Positions 1 through 64,000 of a stretch of 64,000 bases of DNA are shown piece after piece. How positions within the stretch are numbered: position 1 is the stretch's first letter; every line of letters starts with the position of its first letter. Source of the DNA: Morganella psychrotolerans (GTDB lineage: Bacteria > Pseudomonadota > Gammaproteobacteria > Enterobacterales > Enterobacteriaceae); the NCBI RefSeq assembly GCF_001676055.1, contig NZ_LZEX01000023.1, positions 62,001 to 126,000 of the forward strand, read 5' to 3'. The notes below the pieces were generated by a model that worked only from the letters and a program-made list of their open reading frames with translations, was not told the origin of the DNA and did no database searches. Position numbers and translations under genes: made by a program.

Positions 1-1
1 T

Positions 2-127
2 CACATCGCTATCGCAACACGTCCGATGCGTATGCTGATCAAGCCGGGTATGGGCTTCGACGAAGGTATGAATATCGTTAACAACGAAATGAACCGCACA
101 CTGGCTGTACTGAAAGCAAAAGGGTAA
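2..127 (+). CDS. mal: Methylaspartate ammonia-lyase, C-terminal fragment (cut by window edge)
   Basis: Only the last 41 codons are inside the window. The reading frame from base 2 to the TAA at 125-127 encodes a tail containing KPGMGFDEG and NEMNRTLAVLKAKG. This matches the C-terminus I know from 3-methylaspartate ammonia-lyase, which interconverts threo-3-methylaspartate with mesaconate and ammonia in the methylaspartate route of glutamate fermentation. The 9-bp gap to the next gene and the glutamate-type symporter downstream support an operon for that pathway. The methylaspartate mutase genes would be expected upstream, outside the window. The identification rests on a short tail, so it is good but not certain. 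Confidence 0.75.
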   Translation, partial: HIAIATRPMRMLIKPGMGFDEGMNIVNNEMNRTLAVLKAKG

Positions 128-136
128 GGAAACATT

Positions 137-1510
137 ATGTCTGAGACATTTAAAATTCTGTCTCCCACTGCCATTCTGGGGTACGGATTTCCCGAAGAGA
201 GTTTCATGAAGGCGATGGAAGAATCGCCGGACCTTATCGCCGTTGACGCCGGGTCTTCTGACCCGGGTCCGCACTACCTCGGTTCAGGTAAAGCATTTAC
301 TGACCGTGCCGGTGTGAAACGCGACCTGCGTTACATGCTGAAAGCCGGTGTGAAAAACAACATTCCGGTTGTTATCGGGAGTGCGGGTGGTTCCGGTGCG
401 CAGCCGCATCTGGAATGGTGCCGTGAAATCATCCTGGAGCTGGCAAAAGAAGAGAATCTCTCTTTCTCTATGGCGCTTATCCCGGCGGATGTTGATAAGA
501 AAACCGTTCATGAAGCACTGGATGCCGGTAAAATCACACCACTGCATTTCGTGCCTGAACTGACTCATGAAGTTATCGACGAAAGTACCTATATCGTTGC
601 TCAAATGGGTATCGAGCCGTTCCAGGAAGCTCTGGCAGCAGGTGCTCAGGTTGTTCTGGCCGGTCGTTCTTATGACCCTTGCTGTTTCGCGGCACTGCCG
701 ATTATGAAAGGGTTCGATGAAGGTCTGGCACTGCACTGCGGTAAAATCCTGGAGTGTGCGGCAATCGCTGCAACACCGGGCTCCGGTTCAGACTGTGCGA
801 TGGGTATCATCGACAAAACCGGCTTTACCCTGAAAGCGTTCAACCCGATTCGTAAATTTACTGATACCTCTGCAGCGGCGCATACCCTGTATGAGAAATC
901 AGATCCTTATACTTTACCGGGTCCCGGCGGAGTGCTGGATCTGAAAGAGTGTAAGTTTGAAGATCTGGGTAACGGACAGGTTCGTGTAACCGGTTCACGC
1001 CACGTTTCAACACCGTATACGGTTAAACTGGAAGCAGCACGTCCGGTTGGTTATCGCACCATCACCATCGCGGGGACACATGATCCAATCATGATCGCCG
1101 GAATGGATAAGATTTTGGTTGAAGTGCGTAAGAGTGTTGAGAAAAACCTCAGCATTGACCCTGACAGTGTGAAAATGAATTTCCACCTGTATGGCAAAAA
1201 CGGTGTAATGGGTGATGCAGAACCAGAAACCGTGACTAAGAGTTATGAGCTGGGAATTCTGTTAGATGTTGTTGCACCGACTCAGGAGCAGGCTGACAGT
1301 ATTTGTTCTCTGGCACGTTCAACCATGCTGCACTACGGGTACGACGGTCGTATCGCTACAGCGGGTAACTTAGCCTTCCCATTTTCGCCATCGGATATTC
1401 GTGCCGGTAAAGTGTATGAGTTCTCCATCTATCACCTGATGGAATATACACCGGACATTAAATTCAAATTCCGGATGGAGAATGTGACACCAGAAGGAGT
1501 GGCGAAATGA
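137..1510 (+). CDS. AtuA-like DUF1446 family protein of the methylaspartate operon
   Basis: This 457-residue protein belongs to the family named after AtuA of acyclic terpene utilization (DUF1446). The N-terminal part carries the conserved DAGSSDPGPHYLG stretch (about residues 38-50) and VVIGSAGGSGAQPHLEW (about 78-94), and the C-terminal part has AGNLAFPFSPSDI. No signal peptide or membrane segment is visible. Its start follows an AAGGAAA ribosome site 9 bp after mal, and its stop overlaps the DUF4387 start by ATGA, so the two are translationally coupled. Position after methylaspartate ammonia-lyase points to glutamate/mesaconate metabolism rather than terpene breakdown. The reaction is unknown to me, and the terpene name should not be carried over. 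Confidence 0.8.
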   Translation: MSETFKILSPTAILGYGFPEESFMKAMEESPDLIAVDAGSSDPGPHYLGSGKAFTDRAGVKRDLRYMLKAGVKNNIPVVIGSAGGSGAQPHLEWCREIILELAKEENLSFSMALIPADVDKKTVHEALDAGKITPLHFVPELTHEVIDESTYIVAQMGIEPFQEALAAGAQVVLAGRSYDPCCFAALPIMKGFDEGLALHCGKILECAAIAATPGSGSDCAMGIIDKTGFTLKAFNPIRKFTDTSAAAHTLYEKSDPYTLPGPGGVLDLKECKFEDLGNGQVRVTGSRHVSTPYTVKLEAARPVGYRTITIAGTHDPIMIAGMDKILVEVRKSVEKNLSIDPDSVKMNFHLYGKNGVMGDAEPETVTKSYELGILLDVVAPTQEQADSICSLARSTMLHYGYDGRIATAGNLAFPFSPSDIRAGKVYEFSIYHLMEYTPDIKFKFRMENVTPEGVAK

Positions 1511-1824
1511 AACAGTCAATTTTAGAATTAGCAAAAGTTGTGCGTTCTAAAAACTCCGGCCCGTATGAAATTGTAATGGATATTTTATTCAAGGATAAAG
1601 CAACTTATACCGCGGTAAAGAATTCAAAACAGTTTAATAAAGAAGTAGTGGCTGGTTTATATTGTGTCAAGCCTGACTTTATCGATAATATTGTTTGGTT
1701 TGACCCTGCTAATGCTGTGAAAATTGTAATGCCGAGACATATTGTTTCTGGTGCTGTCGGAGATACCGATGTTTATGGTGCTCAGCAACATGCGCCTTTG
1801 TTAAAACTGGAATTTGATATTTAA
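1507..1824 (+). CDS. DUF4387 domain protein
   Basis: A 105-residue soluble protein of the DUF4387 family. The N-terminal LAKVVRSKNSGPYEIVMDI and the later VVAGLYCVKPDFI are typical of that family. In many genomes DUF4387 proteins occur directly downstream of, or fused to, AtuA/DUF1446 proteins, and here the start codon overlaps the AtuA-like stop (ATGA). The pair probably forms one complex. The function is unknown. The codons are more AT-rich than in the preceding gene. Confidence 0.8.
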   Translation: MKQSILELAKVVRSKNSGPYEIVMDILFKDKATYTAVKNSKQFNKEVVAGLYCVKPDFIDNIVWFDPANAVKIVMPRHIVSGAVGDTDVYGAQQHAPLLKLEFDI

Positions 1825-1854
1825 TTAATATCAATACTCCATCATCTCTATAGC

Positions 1855-1948
1855 TAGACAACTCGGTGTGGTGAGTAGCGGGGCTTTCTCTCTATCGCCA
1901 CATCGATTTCAGAAACAGAAATCGTCATTTTTCTCAGTAGGTTGTCTA
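1855..1948 (+). ncRNA. Candidate three-way-junction RNA before the symporter gene
   Basis: The interval between the DUF4387 gene and the symporter contains a nested fold. An 8-bp closing helix pairs TAGACAAC (1855-1862) with GTTGTCTA (1941-1948). Inside it are a long hairpin (1867-1878 with 1892-1902, one G-U pair and one bulge) and a second hairpin CGATTTC/GAAATCG (1904-1910 with 1918-1924). The second hairpin is followed by TCATTTTT, so it also looks like an intrinsic terminator. The closing helix spans the U-rich tract, which suggests alternative folds. It could be a leader controlling the symporter, a processed operon RNA, or chance. I do not recognise a known riboswitch class. Confidence 0.45.
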
Positions 1949-1992
1949 AATTCGTTTAATATTTAAAGCCATGGAAGGCCGGGTAAAAATAA

Positions 1993-2009
1993 CTGAAATA
2001 AAATTTCAG
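1993..2009 (+). promoter_or_regulatory. Small hairpin in symporter leader
   Basis: CTGAAAT and ATTTCAG form a perfect 7-bp stem with a 3-base loop, about 55 bp before the symporter start. Its role is unknown; it may belong to the same leader RNA as the structure at 1855-1948. Confidence 0.3.
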
Positions 2010-2062
2010 AGGATATTAAGTGAGTTGAGAATAAATGCGACCCAACACAGAATGGAATTATT

Positions 2063-3355
2063 ATGAAATCGAAGAGTTTAACCACTTGGATAGTCATTGG
2101 TCTTATTGTCGGTGTAATTGTCGGCTTTAGTTTTAATGAAATGGCATCTGCTGAATTTACCAAGGTATATGCAAAAGATATTTCAATTATTACTGATATC
2201 TTTTTAAGACTGATTAAAATGATTATCGCACCATTGATTATATCAACACTGGTTGTTGGTATTGCGAAAATGGGTGATGCGAAAACGTTAGGTCGTGTTT
2301 TCTCTAAAACATTATTCTTATTTATCTGTGCATCGTTTATCTCAATCCTGTTAGGTCTGGTTATTGTTAACCTGTTCCAGCCGGGTGCCGGTATTAACTT
2401 TGTGGCAGATACTGCAGCTGCAGTTGAAGGTATGGTTGAGCCTGTTCCATTCTCATTCAAAACCTTTATTGCTCATGCTATCCCGACCAGTATCGTTGAC
2501 GCCATGGCGCGTAACGAAATTCTGCAAATCGTTGTGTTCTCAATCTTCATGGGTATCAGTCTTTCCGCTATCGGCGATAAAGGTCTGCCAATCATCCATG
2601 TTCTTGAGTCTCTCGTTAGTCTGATGCTGAAATTAACCGGCTATGTCATGCTGTTCGCACCGCTGACTGTATTTGCCGCGATTTCAGGTATGATCGCAGA
2701 ACGTGGTCTGGGTGTTCTGGTCAGTGCCGGTATCTTTATGGGTGAATTCTACTTCACACTGGCGCTGCTGTGGGTCATTCTGATTGGTCTGGCGGCCCTG
2801 GTTGTCGGTCGTTGTATCTTCCGTCTGACTAAAGGCATCACTGAACCTGCACTGCTGGCATTCACCACATCAAGTTCTGAAGCCGCATTCCCGGGTACCC
2901 TGGAAAAACTGGAAGAGTTCGGTGTTTCCAACAAAATTGCCAGCTTCGTACTGCCTATCGGTTACTCCTTTAACCTTGTCGGTTCAATGGCTTACTGTTC
3001 GTTTGCAGTTATCTTTATCGCTCAGGCATGTAATATCACCTTAACAACAGGTGAGCAGATTACCATGCTGCTGATTCTGATGCTGACATCCAAAGGGATG
3101 GCGGGTGTGCCACGTGCTTCTCTGGTGGTTATCGCCGCAACACTTAACCAGTTCAATATACCGGAAGCAGGTCTGATATTGCTGATGGGTGTGGATCCAT
3201 TCCTCGACATGGGCCGTTCAGCAACGAACGTGATGAGTAATGCGATTGGTGCTGCAATGGTAGGTCGCTGGGAAGGTGAGCACTACGGTGAAGGCTGCCG
3301 TGGTAAACCAAAGGCCGGTATTGAGCCACCTGTGTCGCAGGCAACCTCTGCCTGA
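2063..3355 (+). CDS. Dicarboxylate/amino acid:cation symporter (glutamate/aspartate type)
   Basis: A 430-residue membrane protein of the DAACS (GltP/DctA) family, which imports glutamate, aspartate or C4-dicarboxylates with H+ or Na+. The sequence has about eight hydrophobic helices. It also has the serine-rich re-entrant loop TTSSSEAAFPGTLEKLEE (about residues 272-289) and the second loop MLTSKGMAGVPRAS, followed by DMGRSATNVMSNAIGA, which carries the conserved substrate-binding residues. Ribosome site GGAAT precedes the ATG. It lies 238 bp after the DUF4387 gene, with a structured RNA between. Operon context with methylaspartate ammonia-lyase favours glutamate as substrate, which is an inference. 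Confidence 0.88.
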   Translation: MKSKSLTTWIVIGLIVGVIVGFSFNEMASAEFTKVYAKDISIITDIFLRLIKMIIAPLIISTLVVGIAKMGDAKTLGRVFSKTLFLFICASFISILLGLVIVNLFQPGAGINFVADTAAAVEGMVEPVPFSFKTFIAHAIPTSIVDAMARNEILQIVVFSIFMGISLSAIGDKGLPIIHVLESLVSLMLKLTGYVMLFAPLTVFAAISGMIAERGLGVLVSAGIFMGEFYFTLALLWVILIGLAALVVGRCIFRLTKGITEPALLAFTTSSSEAAFPGTLEKLEEFGVSNKIASFVLPIGYSFNLVGSMAYCSFAVIFIAQACNITLTTGEQITMLLILMLTSKGMAGVPRASLVVIAATLNQFNIPEAGLILLMGVDPFLDMGRSATNVMSNAIGAAMVGRWEGEHYGEGCRGKPKAGIEPPVSQATSA

Positions 3356-3385
3356 CCACTGAGAGTTCAGCATAATGTAGTCAGC

Positions 3386-3416
3386 GCGGTACGGTAAGAC
3401 ATATCATCCGTACCGC
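3386..3416. repeat. GCGGTACGG hairpin repeat, copy 1
   Basis: Perfect 9-bp inverted repeat GCGGTACGG (3386-3394) / CCGTACCGC (3408-3416). A near-identical copy lies at 4791-4821, including the loop (TAAGACATATCAT here, TAATACATATTAT there). This copy lacks a T-tract. Confidence 0.6.
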
Positions 3417-3442
3417 CCGTAAAACAAATGTGTTGTTAGTGA

Positions 3443-3477
3443 AACGCAAAAGGACCTCCGCCTTTTGCGTTTTTTTA
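3443..3477 (+). terminator. Rho-independent terminator after the symporter
   Basis: Stem AACGCAAAAGG (3443-3453) with CCTTTTGCGTT (3461-3471), 7-base loop, followed by a run of T. It ends the methylaspartate/symporter operon. Confidence 0.9.
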
Positions 3478-3557
3478 TTGTTGAGAAATAGCGCAGTGCT
3501 TGTCCTTAAGTTAAATGTCATAATCGGGCTACGCTATAAATTTATGGGATATCATGG

Positions 3558-4763
3558 ATGGACGATAATATTGCACTGAGTACTGAAGCCTTTCTCAAAC
3601 AAAAATCACTGCTGCCGGACCAAACGATTAATAATGTGACATTTCACGGGAATGCCGGTGAGTATTTTTCTATCTGGCTGAAAAATATTATATTTTGCAT
3701 ATTGACGCTGGGTATTTACCTCCCTTGGGCGATGGTTAATCGCCGGCGTTATTTTATGAATGCCACTGAAATTAATCATGCCCGCTTTGAATATCATGCA
3801 AAACCGACAGAAATTTTATTTGGTTTTATTCTTACCGGTATATCGCTGTTGCTTATTCCGGTTTTAACATCGGTATCTCCGACATTAGGGTTACTGATGA
3901 TGCTTGTTGTTATAATCCTGATGCCTTACGCCCTGATCCGGCTGTGGAATTTTAATGTACGAAATACCTCTTTCCGGGAATACCGTTTCGCCTACCAGTG
4001 TAATTACATGCGCCTTTATCTGGTGGTATTAATTCTTCCGGTTCTGCTGCTTGTCGTGACAATGGTGTGCAGCGTGATGTTTTCTCAGTGGTATGTAAAA
4101 GTATCCACAGGACCCGCAGTTGATAATGTATTCAATCTGATGCTGGTGACCAGTATCATACCGTTGACCGGATTATTTCTAATCTGGTCGGTGCAGGGTA
4201 AGCAGCTCTGTGAATTACTGGTTAATAATCTGTCATATAACAAAACCGCATTTTCACTCAGCCTGCTGTATAAACGGCTGATGCTGATAAGCCTGATCAC
4301 GGTATTACTGTTATCACCATTTGTGGCAGCCGGATTTTCACAACTGAGTGACCTGACTTTTCTGATGATGATCCCGGAGGAAGTGTGGACAGCAAATCTC
4401 CGTGCGATGGTGATAATAAAAATTTCGCTGTTCTATCTGCTGTTTTTTTGCGGTGCGATGACTGCCGGTATCTATTTCCGGGTGTCCTGCCGGACATATG
4501 TCATTAATTCAATGACTCTGGGCAATCTGCGTTTTCGCTGTAATATGACGTATCTGTCTTATTTATTTCTGATCCTGAGTAATTTCCTGCTGATAATATG
4601 TACGCTGGGATTCGGTTCCGCTTACGCCGATATCCGCCATGCCCGTTATCTGGCACAGCATATTTGGATCATCGGTGATATGGATGCTATTTCAGACAGT
4701 AATAAAAGTGAAACCCCGGCGGATCTCAGTCGCTATGAGAATGTTGTGGTTTCGGCGGACTGA
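3558..4763 (+). CDS. yjgN: YjgN-like DUF898 inner-membrane protein
   Basis: A 401-residue integral membrane protein of the DUF898/YjgN family. The diagnostic N-terminal block VTFHGNAGEYFSIWLKN followed by TLGIYLPWAMVNRRRYFMNAT is present at about residues 27-70. Seven or eight further hydrophobic segments follow, and the block recurs in weaker form near the C-terminus (CTLGFGSAYADIRHARYLAQH). The molecular function of the family is unknown. It is a single-gene unit between two terminators and converges on nirBD. Confidence 0.85.
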   Translation: MDDNIALSTEAFLKQKSLLPDQTINNVTFHGNAGEYFSIWLKNIIFCILTLGIYLPWAMVNRRRYFMNATEINHARFEYHAKPTEILFGFILTGISLLLIPVLTSVSPTLGLLMMLVVIILMPYALIRLWNFNVRNTSFREYRFAYQCNYMRLYLVVLILPVLLLVVTMVCSVMFSQWYVKVSTGPAVDNVFNLMLVTSIIPLTGLFLIWSVQGKQLCELLVNNLSYNKTAFSLSLLYKRLMLISLITVLLLSPFVAAGFSQLSDLTFLMMIPEEVWTANLRAMVIIKISLFYLLFFCGAMTAGIYFRVSCRTYVINSMTLGNLRFRCNMTYLSYLFLILSNFLLIICTLGFGSAYADIRHARYLAQHIWIIGDMDAISDSNKSETPADLSRYENVVVSAD

Positions 4764-4790
4764 CGGGCTATAAACGTCGTCACTGTCAGT

Positions 4791-4836
4791 GCGGTACGGT
4801 AATACATATTATCCGTACCGCTTTTTGTGTTTTTTA
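4791..4836. terminator. Bidirectional terminator between yjgN and nirD (repeat copy 2)
   Basis: GCGGTACGG (4791-4799) pairs with CCGTACCGC (4813-4821), followed by TTTTTGTGTTTTTT on the plus strand. It lies between two convergent genes and its end overlaps the nirD stop. It is the second copy of the hairpin at 3386-3416. Confidence 0.85.
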
Positions 4837-5175
4837 TTGCTGTGGCGCGGTATGAATACGGATCTCCCCGCCTTCTGTCCGTACGGCAAAATGGGCAACA
4901 GAATAGGCGGCATCCTCAAGACACAAACCATCTGTTAAGCGAAAGTGCTGTTTTTTCAGCGGGCTGACAATCCACAACTCATTGTCATGTTCTGCGATTA
5001 GCCCGCGTGATAACACACTGGCTTTTGCAAAGGGGTCGATATTACTTAATGCAAAAATCTGGTCATCATTGTAAGGGCGAAACAGCGCAACCTGTTCACC
5101 ATTTACCAGTGCACAAACGCCGGTTCCGGGCGTGATATCACTAACCTGACATACTGTTATCCAGTGGCTCATCAT
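4834..5175 (-). CDS. nirD: Nitrite reductase (NADH) small subunit
   Basis: A 113-residue Rieske-like protein, the small subunit of the cytoplasmic NADH-dependent siroheme nitrite reductase NirBD, which reduces nitrite to ammonia. The fold is recognisable from VCALVNGEQVALFR, FALSNIDPFAKASVLSRGL and the C-terminal EGGEIRIHTA. NirD proteins normally lack the Rieske cluster ligands, and this one has no CxH pairs. The start codon overlaps the nirB stop (TAATG). No nirC follows, which differs from the E. coli order. Confidence 0.93.
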   Translation of the reverse strand: MMSHWITVCQVSDITPGTGVCALVNGEQVALFRPYNDDQIFALSNIDPFAKASVLSRGLIAEHDNELWIVSPLKKQHFRLTDGLCLEDAAYSVAHFAVRTEGGEIRIHTAPQQ

Positions 5176-7714
5176 TACTCCTCCCCGATAAGTGTTACGG
5201 CTATCCGCTCTTCAGGACGGGCCGGGCGATGTTGTAAGCGCTCACTAACTATTTGTACATCCGGATCCGGCAGCGGGCTGTTAATAAAGTGATTAAAGCG
5301 CTGACGTGCGTGCGGGTTATCCACCGTTTCCTGCCATTCGCAGATGACTTTTTTGCGCAGATGGGTCAGCTCCTGCTCCAGCTGTGCATTCAGACCCAGT
5401 GTGTCGCTGACAATCACATCGCGCAGATAATCAATGCCACCCTCCAGGCTTTCAAGCCAGGTGGATGTCCGGTTCAGTTTGTCCGCGGTGCGGATATAAA
5501 ACATCATAAACCGGTCGATATAATTTATCAGTGTTTCTTTATCGAGATCGGCCATCAGCAGATCGCCGTGACGTGGTTTCATGCCGCCGTTACCGCAGAC
5601 ATACAGATTCCAGCCTTTATCTGTGGCAATAATCCCGATATCTTTTCCCTGTGCTTCTGAGCATTCGCGGGTGCAGCCGGAGATACCAAACTTCATTTTA
5701 TGCGGTGTGCGGATGCCTTTATAGCGGTGTTCGAGTTCAACACCCAGTCCGGTACTGTCCCCGACACCAAAGCGGCACCAGGTCGACCCGACACAGGTTT
5801 TTGCCATACGCAGTGCTTTGGCGTAGGCATGTCCGGTTTCAAACCCGGCAGCAATCAGTTTCTCCCAGATAGCCGGAAGATCCTGCTTATGCGCACCAAA
5901 CATGGCCAGACGCTGAGAGCCGGTAATTTTGGTGTATAAATTATATTCCTGTGCAATGGTACCGACAGCAAGCAGGCCTGCCGGGGTGATTTCTCCGCCC
6001 GGTGAACGGGGGATCACGGAATAGGTGCCGTCTTTTTGTATGTTGGCGAGAAAATTATCATTAGTATCCTGGAGGGAAACCAAATCATCCCGCAGGATAT
6101 AATCATTCCAGCAGGACGCCAGCAGAGAGCCGATAGTTGGTTTACATACTTCACAGCCATAACCTTCGCCGTATTTTTTCAGCAGATCATCAAAGGTCTT
6201 TATTTTTTCCACGCGGATCAGGTGATACAGCTCCTGGCGTGAATATGCAAAGTGTTCACAAAGATGATGATTAACCTCAATACCCAGGTTGGTCAGTTCA
6301 GCATTCAGTACCTGCGTTATCAGCGGAACACAGCCGCCGCAGCCGGTACCGGCTTTGGTTTGTGCTTTGATAGCCGCGACGGTTTGGCAGCCGTTTTGAA
6401 TGGCCTGAATAATGTCACCTTTGGTGACGTCAAAGCAGGAGCAAATCTGCGCGCTGTCCGGCAGGGATTCAACACCAATAGCCGGTTTATTGCCTGCATG
6501 GGCAGGTAAGATCAATGTATCCGGATTTTCCGGCAGTTCGATACGGTTGAGGGATAATTGCAGCAGATTACCGTAATCTTCAGTATCACCGACCAGCACT
6601 GCTCCCAGCAGATATTTATTGTCCTTACTGACAATAAGGCGTTTATACACCTCGTTAGCTTCATCCAGATAAATATAGCTGTGGCAACCCTCTTCATGGC
6701 CATGTGTATCGCCGATCCCGCCGACATCCACACCCAGCAGCTTCAGTTTTGCACTCATATCTGCGCCGGTAAACTGATTATCATTGCCCAGCAGACTGTC
6801 AACCGCGACCTGTGCCATTTTATAGCCCGGGGCAACCAGCCCGTAGGTTCTGCCGTGCCATGATGCACATTCACCGATGGCATAGACATCCGGATCAGAG
6901 GTCTGACACTGGTTATTAATCACCAGACCGCCGCGCTCGGCAACAATCAGCCCGCACTGACGGGCAAGTTTATCCCTTGGGCGGATCCCGGTGGAAAACA
7001 CCACAAAATCGGCTTCCAGTGATGAGCCGTCGGCAAAGTGCAGAATTTTGCGGCTGTTGCCGCTGTCTGAACGGGTAATTTCGGCGGTGTTTTTACGGGT
7101 GTGAACGGTTACACCCATCCGCTCAATTTTTTGTTTCAGTTGCTCACCACCGAGCGCATCAAGCTGCTCTGCCATTAACACCGGTGAGAATTCGATTACA
7201 TGGGTTTCAATACCTAAATTTTTCAGTGCTCCGGCGGCTTCCAGCCTAATAATCCGCCGCCGATAACCACACCTTTGCGGCTGCGGCGGGCGCAGGCTTC
7301 AATGGCATTCAGATCTTCTATCGTCCGGTAGACAAAACAGTCCTGAGTGTCATTGCCTTTGATAGGCGGCACCCACGGGTACGACCCGGTGGCAATCACT
7401 AATTTGTCGTAATGGACGGTGCGTCCGGTATTGGTGTGCAGCACTTTTTCCTGCCGGTTAATGGTGATTACCCGCTCACCGGTCAGTACGGCGATAGTGT
7501 GCTTTTCATAAAAACCGGGTTTAACGAGGGATAACTCTTCCGCCGTGTGATGGGAAAAGTAAGAGGAAAGATGCACCCGGTCATAGGCTACACGCGGCTC
7601 TTCACAAAAAACGGTAATGTCAAAATGTCCGCTTCCGGCTTTATCGGTAAGCTCTTCAATAAAGCGATGCCCCACCATGCCGTTACCGATTATCGCTAAC
7701 TTGACGTTGCTCAT
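5175..7714 (-). pseudogene. nirB: Nitrite reductase (NADH) large subunit, frameshifted
   Basis: Two adjacent reading frames together encode a full NirB of about 847 residues. The N-terminal part (7714 to about 7245) carries the FAD-binding IGNGMVGHRFIEEL and the second dinucleotide fold VVIGGGLLG. The C-terminal part (7244 to 5175) resumes with LEAAGALKNLG and contains the BFD-like [2Fe-2S] motif CSCFDV with CGGC, and the siroheme/[4Fe-4S] ligands CTRECSEAQG and CGNGG. Restoring one C near 7244-7246 (GGCTGG to GGCCTGG, coding strand) rejoins the frames. All catalytic motifs are intact otherwise, so this is either a very recent inactivation or a sequencing error. An FNR site lies upstream. Confidence 0.9.
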
Positions 7715-7773
7715 TTAAGCCTCATATTTTGTATGGATTAAGGCTAAAAATACGGCGATCCGGGTTTTTCTCA

Positions 7774-7787
7774 TTGATGTATATCAA
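7774..7787. promoter_or_regulatory. FNR binding site upstream of nirB
   Basis: TTGATGTATATCAA is a perfect FNR consensus (TTGAT-N4-ATCAA). Its centre at 7780.5 lies 66 bp upstream of the nirB start at 7714. A NarL-type heptamer TACCTCT lies farther upstream at 7844-7850. Anaerobic, nitrate/nitrite-responsive control matches known nirB regulation. Confidence 0.82.
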
Positions 7788-7879
7788 ATGCAGCTTAATC
7801 AATTCAGCTAATGCAAAACAAAGATGTGATTATTTTTTGTCAATACCTCTCAGGTGGTAGGTATGACTCCGGTTTAATG

Positions 7880-7913
7880 CGTTTATGCCGCTGAATAGTC
7901 AGCGGCATAAACG
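7880..7913 (-). terminator. Strong hairpin after the MFS gene
   Basis: A perfect 15-bp stem (7880-7894 with 7899-7913) and a 4-base loop ATAG, just past the MFS stop codon and before the nirB promoter. There is no clear T-tract on the minus strand, so it may be a processing or stability hairpin rather than a classical terminator. Confidence 0.6.
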
Positions 7914-7933
7914 GAGCATGAAAGAGTAAGCGA

Positions 7934-9199
7934 TTACTGTGCAGCTAATTCAGCCCGTGCTTTACGCTTTTTAATATTAATAATTAAAATACCGGAAGCA
8001 AAAGCTCCGCAGAAAGCAAATAACGCCATTAAACCAAAGACGATTTTATAGCCCGTCATGCCCGGGTAGATATCCAGAATATGACCATACAGACTGAAGC
8101 AGAACATAGCGGGCGCATAGCCGATAAAGCTGCCCAACGCCATGGCGGAGCCGGTATTGGACTCTTTAATATTGGCTTCACCGATAGGTGCAAAGAAAAT
8201 AGCACGTTGCGTGAAGACGATGGTTCCGAAGCCCAGTGTACATACCATACCTAAATAAACCGGCATACTTTCATGCGGCAGGAAAATAAAGACGACTAAT
8301 ACAATGACACTGAGAATAAAGGTATAGAACAGGTATTTTGTCGGTGATTTTAATATTTTATCAGCAATTAATCCGCCGATAGGGCCGCCGACCATTTTCA
8401 GACAATATTGATTCAGAATACCGTAAACACCGACTAATGCGATGGGCAGCGCATAAATATTACTCAGGAACGGAATGAAAAAGGTTAATCCGCAATAGAC
8501 GGCGTAGACAAAGAAAATACTCAGAGCGATAAGCCACACTGTGCCGTCTTTTAATACTGCACCCACGCCCGGTTTTTTCTCTGTGCTTTCTTCTTTGGTT
8601 ATCTCTGCCGGGGTAACTGTTTTGTCATCTTTCAGGAACAGGAAGATAACGCCACCAACAAGAATAGCCATGCCGGAATAGAATAAAATCCCCATTTTAA
8701 AGCCAAGTAAACCACTGCCGAACCAGGCAAATACTGCCAGCGCGGAAAATGCCACAATGGTATCGACAACACCGCGACCGGTTTCAAAGAAACCAAAGAT
8801 CCGCCCTTGTTGCGAACTATTACCCAGCAAACTGACAGATTTTAATAATACCGGCCAGTTGAGCATGTCACAGGTAACACCAAATAATGCCCAGACAAAT
8901 AATATTCCCCAATAACCCGGCATAGTGGATAAGTAAATACCCAGTAATCCGGTGGCAATTAATGAAAATGAAATTGTCAGGCGGCGGGGCAATTTATCTG
9001 AAAAATAAATAGATAAAAAGAAACCGATAGTGGTGACGACGGAGTTCACCGACATCGCATTACCTATCTGACCATTAGTCAGATGAAAGTATTCCTGCAT
9101 CGGAATATAAAATGCATCTTTAAGTGAAGGCAGTTTATATATAGTACCGCCGCATAAAACTAATAAGCTGAATATTGCCCATCTTTTTTTATCAAGCAT
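7934..9199 (-). CDS. Major facilitator superfamily transporter
   Basis: A 421-residue MFS protein with about twelve hydrophobic segments and a charged central loop (KDDKTVTPAEITKEESTEKKPG, shown here in outline, residues about 190-215). The second-third helix loop has YFSDKLPRR, the usual basic MFS signature region. It is the last gene of a three-gene unit with a GntR-type regulator and a sugar-phosphate isomerase-like protein, so it probably imports the compound they handle, likely a sugar, polyol or sugar acid. The specific substrate cannot be named. Start supported by GGGAGG seven bases upstream of the ATG. Confidence 0.8.
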   Translation of the reverse strand: MLDKKRWAIFSLLVLCGGTIYKLPSLKDAFYIPMQEYFHLTNGQIGNAMSVNSVVTTIGFFLSIYFSDKLPRRLTISFSLIATGLLGIYLSTMPGYWGILFVWALFGVTCDMLNWPVLLKSVSLLGNSSQQGRIFGFFETGRGVVDTIVAFSALAVFAWFGSGLLGFKMGILFYSGMAILVGGVIFLFLKDDKTVTPAEITKEESTEKKPGVGAVLKDGTVWLIALSIFFVYAVYCGLTFFIPFLSNIYALPIALVGVYGILNQYCLKMVGGPIGGLIADKILKSPTKYLFYTFILSVIVLVVFIFLPHESMPVYLGMVCTLGFGTIVFTQRAIFFAPIGEANIKESNTGSAMALGSFIGYAPAMFCFSLYGHILDIYPGMTGYKIVFGLMALFAFCGAFASGILIINIKKRKARAELAAQ

Positions 9200-9303
9200 A
9201 GTGCCTCCCGCCTGAAAAGTAATTTACGTTTTCAGCCAGTGTGAATTGTTATTTTAAGAGTTTGCTGTGTGTAGAACAGGTAGTCGTTCTATTCTTTTAT
9301 TTT

Positions 9304-9430
9304 TATACTCGTCATACTTCAGGATGCCCGGGTATTGACTGCGTTCAGCTTGCCAGGTCACATAGTTTATCTATGTTCCCCGTCTATCTTCACTTGTCGC
9401 CTACATGCATCCGGAATTATTCAGAGTATA
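9304..9430. repeat. ERIC (IRU) repeat, divergent copy
   Basis: About 127 bp with ends TATACTCGTCATACTTCAGG and ATTCAGAGTATA. It shares the internal order of the three better copies in the window: GTCACATA, a short arm, TATGTTCCCCGTCTATCTTC, then GCCTACATGCATC. The last 14 bp overlap the 3' end of the isomerase gene on the minus strand. Confidence 0.8.
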
Positions 9431-10388
9431 GAATGGCCTCTGTTTTAATTTCATTTATTATTTTACGGACATAATTGATTTGATTAATGGCATCCTCTTT
9501 TTCCAGGGCTAAACGGGTACTTATTTCATTTTCCGGCAGCGGTGTTTCACTCATCTGACGCCACGGGATCCACGGGTCGGCAACTTCATCTGCAAAACGG
9601 AATGCCGGTGCGTAATAATCCACTTCTTCTTCCAGGCCGTAAGAAATGACCTGCGGACTCTTTTCACCCAGGCATATTAATGCCTGTAACATCTCTTTAA
9701 ACGGCAGATTTCCTTCACCGGAACGACAGGCTTTATGACCAAAACCCTGTCCTTCTTCCAGGATCACCGCATCTTTGATATGCACCTGGGTAATATATTC
9801 CTGCATGGCAGAGAGTGCATCCATTGGTAATTCACAGGCATTAATCATATTACCGAAATCAAATAACAGGGTCAGCTGCGGAAAATCCGCATTTTTTATC
9901 AGCTCAACCAATTCATGACTTTTTAAATCTTCATGTTGTTCGAGGACAAATGTCAGGCCGCTGTGCTGATAATGTTCTTTAAGATAGCGCAGGTCGGCGG
10001 CAATGGTTTTTAACACGTCTGAAAGCGCACCTTCATAACGCGGATAGAAACGCACAGAGCTTGCACCGGTTTTCAGTGCAATTCTGACCGCGTCATCAAG
10101 GGTTTTATTATCTGACGCACTGGTTTCAATATTAATATCGAGATTATAACGCGTTGCTTTTTCGCCGAACTCGGCCAGTTTTTCATCATTCATGGTGGAC
10201 AGCGATTGTGTTTCACCATCCAGCACATGTATTTTGACGCCCGGCAAATTATGCTCGTGTGCGATATCAAGAAGATCGCCGGGCAGCAATTTTTCAAAAC
10301 GCATATTCAGGTGGTAAGCATACGCGTGCAGATACAGCGGCAAATTATCTGCACGTTCAATAATCCGGCGGGCTTCATCTGATGTCAT
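9417..10388 (-). CDS. Sugar phosphate isomerase/epimerase-like TIM barrel protein
   Basis: A 323-residue protein of the AP endonuclease-2/xylose isomerase-like TIM barrel family. Visible metal-site strands include FVLEQHEDLKSHELVE, LLFDFGNMINA and the metal-binding His in QVHIKDAV, plus GLEEEVDY late in the chain. I chose the ATG at 10388 (MTSDEARR) because AAAGGA lies nine bases before it; an ATG 24 bp upstream would contain that ribosome site inside the gene. It lies 20 bp after the GntR-type regulator and before the MFS gene, which suggests conversion of an imported carbohydrate. The C-terminal residues and stop codon lie inside an ERIC repeat. Confidence 0.75.
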   Translation of the reverse strand: MTSDEARRIIERADNLPLYLHAYAYHLNMRFEKLLPGDLLDIAHEHNLPGVKIHVLDGETQSLSTMNDEKLAEFGEKATRYNLDINIETSASDNKTLDDAVRIALKTGASSVRFYPRYEGALSDVLKTIAADLRYLKEHYQHSGLTFVLEQHEDLKSHELVELIKNADFPQLTLLFDFGNMINACELPMDALSAMQEYITQVHIKDAVILEEGQGFGHKACRSGEGNLPFKEMLQALICLGEKSPQVISYGLEEEVDYYAPAFRFADEVADPWIPWRQMSETPLPENEISTRLALEKEDAINQINYVRKIINEIKTEAILYSE

Positions 10389-10408
10389 GGGTATATTTCC
10401 TTTCTCTC

Positions 10409-11119
10409 TCAAAGCTCAACAAAAAAATTAACAGATTCAAAGCGCCAGTATTCGATATCTATCTGAACAATATTATGTGCAGGATCACAGCGGTATTTCT
10501 CGACCCGGATACCCGGCGAATTGGCAGTACAGCCGATTTCTTTACTGGCGGATTCAGGCATGCGGGCAGGTTTAAATGCCAGGCGTGCCGTGGTGGTGGT
10601 TATGTGGTATTCCTCTTCCCAGATAGCGGCAAAAGAGTGATTATCCAGTTTGTCAGTAAATCCCGGACCGACTGCCGGGTTGATATACGTTTGGTGCCAG
10701 AATACTTTGTGCCCGTCGAGTGCGCCCCAGCCGCTGATGCAGTAAACCGGCTCTCCCGCCGCAAGTCCCAGTTTTTCAGCTATTTCCGCAGGCGGATTGG
10801 TTATCAGTGATTTCTCACTGTATTCCCACGAAGGCTCACGCCCTTGTGCTCTCGCTGCCTGATTAAAACTGGCGGGTGATTTCGGGTTGTAATTAAACCG
10901 CGGAAGGGCGGCAAACCAGCCACTGCGGTTTTTGCGAAAAATCTTCCCGTCACTTTCCATACTCAGCAACGCCTGGCGCAGTGACATCCGGTTTACACCG
11001 AGTTGTTCTGTCAGCGCGCGCTCAGCAGGTAATTTATCACCGGGTGTTATTACACCGTCAGTGAGCAGTATTTCTAATTTTTCTCTGGCAAGGTCAGCTG
11101 CTGTTTGTGTGTTTTTCAT
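10409..11119 (-). CDS. GntR-family (HutC/UTRA) transcriptional regulator
   Basis: A 236-residue regulator. Residues about 8-70 form the GntR winged helix-turn-helix (PGDKLPAERALTEQLGVNRMSLRQAL), and residues about 90-235 form a UTRA effector domain ending in VQIDIEYWRFESVNFFVEL. It is the first gene of a unit with the isomerase-like and MFS genes. A perfect 12-bp palindrome lies 15 bp upstream of its start, so it probably represses its own operon until a sugar-phosphate-type ligand binds. The ligand is unknown. Confidence 0.85.
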   Translation of the reverse strand: MKNTQTAADLAREKLEILLTDGVITPGDKLPAERALTEQLGVNRMSLRQALLSMESDGKIFRKNRSGWFAALPRFNYNPKSPASFNQAARAQGREPSWEYSEKSLITNPPAEIAEKLGLAAGEPVYCISGWGALDGHKVFWHQTYINPAVGPGFTDKLDNHSFAAIWEEEYHITTTTARLAFKPARMPESASKEIGCTANSPGIRVEKYRCDPAHNIVQIDIEYWRFESVNFFVEL

Positions 11120-11133
11120 ATTAGTTATTTTTT

Positions 11134-11145
11134 TGGTTTAAACCA
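11134..11145. promoter_or_regulatory. Candidate operator of the GntR regulator
   Basis: TGGTTTAAACCA is a perfect 12-bp palindrome located 15 bp upstream of the regulator's start codon. Short palindromes of this size are typical for HutC-type GntR proteins. The assignment is inferred from position. Confidence 0.55.
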
Positions 11146-11589
11146 GATTGATTATAAGTTACGTGAGTCGCATTGTGCACGCAAGTGAGTAATCCCGGGA
11201 TAAATGTCAATTTGGGAGATACTTCACAGTCTGGTGCTCACAGGTGACAGGGAAAATAACAGATCAATCCACTATCCGGTAAATATTTGCTGTTCATAAA
11301 CTAAATTGTATTTCGGAATAATAAGCAACTCGTCGAACTACGTATTTATATGTAATTGATAATATGTGTTTTCGTTATTTCCTGCCGATTTATCTTTTTT
11401 GTCACAATACAGTCATGATGAAACCTCACTATTTACGCACTATTTCCTCCCGGTGATCTCCCGGTGTTACAAATTAACATTTCTGCCAATTAGTGATCTG
11501 TTTCAACTTTTAGGCGTACTTGCCGATTTTTGTTATCCCCTTTTTAAGAGTATGACTAGGATTGAATTAATTCTTATGAGGAGAGCACG
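11146..11589. promoter_or_regulatory. Divergent regulatory region upstream of eutS
   Basis: About 440 bp of AT-rich DNA without a convincing gene, between the GntR-type regulator and eutS. It should hold the EutR-activated promoter of the eut operon. I could not pick a reliable -35/-10 pair or an EutR site by eye. The eutS ribosome site GAGGAG is at its right edge. Confidence 0.5.
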
Positions 11590-11925
11590 ATGGAAAAGGA
11601 ACGTATCATCCAGGAATTTGTTCCCGGCAAACAGGTAACCCTGGCGCATCTGATTGCGCATCCCAGCCCTGATCTGGCTAAAAAAATCGGGGTTCCCGGT
11701 GCCGAAGCCATCGGAATAATGACACTGACCCCCGGCGAAACCGCCATGATCGCCGGTGATATTGCCACCAAAGCGGCCGGTGTTGAAATCGGTTTCCTTG
11801 ACCGCTTTACCGGTGCGCTGGTGATTTACGGCTCAACCGGAGCGGTAGAAGAAGCTCTGGTTCAGACTGTACGCGGGCTGAGCCAACTCCTCAAATACGC
11901 TATTTGTGATATCACCCGCAGCTAG
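11590..11925 (+). CDS. eutS: Ethanolamine microcompartment shell protein EutS
   Basis: A 111-residue bacterial microcompartment (BMC) shell protein of the circularly permuted EutS type, which forms bent hexamers and helps shape the edges of the shell. [24 protein letters not shown], here abbreviated (residues about 38-61), followed by [17 protein letters not shown] is the family core. It is the first gene of the eut operon, as in Salmonella and E. coli, with a strong GAGGAG ribosome site. Confidence 0.96.
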
Positions 11926-11952
11926 CCGGGTGCAGTTAAGGATGCCGTCTGA

Positions 11953-12399
11953 ATGAAACGAATTGTGTTTGTGGGTGATGTGGGAGCAGGAAAAACGACA
12001 TTATTCAATGCGTTGCAGGGAGATTTTGATCTCGCGCGTAAAACACAGGCGATTGAATTCAATGAAGAAGGTCGTGTTGATACACCGGGTGAATATTTCA
12101 GCCATCCCCGTCTCTACCACGCATTAATTAATACGCTGGCAGATTGTGATGTTCTGATTTATGTCCACGCAGCAAACAATCCGGAGTGCCGTATTCCGTC
12201 CGGATTACTGGATATCTACACTCACATGCGCCGTTTTGCCGTGATAAGCAAAATTGATGCAATTGATGCAGATGTGCCGGCAACCCGTGAACTTCTGGCC
12301 TCACGCGGCTTTGAAGAACCGATGTTTGCTATCAACAGCCTGAATCCTGACGACATTCTGCCAGTGAAACAGTTTTTGGCCTCACTCGACAGCCAATAA
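11953..12399 (+). CDS. eutP: EutP, small GTPase-like / acetate kinase-type protein
   Basis: A 148-residue P-loop protein with Walker A motif GDVGAGKTTL at residues 7-16 and a switch-like DTPGEYF near residue 42. The family is GTPase-like; Salmonella EutP has also been reported to act with EutQ as an acetate kinase, allowing acetyl-phosphate to be turned into ATP. The order eutS-eutP-eutQ is the standard one. No cysteine-rich or membrane segment is present. Confidence 0.93.
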   Translation: MKRIVFVGDVGAGKTTLFNALQGDFDLARKTQAIEFNEEGRVDTPGEYFSHPRLYHALINTLADCDVLIYVHAANNPECRIPSGLLDIYTHMRRFAVISKIDAIDADVPATRELLASRGFEEPMFAINSLNPDDILPVKQFLASLDSQ

Positions 12400-12411
12400 G
12401 AGGAATATCCG

Positions 12412-13179
12412 ATGAAGAAATTAATAACGGCCAATGACATCCGGGATGCACACGCAGCGGGCAAAACCCGTCTCGATGTTGTGCTCAAAGATAGCATTAT
12501 TACCCCGGAAGCCCATGTTGTGGCTGAACAATTGGGCTTTGCCATTTGCGAAGTGGCGACTGCACAAAATACCGCGCCGACAGCAGCGCCGGTTGCAGCA
12601 ACCGCCGGAACAGAACCCAATATTTCATCCGCAGAGCGGCAGAAAATCCGTGAATGCATTATTGCCCAGCTGCCTGCCGGTAATGTGACTGAAACCCTGA
12701 TCGCCCAGTTGGTTGATAAAGTGGTTCAGGAGCGTATCGCGCAGATCAAAGCGAAAGTGGCGGCATTCAAACCTGCCGCAGATGAGAGCACCGATACCCC
12801 GAATACCCAGAGCTACCGCAGCGTTACCGGCAAAGGCGGCATTAAAGTTGTCGACAGCAGTTCGGTAAAATTCGGTAATTTTGATGGTGCAGGTCCGCAC
12901 CGTGTCGGGATTGCCGATTTAATCACCGCACAGGATAACAGCAGCATGGCTGCCGGATTTATGCAGTGGGACAAAGGCTTCTTCCCGTGGACACTCAATT
13001 ACGATGAAGTGGATCTGGTACTGGAAGGTGAGCTGCATGTGCGCCATGAAGGCGAAACCATGATAGCGAAAGCCGGTGACGTGATGTTTATTCCGAAAGG
13101 CTCAGCTATTGAGTTCGGAACAACCTCCACCGTCCGTTTCCTTTATGTGGCCTGGCCGGCTAACTGGCAGGAGTGCTGA
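12412..13179 (+). CDS. eutQ: EutQ, cupin-domain acetate kinase-type protein
   Basis: A 255-residue protein. The N-terminal about 60 residues start MKKLITANDIRDAHAAGK as in other EutQ proteins. A variable Ala/Pro/Thr-rich linker follows, then a C-terminal cupin (about 140-255) with MQWDKGFFPWTLNYDEVD and LHVRHEGETMIAKAGDVMF. EutQ is required for anaerobic ethanolamine growth in Salmonella and is reported to generate ATP from acetyl-phosphate. Its stop codon lies 11 bp before the eutT start. Confidence 0.94.
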   Translation: MKKLITANDIRDAHAAGKTRLDVVLKDSIITPEAHVVAEQLGFAICEVATAQNTAPTAAPVAATAGTEPNISSAERQKIRECIIAQLPAGNVTETLIAQLVDKVVQERIAQIKAKVAAFKPAADESTDTPNTQSYRSVTGKGGIKVVDSSSVKFGNFDGAGPHRVGIADLITAQDNSSMAAGFMQWDKGFFPWTLNYDEVDLVLEGELHVRHEGETMIAKAGDVMFIPKGSAIEFGTTSTVRFLYVAWPANWQEC

Positions 13180-13190
13180 GGAGTATCGCC

Positions 13191-14036
13191 ATGACCTTTA
13201 TCACTGAAGACTGGCTGCGCGACAACTTTACCCTGAGTGAGGGCAGTGAAATTCATCTGCCCGCAGACAGCCGCATGACGCCGTCTGCCCGTGAGTTGAT
13301 CGAAGGCCGTCGTTTACAGGTGAAATTTCAGGATAAACAAGGTCGTCTGTTTGTGGAAAAACCGGATGCGTCCGGTAAAACTGAAACAGCGGTTCCTGAC
13401 CTGAAAGCGGTACACGGATTAACCAGTAAAGATAAAGCGGATGTTGCAGCCTGCGAGCTGTGCCATCAGCCGGTGGCGAAAAAGCCCGATACCCTGACGC
13501 ACCTGAACGGTCATACGATGGTGGCAAAAAATGATCCGCGCCTGGCGTTTCGTGCCGCGCTGGATGCGACCATTGCAGAAGCAGTCTGGTTACAGACTGA
13601 ATTTGCTCAGACGCCGCTGAAAGGCTGGCTGGCAGATATCCGCTCTGTTCTCGGCAACATTATGCGCGCCGATGCACTGAACGAGCCGTTAGACGACCAG
13701 CGTATTGCCGACCTGAGTGCGGATGAGCTGCATAAGCTCTCGCATAACCCGCTGAAATACCTGGGTCACGACCATATTGTTCCCGATGTGAGCCACGGGC
13801 GTGATTCCGCAATACTGAATCTGCTGCGCACCAAAGTCCGTGAAACAGAAGTCAGTGCCGCGCGTATTTATATTGATTGTTATTTTCAGGTCATCCGTCC
13901 GGACATTATGCAGGCGCTCAACCGCCTTTCAAGTGCGGTCTATGTCCTGATGGTGATGGTGGTCCGCGAAGGCGGCTTTATGACCACACAAGCCCTCAAA
14001 CAGGCGCTGACCCAAGGAGAAACTCATGCTCATTGA
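13191..14036 (+). CDS. eutT: EutT, ATP:cob(I)alamin adenosyltransferase
   Basis: A 281-residue corrinoid adenosyltransferase that makes adenosylcobalamin for ethanolamine ammonia-lyase. The ATG at 13191 ([12 protein letters not shown]) matches known EutT starts and has GAGGAG upstream; an in-frame ATG 18 bp earlier lies inside eutQ. The fold region after about residue 95 ([25 protein letters not shown]) is well conserved. The metal motif known from Salmonella, His-X11-Cys-Cys-X2-Cys, reads His-X11-Ala-Cys-X2-Cys here ([18 protein letters not shown]), so the first cysteine is missing. It overlaps eutD by 11 bp. The metal site may be altered. Confidence 0.94.
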
Positions 14037-15048
14037 ACGATGCCGTCAACAGGCAAAACTGAACCCGCCACGGGTGGTTCTGCCGGATGCACTGGATGAG
14101 CGGGTTATCCACGCAGCGCGTTATCTGAAACAAAATGGTCTGGCTGAGCCAATTCTGCTGGCAAACCCGTTTGCACTGCGTGATTTCTCACTGCGCACGG
14201 GTGTCATTATGGACGGACTGACCACGATTGACCCGGACAATGCCGATGAGTGGCGGGCAGAATTTGCTGCCGCAATCACCGAACGTCTCGGCGAAAAAGC
14301 GCCTGAAGATGCAGACAAAGCGATGCGCCAGCCGCTCTGGTTTGCCGCAGCGATGGTTGCTGCCGGAAAAGCGGATCTGTGTGTGGCGGGAAATGTCTCG
14401 TCAACAGCTGCTGTCCTGCGTGCCGGACTGAAAGTGATTGGTCTGAAGCCCGGCGTCAAAACATTATCCTCTATTTTCATCATGTTGCCGCCGGGAACGG
14501 AAGGCAATGTACTCGGTTTTGCAGATTGCAGTGTCGTACCTCAACCCACTTCGGCACAACTGGCGGATATCGCGCTGAGCAGTGCTGAAACCTTCACCGC
14601 AATCACCGGCGAAACCGCGCGCGTCGCAATGTTATCGTTTTCATCCGCAGGCAGTGCCAAACACCCGAACGTGGCAATGGTGCAACAGGCAGTCGAAATG
14701 ATCCACGCACGCGCACCGCAGTTAAATGTGGATGGTGAATTGCAGTTTGATGCGGCATTTGTGCCGGATGTTGCTGCAAAAAAAGCGCCAAACAGTGAGT
14801 TAAAAGGCCGCGCAAATGTCATGGTCTTTCCGTCACTGGAAGCCGGTAATATCGGCTACAAAATTGCCCAGCGTCTTGGCGGTTACCGGGCTCTCGGCCC
14901 GCTGATTCAGGGATTAAACGCACCGGTACATGATTTATCACGCGGTTGTAATGCCCGCGACATCATTGAACTGGTGCTGGTAGCACAAACACAGTTAGCT
15001 CAGGCAGAACAACCTGTTCTCCGCCCTGAAGCAGAAAACGTTATTTAA
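14026..15048 (+). CDS. eutD: EutD, phosphotransacetylase
   Basis: A 340-residue phosphate acetyltransferase that converts acetyl-CoA and phosphate to acetyl-phosphate and CoA, recycling CoA inside the microcompartment. Family marks are [15 protein letters not shown] near the N-terminus, [20 protein letters not shown] in the middle and [20 protein letters not shown] with the catalytic region near residues 250-275. It overlaps the end of eutT by 11 bp. The length equals that of other EutD proteins. Confidence 0.96.
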
Positions 15049-15086
15049 ACCGGTCCCTGATGGGATCTCAATGAGAGGAAGATATC

Positions 15087-15380
15087 ATGGAAGCATTAGG
15101 ACTGATCGAAACTAAGGGTCTGGTTGCATTAATCGAAGCATCTGACGCGATGGTCAAAGCAGCACGCGTTAAATTAGTCGGCGTTAAACAAATCGGCGGC
15201 GGTCTGGTAACTGCTATGGTGCGCGGTGACGTTGCAGCATGTAAAGCAGCGACTGACGCAGGTGCAGCAGCAGCTCAGCGTATCGGTGAACTGGTTTCTG
15301 TACACGTTATTCCGCGTCCGCACGGTGACCTGGAAGAAGTATTTCCTATCAAAATGTCCAGCGATCAATCTATCGATTAA
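15087..15380 (+). CDS. eutM: EutM, hexameric microcompartment shell protein
   Basis: A 97-residue single-domain BMC-H protein, usually the major facet protein of the Eut shell. It opens with [20 protein letters not shown] and carries the typical [20 protein letters not shown] (residues about 33-52), whose GGG loop lines the hexamer pore. A strong hairpin follows the stop codon, which may keep transcripts of this abundant protein high relative to downstream genes. Confidence 0.97.
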
Positions 15381-15388
15381 TTGTTGTT

Positions 15389-15415
15389 AGCGTGGCGTAG
15401 ATCTGACGCCACGCT
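15389..15415 (+). promoter_or_regulatory. Intra-operon hairpin after eutM
   Basis: AGCGTGGCGT (15389-15398) and ACGCCACGCT (15406-15415) form a perfect 10-bp stem, followed by TATTTAAT rather than a long T-tract. It sits in the widest gap (143 bp) inside the structural part of the operon. It probably works as a weak terminator or an RNA-stabilising 3' end. Confidence 0.6.
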
Positions 15416-15523
15416 TATTTAATCTCCCCGGTTTTTTTGCTGTCACTCAGACGGCAGGGGATTTTTTTACCTGAAATCCGTAGCCGGCTGTATTCAGGCT
15501 GCTGAAATAGAAAGGAGGTGAAC

Positions 15524-15811
15524 ATGAAACTCGCTGTTGTTATCGGACAGATCGTGTGCACCGTGCGTCATCCCGGATTGGATCACGACAAATTACTGCT
15601 GGTGGAAATGATTGACCGCCAGGGAAATCCAAACGGTGAGGTGGCCGTCGCAACCGACAGTATCGGTGCGGGTAATGGTGAATGGGTGCTGATCGTCAGC
15701 GGAAGCTCGGCGCGGCGTGCCCAGAACAAAGAAGCATCACCGGTTGATCTCAGTATCATCGGCATTGTGGACGAGGCCGTTATGGAAAGTCAGGTGATTT
15801 TTCATAAATAA
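15524..15811 (+). CDS. eutN: EutN, pentameric microcompartment vertex protein
   Basis: A 95-residue EutN/CcmL-type (BMC-P) protein that forms the pentamers capping shell vertices. It starts MKLAVVIGQIVCTVRHPG at the ATG at 15524. The GTG six bases earlier lies inside the near-perfect ribosome site AAAGGAGGTG and is unlikely to be used. The core DSIGAGNGEWVLIVSGSSAR and the C-terminal IIGIVDEAV are typical. Confidence 0.96.
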   Translation: MKLAVVIGQIVCTVRHPGLDHDKLLLVEMIDRQGNPNGEVAVATDSIGAGNGEWVLIVSGSSARRAQNKEASPVDLSIIGIVDEAVMESQVIFHK

Positions 15812-15849
15812 ATCGCCGCAACGAGTCACAGAAAGAGGCGTGGGTGAAT

Positions 15850-17283
15850 ATGGATCAGAAAGAAATTGAAAATGTGGTCAAAGCAGTTCTGGCCAGCATG
15901 AGTGCAGGCGCACAACCGGCTGCATCAGCAGCACCACAGCAGGCGTCAGCCTCACAGAATAATGGCTCCGGTGTTTTCGACTCATTAGATGACGCCGTAC
16001 TTGCCGCAAAAGAAGCACAAAAATCATTAAAAACCGTCGAAATGCGCAAACGCTGCATCGATGCTATCCGTCATGCTGCCGCTGAACATGCCCGCGAACT
16101 GGCTGTTATGGCAGTTGAAGAAACCGGCATGGGCCGCGTGGAAGACAAACTGGCAAAAAACTTAGCACAGGCAAGCGGTACACCGGGTGTTGAGTGTCTG
16201 CGTCCGGAAGTTTTGACCGGCGACCGTGGTTTGACCCTGATTGAAAATGCACCGTGGGGCGTTATTGCCTCTGTTACGCCGTCAACTAACCCGGCGGCAA
16301 CCGCAATCAATAATGCGATCAGTATGATCGCGGGCGGTAACAGTGTGGTCTTCGCACCGCATCCGGCAGCAAAAAAAGTATCACAGCGCACTATTACTGT
16401 TCTGAATCAGGCAATTGTTGCCGCAGGTGGTCCGAACAACCTGCTGGTTACCGTTGCAAATCCGGATATTGAAACCGCGCAGCGTTTATTCAAATACCCG
16501 GGGATTGGTCTGTTAGTCGTGACCGGCGGTGATGCAGTTGTTGAATCTGCCCGTAAACACACTAACAAACGTCTGATCGCAGCCGGTGCCGGTAACCCGC
16601 CGGTGGTTGTTGATGAAACGGCTGATATTGAACGTGCGGCAAAAGCTATCGTTCACGGCGCGTCATTTGATAACAACATCATCTGTGCTGATGAAAAAGT
16701 GCTGATCGCGGTTGACAGTATCGCTGACAAACTGGTCACAGAAATGCAGCGTAACCACGCGGTATTACTGACCCGTGAGCAAAGCGAAAAACTTATCCCT
16801 GTTCTGCTGAAAAATGTGGATGAGAACGGACACGGTACTGTAAGCCGTGACTGGGTTGGTCGTGATGCAGCGAAAATTGCGGCAGCTATCGGCATGACAG
16901 TTCCGGCGGATACCCGTCTGCTGATCGCAGAAACGGATTGCAAACATCCGTTTGCCGTCACTGAGCTGATGATGCCGGTTCTGCCGATTATCCGTGTGAA
17001 AGATGTGGATCAGGCAATCGATCTGGCGGTGAAACTGGAAGGCGGCTGTCACCATACAGCAGCAATGCATTCCAATAACATCAGTAACCTGAACCGTATG
17101 GCAAATGCCATCGACACCAGTATTTTCGTGAAAAACGGACCGTGTATTGCGGGGCTGGGTCTGGGCGGTGAAGGCTGGACAACCATGACTATCACCACAC
17201 CAACCGGTGAAGGTGTGACTTGTGCGCGGACATTCGTTCGTCTGCGCCGCTGCACCATGGTGGATTCATTCCGCATCGTGTAA
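15850..17283 (+). CDS. eutE: EutE, CoA-acylating acetaldehyde dehydrogenase
   Basis: A 477-residue aldehyde dehydrogenase that oxidises acetaldehyde to acetyl-CoA with NAD+ inside the microcompartment. The N-terminal helix MDQKEIENVVKAVLASM, followed by an Ala/Gln-rich linker, looks like an encapsulation peptide. It resembles the first helix of EutC in this operon. The catalytic cysteine region FDNNIICADEKVL and NPPVVVDETAD are conserved. A GTG six bases upstream (15844) is an alternative start; the AGAGG ribosome site fits either. Confidence 0.96.
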   Translation: MDQKEIENVVKAVLASMSAGAQPAASAAPQQASASQNNGSGVFDSLDDAVLAAKEAQKSLKTVEMRKRCIDAIRHAAAEHARELAVMAVEETGMGRVEDKLAKNLAQASGTPGVECLRPEVLTGDRGLTLIENAPWGVIASVTPSTNPAATAINNAISMIAGGNSVVFAPHPAAKKVSQRTITVLNQAIVAAGGPNNLLVTVANPDIETAQRLFKYPGIGLLVVTGGDAVVESARKHTNKRLIAAGAGNPPVVVDETADIERAAKAIVHGASFDNNIICADEKVLIAVDSIADKLVTEMQRNHAVLLTREQSEKLIPVLLKNVDENGHGTVSRDWVGRDAAKIAAAIGMTVPADTRLLIAETDCKHPFAVTELMMPVLPIIRVKDVDQAIDLAVKLEGGCHHTAAMHSNNISNLNRMANAIDTSIFVKNGPCIAGLGLGGEGWTTMTITTPTGEGVTCARTFVRLRRCTMVDSFRIV

Positions 17284-17351
17284 GCCACTGCGGTGGGATC
17301 TGTTATCCCGCCGCCTTTTTTCAGACGTTAGGTTTTTAACCGGAGGAACCG

Positions 17352-18197
17352 ATGGTTCAACGCAATCAGGAATGGCTGGCATCACGCTTACAGCAGGCAG
17401 CGACAATCTGTAATCAGCCGGCAACGGATGATAAGAAAGATGCGCCGTTATGGCTGGGGATTGATCTCGGTACCTGTGATGTGGTGTCCATGGTGGTCAA
17501 TGCAGAAGGTCAGCCGGTGGCGGTTTGCCTTGATTGGGCAGATGTTGTCCGTGACGGCGTTGTCTGGGATTTCTTCGGTGCGGTAACTATCGTCAATAAA
17601 CATCTGGATACGCTGGAAAAGCAGTTGGGTTTCCGGTTTGACGTCGCCACTACCTCCTTTCCGCCGGGAACTGACCCGCGAATTTCAGTCAATGTGCTGG
17701 AATCCGCCGGGCTTACGGTCTCCAAAGTGCTGGATGAGCCGTCTGCGGTTGCTGACATGATGGGGCTGGATAAAGCCGCTGTTGTTGATATCGGCGGGGG
17801 CACCACTGGTATTGCTATCGTGCAGAACGGCGAAGTTGTCCGTTCCGGTGATGAAGCGACCGGCGGTCATCATATTTCTCTGACCCTGGCGGGTAATCAG
17901 CGTATTGAACTGGAAGTCGCCGAGCAGATGAAACGTGAGCGCGGCGAAAGTATCTGGCCGGTGATCCGTCCTGTTTACGAAAAAATGACGGACATCGTTG
18001 AACACCATATTCGCGGTGAAGATGTGACCGAACTCTGGCTGGCGGGCGGCTCTTGTATGCAGCCCGGTGTGCAGCCGTTGTTTCAGGCGCGTTTCCCGCA
18101 TCTTAACGTAGTACTGCCACAGCAATCTATCTTTATGACACCGCTGGCGATTGCCGTCTGCGGTGTATCTCAGGGGGAAAAGCATCATGCCGGATAA
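17352..18197 (+). CDS. eutJ: EutJ, actin-fold chaperone-like protein
   Basis: A 281-residue protein with an actin/Hsp70-type ATPase fold. The phosphate loops are LGIDLGTCDVVSMVV (residues about 36-50) and VVDIGGGTTGIAIV (about 142-155), with the adenosine motif LWLAGGSCMQPGV near the C-terminus. EutJ proteins accompany microcompartment operons, and a folding or assembly role is assumed; no reaction is firmly known. GGAGGAACC precedes the start and the end overlaps eutG by 11 bp. Confidence 0.95.
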   Translation: MVQRNQEWLASRLQQAATICNQPATDDKKDAPLWLGIDLGTCDVVSMVVNAEGQPVAVCLDWADVVRDGVVWDFFGAVTIVNKHLDTLEKQLGFRFDVATTSFPPGTDPRISVNVLESAGLTVSKVLDEPSAVADMMGLDKAAVVDIGGGTTGIAIVQNGEVVRSGDEATGGHHISLTLAGNQRIELEVAEQMKRERGESIWPVIRPVYEKMTDIVEHHIRGEDVTELWLAGGSCMQPGVQPLFQARFPHLNVVLPQQSIFMTPLAIAVCGVSQGEKHHAG

Positions 18198-19389
18198 TAA
18201 ATTACCTGCGGACGCGATGCAGTCTGCAATCTATCAGGCGCTGGATCTGGTCAATGCCCGTCAGGTGCGCGAGTTTTCTGTTCCGCCAACCACTTTAATC
18301 GGTCCGGGTGCGGTCGGGCGCAGCGGGGATGTTCTCGCTGAGCGCGGTATTAAGCACGTTTTCATTATGGTTGACGGCATGTTATTGCAGGCCGGACTGA
18401 CCGATGTGCTTGAGCGTAATCTGACCCGCAGCGGCATTGCCTATGAAATCTGGTCGTGCCCGCCGGGTGAGCCGATGGACAAAGATGTCTTCAATACTGT
18501 TGATCATCTGCTGAAAGTAAAATGTGACGGGATCATCGCCCTCGGCGGCGGCTCTGTCCTTGATGCAGCAAAAGCGGTCGCTGTGCTGGCAGCAAATCCC
18601 GGTCTGCCGCTGGCAAATTTAATGCCCGGAGCAGCACTGAATCCGCGTCTGCCGTTTATCGCTATTCCGACCACTGCCGGAACAGGCTCTGAAGCCACCA
18701 ATGTCTCCGTCATTATTGAAGCACAAAATCACATCAAACAAGTGCTGGCACACAGTCAGTTACTGCCTGACCTTGCGATTATCGATGCCTGTCTGACACT
18801 CGGCGTGCCGCCGCACATCACTGCGATGACCGGAATCGATGCCTTAACGCATGCCATCGAAGCCTATGTTGCCAGCAACGTGACTCCGCTGACACAGGCG
18901 CTGGCACTGCGGGCGATCACTATGATAAGCCACGCCCTGCCGGTGGCGGTTGGTCAGGGTCATGATATTAAAGCACGCGAAGACATGATGCTGGCGTCCT
19001 ATATGGCGGGCATGGCGTTTTCCAATGCCGGTCTGGGATTGTGTCACGCGATGGCGCACCAGATTGGTGCGGCATACAACATTCCGCACGGCAAGGCAAA
19101 CGCCATTATGTTGCCGTGGGTGATGCGTTTTAACCGCCTGGTGTGCAAACAGGCGTACAGCGAAATTGGTCATGCCCTGACTCAGCGTCAGATGACCGAC
19201 ATCGGGGCCATTGAGGCCGTGGAACAACTGATTAGCGACGTGGAACTTGCGCAAACGCTGCCATCTCTGGGCGGAAAACGTGAGGATTTTGATGGTTTTG
19301 CCAAAGCAGCATTGCAGGATATCTGCATCAAAACCAACCCGCGTGCGGTCACAGCGGCTCAGATAGCGGCGATTTACGAATCTGCCTGA
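18187..19389 (+). CDS. eutG: EutG, iron-type alcohol dehydrogenase
   Basis: A 400-residue group III (iron-dependent) alcohol dehydrogenase that reduces acetaldehyde to ethanol and recycles NAD+ within the microcompartment. Visible marks are the nucleotide loop GGGSVLDAAKAVAVL and AIPTTAGTGSEATNVSVI. The metal-binding segment is GLGLCHAMAHQIGAAYNIPHG. Start at 18187 (MPDNKLPAD) is supported by GGGGGAAAA upstream; the frame's earlier ATG lies within eutJ. The N-terminal helix MQSAIYQALDLVNA could be a targeting helix. Confidence 0.95.
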   Translation: MPDNKLPADAMQSAIYQALDLVNARQVREFSVPPTTLIGPGAVGRSGDVLAERGIKHVFIMVDGMLLQAGLTDVLERNLTRSGIAYEIWSCPPGEPMDKDVFNTVDHLLKVKCDGIIALGGGSVLDAAKAVAVLAANPGLPLANLMPGAALNPRLPFIAIPTTAGTGSEATNVSVIIEAQNHIKQVLAHSQLLPDLAIIDACLTLGVPPHITAMTGIDALTHAIEAYVASNVTPLTQALALRAITMISHALPVAVGQGHDIKAREDMMLASYMAGMAFSNAGLGLCHAMAHQIGAAYNIPHGKANAIMLPWVMRFNRLVCKQAYSEIGHALTQRQMTDIGAIEAVEQLISDVELAQTLPSLGGKREDFDGFAKAALQDICIKTNPRAVTAAQIAAIYESA

Positions 19390-19434
19390 GTCAAATAAGA
19401 ACAGCCTGCGCGACAGGCACGGAAGGAGCAGGGT

Positions 19435-20706
19435 ATGGGTATCAATGAAATTATCATGTACATCATGATGAGTTTTATGCTGATAGCAGCTGTGGATCGT
19501 ATCTTTAATCAGTTCGGCGGTTCAGAAGCTATCCTCGGTAAAATTGGTCTGGGTAAAGTCGGGAAAGGCATTGCCGGTTCCGGTGAGCAGTTTGAAGAAG
19601 GCTTTATGGCAATGGGTGCACTGGGTCTGGCAATGGTCGGTATGACTGCGCTGGCACCGGTTATCGCCATGTTGCTGGGGCCGGTTATTATTCCTGTATA
19701 TGAAATGCTGGGCGCGAACCCGTCAGTATTTGCGGGCAGTATCCTGGCTATCGACATGGGCGGTTTCTTCCTCGCGAAAGAGCTGGCAGGCGGTGACGCA
19801 GCAGCATGGTTATACTCCGGCGTGCTGTTAGCTTCCATGATGGGTGCGACTATGGTGTTTTCCATCCCTGTTGCACTCGGCATTATCGATAAAAAAGACC
19901 GTCGTTTTCTGGCACTCGGTGTGCTGGCGGGTATTGTCACCATTCCGATTGGCTGTATTGCCGGCGGGCTGGTCGCGAAGTTCTCCGGTGTTGAATATAA
20001 CGGTCAGGTTGTTGATTTCAGCATGACCATGCTACTGGTCAATATGATCCCCGTGATCATTGTGGCGGCGCTGGTTTGCCTGGGTCTGAAATTTATCCCT
20101 GAAAAAATGATCAACGGCTTCCAGATTTTCGCCAAAATCCTGGTCGGTATCATTACTATCGGCCTGGCGGCTGCGGTGGCTAAATTCACTGTGGGCTGGG
20201 ATATTATCCCGGGTCTGGACCCAATCTTTATGACAGAAGGGGATGTACCGGGACAAGTGATGCGCGCCATCGAAGTTATCGGTTCTATCTCTGCGGTGCT
20301 GTTAGGGGCTTACCCGATGGTGCTGCTGCTGACCCGCTGGTTTGACAAATCCTTTATGAAGATCGGCAGCCTGCTGAAAATTAACAATATTGCAGCCGGC
20401 GGTATGATCGCAACACTGGCGAACAACATTCCTATGTTCGGCATGATGAAAAACATGGATACCCGCGGCAAAGTCATTAACTGCGCATTCTCTGTATCAG
20501 CCGCATTTGCCCTCGGTGACCACTTAGGTTTCGTGGCAGCAAATATGGCACCGATGATTTTCCCGATGATTGTCGGCAAAATTGTGGGCGGTATTACGGC
20601 GATTATTGTTGCCATCATTATGATGCCGAAAAATATTGAGCAGGAAGATGTTGCAGCAGGCGCTGAAGCACAGGCTGACAATGCAGCGGAGGAAAGCCGC
20701 GCATGA
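19435..20706 (+). CDS. eutH: EutH, ethanolamine permease
   Basis: A 423-residue inner-membrane protein with about ten or eleven hydrophobic helices, the facilitator for ethanolamine, mostly needed at low external concentration or acidic pH. The start MGINEIIMYIMMSFMLIAAV and conserved stretches ILAIDMGGFFLAKELAGGD and TLANNIPMFGMMKNMDTRG identify the family. The C-terminal tail is acidic and Ala-rich. It overlaps eutA by four bases (ATGA). Confidence 0.95.
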   Translation: MGINEIIMYIMMSFMLIAAVDRIFNQFGGSEAILGKIGLGKVGKGIAGSGEQFEEGFMAMGALGLAMVGMTALAPVIAMLLGPVIIPVYEMLGANPSVFAGSILAIDMGGFFLAKELAGGDAAAWLYSGVLLASMMGATMVFSIPVALGIIDKKDRRFLALGVLAGIVTIPIGCIAGGLVAKFSGVEYNGQVVDFSMTMLLVNMIPVIIVAALVCLGLKFIPEKMINGFQIFAKILVGIITIGLAAAVAKFTVGWDIIPGLDPIFMTEGDVPGQVMRAIEVIGSISAVLLGAYPMVLLLTRWFDKSFMKIGSLLKINNIAAGGMIATLANNIPMFGMMKNMDTRGKVINCAFSVSAAFALGDHLGFVAANMAPMIFPMIVGKIVGGITAIIVAIIMMPKNIEQEDVAAGAEAQADNAAEESRA

Positions 20707-22121
20707 AAACCCTCGAACTCTTAAGTGTCGGTATTGATGTGGGCACGACCACCACTCAGGTGATCTTCTCCCGTCTTGTTCTGGTAAACCGCGCGGCGGT
20801 GTCACAGGTGCCGCGCTATGAGTTTGTGGATCGCTCGATTATCTGGCAGAGCCCGATATTATTCACACCGGTGGACAAAGACGGTCACCTGCGTGAAGAG
20901 GAACTGCTGGCGCTGGTGCTGGCACAATATAACGCCGCCGGAATGGATCCGGCGACGATAGATTCCGGTGCCATCATCATTACCGGTGAAACGGCAAAAA
21001 CCCGCAATGCGCGTCCGGCTGTGGTGGCGTTATCCCAGAAACTGGGGGATTTCGTGGTCGCGACCGCCGGTCCGCATCTGGAATCGGTGATTGCCGGTTT
21101 CGGCTCCGGCGCACAGACACTCTCTGAGCAGAAGATGGCGCGGGTGCTGAACATTGATATCGGCGGCGGCACCGCAAACTATGTGCTGTTCGAAGCCGGT
21201 CACGTTATCAGCTCCGCCTGTCTGAATGTCGGCGGGCGTCTGTTTGAAACCGATGCCAACGGGCGTGTCAGTTATGTGCATGCGCCGGGTCGTCTGATTG
21301 CCCGTGATTGTTTCGGGGAGCAGACAGATCCGATGTCGCTGACTGTCGCACAGCTCAATATCGTGGCTGATCGCATGAGTGAGCTGCTGTATGAAGTGAT
21401 CAGCGGGAAGTTATCGCCGCTCGGTCGTGAATTACTGATGACAGATGGTCTGCCGGAAAACAGTTCTTATTATGCGGTAACACTTTCCGGCGGTGTCGGC
21501 GAGTGCTACAGCAATCCTGAAACCGGTAATGACTTCCGTTTCGGGGATATCGGACCTCTGCTGGCGCAGGCTATCCGCCGCGATGCCAATTTCAATGCAT
21601 TACCGATGCGGACCCCGGCGCAGACTGTCCGTGCGACAGTGATCGGAGCCGGTGCGCATACCTTATCACTCTCCGGCAGCACCATCTGGCTGGACAGCAT
21701 CACATTGCCAATCCGCAATATCCCGGTTGTCCATCCGGCACTCGGTCGTGCGGATGATGAAGATCTGGTCAATACCTGGAGCCGTGCCCTGACGCAGATG
21801 GATCTCAATCCGCAGCAGGATCTTTACGCGCTCTCTCTGCCGGACTCTCTGCCGACCAGTTACGCCTCGGTGCAGTTCTGCATTGATGCCCTGGAACGCT
21901 TTACAAAAATGTACCCGAATACCATGCCGCTGCTGGTGATCGCCGGTCAGGATTTTGGTAAGGCGTTGGGTATGTTGCTGCGCCCGCTGATGAACGGCCG
22001 CGAACTGGCTGTCATTGACGAAGTTATCACGCGCACGGGCGATTATATCGATATCGGCTCACCGCTGTTCAGCGGTTCGGTCGTCCCTGTTACTGTTAAA
22101 TCACTCGCATTTCCTTCCTGA
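20703..22121 (+). CDS. eutA: EutA, ethanolamine ammonia-lyase reactivating factor
   Basis: A 472-residue Hsp70/actin-fold ATPase that releases damaged cobalamin from EutBC and allows a fresh adenosylcobalamin to bind. The nucleotide loops SVGIDVGTTTTQVIFSRL (residues about 8-25) and VLNIDIGGGTANYVLFEAG (about 147-165) are clear, as is VTLSGGVGECY near residue 258. It sits directly before eutB, 11 bp away. The ribosome site GGAGGAAA lies inside the eutH end. Confidence 0.95.
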   Translation: MKTLELLSVGIDVGTTTTQVIFSRLVLVNRAAVSQVPRYEFVDRSIIWQSPILFTPVDKDGHLREEELLALVLAQYNAAGMDPATIDSGAIIITGETAKTRNARPAVVALSQKLGDFVVATAGPHLESVIAGFGSGAQTLSEQKMARVLNIDIGGGTANYVLFEAGHVISSACLNVGGRLFETDANGRVSYVHAPGRLIARDCFGEQTDPMSLTVAQLNIVADRMSELLYEVISGKLSPLGRELLMTDGLPENSSYYAVTLSGGVGECYSNPETGNDFRFGDIGPLLAQAIRRDANFNALPMRTPAQTVRATVIGAGAHTLSLSGSTIWLDSITLPIRNIPVVHPALGRADDEDLVNTWSRALTQMDLNPQQDLYALSLPDSLPTSYASVQFCIDALERFTKMYPNTMPLLVIAGQDFGKALGMLLRPLMNGRELAVIDEVITRTGDYIDIGSPLFSGSVVPVTVKSLAFPS

Positions 22122-22132
22122 GGGAACGTTAT

Positions 22133-23494
22133 ATGAAATTAAAAACAACGCTGTTTGGTCAGACCTATCAGTTCCGGGACGTCAAAGACGTCCTCGCGAA
22201 AGCTAACGAACTCCGCTCCGGTGATATCCTGGCGGGTGTTGCGGCAGGTAACTCGCAGGAACGTGTGGCGGCAAAACAAGTGCTCGCTGACCTGACTATT
22301 GCTGATGTCCGCAATAACCCGGTTGTTCCGTATGAAGAAGACTGTGTTACCCGTCTTATCCAGGATGATATTAATGAGACGGAATATAACCGTGTCAAAA
22401 ACTGGACTATCGGCGAGCTGCGCGAACACGTACTGAGCGACACCACGTCCCTTGATAACATCAACCTGCTGCGCAAAGGGCTGACGTCTGAAGTTATCGC
22501 CGGTGTGGCAAAAATCTGCTCTAACGCCGACCTTATCTATGGCGCGAAGAAGATTCCTGTCGTAAAACGTGCCAATAACACCATGGGTCTGCCGGGTCAC
22601 TTCAGCGGCCGTTTACAGCCGAATGACACCCGCGATGAAGTGCAGAGTATTGTTGCACAAATCTATGAAGGTCTTTCTTATGGTTGTGGTGATGCGGTAA
22701 TCGGCGTCAACCCGGTCACCGACGATGTGGATAACCTCAGCCGCGTGCTGGATGCTATCTACGGCATCATCGACAAGTACGACATTCCGACGCAGGGTTG
22801 TGTGTTATCACACGTTACCACCCAGATGGAAGCTATCAAGCGCGGTGCGCCGGGCGGTCTGATTTTCCAGAGTATCTGTGGTAGTGAAAAAGGTCTGCGT
22901 GAGTTTGGTGTTGAGCTGGAAATGCTGGATGAAGCCCGCCACGTAGGCGCGCAGTATAACCGCATCGCCGGACCTAACTGCCTCTACTTTGAAACCGGAC
23001 AGGGCTCTGCACTGTCAGCAGGCGCGCACTACGGCGCTGACCAGGTCACCATGGAAGCCCGTAACTACGGACTGGCGCGTCATTATGATCCGTTTATGGT
23101 TAACACCGTTGTTGGTTTTATCGGACCTGAATATCTTTATAACGACCGCCAGATCATCCGTGCCGGTCTTGAAGATCACTTTATGGGTAAACTGAGCGGT
23201 ATCTCTATGGGCTGTGACTGCTGTTACACCAACCATGCGGATGCAGACCAGAACCTCAACGAAAACCTGATGATCCTGCTGGCGTCTGCGGGCTGTAACT
23301 TCATCATCGGTATGCCGCTGGGTGATGACATCATGCTCAACTACCAGACTACCGCGTTCCACGATATCGCCACCGTCCGTCAGTTACTCGGTCTGCGCCC
23401 TGCGCCGGAATTCGAAGCCTGGCTGGAAACCATGGGGCTGATGGAAAACGGACGTCTTACCAACCGTGCCGGTGACCCGTCACTGTTCTTCTGA
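22133..23494 (+). CDS. eutB: EutB, ethanolamine ammonia-lyase large subunit
   Basis: A 453-residue TIM-barrel catalytic subunit of adenosylcobalamin-dependent ethanolamine ammonia-lyase, which splits ethanolamine to acetaldehyde and ammonia. The sequence is highly conserved from MKLKTTLFGQTYQFRDVKDV to the end. It includes GLPGHFSGRLQPNDTRDEVQ, the barrel segment YFETGQGSALSAGAHYGADQ and SGISMGCDCCYTNHADADQN. The length equals the family standard and no key segment is missing. Confidence 0.98.
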   Translation: MKLKTTLFGQTYQFRDVKDVLAKANELRSGDILAGVAAGNSQERVAAKQVLADLTIADVRNNPVVPYEEDCVTRLIQDDINETEYNRVKNWTIGELREHVLSDTTSLDNINLLRKGLTSEVIAGVAKICSNADLIYGAKKIPVVKRANNTMGLPGHFSGRLQPNDTRDEVQSIVAQIYEGLSYGCGDAVIGVNPVTDDVDNLSRVLDAIYGIIDKYDIPTQGCVLSHVTTQMEAIKRGAPGGLIFQSICGSEKGLREFGVELEMLDEARHVGAQYNRIAGPNCLYFETGQGSALSAGAHYGADQVTMEARNYGLARHYDPFMVNTVVGFIGPEYLYNDRQIIRAGLEDHFMGKLSGISMGCDCCYTNHADADQNLNENLMILLASAGCNFIIGMPLGDDIMLNYQTTAFHDIATVRQLLGLRPAPEFEAWLETMGLMENGRLTNRAGDPSLFF

Positions 23495-23512
23495 TTGTTG
23501 AGGTAAATCATC

Positions 23513-24406
23513 ATGGATCAAAAACAAATTAATGACATTGTACGCAGCGTGATGGCTCAGATGGGGCACACGGGTACCAATGCAGAAGCGGTTGCTGCGG
23601 CAACACATGCGGCGCTGAATCAGGGTAATACCTCTGTTGAGTCAGTTGCATTAGATCTCGGCTCTCAGGAAGCAAAACAGTGGATCGGGGTTCAGAACCC
23701 GCACCGCGCCGAAGTGTTACAGGAACTGCGTAACAGCACAGGTTCACGTGTCTGCTCCGGTCGTGCCGGTGTGCGTCCGCGCACACAAAGTCTGCTGCGT
23801 TTCCTGGCGGACCACTCCCGTTCAAAAGATACCGTTCTGAAAGAAGTCCCGGCGGAATGGGTGAAAAAACAGAATCTGCTGGAACTGCAATCTGAAATTG
23901 CTGACAAAAACCAGTATCTGACCCGCCCGGACATGGGACGTATTCTGAACAAAGAATCCATCGAACTGCTGAAAACCAAGTGTGTGCAGGCGCCGGATGT
24001 GCAGGTCATTATCTCTGATGGTCTGTCTACGGATGCGGTCACCGCAAACTATGATGAGATCCTGCCGCCGCTGATGAAAGGTCTGGAGCAGTCCGGTCTG
24101 AAAGTCGGTACACCGTTCTTTGTCCGTTATGGTCGTGTGAAGATTGAAGATCAGGCCGGTGAAGTGCTCGGCGCGAAAGTGGTTATCCTGCTGGTGGGTG
24201 AACGTCCGGGTCTGGGACAGTCAGAAAGCCTTTCCTGCTACGCGGTGTATGCACCGACGGTTGCGGGCACAGTAGAAGCTGACCGTACCTGTATCTCGAA
24301 TATCCACCGCTCCGGTACACCACCGGTTGAAGCGGCAGCGGTTATCGTGGATTTAGCCAAACGTATGCTGGAGCAGAAAGCGTCCGGCATCAACATGAAT
24401 CGCTAA
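23513..24406 (+). CDS. eutC: EutC, ethanolamine ammonia-lyase small subunit
   Basis: A 297-residue partner of EutB that completes the cobalamin-binding site. The N-terminal [18 protein letters not shown], followed by an Ala/Thr-rich linker, is the encapsulation helix that targets the enzyme to the shell. The catalytic body begins near residue 60 ([20 protein letters not shown]) and contains [20 protein letters not shown] and [15 protein letters not shown]. It is 18 bp after eutB. Confidence 0.97.
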
Positions 24407-24419
24407 CGGGGAATTTACT

Positions 24420-25076
24420 ATGCCTGTATTAGATCTTATCCGTCCGAACGTCACTGCAATGCGTCTGATTGCTAATGTACAGCAAGATTTCTGCCGTGAA
24501 CTGAATTTACCGAAACACATCCGCAGTCTGGGTCTTATCACTGTTGACTCTGATGATGTTGCCTATATCGCCGCGGATGAAGCCACCAAGCAAGCGATGG
24601 TGGAAGTGGTGTTCGGGCGCTCCCTGTATGCAGGGGCGTCAAACTCACCGTCACCGACCTCCGGTGAAGTGATGATTATGCTGGGTGGTCCGAACCCTGC
24701 GGAAGTACGCGCAGGCCTGGACTCAATGATGGCAACCATCGAGTCAGGTCCGGCATTCCGCTGGGCGAATGACAAAGAAGATACTGCATTTCTGGCGCAT
24801 CTGGTGTCGCGTACCGGGTCGTATTTATCGGGCGATAAAATCCGTGCCGGTGACCCGATTGCGTATCTGGTGGCTCCGCCGCTGGAAGCCACATTTGGTA
24901 TTGATGCCGCACTGAAAGCCGCTGATGTACAGTTAGCAACCTATGTGGCACCGCCATCAGAAACTAACTACTCAGCCGCTTTCCTGACCGGCAGCCAGGC
25001 AGCATGTCAGGCTGCGTGTAATGCCTTTACCGAAGCGGTTCTGGATATTGCGCGCAACCCGATTCAGCGCGCCTGA
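24420..25076 (+). CDS. eutL: EutL, tandem-domain microcompartment shell protein
   Basis: A 218-residue BMC-T protein with two fused permuted shell domains that forms pseudo-hexameric trimers with a gated central pore. N-terminal [40 protein letters not shown] and [20 protein letters not shown] are typical. It may pass larger cofactors or ethanolamine; ligand-gated pore closure is known for the family. Confidence 0.97.
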
Positions 25077-25116
25077 GTCGGGAGAACTGTTCAGTCATTA
25101 ACACAGGAGAAAGGTC

Positions 25117-25689
25117 ATGATCGATTCATTGGGATTACTGGAAGTGTACGGTCTGGTGTCCGGCATTGATGCGGCGGATGCGATGCTCAAGTCGGCCAAC
25201 GTCCGCATCCTTAATTATGAAATGGTGATCCCGGGGATGGTGACCCTTGTTGTTGAAGGCGACCTGGCGGCATGCCGCGCTGCTGTTGACGCGGGCATTG
25301 CCGCCGCGTCACGCACCGGCAAAGTGGTTGGTCACAAAGTGATCGGACGCCCTGACAGTGATACCGAATGGCTGGTCACCGGGTTCAGCGGTGTGCCGGT
25401 TAAGGTCAAACCGCAGTCTCCGGCACCGGCTGTTCCTGCTGCTGCACCTGTTTCTGCACCGGCAGCGCCTGTGGCTGAAGCCGCAAGCGCACCGGATTCG
25501 GATGAACTGCTGGCGTTTACCGCTAATGCGCAGCATCGTCATGGTGTGACCGCCGGTGAAGCCGCTATGCACTTCAGTTGCCTGATTGAAGAGAGCCGCG
25601 ATGCGCTGGAAAGCCTGTTTAAACAGGGAAAACTGCGCAAACGCGGCAGTCGCTACCGGGTGAAACAGGAAGGAAACCGTGATGAGTAA
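25117..25689 (+). CDS. eutK: EutK, shell protein with C-terminal helix-turn-helix domain
   Basis: A 190-residue protein. Residues about 1-90 are a BMC-H shell domain (MIDSLGLLEVYGLVSGIDAAD, GMVTLVVEGDLAACRAAVDA). A 35-residue Pro/Ala-rich linker with repeated PAAAPVSAPAAP-like units follows. Residues about 125-185 form the small basic winged-helix domain known in EutK (HRHGVTAGEAAMHF, LFKQGKLRKRGSRYRVKQ). This last domain is thought to bind nucleic acid, though its job is unknown. The linker is longer than I expect for Salmonella EutK. The end overlaps the pduS start. Confidence 0.95.
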   Translation: MIDSLGLLEVYGLVSGIDAADAMLKSANVRILNYEMVIPGMVTLVVEGDLAACRAAVDAGIAAASRTGKVVGHKVIGRPDSDTEWLVTGFSGVPVKVKPQSPAPAVPAAAPVSAPAAPVAEAASAPDSDELLAFTANAQHRHGVTAGEAAMHFSCLIEESRDALESLFKQGKLRKRGSRYRVKQEGNRDE

Positions 25690-27034
25690 CCTGACTGCGG
25701 GTCTGCATGAGTGCGGGCCCGACATTATTCGTCAGCGGGTGCAGGATGCCGGTGTTGTCGGTGCAGGCGGGGCGGGTTTTCCCACTCACGTCAAGCTGGC
25801 GGCACAGGCTGAAATCTACCTTGTCAATGCGGCTGAATGTGAGCCGCTTTTGCAGGTGGATCAGCAACTTGCTGTCCGTGAGGCTGATGCCCTGATCCGT
25901 GGTTTGCTGTACGCCATGCGGGCGACCGGCGCAAAAGAAGGCATTATTGCCATCAAGGGTAAATATCAGGCAGCTATTGATATCCTGAATGCGCGACTGC
26001 CTGATACCCTGCGTCTGCATATTTTACCGGATGTCTACCCGGCGGGTGATGAAGTGATCACTATCTGGCTGGCAACCGGACGACGCGTACCACCTGCGGC
26101 ACTGCCGCTCGCGGTCGGTGTGGTGGTGAGCAATGTCCAGACATTGATCAATGTGGCGTATGCTGTTGAAAAAGAACAGGCGGTCATTTACCGGGTCTTA
26201 ACCGTTAATGGTGCGGTTCACCATCCGGTCACGCTTTCCGTCCCTGTCGGCACCACACTGCGTGAAGTGCTGGCGCTGGCGGGTGGTGTAACCATCAGTA
26301 ACCCTGCTTATATTAACGGCGGGCCGATGATGGGGAAATTACAGACATCACTCGATGATGCGGTGACCAAAACGACCGGCGGATTATTAGTGCTGCCGGA
26401 CGATCATATTTTAATTCAGCGCCGGACGCGCTCAGAGCGCACGGTGATTAACCAGGCGCGCACAGTGTGCGAACAGTGCGGAATGTGTACCGAGCTTTGC
26501 CCGCGCCATATTATTGGTCACGAACTGCCGCCGCACCTGATTGTCCGCGCGGTGGGTTATGAACAAATCTCGTCTCCGTCAGCGGTTGTGGCCGCACTGA
26601 CCTGCTCGGAATGCGCGATCTGTGAAGCCTGGTCCTGCCCGGTCGAAATTTCCCCGATGCGCCTGAATCAGATGCTGAAAGTGAAGCTGCGTGAAGAAGG
26701 GATCCGCTACGAAGGTGAATTGCGCCCGGAAGATCCGATGGCACAACACAGGATGCTGCCGGTAAAACGCCTTGTCCGTCGTCTGGAACTGACTGAATTC
26801 ATGCACAAAGCACCGATGACCGATGATATTTACGCGCCGCAGCAAGTCATTATTCCGCTGCGTCAGCACATTGGCGCACCGGCGGTTCCGGTGGTCAGTG
26901 AGGGTGATAAAGTCACCGCCGGTATGCTTATCGCAATGATTCCGGAAAAAGCGCTGGGCGCACCGGTTCATGCCAGTATCAGTGGCGTTGTCCGCCATAT
27001 TGACAGCACCGCTGTCACGATAGAGAGAGAATAA
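25682..27034 (+). CDS. pduS: PduS-type corrinoid reductase inside the eut operon
   Basis: A 450-residue RnfC-like flavo-iron-sulfur protein matching PduS, the cobalamin reductase of the propanediol microcompartment. It has the NADH/FMN-binding GAGGAGFPTHVKLAAQ near residue 20, VNAAECEPLLQVDQQ, two [4Fe-4S] motifs CEQCGMCTELCP and CSECAICEAWSCP, and a lipoyl-like C-terminal domain. It reduces cob(III)/cob(II)alamin so that an adenosyltransferase can act. Here it overlaps eutK and precedes pduT, so it most likely serves EutT. ATG at 25682 preferred; a GTG at 25679 is adjacent. Confidence 0.93.
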   Translation: MSNLTAGLHECGPDIIRQRVQDAGVVGAGGAGFPTHVKLAAQAEIYLVNAAECEPLLQVDQQLAVREADALIRGLLYAMRATGAKEGIIAIKGKYQAAIDILNARLPDTLRLHILPDVYPAGDEVITIWLATGRRVPPAALPLAVGVVVSNVQTLINVAYAVEKEQAVIYRVLTVNGAVHHPVTLSVPVGTTLREVLALAGGVTISNPAYINGGPMMGKLQTSLDDAVTKTTGGLLVLPDDHILIQRRTRSERTVINQARTVCEQCGMCTELCPRHIIGHELPPHLIVRAVGYEQISSPSAVVAALTCSECAICEAWSCPVEISPMRLNQMLKVKLREEGIRYEGELRPEDPMAQHRMLPVKRLVRRLELTEFMHKAPMTDDIYAPQQVIIPLRQHIGAPAVPVVSEGDKVTAGMLIAMIPEKALGAPVHASISGVVRHIDSTAVTIERE

Positions 27035-27036
27035 AT

Positions 27037-27591
27037 ATGCACAGCGCAATTGCGATGGTTGAGCTTTCCAGCATCGCCAAAGGCATGGAAGTGACAGACT
27101 TTATGCTGAAAAGTGCCGATGTAAAGTTGCTGATGGGCAAAACAGTCTGCCCCGGCAAATATGTTGTCATGGTCGGCGGTGATGTTGCTGCTGCGCAGCA
27201 GGCGATGCAGTGCGGTGTTGAAAAGGGTGGCGCACAGGTGGTGGATGAATTTCTGCTCAGCAATATCCATCCTGACGTCCTGCCCGCTATCGGCGGTGTG
27301 ACAGAGGTAAATGCCCGCGAAGCCGTGGGAGTAGTGGAAACCTTTAGTGTAGCGACCTGCATTGAAGCGGCAGATTTTGCTGTTAAAGCAGCCGGCGTCA
27401 CGTTAATCCGTCTTCATATGGCGTATGGTATTGGCGGTAAGTGTTACTTTGTGATGAGCGGCGATGTCGCCGATGTCGAAACCGCGAAAAAAGCGGCATC
27501 ACAGGTAGCTTCTGATAAAGGTGCACTGGTCTACAGCATGGTCGTACCTAACCCTCATCCTGATTTCTGGCAGCAACTGGTCGCAGGTTAA
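27037..27591 (+). CDS. pduT: PduT-type iron-sulfur shell protein inside the eut operon
   Basis: A 184-residue tandem BMC-T shell protein matching PduT. The first domain has MVELSSIAKGMEVTDFMLKS and the second VVETFSVATCIEAADFAVKA. Cys38 in KTVCPGKY is in the place of the PduT cysteine whose three copies hold a [4Fe-4S] cluster in the trimer pore. PduT is thought to pass electrons across the shell. Two bases separate it from pduS, whose product is its likely partner. Confidence 0.93.
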   Translation: MHSAIAMVELSSIAKGMEVTDFMLKSADVKLLMGKTVCPGKYVVMVGGDVAAAQQAMQCGVEKGGAQVVDEFLLSNIHPDVLPAIGGVTEVNAREAVGVVETFSVATCIEAADFAVKAAGVTLIRLHMAYGIGGKCYFVMSGDVADVETAKKAASQVASDKGALVYSMVVPNPHPDFWQQLVAG

Positions 27592-27625
27592 TATGATGAC
27601 GGCCGTCCATTTAGGGGAAAAACTG

Positions 27626-28660
27626 ATGAAGAAAATCACGCCTGATTTACATCACCTTAATGATGACGTGCCGCAGGACCGCGATCTCAGCCCTATTGTG
27701 ATCGAGCAGAATTTTACCCAGCGCTACACCCATGATGCCTATGATCAGGCCTGTGCTATCACCGCCTGGCAGCAGCTTTATGATCAGCTCACGCCGGGCC
27801 GGTTCGAGGGTGAACTGACAGAAACCCTGTTTGACGGGCTTCAGGTGTTCCATGAATACACTAACCTCTCTTTGCGCCAGTCCTGTATGGTCTGGCCGAA
27901 CGCGTTCTGGTTCGGTATTCCGGGAGAGCAGCAGAATACCGGTTACATCGGTAATCAGATGCTGTGCAAACAGAAAATCGCGGTGCGTCCCGGTGGCAAA
28001 GAATTTGAGCTGAGCACGCCGGATGATTATCATATCCAGGGCTTGGTTATCTCCTACGATATCCTGAAAAAACATTCGGTTGTGCTGCAAAATCCGGAGC
28101 GGCTGATGAACCTGCTCAGTGAAAACCCGGCAATCGGTGTAAATCCATTTAAAAAAGAAGCGATCTGGCAATATATCCGCCATGCACTCTGGCACGCAAA
28201 AATAGAGCAGGAGCGTAATCAGAATGTCAGCCGTGTGCTGAGTCACAATCTGCTGACCTCTTTCCTGGGATTGCTGGAAGATGCCAGTACAGTTGCAGAT
28301 GAACATTACACCAACCGCGTCAATTACCTGAAACTGGTCTCCAAAGCCCGCGAATACCTGTTTGAAAATGTATCAGAGCCGGTTACTGTGCTGGAGCTGT
28401 GTAATGAACTTTATGTCAGTCGCCGCACATTGCAGAATGCTTTTCAGCAGGTGCTGGGAATTGGTCCTAACGCATACCTGAAAACCATCCGTCTCAATGC
28501 CGTGCGCCGTGAGCTGGTCAGTCCGTATTCAAAACAGACGACAGTCAAAGACGCCGCCATGCAGTGGGGATTCTGGCATTTAGGTCAGTTCGCCACAGAT
28601 TATCAGCGTTTATTTAATGAAAAACCGTCGGTGACATTAAGTAAGCGACTGTGCAGTTAA
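27626..28660 (+). CDS. eutR: EutR, AraC-family activator of the eut operon
   Basis: A 344-residue AraC-family regulator that activates eut transcription when both ethanolamine and adenosylcobalamin are present. The C-terminal DNA-binding region (about residues 245-340) contains VLELCNELYVSRRTLQNAF and the second helix-turn-helix region MQWGFWHLGQFATDYQRLF. Start at 27626 (MKKITPDLHHLND) matches known EutR N-termini and has AGGGGA upstream. An in-frame ATG pair at 27593 is less likely. It closes the operon, so its own level rises when the operon is induced. Confidence 0.95.
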   Translation: MKKITPDLHHLNDDVPQDRDLSPIVIEQNFTQRYTHDAYDQACAITAWQQLYDQLTPGRFEGELTETLFDGLQVFHEYTNLSLRQSCMVWPNAFWFGIPGEQQNTGYIGNQMLCKQKIAVRPGGKEFELSTPDDYHIQGLVISYDILKKHSVVLQNPERLMNLLSENPAIGVNPFKKEAIWQYIRHALWHAKIEQERNQNVSRVLSHNLLTSFLGLLEDASTVADEHYTNRVNYLKLVSKAREYLFENVSEPVTVLELCNELYVSRRTLQNAFQQVLGIGPNAYLKTIRLNAVRRELVSPYSKQTTVKDAAMQWGFWHLGQFATDYQRLFNEKPSVTLSKRLCS

Positions 28661-28667
28661 TATAATT

Positions 28668-28727
28668 TATACCCTTATTCATTTAAGACGTTACAACGAC
28701 CCTGCGGTTTGAATTAATAAGGATATA
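28668..28727. repeat. Short palindromic ERIC derivative
   Basis: A 60-bp element that begins TATACCCTTATTCATTTAA like the left end of the ERIC copies in this window. It ends CTGCGGTTTGAATTAATAAGG, the same end inverted. It looks like an ERIC with its middle and right end lost and two left ends facing each other. It sits 8 bp after eutR and may terminate the operon. Confidence 0.6.
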
Positions 28728-29004
28728 CATCGTCATACCGGTATTATTTCTCACTGATTCCCTCTTTTATTGTTATTGATTCCGGCTGCCAAAAATACGG
28801 AGTGTCTTTCTGTAGATATTATTACCAGAATAATTCATTAATTATCCCTAATGTATATATCTATATGATTATTAAGCCAGATTATTTTAATTTACTGTAA
28901 TTTAATTATTAACAAAAAAAACAATCACGCTACGCAATTCAACACTTCCTTAAAGAAATCCGCATCTTTCATTACCTTTAATTTGTCCGCTTTCACAAAG
29001 CAGT

Positions 29005-29024
29005 AAAAAGAATCGTTCTCATAT
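29005..29024. promoter_or_regulatory. Fur-like site in the receptor upstream region
   Basis: Read on the minus strand, TATGAGAACGATTCTTTT resembles Fur sites of the TGAGAATGATTCTCA kind. It lies about 100 bp upstream of the TonB-dependent receptor. The surrounding 28728-29122 stretch is very AT-rich, holds no convincing gene, and I see no cobalamin riboswitch (B12 box) in it. Confidence 0.4.
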
Positions 29025-29122
29025 TTACCCTTTGAATTTGTTCAGTATATTGACTGGCTATAAGTCAGGGATGGTTTTTAATCTGCCATATTTATCACGA
29101 TAAAATAAAAAATGAGAAGGGT

Positions 29123-31084
29123 ATGACACCAACTAAATTTGTACTTGCACCATTGGCCGCCATGGTGATTTTACCGCTTTATGTGCAGGCGAAAACAGCG
29201 GAGAAAAATGACACGATTGTTGTCAATGCCTCGACGATTGAATCGACAAAAGTGAATGAACTGGCAGATTACGGTAATAAACTGCATGTTATCACCCGTG
29301 ATGAAATAGAACGCTCCGGTCCTTCTTCCGATTTAAATCAGGTATTACAGCAATATGTTCCCGGTTTATATGTCTCTATGGGACAGGGGGCTTTCGGGTA
29401 CGGGAAATATTCTTTTATGGGCGGACGCCCGGATGACACCTTAATTTTAATTGATGGTGTCCGTCTGAATAACCGCCTGTTCGGCGGGATCTATCTTGAT
29501 ACTCTGCCGCTGGTCGCCATTGATCGTATTGAAATTCTTCAGGGCGCGCAAAGCCTCTCTTTCGGGACTCAGGCAATCAGCGGTGTGATTAATATTGTGA
29601 CGAAAAAACCCACCTCTGAAACCCTGACCGGTGAATTCAGTGTCGGCGCTGACACAGACAAAGGTCGCTCCGGGGAAGGTTATGTTCAGAAAGCGTTTGA
29701 TAATGACATTGGCAAAACCGGGCTGATGGCGTGGGTCAGCCGTCATAAATCTGAGGGCTATCAGCCATACCGTGACCGTGATTACAACGGCAAAATCGGT
29801 GATAAAAATCGCGGCTATGACCTGACCTCTGTCGGGATGCAGGTTACACAAGTCTTTGCGGATAAAGCACAATTACAGGCATTTTATCAATATACCGATG
29901 CCGATCTGGATATGGTGTCTCCGAATAATCACCGCAGCGCGGTAAACAAGCGCGACCATCATCTCGGCACGCTCTCTTTCGAGCACTTTCTGACCGCTGA
30001 CACCAGTTATTCCCTGCGCGCACACATGAATGACTGGAACACCCGCTACGATCGCAGCCGGTATCTGGCGAACGGCTCAGTCGAGATCCAAAATGATGAT
30101 TCATATTAGGGATTCCGTGATTACGGCATCCAGGCACAGTTAAAAAGCTATCTGTTTGGTGAGAATGAATTTGTCTTAGGCTCTGATAACCAGTGGTATA
30201 AGGGCAAAGATGAGGTGATGAAAATTGAGACGGATACAGCAAAAGCCAATGCGCTGTATTTACAGGTGCGCCCGGCGGTAGCCGCTCTTCCTGAATTAAA
30301 ACCGAGCCTGGGTGTGCGCTATGAACGCTTTGAGGGCGGACAGGACGCAACTGTCTGGATGGCAAGCACGGCGTATGAAGCGAGCGATAACCTGACACTG
30401 CGCGGGCAGGTAGGAACAGCCTTCAAACTGCCGAATGCAGAGCAGTTATTTGTCAGTGATGCGGATAAACAGGTAGTGGGCGATCCGGATCTGAAAGCGG
30501 AAAAAAGTAAGAATATTGAAGCCGGTTTTGATTATCTGACGCAGTGGGAAAACGGCGGAGCGTGGCAGTTTGGTGCCACAGGATATGCCCGCGAAATCAA
30601 TGATCTGATTACAACTGTTAAAGTCGGGAAAGTCGACCGCTGGGTTAATGGTGACGGTGAAATCCGCACCAAAGGCGTGGTGCTCGCTACCAAGCTGAAT
30701 TTCAATGAAGAGTGGTATGTCTCCGCAGATATGACCCGCAACTGGCTCGATACCAAAAACGGCGCAACACTCAATGATATTCCGGATTTCTTCACCCGCG
30801 GGCGCGTTGGTTATGATGCGCCGGCGAAACAGTGGGGCGCAGAGCTGTCCACCCGCTATGTCGGTGAGCTGAAATCCGGCGGGGTATCTTACGGTCATTA
30901 CACCGTGTTTGATGCCGGTGCGTATCTGTATGCCGACCACGCACAGCAGCACAAATTCTCTCTGTTAGTGGAAAACCTGCTTAACCGCGATTACCCGGCA
31001 GGGCTGACCAGCAACGGTCTGGTCAAAGTGGATAACCTGGGGCGTCCGTTAACCGCAGAACTGCGCTATACCTACCGTTTCTGA
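29123..31084 (+). pseudogene. TonB-dependent outer-membrane receptor, interrupted by an amber codon
   Basis: One continuous frame of about 654 codons encodes a TonB-dependent receptor but contains TAG at 30107-30109, so only 328 residues are made without readthrough. Visible are a signal peptide, the TonB box DTIVVNAS, a plug domain (VITRDEIERSGPSSDLNQVL, ILIDGVRLN, IEILQGAQSLSFG) and a 22-strand-type barrel ending in the usual aromatic residue (ELRYTYRF). The frame after the stop continues with perfect homology-like barrel sequence, so the break is recent, or the TAG is a read error. Downstream genes suggest import of an iron complex or corrinoid; a Fur-like site favours iron. Confidence 0.88.
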
Positions 31085-31096
31085 GGAGTCTGAAAA

Positions 31097-31816
31097 ATGG
31101 GAAAGAGCATCACACTGTTTCTGGATACTTTACAGAACGCGGCTTTTTTATCTCCGGATTTCCGGGGGGCGCTCAGTGAGAGAGGCTTTCCCGCTGATAT
31201 AGCCTGCTGCTCTGACAGTGAGATGGTATTGCAGCAGCTGGCACAGCAGATAACGGATAATACCCGGCATCTGCTGCTGCTGGTATTTACCGGTGCAGAA
31301 CAATCTGCTGAGGCACTGATGTCTCTGACATCCGGGCTGGAGCAGCAAATAACGGCACAGTATCCGCAGTTACGGGTTCACCGAAGTTTGTGTGTACTCA
31401 CCGGGGCGGATAACACACTGAATTCAAAACACGCCGCAGAGCTGCTGACCTGCCTGGAAAAGCAGTCGCAGAGCCGTGAACCGAAAGCAGAGTCTAATCC
31501 GAACTGGGAAAAAACACCGCCGCACCGCTATCACCTTTTCTTCTGTATGGGACCGCGCTGTGTTTGCCGTGGGGCAAAATCACTGCTGACACAACTGCGC
31601 CATCAGCTTGCGGCCCGTAATTTGTTTGAGAATGAAAAGGGCGTATTACTGACCCGCTCGCATTGTCAGTATCCTTGTAATCAGGGGCCGCTTGTCACTG
31701 TTTATCCTGATAATTTATGGTACCGGCTGACTACGCCGGAAGAGATACATCTGTTTGTTTCCGAGCAGATTGAACAGGGACGACCGGTGCCGTCTTTGCT
31801 GGTGGAGCATAAATAA
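31097..31816 (+). CDS. Thioredoxin-like [2Fe-2S] ferredoxin domain protein
   Basis: A 239-residue protein. The C-terminal about 95 residues look like a thioredoxin-fold [2Fe-2S] ferredoxin: HLFFCMGPRCVCRGAKSL then SHCQYPCNQGPLVTVYPD, giving two cysteine pairs in the usual positions. The N-terminal about 130 residues I do not recognise. It lies 12 bp after the TonB-dependent receptor and 4 bp before a periplasmic binding protein gene. It may therefore take part in releasing iron from, or processing, the imported compound in the cytoplasm; this is inference. Confidence 0.72.
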   Translation: MGKSITLFLDTLQNAAFLSPDFRGALSERGFPADIACCSDSEMVLQQLAQQITDNTRHLLLLVFTGAEQSAEALMSLTSGLEQQITAQYPQLRVHRSLCVLTGADNTLNSKHAAELLTCLEKQSQSREPKAESNPNWEKTPPHRYHLFFCMGPRCVCRGAKSLLTQLRHQLAARNLFENEKGVLLTRSHCQYPCNQGPLVTVYPDNLWYRLTTPEEIHLFVSEQIEQGRPVPSLLVEHK

Positions 31817-31820
31817 CATT

Positions 31821-32738
31821 ATGTATATTCAGCATTTTTTAAGAGTGGCAATCAGTTCTGTATTTTTGTTTCTCTCTTTCTCTGTGGCTGCTGAAAAACA
31901 GTGTGATCCGCTGTGGACAAAAGCGACACCGCCGCAACATATCATTGCGATGAATCAGCACGCCGCAGATATGCTGCTGGCACTGAATGCCGGAGAGCAA
32001 ATGCTGGGCGTCAGCTATATCGATGATTCAGCCGAAGCGATTAAAACCGGGTTCTATCATCAACTGCCTGTTTTTTCGGTTAAATATCCGGGATCGGAAA
32101 AGTTAATCGCCTCCGGTGCTGATTTTGTTGTTGCCGGGTTTTCTTCCGCATTTACAGCATCGGTGAGCAGCCGTGCCGATTTACAGCGGGCAGATATCGG
32201 CAGCTATTTGCTGACATTCGCCTGTGAACGTCAGGCGTACAGCGGATTTGACGGAATAAAAATCGATCTGCGCAAACTGGGTGCCGTTCTTCACCGGGAA
32301 AAAGAGGCAGATGCCGCGATAGCCCGCGTCGATGCGACTCTCGCACAGGTAAAAGCATTACCGCCGTTGGCGCGTAAACCGGTCATTTTTTACCTCGACA
32401 GCCAGAGTGATACTCTGATGTCGCAGGGGAAGAAAGGCTTTATGACAGAGATTATCCGTCTGGCGGGCGGTGAAAATGCGTTTATAAACATGCCGATGGC
32501 AGGGATCCAGGTATCTCCGGAGATCCTGCTCGGCAGTCAGCCGGACTATATTATCCTGGCGGATGCGGTTTGGTCGCCGGCAGAGAAGAAAAAAGCCTGG
32601 CTGGCAGATCACCCGGCACTTTCTCACCTGGAAGCGGTTAAAGCACAGCGCTACATCGTTATCCCTTTCAGCGCGATCTACCCGAATATTAAAAGCCCGG
32701 ACGCACTGCTGACAGTGGCAAAGGCTATTCGTCAGTAA
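31821..32738 (+). CDS. Periplasmic binding protein of BtuF/FecB type
   Basis: A 305-residue type III periplasmic substrate-binding protein (TroA-like fold) for iron-siderophore, heme or cobalamin. The ATG at 31821 gives a clear signal peptide (MYIQHFLRVAISSVFLFLSF, cleaved near VAA-EKQ). Domain marks are PQHIIAMNQHAADMLLALNAG at the start and SPEILLGSQPDYIILAD in the second lobe. An earlier ATG in the frame lies inside the ferredoxin gene and would spoil the signal peptide. No permease or ATPase gene follows, so partners must be elsewhere. Confidence 0.82.
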   Translation: MYIQHFLRVAISSVFLFLSFSVAAEKQCDPLWTKATPPQHIIAMNQHAADMLLALNAGEQMLGVSYIDDSAEAIKTGFYHQLPVFSVKYPGSEKLIASGADFVVAGFSSAFTASVSSRADLQRADIGSYLLTFACERQAYSGFDGIKIDLRKLGAVLHREKEADAAIARVDATLAQVKALPPLARKPVIFYLDSQSDTLMSQGKKGFMTEIIRLAGGENAFINMPMAGIQVSPEILLGSQPDYIILADAVWSPAEKKKAWLADHPALSHLEAVKAQRYIVIPFSAIYPNIKSPDALLTVAKAIRQ

Positions 32739-32746
32739 GTGGTCAC

Positions 32747-33469
32747 TTACTCTTCATCTGTTTCCAGATTGCGGATAAACCGGTAATCCTTTGAGGCCGG
32801 TTTCAGGCGGTACAATGCCGCCGGACGCCCGCGATCAGCCCGTTTTTCTCCGGTCTCAATCAGTAAATCAGCCTGTTCCAGGCGGCGGCGGAAGGATTTT
32901 TTCTGAATCGGCTGCCCGATAAGAATTTCATGCACCTGTTGCAGCTCCGGCAGGGTAAAGGTTTCCGGTAACGCAAACCCCGGCACAACGGAATAGAGTG
33001 ATTTCTGCCTCAGGCGCGCCTTTGCCTGTTGGATCAGTGACTGATGATCAAATGCCAGGCTTAGCTGTTCCGCCTCTTTCAGTGATACCCATTTCACATT
33101 ACTGACGGTATCAATATGTTTTTCACATACCTGATGCGCGATCAGCGCGGTATAGCAAACCGTGACTGACCAGCCGCGCTTATCCCGGCTATCATTGCCG
33201 GTGGTGCATAGCTGCTCAATATACGGCGGCAATACCCCGGTTTTCTCGCGCAGTTTGCGCATCACGGTATCTTCCAGACTCTTATCCTGAGATTCATCGA
33301 TAAACCCGCCCGGCAGCCCCCACTTACCTTTCTCCGGGTGCTCCGCGCGCTCAACCAGTAACACTTTGAGTGTCTCTTCGTGGCAGGTAAAAAGAACGGC
33401 ATCCACGGTTATCAGCGGGGAGAGAAAGTCACGACGCTGATAGTGCGCAAGGTAAGTTTGTTCGTCCAT
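32747..33469 (-). CDS. nrtR: NrtR-type NUDIX regulator
   Basis: A 240-residue protein with an N-terminal NUDIX fold (residues about 20-155) and a C-terminal winged-helix DNA-binding domain (about 165-235), the layout of NrtR regulators. The NUDIX box region GGFIDESQDKSLEDTVMRKLREKTG lacks several catalytic residues of the GX5EX7REUXEEXGU signature: the REUXEE block reads KLREKT. It probably senses ADP-ribose or another NAD product rather than hydrolysing it. It is divergent from an SPFH gene and a NAD-kinase-like gene. Confidence 0.85.
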   Translation of the reverse strand: MDEQTYLAHYQRRDFLSPLITVDAVLFTCHEETLKVLLVERAEHPEKGKWGLPGGFIDESQDKSLEDTVMRKLREKTGVLPPYIEQLCTTGNDSRDKRGWSVTVCYTALIAHQVCEKHIDTVSNVKWVSLKEAEQLSLAFDHQSLIQQAKARLRQKSLYSVVPGFALPETFTLPELQQVHEILIGQPIQKKSFRRRLEQADLLIETGEKRADRGRPAALYRLKPASKDYRFIRNLETDEE

Positions 33470-33582
33470 AGGGTTATCCTGCTCAGATTCTGGAGATGTT
33501 CATTCAAACTGCCGGTTCTCTGCCTGCATCCTGAATAATATTGGGTTTATTGTAAGGCGCCTGCGACAGATTGCAAATTAAA

Positions 33583-33656
33583 TGTCATTGAGACACTAAT
33601 TCTGCTTGACATCAATAGTGTCCATGAGTCACTATCGCCTTGTTGTCATAAGGACA
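33583..33656. promoter_or_regulatory. Three candidate NrtR operator sites around a promoter
   Basis: Three copies of the half-site pattern TGTC-N5-GACA lie at 33583-33595, 33619-33631 (second half degenerate, GTCA) and 33644-33656. The middle one sits in a 21-bp inverted repeat with outer arms ATAGTG and CACTAT (33615-33635). A likely promoter has TTGACA at 33606-33611 and CACTAT at 33630-33635. The sites therefore flank and cover it, as expected for repression. Confidence 0.6.
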
Positions 33657-33673
33657 CTTAATGGAGCGATATC

Positions 33674-34696
33674 ATGTTAAATCTCAGATTCTTTAAAGCA
33701 GACCCGTCCACATTTGTTATTAAATCCGTCAACGGCACTATCCGTCATCAGGGAAAAGGACTGAGTTTCTGGTACAACACGGCGACAACCTCTGTTGCTG
33801 CGTTGCCGCTTAATGCTCAGGAAACACCGTTTATCTTTAATTTTCAGACTGCCGATTTTCAGAGCCTGCGGGTGCAGGGACAGCTCTCATTTCAGATAAG
33901 TTCGCCGGAAAAAACGGCCGGTGTGCTTAATTTCACACTGAATAAAGATGGCAAAACCTATGCTTCAGAAGACCCGATGAAACTGAGTGACCGGGTTGTC
34001 CGTGCCGCCCAGACCATCATTCAGGCCGAAATTCAGGCAACGCCTCTGCGCCGCGCGTTGTTACTCAGCCAGTCTCTTGTCGCCCTTGTGCAATCGCGTT
34101 TATCACAGCTGACCGCACTTGGGGCGCAGGGGCTGGCGGTACTGGATTTCTCTGTCACAGCTATTACGCCGACACCGGAAACGGCAAGAGCACTGGAAGC
34201 AGAAGCCCGCGAATCTCTGATGAAAGAAGCTGATGATGCTATTTATGCGCGGCGCAAATCCTCTGTTGAGCAGGAGCGGACCATCAAAGAAGCGGAGCTG
34301 GAGACTGACCTCTCTATACAGCAAAAGGAGCAGGAGATTGAAGAGGCCCGGCTGGAAAATGAACGCACATTGTTACGTGAACAGGCAGAAATGGCGCAGG
34401 AGCGGCTGGCTGCGGAGATTGGGGAAGAGGAGCAGCGCCGGACACTGGTTTCACTCAGTGCCGGGAATCAGCGGGTTCAGTCAGAGGCAGATGCATATTC
34501 CATTGAAACAAAAATGAAAGCATACCGTGAATTGCCGGTGGAGAATCTCAAAGCCCTGGCATTAAGCCGGATGGCACCGGAGCAATTGATGGCGATGGCA
34601 TTTGAATCCCTGGCACAGAACGCAGGAAAAATTGGTGAGCTGAATATTTCACCGGATATGTTCAGTCAGATGATGAAAAAAGGGAGCAAAGCATGA
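33674..34696 (+). CDS. SPFH-like coiled-coil protein linked to NrtR
   Basis: A 340-residue protein whose N-terminal about 170 residues look like an SPFH/band-7 domain (FVIKSVNGTIRHQGKGLSFW, VQGQLSFQIS). A highly charged coiled coil follows (about 175-265, many EQE/EEARLENE repeats). The compact C-terminal segment MAPEQLMAMAFESLAQNAGK is also seen in some flotillin-like proteins. Unlike stomatin and flotillin there is no N-terminal membrane helix, so it may be cytoplasmic. Its stop overlaps the start of the NAD-kinase-like gene (ATGA), so both are made together. Function unknown. Confidence 0.72.
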   Translation: MLNLRFFKADPSTFVIKSVNGTIRHQGKGLSFWYNTATTSVAALPLNAQETPFIFNFQTADFQSLRVQGQLSFQISSPEKTAGVLNFTLNKDGKTYASEDPMKLSDRVVRAAQTIIQAEIQATPLRRALLLSQSLVALVQSRLSQLTALGAQGLAVLDFSVTAITPTPETARALEAEARESLMKEADDAIYARRKSSVEQERTIKEAELETDLSIQQKEQEIEEARLENERTLLREQAEMAQERLAAEIGEEEQRRTLVSLSAGNQRVQSEADAYSIETKMKAYRELPVENLKALALSRMAPEQLMAMAFESLAQNAGKIGELNISPDMFSQMMKKGSKA

Positions 34697-35619
34697 GTAT
34701 AAAAGAAGATGTCCGCGTGGTGCTGGTCACCCGGAAAACCCGTTTGCAGGAACTGACCGAACGTTTCAATACCTGGCCGCAGGCAAAATTTTATCTGGAA
34801 CACAGCGGGGTTTCAGTCAGTGATTATCTTGCGGAGCATGACCGTTATCAGGCGCAACTGACACAAGCAAAACAGATCCTGCAACCCTTTGGTCACTTCC
34901 AGTTGCTTGAGCGCACATTGCTGCCGGGCTATCAGTTTTCTGCCCGTGATCTTGTGGTGGTGATAGGCCAGGACGGGCTGGTCGCCAATACACTGAAATA
35001 TCTGAGTGGTCAGCCGGTTATTGCAGTTAACCCTGATCCGCAGCGCTGGGACGGGCCGCTACTGCCTTTTGAGCTGGCGCAATTACAGGATGTGGTGACG
35101 AACACGCTGAACGGAAAAATGGACTGGAAAACCCTGAGTTTTGCACAGGCAACCACCAATGACGGGCAGCAGATGCTGGCGGTAAACGATTTATTTATCG
35201 GACCTAAAAGTCACACCTCAGCGCGTTATGTTCTGAGCTGGTCAGGTAACAGTGAAACACAGTCCTCTTCCGGGATTATTGTTTCGACCAGTCTCGGATC
35301 AACCGGCTGGCTGCAATCCATTCTTGCCGGTGCGCTGGGTGTGACCGGTCAGGTATCTCACCCGCTACAGCAGGGGGTTAGCTGGTCAGATAAGCGGCTG
35401 CGCTTCAGTGTGCGTGAGCCGTTTCCCGGACGCACGACCGGCACCAGGCTGGTATTCGGTACAATTGATGATACCGCTCCGCTGCAACTGGAATCGCTGA
35501 TGCCGGAGAACGGCGTGATTTTCTCCGATGGCATCGAATCTGATTTTCTGCACTTTAATGCAGGCTGTATTGTCACTATCGGGACAGCAAAAACAGAAGG
35601 GCGGCTGATATGGGGATGA
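34693..35619 (+). CDS. NAD-kinase-fold protein with altered GGDGT motif
   Basis: A 308-residue protein resembling NAD kinase. The catalytic GGDGT motif reads GQDGL (VVVIGQDGLVANTLKYL, near residue 92), keeping the aspartate. The second conserved loop reads STSLGSTGWLQSILAGALG, with the GSTG core. Divergent motifs make plain NAD phosphorylation uncertain; it may act on another nucleotide or sugar. It is translationally coupled to the SPFH-like gene under putative NrtR control. Its last 15 codons and stop lie in the 48-bp direct repeat that recurs at 36467-36514. Confidence 0.7.
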   Translation: MSIKEDVRVVLVTRKTRLQELTERFNTWPQAKFYLEHSGVSVSDYLAEHDRYQAQLTQAKQILQPFGHFQLLERTLLPGYQFSARDLVVVIGQDGLVANTLKYLSGQPVIAVNPDPQRWDGPLLPFELAQLQDVVTNTLNGKMDWKTLSFAQATTNDGQQMLAVNDLFIGPKSHTSARYVLSWSGNSETQSSSGIIVSTSLGSTGWLQSILAGALGVTGQVSHPLQQGVSWSDKRLRFSVREPFPGRTTGTRLVFGTIDDTAPLQLESLMPENGVIFSDGIESDFLHFNAGCIVTIGTAKTEGRLIWG

Positions 35620-35622
35620 AAT
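35575..35622 (+). repeat. 48-bp direct repeat, copy 1 (3' end of NAD-kinase-like gene)
   Basis: It begins ACTATCGGGACAGCAAAAAC and includes the stop codon of the NAD-kinase-like gene (TGGGGATGA). It matches 36467-36514 at all but two positions. The two copies enclose the toxin-antitoxin module. Confidence 0.9.
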
Positions 35623-35642
35623 TGTCTGCCGCTTCTGTTGTA

Positions 35643-35941
35643 CTACAAATGGAGCGCTATTTTTTTCCCGTCCGGTAAGGTGATATCAAGAGCCAGTTCA
35701 CCGCCGAGTGCTTTCACATAGCGTCTGAGAGTTGATAATTTAGGATCACTGCCTACCCGCTCCATTTTTGCCACCGCAGGCTGCCTGACACCCAGCTTAT
35801 TGCCAGCTGAGTCTGAGAGATCGCCAGTTCTTCGCGTAGTGTTGCCAGAGTCAGTTCACGGCGGATTTCTTCTGTTCTTTTTTCTACCCGCATCCTGCTT
35901 TCAGGTGTGCGTTTTGCCAGCATTTCGTCTAACGTTGACAT
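35643..35941 (-). pseudogene. HigA-type antitoxin, frameshifted
   Basis: Two frames together encode a 99-residue XRE-family helix-turn-helix antitoxin. The first frame gives MSTLDEMLAKRTPESRMRVE to AISQTQLA; the second continues NKLGVRQPAVAKMERVGSD to DITLPDGKKIALHL. One A is missing near 35800 (coding strand GCAATAAG for GCAAATAAG), and the frame then stops after 62 codons. The break falls in the DNA-recognition helix, so the product should not repress or fold normally. It overlaps the toxin stop by 13 bp, toxin first, as in HigBA. A base-calling error in the A run is possible. Confidence 0.85.
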
Positions 35942-36282
35942 GTTTCCTCCAAATGCGCTTTATACTCTGTCTCAGCCTCTTTTATCAGCTTCTTATAGAA
36001 GCGTTTTTCATTCTGACCTTTTTTATTTCCTGCACATAAAATAACTGCTCTGCGGATAGGATCGAAAGCAAAACAGATCCTTACCGGGTGCCCGGAAACC
36101 TGTATTCTGAGCTCTTTTATGTTGCAATAGCAGGAGCCGGTTAGTGTATCAACCAGCGGACGACCAAGATGAGGTCCGTCTTCTCTCAGAATACAAAGGA
36201 TAGCTAATATTTCTTCCTGTACGGCATTCGGCTGTATTTCAAACCAGTTATCGAAATGCACTCTCGTTATGATAGACCACAT
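35929..36282 (-). CDS. HigB/RelE-type toxin
   Basis: A 117-residue RelE-superfamily mRNA interferase of the HigB/Gp49-like group. It starts MWSIITRVHFDNWFEIQ (ATG at 36282; an ATG four codons earlier is possible). The family block HLGRPLVDTLTGSCYCNIKE precedes LRIQVSGHPVRICFAFDP, AVILCAGNKKGQNEKRFYKK and the C-terminal AETEYKAHLEE. The gene appears intact while the overlapping antitoxin is frameshifted, which is unusual for a toxic protein. Two similar palindromes lie just upstream. Confidence 0.85.
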   Translation of the reverse strand: MWSIITRVHFDNWFEIQPNAVQEEILAILCILREDGPHLGRPLVDTLTGSCYCNIKELRIQVSGHPVRICFAFDPIRRAVILCAGNKKGQNEKRFYKKLIKEAETEYKAHLEETCQR

Positions 36283-36292
36283 CGGAGAAGCC

Positions 36293-36329
36293 ATAACCTC
36301 TGAGTTATATATTATAACCCTGAGGTTAT
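36293..36329. promoter_or_regulatory. Paired palindromic operators of the toxin-antitoxin module
   Basis: ATAACCTCTGAGTTAT (36293-36308) and ATAACCCTGAGGTTAT (36314-36329) are two related 16-bp palindromes, the second nearly perfect. They abut the toxin start on the minus strand. They are the expected autoregulatory sites bound by antitoxin or complex. Confidence 0.7.
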
Positions 36330-36466
36330 AAAATGAGTATCAAAAATAAATCTGATTAACTAACATTATTAATTAATCTAATTTATTAACAATGAGTTAG
36401 GTTTCTATTTTAGATTTATTATTTTGGTGAAGCTATACCGGAAAACGTAGTCAGAGGTGGATTTTA

Positions 36467-36514
36467 ACTATCGGGACAGCAAAAACAGAAGGGCGGCTGG
36501 TATGGGGATAAAAT
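36467..36514 (+). repeat. 48-bp direct repeat, copy 2 (displaced 3' end of NAD-kinase-like gene)
   Basis: A second copy of the last codons and stop (TGGGGATAA) of the NAD-kinase-like gene, 892 bp downstream of copy 1. It is followed directly by a terminator, so this is probably the original gene end, separated from the gene by the inserted module. Confidence 0.85.
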
Positions 36515-36520
36515 AACAAG

Positions 36521-36546
36521 AGGGACTTTAATTACGTAAAGTCCCT
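36521..36546. terminator. Bidirectional terminator
   Basis: AGGGACTTTA (36521-36530) and TAAAGTCCCT (36537-36546) form a perfect 10-bp stem with loop ATTACG. AT-rich tails lie on both sides. It lies between the displaced NAD-kinase-like gene end and the convergent microcin-like gene. Confidence 0.85.
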
Positions 36547-36579
36547 TTATAAAAATAACAGATTAATACGGCATCAATA

Positions 36580-36801
36580 TTATTTACGGCTTGCTTTAGC
36601 CCATGATGAAATCAGGGAAACAGATTGATCTACGATAGTACCGATAGTTTCACCAAACTGTGAACCAATATCAGCACTCTGCTCTGTACCTCTGTAGTGG
36701 CCTACGATAGTACCAACACCGCGACCAATTAATGCACCTGCATCAGAATAGACACCGGCACCAGAAACCATATCAATTTCAATTACGCTTAATTGTTTCA
36801 T
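36580..36801 (-). CDS. Microcin-like peptide precursor 1 (double-glycine-type leader)
   Basis: A 73-residue peptide. Residues 1-15, MKQLSVIEIDMVSGA, match the leader of class II microcins and other bacteriocins exported by PCAT ABC transporters: a basic start, a Leu, Glu-Ile, Val-Ser-Gly-Ala. Cleavage after GA would leave about 58 residues, rich in Gly with GxxxG-like repeats (DAGALIGRGVGTIVGHY, IGSQFGETIGTIVDQ) and a basic tail. There is no cysteine. A paralogue lies 436 bp upstream on the same strand, with an identical AAGGATATAAA leader before the ATG. No transporter or immunity gene is recognisable nearby. It may be a bacteriocin or a signalling peptide. Confidence 0.7.
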   Translation of the reverse strand: MKQLSVIEIDMVSGAGVYSDAGALIGRGVGTIVGHYRGTEQSADIGSQFGETIGTIVDQSVSLISSWAKASRK

Positions 36802-37237
36802 TTTATATCCTTATTAAATTTCCATTATTAAAATACAGTACCCGCTATGTATCAGGTATATATTAACGCAACTGTTTTAAATCAATTCACAGAAGAGTAA
36901 GTTGCAAAAAATGCTAATCAGCATATATGAGGTTAAATAAAAGTAGATGCTTGTTTTTCATTTCTAACTTTAAGTATTAAAACCCATCATTAAATATACT
37001 ATCCTGGCGGTGATTAAGAATTCCATGTGTGATGACGATTGTATTTTTATAATAAAATCATGCTGATGTATAATTATATTTCATTAAGTAAAATGACGCG
37101 TGAAATAAATAATTAAGTTAAAGGTATTTAAGAAGAACTGATTACATCAGGAGGGAAATACGGAGAAGGGGCCGGTAATATCCGACCCCTGAGATAACAC
37201 GGTTATGGAACAAAGTATTTATAATACGCTGTGCATA
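36802..37237. other. AT-rich spacer between the two microcin-like genes
   Basis: About 436 bp with no convincing gene; the longest frames I could find are under 20 codons. A hairpin AGGGGCCGG / CCGACCCCT (37167-37190, one mismatch) lies 47 bp past the upstream peptide gene and may end its transcript. An immunity gene was looked for and not seen. Confidence 0.55.
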
Positions 37238-37462
37238 TTATTTTTTGATAGATTTAAACCATGAAGAAATCATAGAAATAGATTGGTCAACTGCAGTGCC
37301 GATAGTTTTACCAAAATCTAATCCAATCTGTGCGCTCTGCTGCTCAGTACCTTTGTAGTGACCAACAATACCACCGATAGCCTGACCAATTAATGTACCT
37401 GCATCAGAGAAAATACCTGCACCGGAAACTGCCTGAATTTCTGCTACGTTTAATTCTTTCAT
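37238..37462 (-). CDS. Microcin-like peptide precursor 2 (double-glycine-type leader)
   Basis: A 74-residue paralogue of the peptide encoded at 36580-36801. Leader MKELNVAEIQAVSGA, then a Gly-rich, Cys-free mature region (FSDAGTLIGQAIGGIVGHY, IGLDFGKTIGTAVDQ) ending SWFKSIKK. About 60 percent of positions agree between the two peptides by eye, with one extra Gln here after GTEQ. The pattern of leader plus Gly-rich amphipathic body is typical for pore-forming class II microcins or two-peptide bacteriocins. Ribosome site AAGGAT seven bases upstream. Confidence 0.7.
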   Translation of the reverse strand: MKELNVAEIQAVSGAGIFSDAGTLIGQAIGGIVGHYKGTEQQSAQIGLDFGKTIGTAVDQSISMISSWFKSIKK

Positions 37463-37629
37463 TTTATATCCTTATTAATTTTGTCCATTTTTAAGAGAAA
37501 TTGTTCTGTACGCACGCTGCATTACAGACAACACCTTATTGTCTGACTTAAAAAAATAACAAATCAATTGGTAAGAGTTGTTAATATAATAATAAGAAGA
37601 TTAAATACGTCACTGCCATATAATAAAAA

Positions 37630-37652
37630 AACCGGTGCTGAAAGGCACCGGT
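37630..37652 (-). terminator. Terminator after ghxP
   Basis: ACCGGTGC (37631-37638) and GCACCGGT (37645-37652) with loop TGAAAG, followed on the minus strand by TTTTTTTATTA. It ends the guaD-ghxP unit. Confidence 0.9.
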
Positions 37653-37676
37653 ATATATACATCACTCAGAATACGA

Positions 37677-39044
37677 TTAAATCGCCCAGCCACCCGCATA
37701 GAACGCGACTAACACAACAGCAATAATGACCGTACCTGCATTCAGCTTGCGCCACTCTTTGGCAACCAGACGCCCGATAACCAGGGTGACGTAACCCAGC
37801 ATGATCCCGGTAACAATATTACAGGTCAGCACGATAAAGACAGCGCACACAAGCCCGGACATGGCATCCACAGAGTCATCAAAATCCAGTTTTGATACAT
37901 TGCTCAGCATCAGCAGCCCGACATACATCAATGCCGGTGCGGTTGCATAAACCGGGATCAAATAAGACAGCGGTGAGAAAAAGAGAATAAGCAGGAACAA
38001 TACGCCGACAGTGACGGCAGTCAGTCCGGTTTTCCCGCCCGCCGCCGTACCGGCAGCAGATTCGATATAAACTGCCGCAGGCGATGCCCCGACACAGCCT
38101 GAGACAATGGAGCTGACGGAGTCCACTGTCAGCGCTTTGCCGCCATTGATAATCTGATTATCTTCATCCAGCAGATTTGCCTGACCGGCAACCGCGCGGA
38201 TAGTCCCGGTGGCATCGAAGACGGCGGTCATCACCAGCGCAAGAACACTCGGCAGAACGACAGGCTGTAATGCACCCATAATATCCATACTGAATATCAA
38301 GGAATTACCATTGTCATCATTCAGCGATGGCATCGCAATCAAACCCTGATAGGTAACATTCGGGTCGACTATCAGACCAATAACGGAGATCCCGACGATA
38401 ACCAGCAGGATCCCGCCGGGAACGTGCATTTTTTCAAGGCTGACAATCATTGCCAGCCCGATCAGCGCCATGGCAACCGGGAAAGAGGTAAATGCACCCA
38501 TTGCGACCGGCAGACCTTCCAGCGGGTTTTTGATAACCAGTCCGACGCCGTTTGCTGCGATCAGCAGCAGGAACAAGCCAATCCCTATCCCGGTGCCGTT
38601 TGCTATTCCCATCGGGAGATTACGCAGTATCCATTTTCGCACACCGGTGACAGAAATCAGGGTAAAAATAACCCCCATCAAAAACACAGCGCCGAGAGCG
38701 ACCGGGATACTGATATGCTGACCAAGCACCAGACTGAAGGCGGTAAAAGCGGTGAGGGAAATTGCACAGCCGATTGCCATCGGCAGATTTGCCCACAGCC
38801 CCATCATGATGGAACCGATACTGGCGACGAGACAGGTGGCGACAAAAATAGCACCCGGCGGGAAACCGGCTTTACCGAGCATGGAAGGTACGACGATGAC
38901 AGAATAGACCATGGCGAGGAACGTGGTCACGCCTGCCAGGATCTCCCGCTTGACACTGCTGCCGCGGGAGGAAATTTTAAAGTATGTATCAAGTGCGCCT
39001 TTAGCGGCGGCACCTGAACTATCCGGTGTTGTATTATCAGACAT
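37677..39044 (-). CDS. ghxP: Guanine/hypoxanthine permease (NCS2, GhxP-like)
   Basis: A 455-residue NCS2-family purine permease with 12-14 hydrophobic segments. Its sequence follows the GhxP branch rather than the AdeP branch. Examples are [60 protein letters not shown] and [20 protein letters not shown], the last two being the substrate-site regions. It sits 61 bp downstream of guanine deaminase, so guanine import and deamination are linked. The substrate is inferred from homology and context. Confidence 0.88.
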
Positions 39045-39105
39045 AATTGCAGACCCCGAGAATGAAATGAAAAAAATGTTTTTTTATTCACTACGCCGGT
39101 GTGCG

Positions 39106-40422
39106 TCAGGTCCGTTCATAGACCAGGCGTCCATCGATATAAGTCCGGTAAATCGTGCGGTCATCACCAAGCGCAATCAGCACAAATAGTTTTTCCGCCA
39201 GCGTGCGGGAGTTGTCATAACGCAACTGCTGGAGCGGGGTCGCGGTCGGTTCCAATACCACAAAGTCGGCTTCTTTGCCGATATCAAAGTTACCAATGCA
39301 GTTATCCAGTCCCAGTGAATGCGCGCCGCCGAGAGTGGCGAGGTAAAAGGCTTCAAAGGCGGATAAACAGGTTTTCTGCAACTGCATCACTTTGTATGCT
39401 TCACTCAGTGTTTGCAGCATATTGAAGGTCGTTCCGGCACCGACATCGGTACCAATCCCGACTTTTACTTTTTTGGCGAGTGCTTTTTTCAGATTAAACA
39501 AGCCACTGCCGAGATACAGGTTTGAAGTCGGGCAGAATGCCACGGAAGAGCCGGTATCGTGCAGGCAATCCCACTCTTCTTCCTCAAGATGGATACAGTG
39601 GGCAAACACACTGCGCTCACCGGTTAAACCATAATGGTGATAAACATCCAGATAGTTTTTACTGTCCGGATAGAGCTCTTTCACCCAGGCGATTTCATCT
39701 TTGTTTTCATTCAGATGCGTATGTACCCAGGTATCCGGATACTCTTTACGCAGGCGCTGACAGACAGCAAGCTGTTCCGGGCTGGACGTCGGGGCAAAGC
39801 GCGGGGTGATGGCATAGAGCAGACGTCCGTTTTTGTGCCAGCGTTCGATAAGCGTTTTGCACTCTTCATAACTGCTTTCCGGTGTATCGGTCAGGTAATC
39901 CGGCGCATTTCTGTCCATCATCACTTTACCGGTGATCAGCCGCATATTGAGCTGGCTTGCCGCATCAAACAGGGCATTGACGGATTCCGGGTGAACAGTA
40001 CTGAATACCAGCGCCGTGGTGGTACCGTTGCGTAACAGTTGTTTGATAAAAAATGCCGACATTTCCCGTGCGTAATCAATATCCTGATACAGTTTTTCAG
40101 TCGGGAAAACGTGCTTATTCAGCCACTCAAGCAGTTGTTCGCCGTGAGCGCCGATCATTTCACTCTGCGGATAGTGGACGTGGGTATCGATAAAGCCCGG
40201 TACGACCAGTTTTCCGGTGTAATCACGCACGCGGACGGTGTCAGGAATAAGGTGTTTTCCCTCTTCCCACTGACCGAACCATTCTATTTTTCCGTGGCGA
40301 AGAAGCATTAACCCGTCATCAATCAGGCGGACTGCGCCGGGTAAATCATCCATTGAGGTTACTACACGGGAGATATCGAGAAATTTCCCGCGTACCGCCT
40401 TGACGGTATGTTCCGAAGACAT
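39106..40422 (-). CDS. guaD: Guanine deaminase
   Basis: A 438-residue amidohydrolase that deaminates guanine to xanthine. The zinc-binding motif PGFIDTHVHYPQ lies near residue 75, with later ligands in WVHTHLNENKDE, SVFAHCIHLEEEEWD and VGIGTDVGAGTTFNML. AFEAFYLATLGGAHSLGLDN is also typical. Length matches E. coli GuaD. A strong terminator separates it from xdhD upstream, so guaD and ghxP form their own unit. Confidence 0.94.
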   Translation of the reverse strand: MSSEHTVKAVRGKFLDISRVVTSMDDLPGAVRLIDDGLMLLRHGKIEWFGQWEEGKHLIPDTVRVRDYTGKLVVPGFIDTHVHYPQSEMIGAHGEQLLEWLNKHVFPTEKLYQDIDYAREMSAFFIKQLLRNGTTTALVFSTVHPESVNALFDAASQLNMRLITGKVMMDRNAPDYLTDTPESSYEECKTLIERWHKNGRLLYAITPRFAPTSSPEQLAVCQRLRKEYPDTWVHTHLNENKDEIAWVKELYPDSKNYLDVYHHYGLTGERSVFAHCIHLEEEEWDCLHDTGSSVAFCPTSNLYLGSGLFNLKKALAKKVKVGIGTDVGAGTTFNMLQTLSEAYKVMQLQKTCLSAFEAFYLATLGGAHSLGLDNCIGNFDIGKEADFVVLEPTATPLQQLRYDNSRTLAEKLFVLIALGDDRTIYRTYIDGRLVYERT

Positions 40423-40446
40423 AGCTGACTCCTCTGCTTACAAAAA

Positions 40447-40470
40447 GCCCTCACCGGAACCGGTGAGGGC
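40447..40470 (-). terminator. Terminator between xdhD and guaD
   Basis: GCCCTCACCGG (40447-40457) and CCGGTGAGGGC (40460-40470) with a 2-base loop, followed on the minus strand by TTTTTG. It ends the ygfK-ssnA-ygfM-xdhD transcript. Confidence 0.88.
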
Positions 40471-40484
40471 GGGTGTTGGCCGGA

Positions 40485-43355
40485 TTACATTTTGCCCATG
40501 CCGCGCAGAATTTTTTCCGGAGTGAAGTGCCATTCACGCAGCCAGACACCACAGGCGTCATGGATAGCGGTGGCGATAGCAGGAGAAGCCCCGTTGACGG
40601 CAATTTCAGAGATGGATTTCGCGCCATACGGACCAACTTTATCGTCACTCGGTACCAGGAATGCGCGGAAGTCACGCGGGATATCCCCGATTTTTGGTGC
40701 GCCGTAGGTTTTCAGGTCGCGAGTCAGCGGTACGCCTTTCGCGTCGTAGCGGATCTCTTCTGACATACTGTGACCAATGGCACGCATGGATGCGCCGTAA
40801 ATCTGACCTAATGCCAGATCCGGGTTCACCGGGGTACCGCAGTCGAGCAGCGCATAGAATTTATCCAGACGAATTTCACCGGTACGGGTATTCACTGACA
40901 CTTCAGCAAAGTTTGCGCCATACGGGAAAGCAAAGTCCGGCGTGATATAACTGGCGTTCGCCACCAGCACACCAAACCCGGTTCCGCCTTCGGCGGCGTG
41001 CGCCAGATCCCCGAAAGAGATTTCCCCTTTCTTACCACGCACCACACCAGGCGCGGCAAGTGTGACATCTTCCACCGGTTCACCAAGCTGTGCCGCGCCG
41101 TGGAACAGGATTTTTTCACGCAGATTTTCAGCTGCCATTTTCGCCGCGTTACCGGAGAAGCAGGTACCGGATGACGCGTACGCGCCTTTATCAAACAGGG
41201 CGTGGTCGGTATCACCTGAAATGACATGGATATCATCAAGGTTGCAACGCAGCACTTCGGCGGTCAGTTTTTTCACAACAGTATCAAGCCCGGTCCCGAT
41301 ATCCGCCCCGCCTGAGTGGACGATAAAGGTACCGTCGGATTCCAGTTTCACCATACAGTTTGCCTGGTCGATATCCGGAATACCGGATTTCTGCATGATG
41401 ATGGCAACGCCGCGCCCGGTTTTCCAGTCGCCGTTCTGTTTGCGCGGGGAATCCCAGTTAATCAGTTCGCGGCCTTTTTTCAGGATAGGACCGAGGGCAC
41501 AGCTTGCTGCGCGCGGTACGGAGGTCGGCATTTTCCCTTCCCCGATAGCGCCGAGGATCTTCAGTTCCTGACCTTCATGCACACGGTTTGTTTCAATCAA
41601 ATCAAGCAGGTCGATATTCAGCTCTTTTGCCAGTTCTGCCAGGATCATAGTCAGCGCAAAGTTACCTTTTGGTGCGCCGTATCCCTGATAAGCCCCGGTC
41701 GGACAGATATTTGAGTAATAGGTGGTGACCTGAAAATCGACGTTATCACATGGATAAAGCGGCAGTGATAATGCAGGGCCGTTACTCGGTACAGTCAGTG
41801 AGTGGTTACCGTAAGGTCCTGTATTTGCCAGAAATTCCATATTGATGGCGGTGATTTTACCGTCTTTGGTGGCACCCAGCTTAATTTTCACTTTTGCAAC
41901 GTGGCGGCTGGTATTGGCGATAAACTCTTCTTCACGGGTGTAGCGGAAAGAGACTGCACGCCCGGTTACATAGGTTGCCCATGCGCAGACTTCTTCCAGC
42001 AGGATGTCCTGCTTGGAGCCGAAGCCGCCGCCGACACGCTCTTTGATAACATGGACTTTATTTTGTTTCAGACCAAGAATGCGCGCCACCTGGCGGCGTA
42101 AGTGCCACGGCACCTGAGTGGAAGCATGAATAACCAGACGGTCGCCGTTCATATAGGTATAACAGATGTGCGGCTCAGTCGGACACTGCTGAACCTGGCG
42201 GGATTCGTATGTGCGCTCCAGCACAACATCCGCTTCTTTAAAGCCCTTATCCAGATCGCCGATATGACCATGTACACCGGCAGCGATGTTTTTGCACGGT
42301 TTTGAGCCGATAGGGAAGTTAATCTGCATGTGCTCGCCGCGATCGGCCGCATTCTTGTTTTGTTCAGCCAGATCCGCCGGAGCGCCGTTGACATAAATAA
42401 CCGGCTCATCGTGCACCAGCGGTGCGCCGTCGGCTTTGGCTTCATCCACACTCAGCACATGTTTGAGGACTTCGTATTCCACACTGATCAGAGACAAGGC
42501 TTTCAGTGCAATCGCTTCATTTTCAGCGACAACAGCAGCAACCCGGTCACCGACGTGACGGACTTTTTTGCCGAACATGCGGCGGTCAAGCGGAGACGGC
42601 TCCGGTGCACTCTGTCCGCCCGGGGTGTAATAAATATCCGGACAGTTTTTATGTGTAATAACATGTACCACACCCGGCAGCGCTTCCGCTTTGCTGACAT
42701 CCAGATGCGTTATCAGCGCATGTGCGTGCGGGCTGCGCAGCATTTTTATCACACAGGTATTAGCCGGAATGCGATCTTCCACATAGCAGGGTTTTGCCTG
42801 CACCATGACGGCGGCATCGGTTTTTGGTGTGACTTTTCCGACGACAGTCAGGTCATCGCGGAAGTCCGGTGCGGTATCCGCTTTATAATGCGGATCTTTG
42901 CGGCGTTTGACCAGTAATTCGATAACCTGATAAAACTGCTGATAACCGGCATCTCGGCTGAATAAACCGGAAAGTGCATCATCAATTTGTGCGCGATTTG
43001 GCTCCGGAATGCGGTTGATAAGATCCGTCAGGATCAGGGCTGCGGCAGGATCGTTATAACCGGACTGGATCACACCGACATCCACCATGGCCTGCTGTAC
43101 ATCACTCAGTTCATTCCATTTGCCGAGGGATTCGGCGGTTTCGATTACCGACCCTTCCAGTTGGGCGGCGATCAGCAGTGAGGCATTAACAATATTGCCG
43201 TTGAGTAAAATGGCATCAGAGCCGGCAAAACCAAAGCCGTCATCACTGTTGCGCACGGAGTGCATTCCTAAACCAAACAGAATATCGCGGACATTTTCGC
43301 CCGGGATGCAATCAAGTGAATGCGGGGTGCCGTTAAGTATAAAATGGACGTTCAT
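40485..43355 (-). CDS. xdhD: XdhD, selenium-dependent molybdenum hydroxylase large subunit
   Basis: A 956-residue fused protein with the same length and layout as E. coli XdhD. Residues about 1-160 have the shape of a xanthine oxidase-type [2Fe-2S] domain. The cysteine motif is gone, though: the segment reads SVRNSDDGFGFAGSDAILLN. Residues about 175-956 are the molybdopterin domain, with ERVGGGFGSKQDILLEEVCA, GAYQGYGAPKGNFA and the active-site glutamate region KSISEIAVNGASPAIATA. It is thought to oxidise xanthine or a related purine using a labile selenium cofactor. It is the last gene after ygfK-ssnA-ygfM. Confidence 0.92.
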   Translation of the reverse strand: MNVHFILNGTPHSLDCIPGENVRDILFGLGMHSVRNSDDGFGFAGSDAILLNGNIVNASLLIAAQLEGSVIETAESLGKWNELSDVQQAMVDVGVIQSGYNDPAAALILTDLINRIPEPNRAQIDDALSGLFSRDAGYQQFYQVIELLVKRRKDPHYKADTAPDFRDDLTVVGKVTPKTDAAVMVQAKPCYVEDRIPANTCVIKMLRSPHAHALITHLDVSKAEALPGVVHVITHKNCPDIYYTPGGQSAPEPSPLDRRMFGKKVRHVGDRVAAVVAENEAIALKALSLISVEYEVLKHVLSVDEAKADGAPLVHDEPVIYVNGAPADLAEQNKNAADRGEHMQINFPIGSKPCKNIAAGVHGHIGDLDKGFKEADVVLERTYESRQVQQCPTEPHICYTYMNGDRLVIHASTQVPWHLRRQVARILGLKQNKVHVIKERVGGGFGSKQDILLEEVCAWATYVTGRAVSFRYTREEEFIANTSRHVAKVKIKLGATKDGKITAINMEFLANTGPYGNHSLTVPSNGPALSLPLYPCDNVDFQVTTYYSNICPTGAYQGYGAPKGNFALTMILAELAKELNIDLLDLIETNRVHEGQELKILGAIGEGKMPTSVPRAASCALGPILKKGRELINWDSPRKQNGDWKTGRGVAIIMQKSGIPDIDQANCMVKLESDGTFIVHSGGADIGTGLDTVVKKLTAEVLRCNLDDIHVISGDTDHALFDKGAYASSGTCFSGNAAKMAAENLREKILFHGAAQLGEPVEDVTLAAPGVVRGKKGEISFGDLAHAAEGGTGFGVLVANASYITPDFAFPYGANFAEVSVNTRTGEIRLDKFYALLDCGTPVNPDLALGQIYGASMRAIGHSMSEEIRYDAKGVPLTRDLKTYGAPKIGDIPRDFRAFLVPSDDKVGPYGAKSISEIAVNGASPAIATAIHDACGVWLREWHFTPEKILRGMGKM

Positions 43356-43358
43356 CTG

Positions 43359-44135
43359 TTATTTCTCCCCCATTTGCCGGCAGTCTGTCAGCAGGTCTGA
43401 TACTAAAATTCCGGTGATATAGCGTTTGTACTCTTCGCTGCCCGTCAGGTCAGCTTTCGGGTTTATTGCCTGACTGACCGCTTTTTCCAGCGCTTCGCCA
43501 CTGAGCTGTTTTGCTTCAATCTGTGGCAGACGGGCAATTGTGCAACCAACACCATCCACTGCAATTCGTTGCTCATTGTTGCCGGTCAGAGCGACGGCAG
43601 CGGTAACGACAGCCCAGCCGTCAGCGGTTTCGCGGACTGTCCGGGTCGCGCAACGGCGGAACGGATCCTGTAATACCAGGTGCGTGATCAGGCGCTCATC
43701 CGGTTTAGCGAGGTAGCTTTCCAGTGAAATAACATCATTGCTGTTAGCGAGTTGTACCTGTGCATCCAGCACCAGCAGAACCGGCAGCAGCGCATGCTCG
43801 CGCTGGCAGGCGGCAATTTCCCCGCCGATAGTTGCCTGGTTGCGGATATGGCGTGAATAAACAAAACCCAGTGCGTCATACAGCGCGCGCGGAATAAGCG
43901 GGCTTTCACGCAGTGCTTCCAGCGTAACAGTGGCACCAATACGCAGAATACCGTCCTGCCATTCGATGGTTTTCAGCGGCAGCAGAGACAGCGAAATCGC
44001 AATATTGCGACTGGTTTTTGTCAGTAAGGCATTCAGTTTACTGCCACCGGCAAGCCAGACTGCGCTGTCCTGAAAGCGGTTTTTCAGCTCGGTTGCCTGC
44101 GATAAAGTGGCAGGGCGGAAAAATTGTTCGATCAT
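43359..44135 (-). CDS. ygfM: YgfM, FAD-binding subunit of the molybdenum hydroxylase
   Basis: A 258-residue protein of the CO dehydrogenase/xanthine dehydrogenase flavoprotein family. MIEQFFRPATLSQATELKNR and VWLAGGSKLNALLTKTSRN form the FAD pyrophosphate region. SRHIRNQATIGGEIAACQRE is the second flavin-contact loop. It ends three bases before xdhD and would pass electrons from the molybdenum subunit. Confidence 0.9.
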   Translation of the reverse strand: MIEQFFRPATLSQATELKNRFQDSAVWLAGGSKLNALLTKTSRNIAISLSLLPLKTIEWQDGILRIGATVTLEALRESPLIPRALYDALGFVYSRHIRNQATIGGEIAACQREHALLPVLLVLDAQVQLANSNDVISLESYLAKPDERLITHLVLQDPFRRCATRTVRETADGWAVVTAAVALTGNNEQRIAVDGVGCTIARLPQIEAKQLSGEALEKAVSQAINPKADLTGSEEYKRYITGILVSDLLTDCRQMGEK

Positions 44136-44160
44136 GGGTTACCCCTACATTGCTCTTCAG

Positions 44161-44181
44161 GCCTGCGGTATCACCGCAGGC
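44161..44181 (-). promoter_or_regulatory. Hairpin between ssnA and ygfM
   Basis: GCCTGCGGT / ACCGCAGGC, a perfect 9-bp stem with loop ATC. No T-tract follows on the minus strand, so it is more likely an RNA-stability or attenuation element than a terminator. Confidence 0.5.
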
Positions 44182-44192
44182 CATGGTTTTAT

Positions 44193-45521
44193 TTATTTCA
44201 GTGCGTCCATCCGGGCCCACATTTTCTTCGCGGCTTTGCGCGCATCGGCAAAAATTGGTTCGATATCAAACGGGAACTGTCTGTCTTCATAAACCATCAC
44301 GCCATCTACCATCACACTGTGAACGCTTGACGAGCCTAATCCGAACGCCAGATGACCCGGTAGATTGTCACCGACAAACGGGGTCGGCGGCATGTAATCA
44401 CAAATAGTTAAATCTGCCTGATAGCCGGCTTCCACGCGACCAAACTGTTTACCGAAGTTGCGCGCCAGCAATTTGTTGCCGTTCCACAGGAAGCGGGTAA
44501 AGCTGTCCGGCCACATAGAACCACCCGCATCGCGGTGTTTGAAGAAAGCGAATTTAAGTTCTTCAAACATATCGGAGCCGATACCGTCTGTGCCGAGCAC
44601 CAGATTGTTGTAATCACCCAGGCGATGGTTATAACCGACATGGTTATTCATATTGGAGCGGGCGTTATGAACCAGGAAGCCATCTTTTTTATTCAGCAGG
44701 TCAATATCTGCGGAAGATAAATACAGCCCGTGTGCGACAAGGGTTTTTTCATCGATAAGATCAAAATCACCCAGGCGGATCAGCAGGTCTTTGCCATATT
44801 TATCATGGCTGTATGATACATCGTAGCTGTCTTCTGCCGCATGAATGTGCAGCCCGCGCCCGGTCTTTTTAATCGCATCGCGCAGCATTGCCAGACCTTC
44901 GTCAGCAACAGTGAACGGTGCGTGCGCCCCGATATGTGCTTCCACCAGATAGCGGGATTTACCGCTTTTGCGCTCACTGTCAATCAGCTCTGCGAAGGCG
45001 ATATTTTCTGCCACACCGGCTTCCAGCTCTTTCAGTCCGCCGTTGCGATCAGTGGTTTCATAACAGGTCATGCCGCGCAGACCGGCTTTCAGGAAGCCGT
45101 CGCGCAGTGTTTTCAGTGAGCCGGAGATATAATCAGGTGACGCGTGATGATCGATTACGGCGGTACAGCCGCTTTTAATCGCTTCAAGTGAGCAGATAAG
45201 CCCGCTGTAATAAAGAGACTCTTCATCCAGCGCGCGATCCAGCCGCCACCACAGATTTTTCAGTGTGGAAATAAAATCAGGGCTTGGTGCGATATTCGCC
45301 ATGATCCCGCGGGATAAACCGGAATAAAAGTGATTATGGGAGCAGACAATTCCCGGCATCACCAGGCGCCCGTGCATCTCTTTGGTTTCCGACCCCGGAT
45401 AGCGGGAACTCAGCCCGCTGCCGGTAGCGACAATTTTGTCTCCGTCGATGGCGATATCAACCCCTTCACGGATGGCCGCCGGTTCAAACTCAACAATAGT
45501 GGCATTTTTCAGGATAAGCAT
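44193..45521 (-). CDS. ssnA: SsnA, amidohydrolase of the purine/selenium hydroxylase cluster
   Basis: A 442-residue metal-dependent amidohydrolase of the chlorohydrolase/SsnA family. The metal motif VCSHNHFYSG lies near residue 58, with VAHGLYLSSADIDLL, ahead of the late LVLGTDGIGSDMFEE. The homologue in E. coli lies in the same cluster; the substrate is not established, and a purine-derived or aminated heterocycle is likely. It follows ygfK by three bases. Confidence 0.9.
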   Translation of the reverse strand: MLILKNATIVEFEPAAIREGVDIAIDGDKIVATGSGLSSRYPGSETKEMHGRLVMPGIVCSHNHFYSGLSRGIMANIAPSPDFISTLKNLWWRLDRALDEESLYYSGLICSLEAIKSGCTAVIDHHASPDYISGSLKTLRDGFLKAGLRGMTCYETTDRNGGLKELEAGVAENIAFAELIDSERKSGKSRYLVEAHIGAHAPFTVADEGLAMLRDAIKKTGRGLHIHAAEDSYDVSYSHDKYGKDLLIRLGDFDLIDEKTLVAHGLYLSSADIDLLNKKDGFLVHNARSNMNNHVGYNHRLGDYNNLVLGTDGIGSDMFEELKFAFFKHRDAGGSMWPDSFTRFLWNGNKLLARNFGKQFGRVEAGYQADLTICDYMPPTPFVGDNLPGHLAFGLGSSSVHSVMVDGVMVYEDRQFPFDIEPIFADARKAAKKMWARMDALK

Positions 45522-45524
45522 GGT

Positions 45525-48500
45525 TTATACCTCCACCCGGCCTAACAGATAGTGATAGTGCTTATTGACGTGACTCATAATGCGGCACATCGCTTCCAGC
45601 TCCGGCGGAACATTACTGAATTCACCATCACTGTTCAGTTTCATCTCGCAGACCTTGCCGTCCAGACGTACGGTAAATTTATCGCCGTCAGCCAGAAAAC
45701 CCGGGTTGGTGCTGTTGGTGAAATCTTCCGGCAGACTGAAGATAGTGACTTTATCTTTGTAAGGCTTACCCTGCCACGGACAGAACTGCGCACAGTTACC
45801 GCACTCATTACACATCGCGTCGAGGTGAAGTGTCTGATAACGGTCACGAAAGCCCGGGATAGCCAGGGAGATATTGGCGCGGTTCGGACAGACATCCACA
45901 CATTTCGCACAAACGTAATTACATTCCAGGCAGCGCTGAGCTTCCTGTTTTACAAAGGCCTCACGGTCGTCGCTGTTTACCATCTGCACGGCGATAGCAC
46001 CTTTGCGGTCAGTGATTTCCTGCGGATCGGCATTGAGCCAGTATTTATTACCATAATGAGAAAGGATATTTTCGCGCTCAAGAATGGCATCCACCGCATG
46101 TCCGGCGTCACCGATAGCGGCAACAATAGAAGACGGACCGCTCTGTACGTCACCAATCAGGAACACATTGGCGCGGGTGGTTTCACCGCTGTTGCGGTAT
46201 ACCGCAGGCCAGCCGTCATCACCCATCGGCACACCGATTTGTGATAACGCTTCGCAATCCTGTTGTTCACCGATGGCGGTTATCACGCTGTCAATTTTCA
46301 GCGTGACCGTTTCGTCAGTTGCCACAGGGCGGCGGCGGCCTGACTCATCCGGCTCACCGAGTTTCATGGTGCGCACCAGCAGTGTGCCGTCAGCATTAAA
46401 CTGTTCCGGATTGTGCAGGAACATAAATTTCACATCATCTTCAACCGCTTCTTCATACTCTTCCGGCCAGGCAGGCATTTCAGACTGAGAGCGGCGGTAG
46501 ATAACTGTCACGTCCTGTACACCGGCGATGCGTTTGGCGGCGCGGGCACAGTCCATCGCGGTATTACCGGCACCGATAACCGCAACGTGTTTACCCATCT
46601 GTAATGGTGCGTTGTTGTTGTAATCGTGCAGGAACGGCAGAGATTTGTAGACATTGCGGTTATCACCGGCGAGTTTCACGCCGCTGTTTTTATCTGTTCC
46701 GATCCCGACCAGCACATAATGGAAACCCTGCTCCAGCAGTTTATCGACAGTCAGTTTCGGGTCGCAGCTGTATTCAAATTTCACGCCGTGGTCGGCAACA
46801 AACTGAATATCATGCTCGATGGTTTCACGCGGAATACGAAAATGCGGAATGATATTGGCGACGACACCGCCCGCATTGGCTTCTTTTTCAAAAATAGTCA
46901 CCTGATGACCAGCGCGGGCGAGGAAATACCCGGCAGCCAGACCGGCAGGGCCGGCACCAATCACAGCAACAGGATTTTTATCACCGGTTCCGGCGGGTTT
47001 ATGCCAGCGCGCTTTATACTCTTTCCAGCCTTTTTCCACGGCGATTTTTTTCAGTTCGCGGATATTCAGCGCACTTTCATAATCCAGGCGGGTACAGTTG
47101 TACTGGCACTGGTGATCACAAATATGACCGGTGATAGCCGGCAGGGCGTTGCGCTGATAAATCAGCTCCAGTGCATCGGCGTAGCGGCCTTCGCCCAACA
47201 GGCGGATATACTCAGGAATATCCTGCTTAATCGCACACGCGGTCACGCAAGGTGCGACATAGCAATCTGTCATCGGCAGCGGACCGCCGGCATCAATTTC
47301 CTGGTCTGATTTCCAGTGTTTCTGGGTATATTCCATACTGACGGAGCGCTCAGCAAGTGCATTCAGTTTGCCCACATCAACCTGTGTCATGCCCCAGGCA
47401 TCTGAGTCTTCCAATGCATTCAGACATTCAGTCTGGCGCATGTAACCACCTGGTTTGAGCAGGTCAGTTGCCATGGTGATCGGACGAATACCGGACTCAA
47501 AAATATCGCGGATATTAAATTTGCTGGCACCACCAGAGTAGGAAATCGGCAGTTTGCCGTCAAAGTGGCGGGAAAGCAGGGCGGCAACATTGATAGAGAG
47601 CGGGAACAGGGCGCGCCCGGACATATACATCTCTTCGCCCGGCAGACGACCTTTGTGATTCACTGTGCCGAGGGTATTGGTCAGTTTCACGCCGAAGCCG
47701 CGCTTCACTTCTTTCCCGAGATCCAGCAGACGCTGTAACATTTCCAGCGCGCGATCCAGTTTCAGGTCATGTGAGAAAGACTCCTCACTCAGCCCGATAT
47801 AATCAAATCCGCAGGTATCGAGAATTTCACGCACGCGCGGGAAGCCGAGCAGCGTCGGGTTCAGCTTCACATAAGTGTTGATGTGCTTCTCTTCCAGCAT
47901 ATAGCGGCAGATAGCTTCAATTTCATCCGGCGGGCAACCGTGCATGGTGGACAGTGTCACACCTTTGGATAAATCACCCGGAACCAAATCCGCCATCGCC
48001 AGTAAATCAGCTTTGCGGCTCTCTAATCCCAGTTCTGCCAGGAAACCCGGACGGGAAATAAAGGCTTTCATTTCGTCGCGGTACTGCGCGAAAGACGGTA
48101 ACTGAGAGGAATCCATCATGGCATGGATATACTGCTGCATGCGCGGCTGTTTAATGCCGTCAAGGTTATAGCCGACACTCATATTAAAGATGAAGGATTT
48201 GGCTTCGCCTTTGGTGCGCGGGTCAAAAATAGCTTCTAATAAATGGAGGGCAAACCAGGCTTTCAGATATTCATCGTGGGCTTTCGGCAGGGTAAATTCG
48301 GTGGACCATTCGGTGTTGAAACATTCATCCTGCGCATCAATGCAGGGTTTTTCCAGCTCCAGGGTATCGATTATCTGAACGGTTTTTACCTCGATAAAGC
48401 GACCGCCGGTAAGCCATGACACCACAATATTTTGTGCAAGCTGAGTATGGGGACCGGCTGCGGGGCCAATCGGCGTCTCATAGGTTTCACCAAATACGGA

Positions 48501-48635
48501 CAGCAGCGGATGCTGCTGAGCCTTGCGGTAAAATTGCCGTTCATTGATCCCAAATATAGAACGGCTTGCCTTATATTCTTCAAAGATCCGGTTCAGAAGT
48601 TCACCGAACGGAACGGGACGCATTATATCTCCCAT
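45525..48635 (-). CDS. ygfK: YgfK, large iron-sulfur flavoprotein oxidoreductase
   Basis: A 1036-residue protein. Residues 1-430 resemble dihydropyrimidine dehydrogenase-type and selenate reductase-type proteins (VFGETYETPIGPAAGPHTQL). Residues about 440-900 are a glutamate synthase small-subunit-like NAD(P)H flavodomain (VAVIGAGPAGLAAGYFLARA, VAVIGAGNTAMDCARAAKRI). The C-terminus has two [4Fe-4S] motifs (CLECNYVCAKCVDVCP, CNECGNCAQFCP). I chose ATG 48635 (MGDIMRPVPFGELL) because of AAGGAG upstream and agreement with E. coli YgfK. The earlier in-frame ATG lacks a site. It may transfer electrons for the molybdenum hydroxylase. Confidence 0.92.
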   Translation of the reverse strand: MGDIMRPVPFGELLNRIFEEYKASRSIFGINERQFYRKAQQHPLLSVFGETYETPIGPAAGPHTQLAQNIVVSWLTGGRFIEVKTVQIIDTLELEKPCIDAQDECFNTEWSTEFTLPKAHDEYLKAWFALHLLEAIFDPRTKGEAKSFIFNMSVGYNLDGIKQPRMQQYIHAMMDSSQLPSFAQYRDEMKAFISRPGFLAELGLESRKADLLAMADLVPGDLSKGVTLSTMHGCPPDEIEAICRYMLEEKHINTYVKLNPTLLGFPRVREILDTCGFDYIGLSEESFSHDLKLDRALEMLQRLLDLGKEVKRGFGVKLTNTLGTVNHKGRLPGEEMYMSGRALFPLSINVAALLSRHFDGKLPISYSGGASKFNIRDIFESGIRPITMATDLLKPGGYMRQTECLNALEDSDAWGMTQVDVGKLNALAERSVSMEYTQKHWKSDQEIDAGGPLPMTDCYVAPCVTACAIKQDIPEYIRLLGEGRYADALELIYQRNALPAITGHICDHQCQYNCTRLDYESALNIRELKKIAVEKGWKEYKARWHKPAGTGDKNPVAVIGAGPAGLAAGYFLARAGHQVTIFEKEANAGGVVANIIPHFRIPRETIEHDIQFVADHGVKFEYSCDPKLTVDKLLEQGFHYVLVGIGTDKNSGVKLAGDNRNVYKSLPFLHDYNNNAPLQMGKHVAVIGAGNTAMDCARAAKRIAGVQDVTVIYRRSQSEMPAWPEEYEEAVEDDVKFMFLHNPEQFNADGTLLVRTMKLGEPDESGRRRPVATDETVTLKIDSVITAIGEQQDCEALSQIGVPMGDDGWPAVYRNSGETTRANVFLIGDVQSGPSSIVAAIGDAGHAVDAILERENILSHYGNKYWLNADPQEITDRKGAIAVQMVNSDDREAFVKQEAQRCLECNYVCAKCVDVCPNRANISLAIPGFRDRYQTLHLDAMCNECGNCAQFCPWQGKPYKDKVTIFSLPEDFTNSTNPGFLADGDKFTVRLDGKVCEMKLNSDGEFSNVPPELEAMCRIMSHVNKHYHYLLGRVEV

Positions 48636-48971
48636 AAAAACTCTCCTTGCTGCAATGTGAGGGGGCATGCCGGTGGAGCGGGACATGCAGCTGTATACAC
48701 TCAACGGTTGCAACAATTACGCCAGATAGCGTAATTCATCATCGGGGAGATAAAAAAGTGTGAGACAAATCTAATATTAATAACAAAGTGTGAAACAGCT
48801 CGCACCATGCTAAATGCGAATATGAATCAATAAAAAACATCTTGATTACTATGAGGTTAACATATGAATGAGATTCTCAAAAAAAAGAAAATCTGTATCA
48901 GATTGATAATGGCAAAAGCATATTAACGGTTAATGTTATTAATGAGACGGATGTAATAGTGTGCAGATGCC
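48636..48971. promoter_or_regulatory. Upstream region of ygfK
   Basis: A 336-bp AT-rich gap that should hold the ygfK promoter and the mocA 3' end. I found no sure promoter, no clear sigma-54 GG-N10-GC pair, and no terminator with a T-tract. A 20-codon frame at 48864 has a fair ribosome site but looks like chance. Confidence 0.4.
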
Positions 48972-49634
48972 TTACACGCGATAATGCTGCTGATAAACAT
49001 CCCTGGTGTCGATATCGGTTATCACCGCATCGCTGTCCATCTCGAGGAAGTGATGGGGTCCGGCAAGCAGGCGTTTTTTCATATTACTGCCTTCCGGCAA
49101 TGCCAGTGCATTCAGCAGACACCCGCGGGAGAGCAGCACGGGGTGGCCCGGAACTTGCTTGTATCGGGGGAGCAGTGCGGCATCACTGCGCCGTACCCAT
49201 AATTGCTGCCAGATATCAGGCGTGAGAAACGGCACATCGCCGTGTGTAAGAAAACAGTAGTGAGTACTCACAGCCTGCGCAGCAAGGCGCTGTGAGGAGA
49301 GCAGACCGGCTTCAAAATCCGGATTATGCAAAATCTGAATACGGCTGACTGACTGATAACGCGCTGCCAGCTCTGCACCCCGGTAGCCGGTCACCAGGAT
49401 GATGTGGTGACAAAAGTGCAGTGCATTGTACAGACTGGTATCCAGCAATGTATTGGTGCCATCGCCCCAGGGCAGCATCATTTTCCACTCACCCATCCGT
49501 GAGGAGAGCCCGGCGGCTGTCACAATGCAGGTTGTTTCCTGCGGGCAGAGCGGCGCGGGTAAATCATGCAGACAGAGCACAGAAGAGGATAAATCAGACA
49601 AGGCGGTATCGGCTGAAGCCGGGTCAGACGGCAT
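48972..49634 (-). CDS. mocA: MocA, molybdenum cofactor cytidylyltransferase
   Basis: A 220-residue nucleotidyltransferase that joins CTP to molybdopterin to give the cytosine dinucleotide cofactor used by molybdenum hydroxylases. The nucleotide-binding loop TAAGLSSRMGEWKMMLPWGD lies at about residues 36-55. THGDVPFLTPDIW and PGHPVLLSRGCL are also typical. I use the ATG at 49634 (MPSDPASADT). The open frame extends 60 codons further, across the divergent yqeC start, with no support. The N-terminus is about 25 residues longer than in E. coli MocA. Confidence 0.86.
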   Translation of the reverse strand: MPSDPASADTALSDLSSSVLCLHDLPAPLCPQETTCIVTAAGLSSRMGEWKMMLPWGDGTNTLLDTSLYNALHFCHHIILVTGYRGAELAARYQSVSRIQILHNPDFEAGLLSSQRLAAQAVSTHYCFLTHGDVPFLTPDIWQQLWVRRSDAALLPRYKQVPGHPVLLSRGCLLNALALPEGSNMKKRLLAGPHHFLEMDSDAVITDIDTRDVYQQHYRV

Positions 49635-49707
49635 AATAGATGTGACTCCGTTGATAGTTAATATTAACCTGTGACTGTAAAAGTGACCGATATTCAAAGG
49701 CTTAGAA

Positions 49708-50523
49708 ATGACAATGACAAGTGCTCTGAACACCCGGATACCTGCCCGTAGTTGCGCCACTATACCTGAACCGCTGCGCCGGTTATGTGATACACATCCG
49801 GGCGGACACGCCATGGTGATAAGTATTGTCGGCGCAGGCGGTAAAACCAGTTGCCTGTTCTGGCTGGCACGTGCTTTTTCTCAATTAGGGAAAAAGGTGA
49901 TGATCACCACGACGACCCACATGTTTCTGCCCGATGAGGGTTTTCCTGTGATTTTTGCCTGCCACCCGTCCCGGTTACCTGATGCGGTCATCAAACGGGG
50001 ATCGTTTGCCTGCTATGCAGGCTGGAACCCGCAGAATAACAAGGTTTGCGGCTTCTCTCCTGCCGAAATCAATGCGCTGGCAGAAAAAAACGCAGTTGAT
50101 GTTATTTTGACCGAATCTGACGGAGCCCGCGGTTTTGGCATAAAAGCGCCGGGTGAGCATGAACCTTGCATACCTGAATACAGTGATTGCGTTATTGCTG
50201 TAACGGACGGGCAGCTCCTGGGCGCGGCCGTCGGGCCTGATAATGTTCACCGGTGGTCACATTTCTCTGCCGTAACCGGCTTAAACAGCGGTGATACGCT
50301 GGATTTGAGCGCAATAAGCCGCCTGATCCGGCACCCGCAGGGGATGTGGAAATCAGCACCACCGGACGCATTACGGATCTGGCTGATAAACCGTTTTTCT
50401 CAAAATGAGAATTTCTCGCCGGATGCGCTGGCAGACTGGATCCGCGGTACTTCACTGAATGCTGTCTGGTTCGGTGCCGTCAGGGAAAACCCCGCAATTA
50501 CGCATATTTTGCAGCGACAATAA
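49708..50523 (+). CDS. yqeC: YqeC, selenium-dependent hydroxylase accessory protein
   Basis: A 271-residue P-loop protein with VGAGGKTSCLFWLARAFSQL at about residues 40-60. TTTHMFLPDEGFPV and LTESDGARGFGIKAPGEHEP (about residue 133) follow. The YqeC family occurs with selenium-dependent molybdenum hydroxylases and is thought to help build or insert the labile selenium cofactor. It is divergent from mocA, with a 73-bp shared promoter region, and precedes yqeB. Confidence 0.9.
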   Translation: MTMTSALNTRIPARSCATIPEPLRRLCDTHPGGHAMVISIVGAGGKTSCLFWLARAFSQLGKKVMITTTTHMFLPDEGFPVIFACHPSRLPDAVIKRGSFACYAGWNPQNNKVCGFSPAEINALAEKNAVDVILTESDGARGFGIKAPGEHEPCIPEYSDCVIAVTDGQLLGAAVGPDNVHRWSHFSAVTGLNSGDTLDLSAISRLIRHPQGMWKSAPPDALRIWLINRFSQNENFSPDALADWIRGTSLNAVWFGAVRENPAITHILQRQ

Positions 50524-50562
50524 TATCAATGATAAATGCAGGGTATCCATTGAGGTCTGTTT

Positions 50563-52179
50563 ATGAAAATTTTTACCGAAGCAGCGAAATTGGTTGAGAA
50601 AAACTGCCCGTTTGCCATGGCAGAAATTATCGAGTGTTCAGGCAGTACACCGCGTCACAGCGCACAAATGCTGGTGCTGGGGGACGGAAAAACCATCGGT
50701 ACTATCGGCGGCGGTATGGTTGAGCGCAAAGTCATCGAAGAAGCGGTAGAGGCATTGCACGAAGGCCGCTCAAGAATGTTCCACGGGCGCATGGCGCGTA
50801 ACGGGCAGCATGCGGTCGGTTCTGACTGCGGCGGTGCGATGTCGGTTTATATTGCGGTACACGGCGTGCGTCCGCGTCTGATTCTGCTTGGCGGCGGGCA
50901 TGTTAACCGCGCGATCGCCCAGATGGCAGCATTCCTGAATATCGATATTCATGTGGCAGATGTTTATGCCGGCAGCCTGGAGCCGGACTTGTTCCCGCCG
51001 TCAACCCGTCTGTGGCATGTCCCTTCATTTACTGATGCGGTTGCTCAGCTTGATCCTCAGCCTGATGATTATGTGATTATTGCCACCAACAGCCAGGATC
51101 TGGAATCTCTCAATTGTCTCATTAATAAGCCACTGAAATACCTTGGATTACTCGGCAGCCGCCGCAAAGTACAGACATTCACCAAACAATTAAGTGAATC
51201 CGGGGTATCAGAAAATCAGTTGGCGAAACTGTATGCGCCGATTGGCTATGATATCGGCGCAGAAACACCTCATGAGATTGCTGTCAGTATTCTCGCGGAA
51301 CTATTGCAGATTATGCATGGCGCACCGGGTGGTGCGATGAAACAGAGTCAGGTGGAAAGCCGCAGACCGAAACGGGTGGTTATCCGCGGGGCGGGCGATC
51401 TGGCAACCGGCGTGGCGCTGCGCCTTTATCACAGCGGCTTTGATGTGATTATGCTGGATATCAGCAAACCGACCGTTATCCGTTGCACTGTCTCTTTTGC
51501 CCAGGCGCTTTACGACGGTGAAAGCTGTGTGGAAGGTGTCTGCGCCCGTTATGCCCATGATATTGATGAAGTAACCCGCTATCTGAAAGAGGGCACGATC
51601 CCGGTGCTGGCAGACGAAAACGGCGAATTATTACCGGCACTTCAGCCGGATGTGGTGATCGATGCGATTATTGCCAAGCGCAATATTGCCGGGACGCACC
51701 GCAAAATGGCACCTTGTACCATAGCACTCGGTCCCGGCTTTGAGGCGGGAGTGGATTGTGACGCCGTGATTGAAACTCAGCGCGGGCATCATTTAGGGCG
51801 TGTTATCACCCACGGCTGTGCGGCACCCAATTCCGGCATTCCCGGTAATATCAACGGTAAAACCACAGAGCGGGTACTGCGTGCACCACACAGTGGCATG
51901 ATGACGCGCCACATTAATATCGGTGATTTGGTTCATGAAGGCGATGTCATTGCGCACATCGGCGAAACCGAAATTCTCTCCCCGATGGACGGTATGGTGC
52001 GCGGTCTGCTTAATGAAGGATTATGTGTTCCGGAAGGTTTTAAAATTGCGGATGTCGATCCGCGCGGTGCACTGGCAGACTTCAATTCTGTTTCCGATAA
52101 AGCCCGTGCGATTGCCGGTGGTGTGCTGGAAGCGATAATGACCCGGCTGAATCAGATGGATAACGCAAAATCCTGCTGA
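50563..52179 (+). CDS. yqeB: YqeB, selenium-dependent molybdenum cofactor maturation protein
   Basis: A 538-residue fusion. Residues about 1-260 are an XdhC-like domain (MAEIIECSGSTPRHSAQMLV, LILLGGGHVNRAIAQMAAFL, GLLGSRRKVQTFTKQL). Residues about 265-530 form the YqeB/EF2563 domain (VIRGAGDLATGVALRLYHSG, VDAIIAKRN-like segment, HGCAAPNSGIPGNINGKTTE). XdhC-type proteins sulfurate or otherwise mature the molybdenum cofactor; YqeB is the selenium-linked member. Length matches E. coli YqeB. Confidence 0.91.
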   Translation: MKIFTEAAKLVEKNCPFAMAEIIECSGSTPRHSAQMLVLGDGKTIGTIGGGMVERKVIEEAVEALHEGRSRMFHGRMARNGQHAVGSDCGGAMSVYIAVHGVRPRLILLGGGHVNRAIAQMAAFLNIDIHVADVYAGSLEPDLFPPSTRLWHVPSFTDAVAQLDPQPDDYVIIATNSQDLESLNCLINKPLKYLGLLGSRRKVQTFTKQLSESGVSENQLAKLYAPIGYDIGAETPHEIAVSILAELLQIMHGAPGGAMKQSQVESRRPKRVVIRGAGDLATGVALRLYHSGFDVIMLDISKPTVIRCTVSFAQALYDGESCVEGVCARYAHDIDEVTRYLKEGTIPVLADENGELLPALQPDVVIDAIIAKRNIAGTHRKMAPCTIALGPGFEAGVDCDAVIETQRGHHLGRVITHGCAAPNSGIPGNINGKTTERVLRAPHSGMMTRHINIGDLVHEGDVIAHIGETEILSPMDGMVRGLLNEGLCVPEGFKIADVDPRGALADFNSVSDKARAIAGGVLEAIMTRLNQMDNAKSC

Positions 52180-52199
52180 CAGACAGCCGTAAAAAAACG

Positions 52200-52231
52200 C
52201 CGGGATAGTATCAGTGATCCCGGTTTTTTTA
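52200..52231 (+). terminator. Terminator after yqeB
   Basis: CCGGGAT (52200-52206) pairs with ATCCCGG (52217-52223), 10-base loop, followed by seven T. Confidence 0.92.
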
Positions 52232-52336
52232 TGGCTGTAATCTCTGATTTTCACGGATTTCGGATGATACCGACTCCGGCCTCTTACGTATTGCGCTACC
52301 CTCTTCCGGGGCGGTATAAGTGTAAAAGGAAGGATG

Positions 52337-52882
52337 ATGAAAATCGGTAAATACACAGTCTACGCGCCGTTTCTGGCTGATGATAAGCCCAGCGAAGCGG
52401 AGATTTGGGGCGCGGCAGTCTGGTTATGGATGCTCTCCCCCCGGCACAGTAAAACGCCGCTGCGCTCATTGGGAAAACTGTTGTTGCCGCTGGTGAAACA
52501 AAAACAGTATGTGCTGGCGCTGGATAATAATCAGCCCTGTTTTTTCCTTAGTTGGGGCGCGTTGAGTGCGGAGGTTGAACAGCGCTATTTAAGCGGCTGT
52601 GATGAATCCGACCTGTATCAGCAACTGCGCACAGGTGAGCGTATCTGGTTATTTGACTGGATAGCGCCTTTTGATGATGACAATGAAATGTCCGCTATTT
52701 TAATGAATACTATTTTTCCGGATCGCTGTTTTCGCATGCTGCGCCTCAATGAAACCGAAAAAAGTATAAAAATCATTGAATTTAAAGGAAATAACCTTAG
52801 TGAACAGCAGGCGCAGGCGTGGCGGGCAGTACATCCGGTTATGTACCCTGATAAAACGAGCCCGGAGAAAATAAAACAGTGA
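52337..52882 (+). CDS. HlyC-family toxin-activating lysine acyltransferase (no toxin nearby)
   Basis: A 181-residue protein matching the HlyC/RtxC family, which uses acyl-ACP to acylate lysines of RTX toxins. Key blocks are WGAAVWLWMLSPRHSKTP, with the conserved Ser-X-X-His (residues about 33-36), QYVLALDNNQPCFFLSWGAL and ERIWLFDWIAPFDDD, with the conserved Asp. The Ile-Glu-Phe block IIEFKGNNL is also present. No RTX toxin, ABC exporter or secretion gene lies in the window. Its stop overlaps the next gene's GTG start. ATG at 52337 preferred over 52334 by ribosome-site spacing. Confidence 0.82.
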   Translation: MKIGKYTVYAPFLADDKPSEAEIWGAAVWLWMLSPRHSKTPLRSLGKLLLPLVKQKQYVLALDNNQPCFFLSWGALSAEVEQRYLSGCDESDLYQQLRTGERIWLFDWIAPFDDDNEMSAILMNTIFPDRCFRMLRLNETEKSIKIIEFKGNNLSEQQAQAWRAVHPVMYPDKTSPEKIKQ

Positions 52883-53223
52883 GAAAAATATACCTGTCCA
52901 TTGCTCTGTTATCAGCCGGGTGCGCGGATGAATCCATTTATCCGGCCTATACCTCTGATTCGCTGATGATGCATGCGAACGTGGCAATAACAAAAGACTT
53001 CTCCGCGAATGATATTTCAGATCTGACCATTACTAATATTGTTGAAAGCCCGCCGTCATTTACCGGAAAAAGAGAAGTCTGTTTTACCGTTTCTTCCGGT
53101 CTTACAAAGAAAACGTATGATTGTGTCCGCTCCGACTATGCTGTCCGCCGGTTTGGTGAGCAGATTATGAACCCTGTATCGCCCGGTAATATGGAATGTA
53201 AAATACAAAATAAACAGGGATGA
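52879..53223 (+). CDS. Small lipoprotein coupled to the HlyC-like gene
   Basis: A 114-residue protein that starts at GTG 52879, overlapping the TGA of the acyltransferase gene (GTGA). The N-terminus is a lipoprotein signal, with lipobox LSAGC at residues 11-15. The next residue is Ala, so outer-membrane sorting is likely. The mature part is short, contains three more Cys and no known domain. Coupling to an acyltransferase suggests it could be its substrate or partner; there is no direct evidence. Confidence 0.7.
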   Translation: MRKIYLSIALLSAGCADESIYPAYTSDSLMMHANVAITKDFSANDISDLTITNIVESPPSFTGKREVCFTVSSGLTKKTYDCVRSDYAVRRFGEQIMNPVSPGNMECKIQNKQG

Positions 53224-53303
53224 ACCTTTATCAGCAGTCTCCCGCCGGAGAGTGATACTATCGGGTAAGATATCTGTTTTTCGTCGTATTACCGGAGAAA
53301 ACC

Positions 53304-54197
53304 ATGACACCCCATCTTTTTCATGTTGATGCTTTTACCAAAGAGTTATTCAGAGGAAATTCAGCCGGTGTAGTGCTGCATGCTGATGATTTAACCGAAG
53401 AACAAATGCAGTTAATTGCCCGCGAGTTGCGCCATTCTGAAACAGCGTTTGTTTTGAAAAGTGAAGAGAGTGACCTGCGGATCCGTTATTTTACGCCATC
53501 AGCAGAGGTGCCGATTTGTGGTCATGCCACGGTATCGGTGCACTATGTCAGAGCAAAGATGCTGGGACTGAAAAGTTGCACCCTGTATCAATCCTCTTTG
53601 GCAGGTCGTCATCGTGTTGATATTGAATATAAAAATAATGATTACATCATCACGCTGGAGCAGGGGGCGCCTTCATTTGAGCCACCTCTTGAAGGGAATG
53701 TCCGTTCCCGTATCATCAGCGCGCTTGGTTTGAATGAAGACAATATTCTGACAGGATTGCCGGTACAGATTGTTTCCACCGGGCATTCCAAAGTCATGAT
53801 CCCGCTGAACCCGGATGTATCTGTTGATAATATCCATCCTGATTTGGCCGCACTTGCGGCGATCAGCGGCGAAATTGGCTGCAACGGCTTTTTTGTTTTC
53901 ACCATCCGTCCCGGTACCTGTGAAACTGACGGGCGGATGTTTGCCCCGGCGATTGGTATTGCTGAAGATCCCGTAACCGGCAATGCCAACGGCCCGATGG
54001 GTGCATGGATTGTCCGCTACGGGCTGATGCCGCATGATGGCAAAACATTGCGGATCAAAGGGCATCAGGGACGGGCTATCGGGCGCAGCGGGACTGTGCA
54101 TGTGACTGTGAATATCAAAGAAAATCAGCCGCAGAAAGTCAGCATTTCCGGGGAAGCGGTTATTTTATTTGATGCGCCGCTGCCGCTGTTGGAGTGA
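53304..54197 (+). CDS. PhzF-family isomerase
   Basis: A 297-residue PhzF/YddE-family protein with a diaminopimelate epimerase-like fold. LFHVDAFTKELFRGNSAGVV opens the first half, and the catalytic-type glutamate lies in ARELRHSETAFVL (about residue 47). Near the middle is PSAEVPICGHATVSVHY, and the second half has AEDPVTGNANGPMGAWIV. Substrates of most members are unknown. It stands alone, with its own terminator. Confidence 0.88.
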   Translation: MTPHLFHVDAFTKELFRGNSAGVVLHADDLTEEQMQLIARELRHSETAFVLKSEESDLRIRYFTPSAEVPICGHATVSVHYVRAKMLGLKSCTLYQSSLAGRHRVDIEYKNNDYIITLEQGAPSFEPPLEGNVRSRIISALGLNEDNILTGLPVQIVSTGHSKVMIPLNPDVSVDNIHPDLAALAAISGEIGCNGFFVFTIRPGTCETDGRMFAPAIGIAEDPVTGNANGPMGAWIVRYGLMPHDGKTLRIKGHQGRAIGRSGTVHVTVNIKENQPQKVSISGEAVILFDAPLPLLE

Positions 54198-54220
54198 ATT
54201 GCACCGAAAACATCGTAAAG

Positions 54221-54241
54221 AGGGGAAGATATTCCCCTTTT
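54221..54241 (+). terminator. Terminator after the PhzF-like gene
   Basis: AGGGGAA (54221-54227) / TTCCCCT (54232-54238) followed by TTT. Confidence 0.85.
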
Positions 54242-54296
54242 GTCATCAAATTTTTGTATTTCACCTGTGTCAGACTCATCGACTGATATTTTGATG

Positions 54297-54424
54297 TATA
54301 CCCTTATTCATTCAAACTGCAGGTGCGTTGGCCGCACTCAGATAGCCAAGTCACATACTGGTGTATGCTCCCCGTCTATCTTCCTTTGCCGCCTTCCTGC
54401 ATCTTGAATGACGTTGGGTATATA
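54297..54424. repeat. ERIC (IRU) repeat, copy 2
   Basis: 128 bp from TATACCCTTATTCATTCAAA to TTGAATGACGTTGGGTATA. The inner arms GTCACATACTGGTGTATG, CCCCGTCTATCTTC and GCCGCCTTCCTGCATC are the ERIC core. It lies 12 bp before the mechanosensitive channel gene. Confidence 0.92.
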
Positions 54425-54436
54425 CTGTGAGGTATT

Positions 54437-55642
54437 ATGGAAAAATTAATTGAGATATATGATTTTATCGCATCAAGCGCCGTATTATCAGCGGTGTTTT
54501 TGTTTGCGGTTCTGTTAGTCACCTGGTTTCTCGGGCGGATGATTTTTTTGCGGGTGGCAAAACGTCTGCTGTCATTATTTACCAATCTGACTGATGACGA
54601 GACTATCCACAGTGTTGCCAAAAAAAGCGCCTCTGTCGTTTCAGTCACTCTGGTTCTCTATATTAATAAAATGCTGCCGACATTCTCGGCAGAAATGAAT
54701 ATTCTGTTCAATACAGTATGCAGTGTTTTTCTTATTATTAATCTGGCATCGCTTATCAATGATGGTCTGGATATTTTTATTCTGCGCCATTCCGGACGGG
54801 TATCTAACCGAAACAGCTCAATAAAAGGCTATATTGAGATTGCAAAAATCGGGGTGTGGGTCATCACATTCATCTTAATAATAGCCTTAATGACATCTCA
54901 GTCGCCCCTGATTATTATTTCCGGTTTTGGTGCTATTGCCGCGGTACTGATGTTCGTTTTTCAGCATACATTATTATCATTTGTGGCAAATATTCTGGTT
55001 TCAAACGGTAAAGTACTAAAATTGTATGACTGGATAGAGCTGCCCAACAGTAATATCAGCGGGGAAGTGATTGATATTGCACTGCATACCATTACTATCC
55101 GTAACTGGGATAATACCATTTCCCGCATTCCGACCAAGGATTTCCTGACAGAGAAATACACCAACTGGCAGCCGATGTTCTCTTCCGGCGGACGCCGTAT
55201 AAAACGCAGTTTTTATATTGACCAGTCTTCTGTTTCATTTGCCACAGAAGGTCTGCTGACCGAACTGCGGGACTCTGAGCCGCTGCGCCGTCCGCTGGAA
55301 GCCATGTTGGAAGAGAGCAATCATAGCGGTGATATTAATGAGTGGATGGTAAGTAACGGAGTGACTAATTTACAGCTCTTCCGTAAATATATTCTGAACT
55401 GGATAAAGGCGCGCGGTGATGTGCGGGCTGATATGTATCTGGTGGTCAGAACCATGCCGCCGACCCCGAACGGGCTACCGGTTGAAATATATTGTTTTAC
55501 CCGATCAACAACCTGGGTTGATTATGAAGAAACGCAGTCACAGATTTTTGAGTATGTGAATGCATCAGCAAAATATTTTAAACTGGATATTTATCAGCAT
55601 CCGTCAGGAAATGATTTATCAAACATGAGACGCTATTTATAA
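54437..55642 (+). CDS. Mechanosensitive channel of MscM/YbdG type
   Basis: A 401-residue MscS-superfamily channel. About five hydrophobic helices occupy the first 175 residues. The pore-lining TM3 segment is IISGFGAIAAVLMFVFQHTL, followed by the beta domain (LYDWIELPNSNISGEVIDIA, HTITIRNWDNTISRIPTKDF) and a C-terminal domain with SGGRRIKRSFYID. This matches YbdG (MscM), which opens on mild hypo-osmotic shock. An ERIC element occupies its upstream region, so the promoter may lie in or near the repeat. Confidence 0.86.
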   Translation: MEKLIEIYDFIASSAVLSAVFLFAVLLVTWFLGRMIFLRVAKRLLSLFTNLTDDETIHSVAKKSASVVSVTLVLYINKMLPTFSAEMNILFNTVCSVFLIINLASLINDGLDIFILRHSGRVSNRNSSIKGYIEIAKIGVWVITFILIIALMTSQSPLIIISGFGAIAAVLMFVFQHTLLSFVANILVSNGKVLKLYDWIELPNSNISGEVIDIALHTITIRNWDNTISRIPTKDFLTEKYTNWQPMFSSGGRRIKRSFYIDQSSVSFATEGLLTELRDSEPLRRPLEAMLEESNHSGDINEWMVSNGVTNLQLFRKYILNWIKARGDVRADMYLVVRTMPPTPNGLPVEIYCFTRSTTWVDYEETQSQIFEYVNASAKYFKLDIYQHPSGNDLSNMRRYL

Positions 55643-55683
55643 TGGATTCATATTACAAGACACCGGCAGGTATATAATATCGT

Positions 55684-55719
55684 GCCGGATAATATCCGGC
55701 CATGCTGATTTTTTATTTT
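55684..55719 (+). terminator. Terminator after the channel gene
   Basis: GCCGGATA / TATCCGGC (55684-55700) followed seven bases later by TTTTTTATTTTTT. Confidence 0.7.
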
Positions 55720-55847
55720 TTGCCTCGAAAGGATATGGCATAACCTTTCAGTCCATTACGGTCTGCATTGGCGCTGTCGGATAAAGAAACAGTATCACTT
55801 CCTCTCCCCCGCTGACGAAATCAGAATATTTAGTGAGCTAACCACTA

Positions 55848-55881
55848 TTGATTCCTCATATGGCACTTGGTACTATAGTAC
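55848..55881 (+). promoter_or_regulatory. Promoter and operator of the second toxin-antitoxin module
   Basis: TTGATT (55848-55853), 17-bp spacer, TACTAT (55871-55876). The -10 region lies inside the perfect palindrome GTACTATAGTAC (55870-55881), a likely autorepression site, 24 bp before the toxin start. Confidence 0.7.
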
Positions 55882-55904
55882 TCATTACTACTGCGGGGGA
55901 TCGA

Positions 55905-56292
55905 GTGGCAATATTTAAGATATCATCCTTCAAAAAAAACTTTAAAAAACATACCATAAGCGATATCCAGCTACTTAATGCTGCACATGAGGTTCAACAA
56001 GGAAAGTATGAAGCTGATTTGGGTGGTGGAGTTATAAAAAAAACGCCTAGCCGTCAAAGGGCAAGGTAAAAGCGGTGGTATCAGGGTTATCCTTTTCTTT
56101 AAGGTTAAAAATAACCTTTTTTTTGCAGATGGCTGGACAAAAAACGCAGTTAACGCAAAAGGAACAAAAGAAATAGAGGATGATGAATTGCAGGTTTATA
56201 AAAAATTGGCAAATGAGTTTTTGAATTTTGATGAATGCACCCTTAGTAACTTAATTACTAAAGGAATTCTGGAGGAAATTACTGATGAGTAA
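55905..56292 (+). pseudogene. RelE-type toxin, frameshifted in an A run
   Basis: Two frames together encode a RelE-superfamily toxin of about 128 residues, starting at GTG 55905 (MAIFKISSFKKNFKKH, with GGGGGA upstream). After VIKK at an eight-A run (56036-56043), the frame is lost and stops at 56068. Removing one A restores RLAVKGQGKSGGIRVILFF, LFFADGWTKNAVNAKGTKEI, and a C-terminus that overlaps the antitoxin start. The antitoxin remains intact. An extra A may be a real slipped-strand mutation or a base-calling error. Confidence 0.85.
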
Positions 56293-56614
56293 CAAGCTGA
56301 ACAACATGCTTGAACTGGCAAAAGAGTTGAATGCGGCAGGCGCATCACCTGAAAACCTTGTACAAGACATTCAGAACGTCATCCATGCTCGCGAACTTAA
56401 TGATAAAATTAAAGAAGTCTCAGCCATGAGCGGTTCTGAAATCAAGACACTCCGGGCCAGATTCGGTATGTCTCAAGCCGTATTAGCTCGCGCCCTGGGT
56501 ATGTCGAAAGAGAGTGTTTCCAAGTGGGAGCGCGGAGAAAAGAAACCAAGCGGCCCGGCGTTAAGAATGCTGCGTATTCTGGAAACAAAAGGCCCTGAAA
56601 TCTTAGTGATCTAA
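56285..56614 (+). CDS. XRE-family antitoxin
   Basis: A 109-residue protein. The N-terminal half is a helical toxin-binding region. The C-terminal half carries a Cro/C1-type helix-turn-helix (IKTLRARFGMSQAVLARALG, KESVSKWERGEKKPSGPALR). It overlaps the end of the frameshifted toxin by eight bases, so the order is toxin then antitoxin. It probably neutralises the toxin and represses the promoter at 55848-55881. Confidence 0.88.
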   Translation: MSNKLNNMLELAKELNAAGASPENLVQDIQNVIHARELNDKIKEVSAMSGSEIKTLRARFGMSQAVLARALGMSKESVSKWERGEKKPSGPALRMLRILETKGPEILVI

Positions 56615-56673
56615 ATGATGAAAATCCCCGGGATATAAGGAGCTTTCATCAAATACATCTTTAGGTAAATGAA

Positions 56674-57027
56674 TTGATACGAGAGTATAAAACATTAGAA
56701 TCTTTACTCGCTTCATTATCAGCTCTTGAACAGAATGAGTGGATTTATACAAATATAAAAAAATGGAATAACAATCCAGAATCCGCTGTTTTTTATTATA
56801 TTCCCTGGGATTATCTTCAAGAGTTAGATGATGAGGATATCTATCTCGATAATGAGGATTTAGAAATGCCAAAATCCCTTGAAAGCAAGAGTTTACGTGG
56901 TTGGATGGTAGTGTGTGATTTGGCTTTATTCTATCAAAAGCAGCAAGAACACGAAAAAACATTACAATGGGTAATCGCGGAAATTAATTATTATCGTGAA
57001 TACGATGCATATCGCTGCTTAATGTAG
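56674..57027 (+). CDS. Small acidic protein, possible DUF7716/immunity-like
   Basis: A 117-residue acidic cytoplasmic protein. WIYTNIKKWNNNPESAVFYY, a run of Asp/Glu (LQELDDEDIYLDNEDLEMPK) and a terminal helix with VIAEINYYREYDAYRCLM are similar to what I recall of DUF7716 immunity-type proteins, but this is from memory and weak. The start would be TTG at 56674, as no ATG fits. No polymorphic toxin gene lies next to it. It may be an orphan immunity gene or belong with the preceding toxin-antitoxin pair. Confidence 0.5.
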   Translation: MIREYKTLESLLASLSALEQNEWIYTNIKKWNNNPESAVFYYIPWDYLQELDDEDIYLDNEDLEMPKSLESKSLRGWMVVCDLALFYQKQQEHEKTLQWVIAEINYYREYDAYRCLM

Positions 57028-57064
57028 TTTATTGTTTTCCCTGACAAAAAACCTCTATAGTGGA

Positions 57065-57091
57065 CCCATTGACCCCATTGACCCCATTGAC
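57065..57091. repeat. Three tandem copies of a 9-bp unit upstream of frmA
   Basis: CCCATTGAC repeated three times without change (57065-57073, 57074-57082, 57083-57091). Each copy contains TTGAC, a -35-like string. TACAAT, a good -10-like string, follows at 57098-57103, but the spacing to any copy is not 16-18 bp. The rest of 57028-57303 shows nothing recognisable except the frmA ribosome site. Confidence 0.75.
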
Positions 57092-57285
57092 TTTTGATAC
57101 AATTCCCGCGTTTTTTCTTCCGGTAACTCTGCGAATAGGTACAGCACTGTATTTGTTTCTGCTGGCAGTTTGCCTGTTTATCCGCAAACCTGTTCATGTC
57201 TCAGTACCCTGCTGACCCGCGCTATACAGCCGGCAGTATTGTGCGGTATGGTTACGCCATCCGTGCTTACCATTTGTGAGCCTAA

Positions 57286-58413
<1,128 letters not shown>

Positions 58414-58541
58414 TATACCCTTATTCATTCAAACTGCAGGTTCGTTGGCGGAACGAGGATAGCCGGGTCACATACTCATGTATGCTCCCCGGCAATCGGA
58501 GCTTGCCGCCTTCCTGTATCTTGAATGACGTTGGGTATATA
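58414..58541. repeat. ERIC (IRU) repeat, copy 3, between frmA and frmB
   Basis: About 127 bp starting TATACCCTTATTCATTCAAA immediately after the frmA stop codon and ending GACGTTGGGTATATA, 30 bp before frmB. Its central arm differs (GGCAATCGGAGC in place of GTCTATCTTCC). Confidence 0.92.
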
Positions 58542-58571
58542 CGGGTCACAGATATTATTTAAGGGAATATT

Positions 58572-59402
58572 ATGGAACGGATTGAACACCATCAGTGTTT
58601 CGGCGGCAGCCAGGAAGTCTGGCGTCATCATTCAGAAACGACTAATACGCCGATGACGTTTTCTGTATTTTTGCCGCCACTGGCAAAAACAGAAAAGTGC
58701 CCGGTGCTGTACTGGCTCTCCGGGCTGACCTGTGACGAGCAGAATTTTATTACTAAAGCCGGCGCACAACGCTACGCTGCGGAGTACGGCATTATTATTG
58801 TCGCACCTGATACCAGCCCGCGCGGCAGTAATGTTGCGGATGATAAAGAGTATGATCTGGGACAGGGCGCCGGGTTTTATGTGAATGCCACACAAGCGCC
58901 GTGGAATGAACACTATCATATGTATGATTATGTTCTGAATGAATTACATGAGCTGGTTACCGTGCACTTCGGAACATCAGCAAAACGCAGTATCTGCGGG
59001 CACTCAATGGGCGGTCACGGCGCGCTGGTTCTGGCGTTGCGCAATCCGGATGCCTTTTGCAGTGTCTCTGCGTTTGCGCCGATTGTTTCTCCGTCACAGG
59101 TACCGTGGGGGGAGAAAGCATTTTCAGCTTACCTCGGGGAAGATACGGCGGCGTGGGAACACTATGACGCAGTAAAACTGATCGAATCCGGGCATAAGGT
59201 GGCGGATATTTTTGTCGATCAGGGGCTTGCCGATCCTTTTTTCAATAAGCAACTGAAAACCGGATTACTGAAGTCTGCCTGTGAAGCCAACGGGATCCCG
59301 CACAATATCCGTATTCATGTCGGATACGACCACAGCTATTACTTTATTGCGAGTTTTATCCCGGAGCACATTGCGTATCACGCCGCACGGCTGAACGCAT
59401 AA
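58572..59402 (+). CDS. frmB: S-formylglutathione hydrolase
   Basis: A 276-residue esterase D-type serine hydrolase that releases formate from S-formylglutathione, the step after FrmA. Motifs: LYWLSGLTCDEQNFITKAGA, the nucleophile elbow RSICGHSMGGHGALVLAL (Ser in GHSMGG, about residue 146), catalytic Asp in FVDQGLADPFF and His in GYDHSYYFIASFIPEH. It is separated from frmA by an ERIC copy and is probably co-transcribed across it. Confidence 0.94.
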   Translation: MERIEHHQCFGGSQEVWRHHSETTNTPMTFSVFLPPLAKTEKCPVLYWLSGLTCDEQNFITKAGAQRYAAEYGIIIVAPDTSPRGSNVADDKEYDLGQGAGFYVNATQAPWNEHYHMYDYVLNELHELVTVHFGTSAKRSICGHSMGGHGALVLALRNPDAFCSVSAFAPIVSPSQVPWGEKAFSAYLGEDTAAWEHYDAVKLIESGHKVADIFVDQGLADPFFNKQLKTGLLKSACEANGIPHNIRIHVGYDHSYYFIASFIPEHIAYHAARLNA

Positions 59403-59419
59403 ATTTGCCCCGCAATATT

Positions 59420-59442
59420 AACCCGGCTTCGCCGGGTTTTTT
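59420..59442. terminator. Bidirectional terminator between frmB and kptA
   Basis: AACCCGGC (59420-59427) / GCCGGGTT (59431-59438) with loop TTC and a T-tract. It lies between convergent genes. Confidence 0.93.
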
Positions 59443-59979
59443 CTATGAGAAGTATTTGATCGGAACATGTGGTGTCTGCCAGACACCGTCATCCGCCAGA
59501 TAAAACGGATATCCGGTTTTAAACATTTCACCTGCCGCAATGGTCAGCACAACAGGATCACCGTGGCGCGCACCGGCTTCCAGTGCTGTATTTTTGTCGG
59601 CACTGAGATGCACATTGTTGCGTGACCCGGCTATCAGACCCAGCTCGCAGATATCACTGATAAAGCTTATCGCCGTACCGTGAAAAAGAATATCCGGCGG
59701 GGTCTGCGGCGGATGGTCAATAGCTGTCTGTGTGGCGCAATGTCCCTGTGCCGCGCGGATAAACAATCCGTCAGATGAAATTGTGAAAGGGTCGGTGTGG
59801 TTATCCTGAACAATTTTCGCAAGCATTTCACGGCTGAGTGGTGTGCCGTGTATCTGCAACTGACGGAGTAATACGGTGATATCAGTCCAGCCGTCATTAT
59901 CCGGATGGATATCAATGAATTCAGGTTCATGTCTCAGAACATGGCTTAATAATTTGCTGACTCTTTCGTATTCATTCAT
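59443..59979 (-). CDS. kptA: RNA 2'-phosphotransferase (Tpt1/KptA)
   Basis: A 178-residue KptA/Tpt1-family enzyme that transfers a 2'-phosphate from RNA to NAD+, forming ADP-ribose 1'',2''-cyclic phosphate. Marks are YERVSKLLSHVLRHEPEFID (conserved Arg-His), DNDGWTDITVLL, DILFHGTAISFISDICELGL and NVHLSADKNTALEAG. Most bacteria with KptA lack fungal-type tRNA splicing, so its natural substrate is unclear. Confidence 0.92.
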   Translation of the reverse strand: MNEYERVSKLLSHVLRHEPEFIDIHPDNDGWTDITVLLRQLQIHGTPLSREMLAKIVQDNHTDPFTISSDGLFIRAAQGHCATQTAIDHPPQTPPDILFHGTAISFISDICELGLIAGSRNNVHLSADKNTALEAGARHGDPVVLTIAAGEMFKTGYPFYLADDGVWQTPHVPIKYFS

Positions 59980-60006
59980 CTTATTTTTTTCTGTTGTTTA
60001 TTCTCC

Positions 60007-60030
60007 GGCAATATAAACAGATATATTGCC
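60007..60030 (-). terminator. Hairpin after niaP
   Basis: GGCAATATA (60007-60015) / TATATTGCC (60022-60030), 6-base loop. No long T-tract follows on the minus strand, so terminator activity is uncertain. Confidence 0.5.
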
Positions 60031-60073
60031 TGTGCATGATACCTGTTTATGACCGGCAACAATCTGATTCAGG

Positions 60074-61303
60074 TCAGATTGAGCTGAGTTCCCGGTTTTT
60101 AGTTTCCTGACCCAGGAAGATAACCGCGAGGACCGCAACCACAATGGCCAGACTGAAAATCATGAAGATACTGCTGACCGCAAACTGATACTGGATCATG
60201 TATCCCGCCAGTAACGGGCCGATGATCCCGCCTATCCGCCCGACAGCGGTTGCTGTACCGGCACCGGTTGCCCTGACACTGTCCGGATATTGCTCCGGTG
60301 TATAGGCGTACAGTGCGCCCCACGCGCCGAGGTTAAAGAAAGAGAGCAGCATTCCGGCTATCACCAGCATGGTGGCGGAGTCAGCACAACTGAACCAGTA
60401 AGCACTCACTGCGGTTCCGGTGAGGTAGGTGACTAACACAAATTTCCGGCCGTATCGTTCAATCAGCCAGGCGGCGCTGAAATAGCCCGGTAACTGCGCC
60501 AGGGTCATAATCAGAACATACTGGAAGCTCTTGATTAAACTGAACCCTTTGAGCATTGCCACACCGGGCAGCCAGAGAAAAATGCCGTAATAGGAAAAGA
60601 CCACGCAGAACCAGAGGATCCACAGCATCAGCGTGGCACGGCGGTATTGCGGCGACCAGATAAGCGACATGGACTGCGCGATGGTGAGTTTCGGGCGGGT
60701 TTGTGCGGTATAACGGGATGCCGGTTCCGGCAGTTTTGCCCGCAGCCACAGGGCATACAGTGCGGGCAGCGCGCTGAGCAGCATGGCGGTGCGCCAGCCG
60801 TAATCCGGAATAATGTAATAGGCGATCAGCGCCGCAATCAGCCAGCCGACCGCCCAGAAGCTTTCCAGCAGTACAACAATGCGTCCGCGTTCATGAGGTG
60901 CGACACTTTCACTGACCAGTGTTGAGGCGACCGGCAGTTCACCGCCCAGTCCCATGCCGATAAAAAACCGCAGAACCAGGACAACAGCAAGTGAGCCGGC
61001 AACAGCGGTCAGTCCTGAGCCCAGGCTGAACAGCAGCAGTGTCAGGATAAAGACCGGCTTACGTCCTTTCCTGTCTGCCATAATGCCGAATACAAAGGCG
61101 CCGATTGCCATTCCGGCTGCATTCATACTGCCTATCCAGCCGAGTTGTGCCGCACTCAGTCCCCAGTCAGCCTGCAATGCAGCCAGCAGGAAGGCCAGCA
61201 ATCCCACATCCATGGCATCAAATGTCCAGCCCATCCCGGCTATCCATAATAGTTTGTTCCGCGAGAGTGTTGCCGGTGCCTCAGGTGTATTTGCCATCGT
61301 CAT
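60074..61303 (-). CDS. niaP: Niacin/nicotinamide transporter NiaP (MFS)
   Basis: A 409-residue MFS transporter with 12 predicted helices. It follows the NiaP pattern: GMGWTFDAMDVGLLAFLLAA, the ADRKGRKPVF loop, GMGLGGELPVASTLVSESVA, and the second-half FNLGAWGALYAYTPEQYPDS. NiaP imports nicotinate for NAD salvage. A perfect NadR-type operator lies 34 bp upstream of its start, strongly supporting a role in NAD homeostasis. Start at 61303, with ATG at 61297 as an alternative. Confidence 0.87.
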   Translation of the reverse strand: MTMANTPEAPATLSRNKLLWIAGMGWTFDAMDVGLLAFLLAALQADWGLSAAQLGWIGSMNAAGMAIGAFVFGIMADRKGRKPVFILTLLLFSLGSGLTAVAGSLAVVLVLRFFIGMGLGGELPVASTLVSESVAPHERGRIVVLLESFWAVGWLIAALIAYYIIPDYGWRTAMLLSALPALYALWLRAKLPEPASRYTAQTRPKLTIAQSMSLIWSPQYRRATLMLWILWFCVVFSYYGIFLWLPGVAMLKGFSLIKSFQYVLIMTLAQLPGYFSAAWLIERYGRKFVLVTYLTGTAVSAYWFSCADSATMLVIAGMLLSFFNLGAWGALYAYTPEQYPDSVRATGAGTATAVGRIGGIIGPLLAGYMIQYQFAVSSIFMIFSLAIVVAVLAVIFLGQETKNRELSSI

Positions 61304-61336
61304 GTGTATTGCCTTTTCCGCCTATCCGGATGAGTG

Positions 61337-61354
61337 TGTTTAGTATACTAAACA
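61337..61354. promoter_or_regulatory. NadR-type operator upstream of niaP
   Basis: TGTTTAGTATACTAAACA is a perfect 18-bp palindrome that equals the enterobacterial NadR consensus (TGTTTA-N6-TAAACA). A -10-like TATACT lies inside it on the minus strand. Repression of niaP at high NAD is the likely effect. Confidence 0.85.
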
Positions 61355-61541
61355 AAAAGTGAGGTAATGTTAATACTAAAATACAGGTTTAAAGAAACAG
61401 CAACATCTGCTCAGGCACAAGAGTGTCACAGGCTGCTTATTTTTAAGGTTATTCCGTTATCTTCCGGCAGATTGCTGACCTATTATAAAAGGTTATTAAC
61501 AGTGAACGGATGGTAATTCTGATAACCGGGGAGTCAATGAA

Positions 61542-63164
61542 ATGGCATTAACGTACAGCTTGAAAAGTACGCTGCTGGTGGCCGGTATGGTGATATCGGC
61601 AGGCGCGGCGGCAGATGCACAAAATGTAATTGTTCAGGATGTAAAACTGAACAGTGCGACGATTTTTCTGCGTGGTGCGGAATTGTTTAACAGTACCACA
61701 CTGACACTGCCTGCCGGTGCCAGCGAAATAGTGCTGTCAAATGTGGCAAACAATATTAATCCTGCCAGCCTCTCTGTCATATTGAATAATGATGATGTGA
61801 CGATTCAGTCAGTCAATTTGCGCAGTGAAGCAAAAGAGCCGGTTTACCCTGCGGATATCAATGCACTGAAAGCGCAGATTGACACCGCTGAGCAGGCGGT
61901 TGCGCAGCTGAATATGTTTATTCAGATAAATGATGAACAACTGGGATTACTGCGGGATCAGGATTTTTTCGGCAGCAGCGGGGCATTATCCACAGAGCAA
62001 TCGGTGCAGAAGCTGGCGTTTATCCGTGAACAGATGACAAAAATTTATGGTGAACAGCTCAGTTACCAAAAACAGATCAATGATAAAACAGAAGAAATCA
62101 CCCGGCTGAAAGCGTTGTTTGCAGAAAAAACAGCGCGGTTTGACGGACGGCAGCCACAAATAGTGGTCAGTGTGGACGCGAAAAAATCGGTTACCGCTGA
62201 GCTGGATATTGCTTATATCACCGCTGATGCCGCCTGGGCGCCTGCGTATGATATTCGTACCACCGGGTTGGATAAGCCGGTCACTCTGACATATAAAGCA
62301 AATGTTATTCAGAATACAGGCATTAACTGGGATCAGGTAAAGCTGACATTATCATCGGCAGACCCGGTACAGACTATTGCACCACCACAGCTTTTCCCGT
62401 GGTATTTAGCTCAGGTTCAGGACTATGAAACCCGCGATATGATGGCGGATATGGTCGCCGCACCCGCTCCGATGATGATGGAGAGGGAAAAGTCAGCGAA
62501 AAATAAAAAAGTAAGCCGCGGGATAGCTGACTTTGTCAGCACCGAAAGTAATGGTATCAGTCTCAGTTATACTATCGCACAGCCGTATTCACTGCCTTCA
62601 TCGCAGGAGTCGCGCTCACTGACCATTAAACAGACAGAGCTTGCCGGGAAATACCGCTACATCACCAGACCTAAGCTGGATGAGCATGTCTATCTTCAGG
62701 CCGATATTGATAATGCTGCGGCACTGAACCTGCTCAGCGGCAACATGAATATTTATTTTGCTGACCGTTATATCGGCACCTCGTTTATTGATGCCGCTGC
62801 TCTGACTGATAAACTGGCGATCCCGTTCGGGATGAATAAAGATATTCAGGTATCCCGCACTGTGAATGCGAAACTGAAAAAACAACCGGGTATTCTCGGC
62901 TCTGCCGTTGAGCAGTCAGAAGGCTATATTATCAATCTGAAATCGTTTTACAGTGAACCCGTTACGGTACATGTCTTTGATCAGCTTCCTGTCAGTCAGG
63001 ACAGTAAAATCCTGGTGAAAGATATGGAATTTGGTGACGGAAAACTGGATAAAAAAACCGGTGAGATTGAGTGGGAAGTGGCGTTAAAACCACAGCAGGA
63101 AGTGGAATTGCCGCTGAATTATACTCTTAAGTATCCGAAAGATACCCAGATTTACGGGTTATAA
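61542..63164 (+). CDS. DUF4140/DUF4139 (MuiA-like) protein
   Basis: A 540-residue protein with an N-terminal signal peptide (LKSTLLVAGMVISAGAAADA). A DUF4140 domain covers about residues 30-130, followed by a coiled coil (about 110-190). A C-terminal DUF4139 domain (about 215-540) contains ITADAAWAPAYDIRTTGLDK and LTLSSADPVQTIAPPQLFPW. The family is related to mucoidy inhibitor A but has no established function in bacteria. It is a single gene, followed by an ERIC repeat two bases after the stop. Confidence 0.82.
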   Translation: MALTYSLKSTLLVAGMVISAGAAADAQNVIVQDVKLNSATIFLRGAELFNSTTLTLPAGASEIVLSNVANNINPASLSVILNNDDVTIQSVNLRSEAKEPVYPADINALKAQIDTAEQAVAQLNMFIQINDEQLGLLRDQDFFGSSGALSTEQSVQKLAFIREQMTKIYGEQLSYQKQINDKTEEITRLKALFAEKTARFDGRQPQIVVSVDAKKSVTAELDIAYITADAAWAPAYDIRTTGLDKPVTLTYKANVIQNTGINWDQVKLTLSSADPVQTIAPPQLFPWYLAQVQDYETRDMMADMVAAPAPMMMEREKSAKNKKVSRGIADFVSTESNGISLSYTIAQPYSLPSSQESRSLTIKQTELAGKYRYITRPKLDEHVYLQADIDNAAALNLLSGNMNIYFADRYIGTSFIDAAALTDKLAIPFGMNKDIQVSRTVNAKLKKQPGILGSAVEQSEGYIINLKSFYSEPVTVHVFDQLPVSQDSKILVKDMEFGDGKLDKKTGEIEWEVALKPQQEVELPLNYTLKYPKDTQIYGL

Positions 63165-63166
63165 TC

Positions 63167-63292
63167 TATACCCTTATTCATTCAAACTGCAGGTTCGTTG
63201 GCGGAACGAGGATAGACGGGTCACATACTGATGTATGCTCCCCGTCTATCTTCCCTTGCCGCCTGCCTGCATCTTGAATGACGTTGGGTATC
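63167..63292. repeat. ERIC (IRU) repeat, copy 4
   Basis: About 126 bp from TATACCCTTATTCATTCAAA to GACGTTGGGTATC. It is closest to copy 3 on its left half and to copy 2 on its right half. Confidence 0.92.
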
Positions 63293-63302
63293 TATATGAA
63301 AA

Positions 63303-63321
63303 GCCGGTTAAAATAACCGGC
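63303..63321 (-). terminator. Terminator after the fimbrial gene
   Basis: GCCGGTTA / TAACCGGC with loop AAA, followed on the minus strand by TTTTCATATAG. Confidence 0.85.
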
Positions 63322-63329
63322 CTCTATGA

Positions 63330-64000
63330 TTAATTAAATGTGATGGCAACCTCTGCCGTTGCATTTACTTTTCCGTAGGGTAACGGGTCTGATTTATTAC
63401 CTGCGGAGCACAGCCGCCATGTTACAGGGGTATCAACTGATTTAGTTTTTTCGGCTGGTGTGATAGTGGCTATTTTTATTTTACTCTGATTGAATTTTAT
63501 ACCATTGGATAAATTACACTGCCCGTTAAAATTAGCACCGACAGAGTTTTTTATTTCACCGGTAATATATCCGCCACCTTCTTTTAACTTCAGCCTGGAG
63601 TAGTCACCATTATATATTCCGGATACGGCTCTGAATTCCAGGTTCATATTGTAATTAGAGCCCTGGCCATTCTGCGAACAGCCGGCATTAATCACTGAGG
63701 TTGTTTTGCCCAGTTCTTTACCTGCTTCATTACTGTAGGGAACATCGCCGAAATTGATGGTTGCCGGTGTACTGACATTACATTCCAGGGTGGATACCTT
63801 AATTATTGTGCCGGGAGTGAACACGGGTTCAACCTGCGTGTTTGCTGCCCATAATGTGACATGTGCTCTGAAGTCGGTAATAGTGGTATTTTTTTGTGTA
63901 CCATCACCGTGAATAGCCCAGGTTCCGACCATCCATATCCTGCGTGTTGGAGAGCTATGAAACGGGGATACCGTATTAACATCACCAAAGTTTGCACAGT
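63330..64000 (-). CDS. Fimbrial adhesin-type protein, C-terminal part (cut by window edge)
   Basis: The open frame on the minus strand reaches the window edge, so the N-terminus is missing. About 223 residues are visible. The last about 150 resemble a pilin domain: STLECNVSTPATINFGDVPY, then INAGCSQ with a second Cys, a beta-rich body with FNGQCNLSNGIKFNQ and TPVTWRLCSAGNKSDPLPYG, and the C-terminal donor-strand-type ending TAEVAITFN. The part before it is probably an adhesive domain. This layout suits a tip adhesin at the end of a chaperone-usher operon, upstream outside the window. The ATG at 63932 is internal. Confidence 0.78.
   Translation of the reverse strand, partial: CANFGDVNTVSPFHSSPTRRIWMVGTWAIHGDGTQKNTTITDFRAHVTLWAANTQVEPVFTPGTIIKVSTLECNVSTPATINFGDVPYSNEAGKELGKTTSVINAGCSQNGQGSNYNMNLEFRAVSGIYNGDYSRLKLKEGGGYITGEIKNSVGANFNGQCNLSNGIKFNQSKIKIATITPAEKTKSVDTPVTWRLCSAGNKSDPLPYGKVNATAEVAITFN

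Follow-up and report, generated by a model that had tools for sequence, protein, structure and literature searches.

Paralogous glycine-zipper, class II microcin-like precursors in Morganella psychrotolerans and a candidate CvaB-like exporter elsewhere in the genome

Two small adjacent genes in Morganella psychrotolerans encode glycine-rich peptides with microcin-type leaders, and they raise the question of whether peptides encoded next to neither an export gene nor an immunity gene of known size can be secreted antibacterial agents. We analyzed the 64,000-nucleotide stretch of contig that holds them (hereafter the window), together with the source genome, other Morganella genomes, and relatives outside the genus. 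An earlier sequence-only reading of the window had described the two genes as a paralogous pair, and both open reading frames (ORFs) are indeed present on the minus strand, as precursors A and B, with 66% identity over the alignment (49/74 columns). The pair is flanked by a purine permease gene (37677-39044) and an NAD-kinase-like gene (34693-35619), and the features in between are listed in Table 1.

Table 1. Features of the precursor locus, in window coordinates.
Feature	Position	Strand	Description
Precursor A	37238..37462	-	74 aa: 15-aa leader ending VSGA and 59-aa Cys-free core
Precursor B	36580..36801	-	Paralogue of A; 73 aa, 58-aa core
Gap between A and B	36802..37237	-	436 bp; longest fully enclosed ORF 25 codons
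Terminator-like hairpin with T-rich tail	36521..36546	-	Immediately past precursor B
Hydrophobic GTG ORF	37564..37665	-	33 codons; upstream of A
RelE/HigB-type toxin (35929-36294, PF05973) and broken-frame antitoxin	35643..36294	-	Outside the microcin system
Insert	35566..36514		Between 57-nt direct repeats (35566-35622 and 36458-36514, 91%)

The scan for terminator-like sites gave four, against an expectation of 1.4 +/- 1.1, and promoter-like sites occurred at chance level (7 found, 7.9 expected). An imperfect 14-bp palindrome, ATGCTAATCAGCAT, at 36911-36924 precedes precursor B by about 110 bp and is a possible operator. The toxin-antitoxin insert previously noted beside the pair was seen as described, and the 57-nt repeat around it is a copy of the 3' end of the NAD-kinase-like gene. 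In the source genome the antitoxin has a broken frame, and in M. psychrotolerans DSM 17886 an intact one (99 aa); in M. morganii, the toxin gene is absent between the precursor and the NAD-kinase-like gene. Elsewhere in the window, two genes that we take, by inspection, to be nitrite-reductase-like (5175-7714) and TonB-dependent-receptor-like (29123-31084) are each split in two ORFs, and these split genes along with the broken antitoxin may reflect indel errors in the assembly.

Both leaders are 15 residues long, end in VSGA, and carry hydrophobic residues at positions -4, -7, and -12 (L-12, I-7, V-4), while glycine accounts for 16.9% and 17.2% of cores entirely free of cysteine. This leader spacing and a glycine share of 17% fit the proposed combination of a class II microcin-type leader and a Gly-rich core of 58-59 residues. 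The cores had also been described as ending in a basic tail: this tail is real, with short, charged or polar C termini (FKSIKK and AKASRK), but the cores themselves are not cationic, since their net charge at pH 7 is about +1 for A and 0 for B. Each core includes six GxxxG motifs, an excess over what composition alone would yield (p = 0.00025 and 0.0001, 20,000 shuffles). In A, these form one glycine zipper spanning G22-G26-G30-G34-G38 and a second at G47-G51-G55, and the GxxxGxxxG pattern is uninterrupted at positions 22 and 26, whereas all four such patterns in B enclose a charged residue. AlphaFold2, run on five Morganella sequences, predicted a helical hairpin with helices at 17-37 and 40-72 (mean pLDDT 82, pTM 0.65), two of the five models being poor (mean pLDDT 55). 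Among curated families, the Pfam MccV model (PF17508) gives A and B 16.9 and 16.4 bits, below its cut-off of 27, and all NCBIfam matches of the two sequences likewise fall under the cut-off.

The sequence-only reading saw no export gene in the window, which is correct, and considered the pair to be without a known transporter, which does not hold at the scale of the genome. It had proposed looking there for a PCAT peptidase-transporter, and a CvaB-like PCAT is encoded with a membrane-fusion gene on the same contig, outside the window and 77.8 kb from the pair at the nearest. A genome without a PCAT would have counted against that reading, so this check turned out in its favor. The only match genome-wide to the C39 family (PF03412; G000:C23:178907-179293) sits in a 703-aa protein combining C39, ABC membrane, and ATPase domains, which shares ~69% identity with plasmid records annotated as CvaB. 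It carries the PCAT triad of Cys32, His105, and Asp121, in the numbering given for CvaB (PMC9746304).

Neighbors of the PCAT gene are an HlyD-type gene encoding 505 aa and a set of six divergent GG-leader precursors. These six peptides of 93-99 aa, located beside the PCAT outside the window (L007:10437-13921, on G000:C23), have glycine zippers of their own, and one of them, used as a query against plasmid records, returned no match. Since M. psychrotolerans has at least five counterpart genes and a pattern search of M. morganii finds a single one, this array has expanded in one lineage. Two further orphans with GA leaders are encoded elsewhere in the source genome, one of 72 aa on contig C42 and one of 90 aa on contig C2. 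Counting the pair, the six GG-leader peptides, and these two orphans, the genome has at least ten precursors of double-glycine type for a single PCAT, and encodes four of them away from it. Beside the 90-aa orphan lies a fragment of a membrane-fusion gene (L009:4170-4562), near an outer-membrane efflux gene; this is a decayed microcin locus, whose matching setting in M. psychrotolerans holds a PCAT and three precursors.

Within the genus, the peptide family is found in three of six genomes (G000, G004, and G005). This count leaves out G001 and G003, which have leader-only or OsmB-type matches, and G002 has none. Two of the matches from this genus search (L012 and L013) were dropped as OsmB-type glycine-zipper lipoproteins, an identity assigned by inspection. 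The same exporter locus, set between tyrosine phenol-lyase-type and PEP-mutase-type genes in G004 and G005 as well, is present in all three genomes with the family and in none of the three without, a co-occurrence that is suggestive in this small sample. Precursors and exporter are again far apart in G004 (79 kb) and G005 (64 kb). Among the genomes without the family, G001 and G003 each have one PCAT in a different setting, and G002 has no PCAT. At both exporter loci of G004, from M. psychrotolerans, the match to the membrane-fusion gene falls in two frames, which, unless due to sequencing error, argues against working export in that assembly.

Full-length relatives were found across Enterobacterales. 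At E 1e-3, a six-sequence profile (A2) found matches in 48 of the family's 392 genomes, distributed over 29 of 154 genera, a count that takes in leader-only hits and a few that are probably false (e.g., G333 and G387); order-wide, five of 394 genomes matched at E 1e-5, the source genome among them. A scan of genome contigs confirmed two of 92 candidate stretches, both of them Morganella loci. Cargo on mobile elements was considered and set aside: no match was obtained in 50,697 phage records, and only two of 72,556 plasmid records matched, one at E = 1. The relative on a Klebsiella michiganensis plasmid is 44% identical; HlyD and PCAT genes follow downstream of it, separated from it by insertion sequences. 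In one relative (L071), the leader ends in SDA instead of SGA.

Outside the genus, we examined 22 loci: one on a plasmid, and 21 taken from the 30 matches that reached E 1e-10 or better. PCAT and membrane-fusion genes were both present in the fetched stretch at 16 of these loci, and G323, with a PCAT at 9.5 kb, raises the number to 17/22. Three loci added later from another bacterial family (L091, L092, and L093) all present one or two peptides, a membrane-fusion gene, and a PCAT in a row, so that a PCAT lies within about 10 kb at 20 of 25 loci outside Morganella. This linkage does not extend to the source locus, 77.8 kb from its candidate exporter. Remote precursors are nevertheless not unique to the source window, since the genomes of the five loci lacking a nearby PCAT encode PCATs elsewhere (for L074, at the L073 locus). 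The peptide-exporter units of L091-L093 all sit between the same two large genes, of 1472-1473 aa and 603 aa; we take these, by inspection, to be MukB-like and, in two of the three stretches, LepA-like, respectively.

How A and B relate to known peptide systems can be assessed from these features. Class II microcins are characterized by leaders of 15-18 aa with a GG or GA end, hydrophobic residues at -4/-7/-12, and a glycine content of 12-26% (PMC11494933). A and B share the leader, the glycine content, the small size, and the presence in the genome of a PCAT with its triad and a membrane-fusion protein, and they lack a nearby PCAT, an adjacent immunity protein of 51-216 aa, and a match to a curated model. 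They resemble the class IIa microcins (MccV/CvaC, MccL, and others) in their 15-aa leader of the GA/GG type, Gly-rich core, and predicted CvaB/CvaA/TolC-type export, but differ in scoring below the Pfam MccV cut-off, in the distance to the exporter, and in having no adjacent immunity gene. Cdz-like systems consist of peptides of 60-151 aa with a G[G/A/S] leader end, zippers free of proline and charge, and a polar or charged C terminus (PMC5380434). Compared by description, Caulobacter CdzC and CdzD are similar to A and B in size, leader end, glycine zippers, C terminus, and predicted PCAT type I secretion; unlike them, A and B have no type I system within about 10 kb, and the zippers of B contain charged residues. 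Surface retention on the producer, contact-dependent killing, and CdzI-type immunity are further hallmarks of Cdz peptides. Another likeness by description is to the SM microcins of Serratia marcescens, several of which occur per genome, with some (SM020 and SM064 in SM39) encoded away from the PCAT (PMC13101503); inhibition zones were reported there for seven of 40 tested. Gram-positive class IIb peptides of the lactococcin G type also combine a double-glycine leader with GxxxG helices, but A is not a member of the corresponding model (NF038035), its match being confined to the leader (E 0.0064) and scoring 16.6 bits where the cut-off is 37. We thus file A and B as class II microcin-like in their predicted way of working, based on leader, composition, and exporter; several Cdz-like features are present as well. 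The pair had been presented as a possible family not described before, which is valid for the exact sequences only: glycine-zipper double-glycine peptides with PCATs are already known, both as Cdz-like peptides (PMC5380434) and among widespread class II microcins, with microcin hits reported in 6.7% of Morganellaceae species (PMC9746304). A literature search by title found no paper on M. psychrotolerans microcins.

In our assessment, A and B are probably glycine-zipper class II microcins, i.e., bacteriocin-like peptides, exported in trans and predicted to kill. The two would be made separately as precursors, and the 15-residue leader would be recognized and cut after Gly-Ala by the distant CvaB-like PCAT, giving cores predicted to begin with GIFSDAG and GVYSDAG. 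The core of 58-59 residues may then leave the cell by way of this PCAT, the HlyD-type membrane-fusion protein encoded beside it, and a TolC channel. Outside the cell, the glycine-zipper helices would pack together, and the cores would probably insert into the envelope of competitors, singly or mixed with the six GG-leader peptides. Export in trans is known from other cases: some S. marcescens SM39 microcins lie apart from the PCAT locus (PMC13101503), and two microcin pairs use one export system in common (PMC9746304).

Immunity genes bear on a killing role. Verified immunity proteins range from 51 to 216 aa (PMC9746304), and, with A, B, and the permease set aside, a single ORF between 36380 and 37680 reaches 51 aa; it is 52 aa long and has no hydrophobic segment. 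The earlier observation that no immunity gene is visible in the window is thus upheld, there being no adjacent membrane-like ORF of verified immunity size; the 33-codon GTG ORF is smaller than this range and could still be a candidate, and an immunity gene that is shorter or lies farther away may exist. The scan was controlled on the microcin V locus, where cvi overlaps cvaC: a Shine-Dalgarno filter missed cvi and was abandoned, and the scan without it recovered cvi. Among the relatives, a count of ORF families in at least three loci and beyond single genera left nothing that recurs across genera apart from the precursors, the exporter genes, and frames antisense to them. The compact loci of the other bacterial family similarly contain no further conserved ORF beyond one or two peptides, the membrane-fusion gene, and the PCAT.

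These observations are all consistent with the chief rival to the microcin interpretation, namely that the same PCAT exports peptides that are not weapons, whose zippers self-assemble at or near the cell surface for a matrix, adhesion, or signaling function, in which case an immunity gene would be unnecessary. Such roles have parallels in the double-glycine peptides reported as required for biofilms in Synechococcus elongatus (PMC4997328) and in the surface aggregates formed by CdzC (PMC5380434). Against this, immunity genes are small, variable, and often overlooked (PMC9746304, PMC13101503), and a hydrophobic ORF of at least 45 aa lies within 800 bp in 16 of 25 entries (with none in the other nine), some of which may be real immunity genes. 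The patchy presence of the family and its paralogue turnover in the genus also suit weapons better, and on balance we regard a surface or signaling role as unlikely. Given the 16 entries with a hydrophobic ORF nearby, we make no claim of an immunity-free family, even if the absence of an immunity gene in some relatives is plausible. As a tentative and rather doubtful proposal, the minimal unit of the family could be one or more peptides, a membrane-fusion protein, and a PCAT, with no dedicated immunity and with precursors sometimes tens of kb from a shared exporter; it would then represent either a weapon with built-in self-tolerance (e.g., through a target-cell receptor or through self-assembly) or secreted surface-assembly peptides that have been counted as antibiotics.

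The arrangement as a pair raises another possibility, put forward when the locus was first described: that A and B form an obligate two-peptide bacteriocin, similar to CdzC/CdzD or Gram-positive class IIb pairs. Both have GxxxG zippers, adjacent precursors also occur in M. psychrotolerans, and pairs are detected by pattern at seven of 25 outside loci (L064, L066, L074, L080, L081, L091, and L092). However, the pair partner is of a different, longer type at L064, L074, L080, and L081, whereas A and B are 66% alike, and each gene has a separate 5' region, B with its own terminator. One or no precursor-like gene is found near the match at 15 of 25 outside loci, by a pattern that misses some relatives (single-or-missed entries: L063, L065, L067, L069-L073, L075-L079, L082, L083, L026, and L093). 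Pairing is thus recurrent without being the norm. The same holds for Cdz-like systems, in which single-gene loci are the commonest and pairs make up 14% (PMC5380434).

The history of the duplication bears on the same point. The duplicated part consists of the gene bodies and ~20 nt before the start codons (143 nt at 79% and 120 nt at 73%). The corresponding site in M. psychrotolerans DSM 17886 holds the pair and the insert, with A 91% identical, while M. morganii FAM24679 has one copy, closer to B, between the same two genes and without the insert. Synonymous divergence (dS) between the A and B copies is 0.62, exceeding the 0.20 and 0.10 seen between orthologues, and is above 1 for both copies relative to M. 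morganii. The shared ribosome-site context had been read as the mark of a recent duplication, which these values contradict; judging by them, the duplication most likely occurred in the psychrotolerans lineage, before the source genome and DSM 17886 parted. With a duplication that is not recent and one copy in M. morganii, an obligate two-peptide system is improbable for the family: it could apply to this pair, but is not family-wide, and overall we consider it quite unlikely.

The remoteness of the exporter could alternatively mean that A and B are decayed orphan genes with neither export nor function, and the membrane-fusion remnant beside the 90-aa orphan illustrates that such loci do decay. 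Yet both frames are intact in two species, the leader residues are kept, and the exporter is intact in the source genome. Compared with the M. psychrotolerans orthologues, A has a dN/dS of 0.24 and B one of 0.18, estimated by NG86 only and from few differences (17/222 nt and 8/219 nt, respectively), so both genes look to be under purifying selection, and decay appears very improbable. Least credible of all is that A and B have been mistaken for microcins and are glycine-zipper lipoproteins or envelope proteins of the OsmB or YiaD type, since the weak matches pointing that way (NF053611, E 0.013 and 0.019; NF007830, E 0.055; PF13488, E 0.25 and 0.65) are far under cut-off, the sequences have no lipobox or cysteine, and their relatives lie beside PCAT genes.

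For this orphan pair, a plausible exporter is available within the source genome itself, which makes the pair testable at once. The case also shows that searches limited to PCAT-adjacent genes miss exportable peptides, here four of at least ten precursors. If the family is truly without immunity genes, secreted glycine-zipper peptides would split into weapons and something else, a distinction that the microcin and Cdz literature has left as a question.
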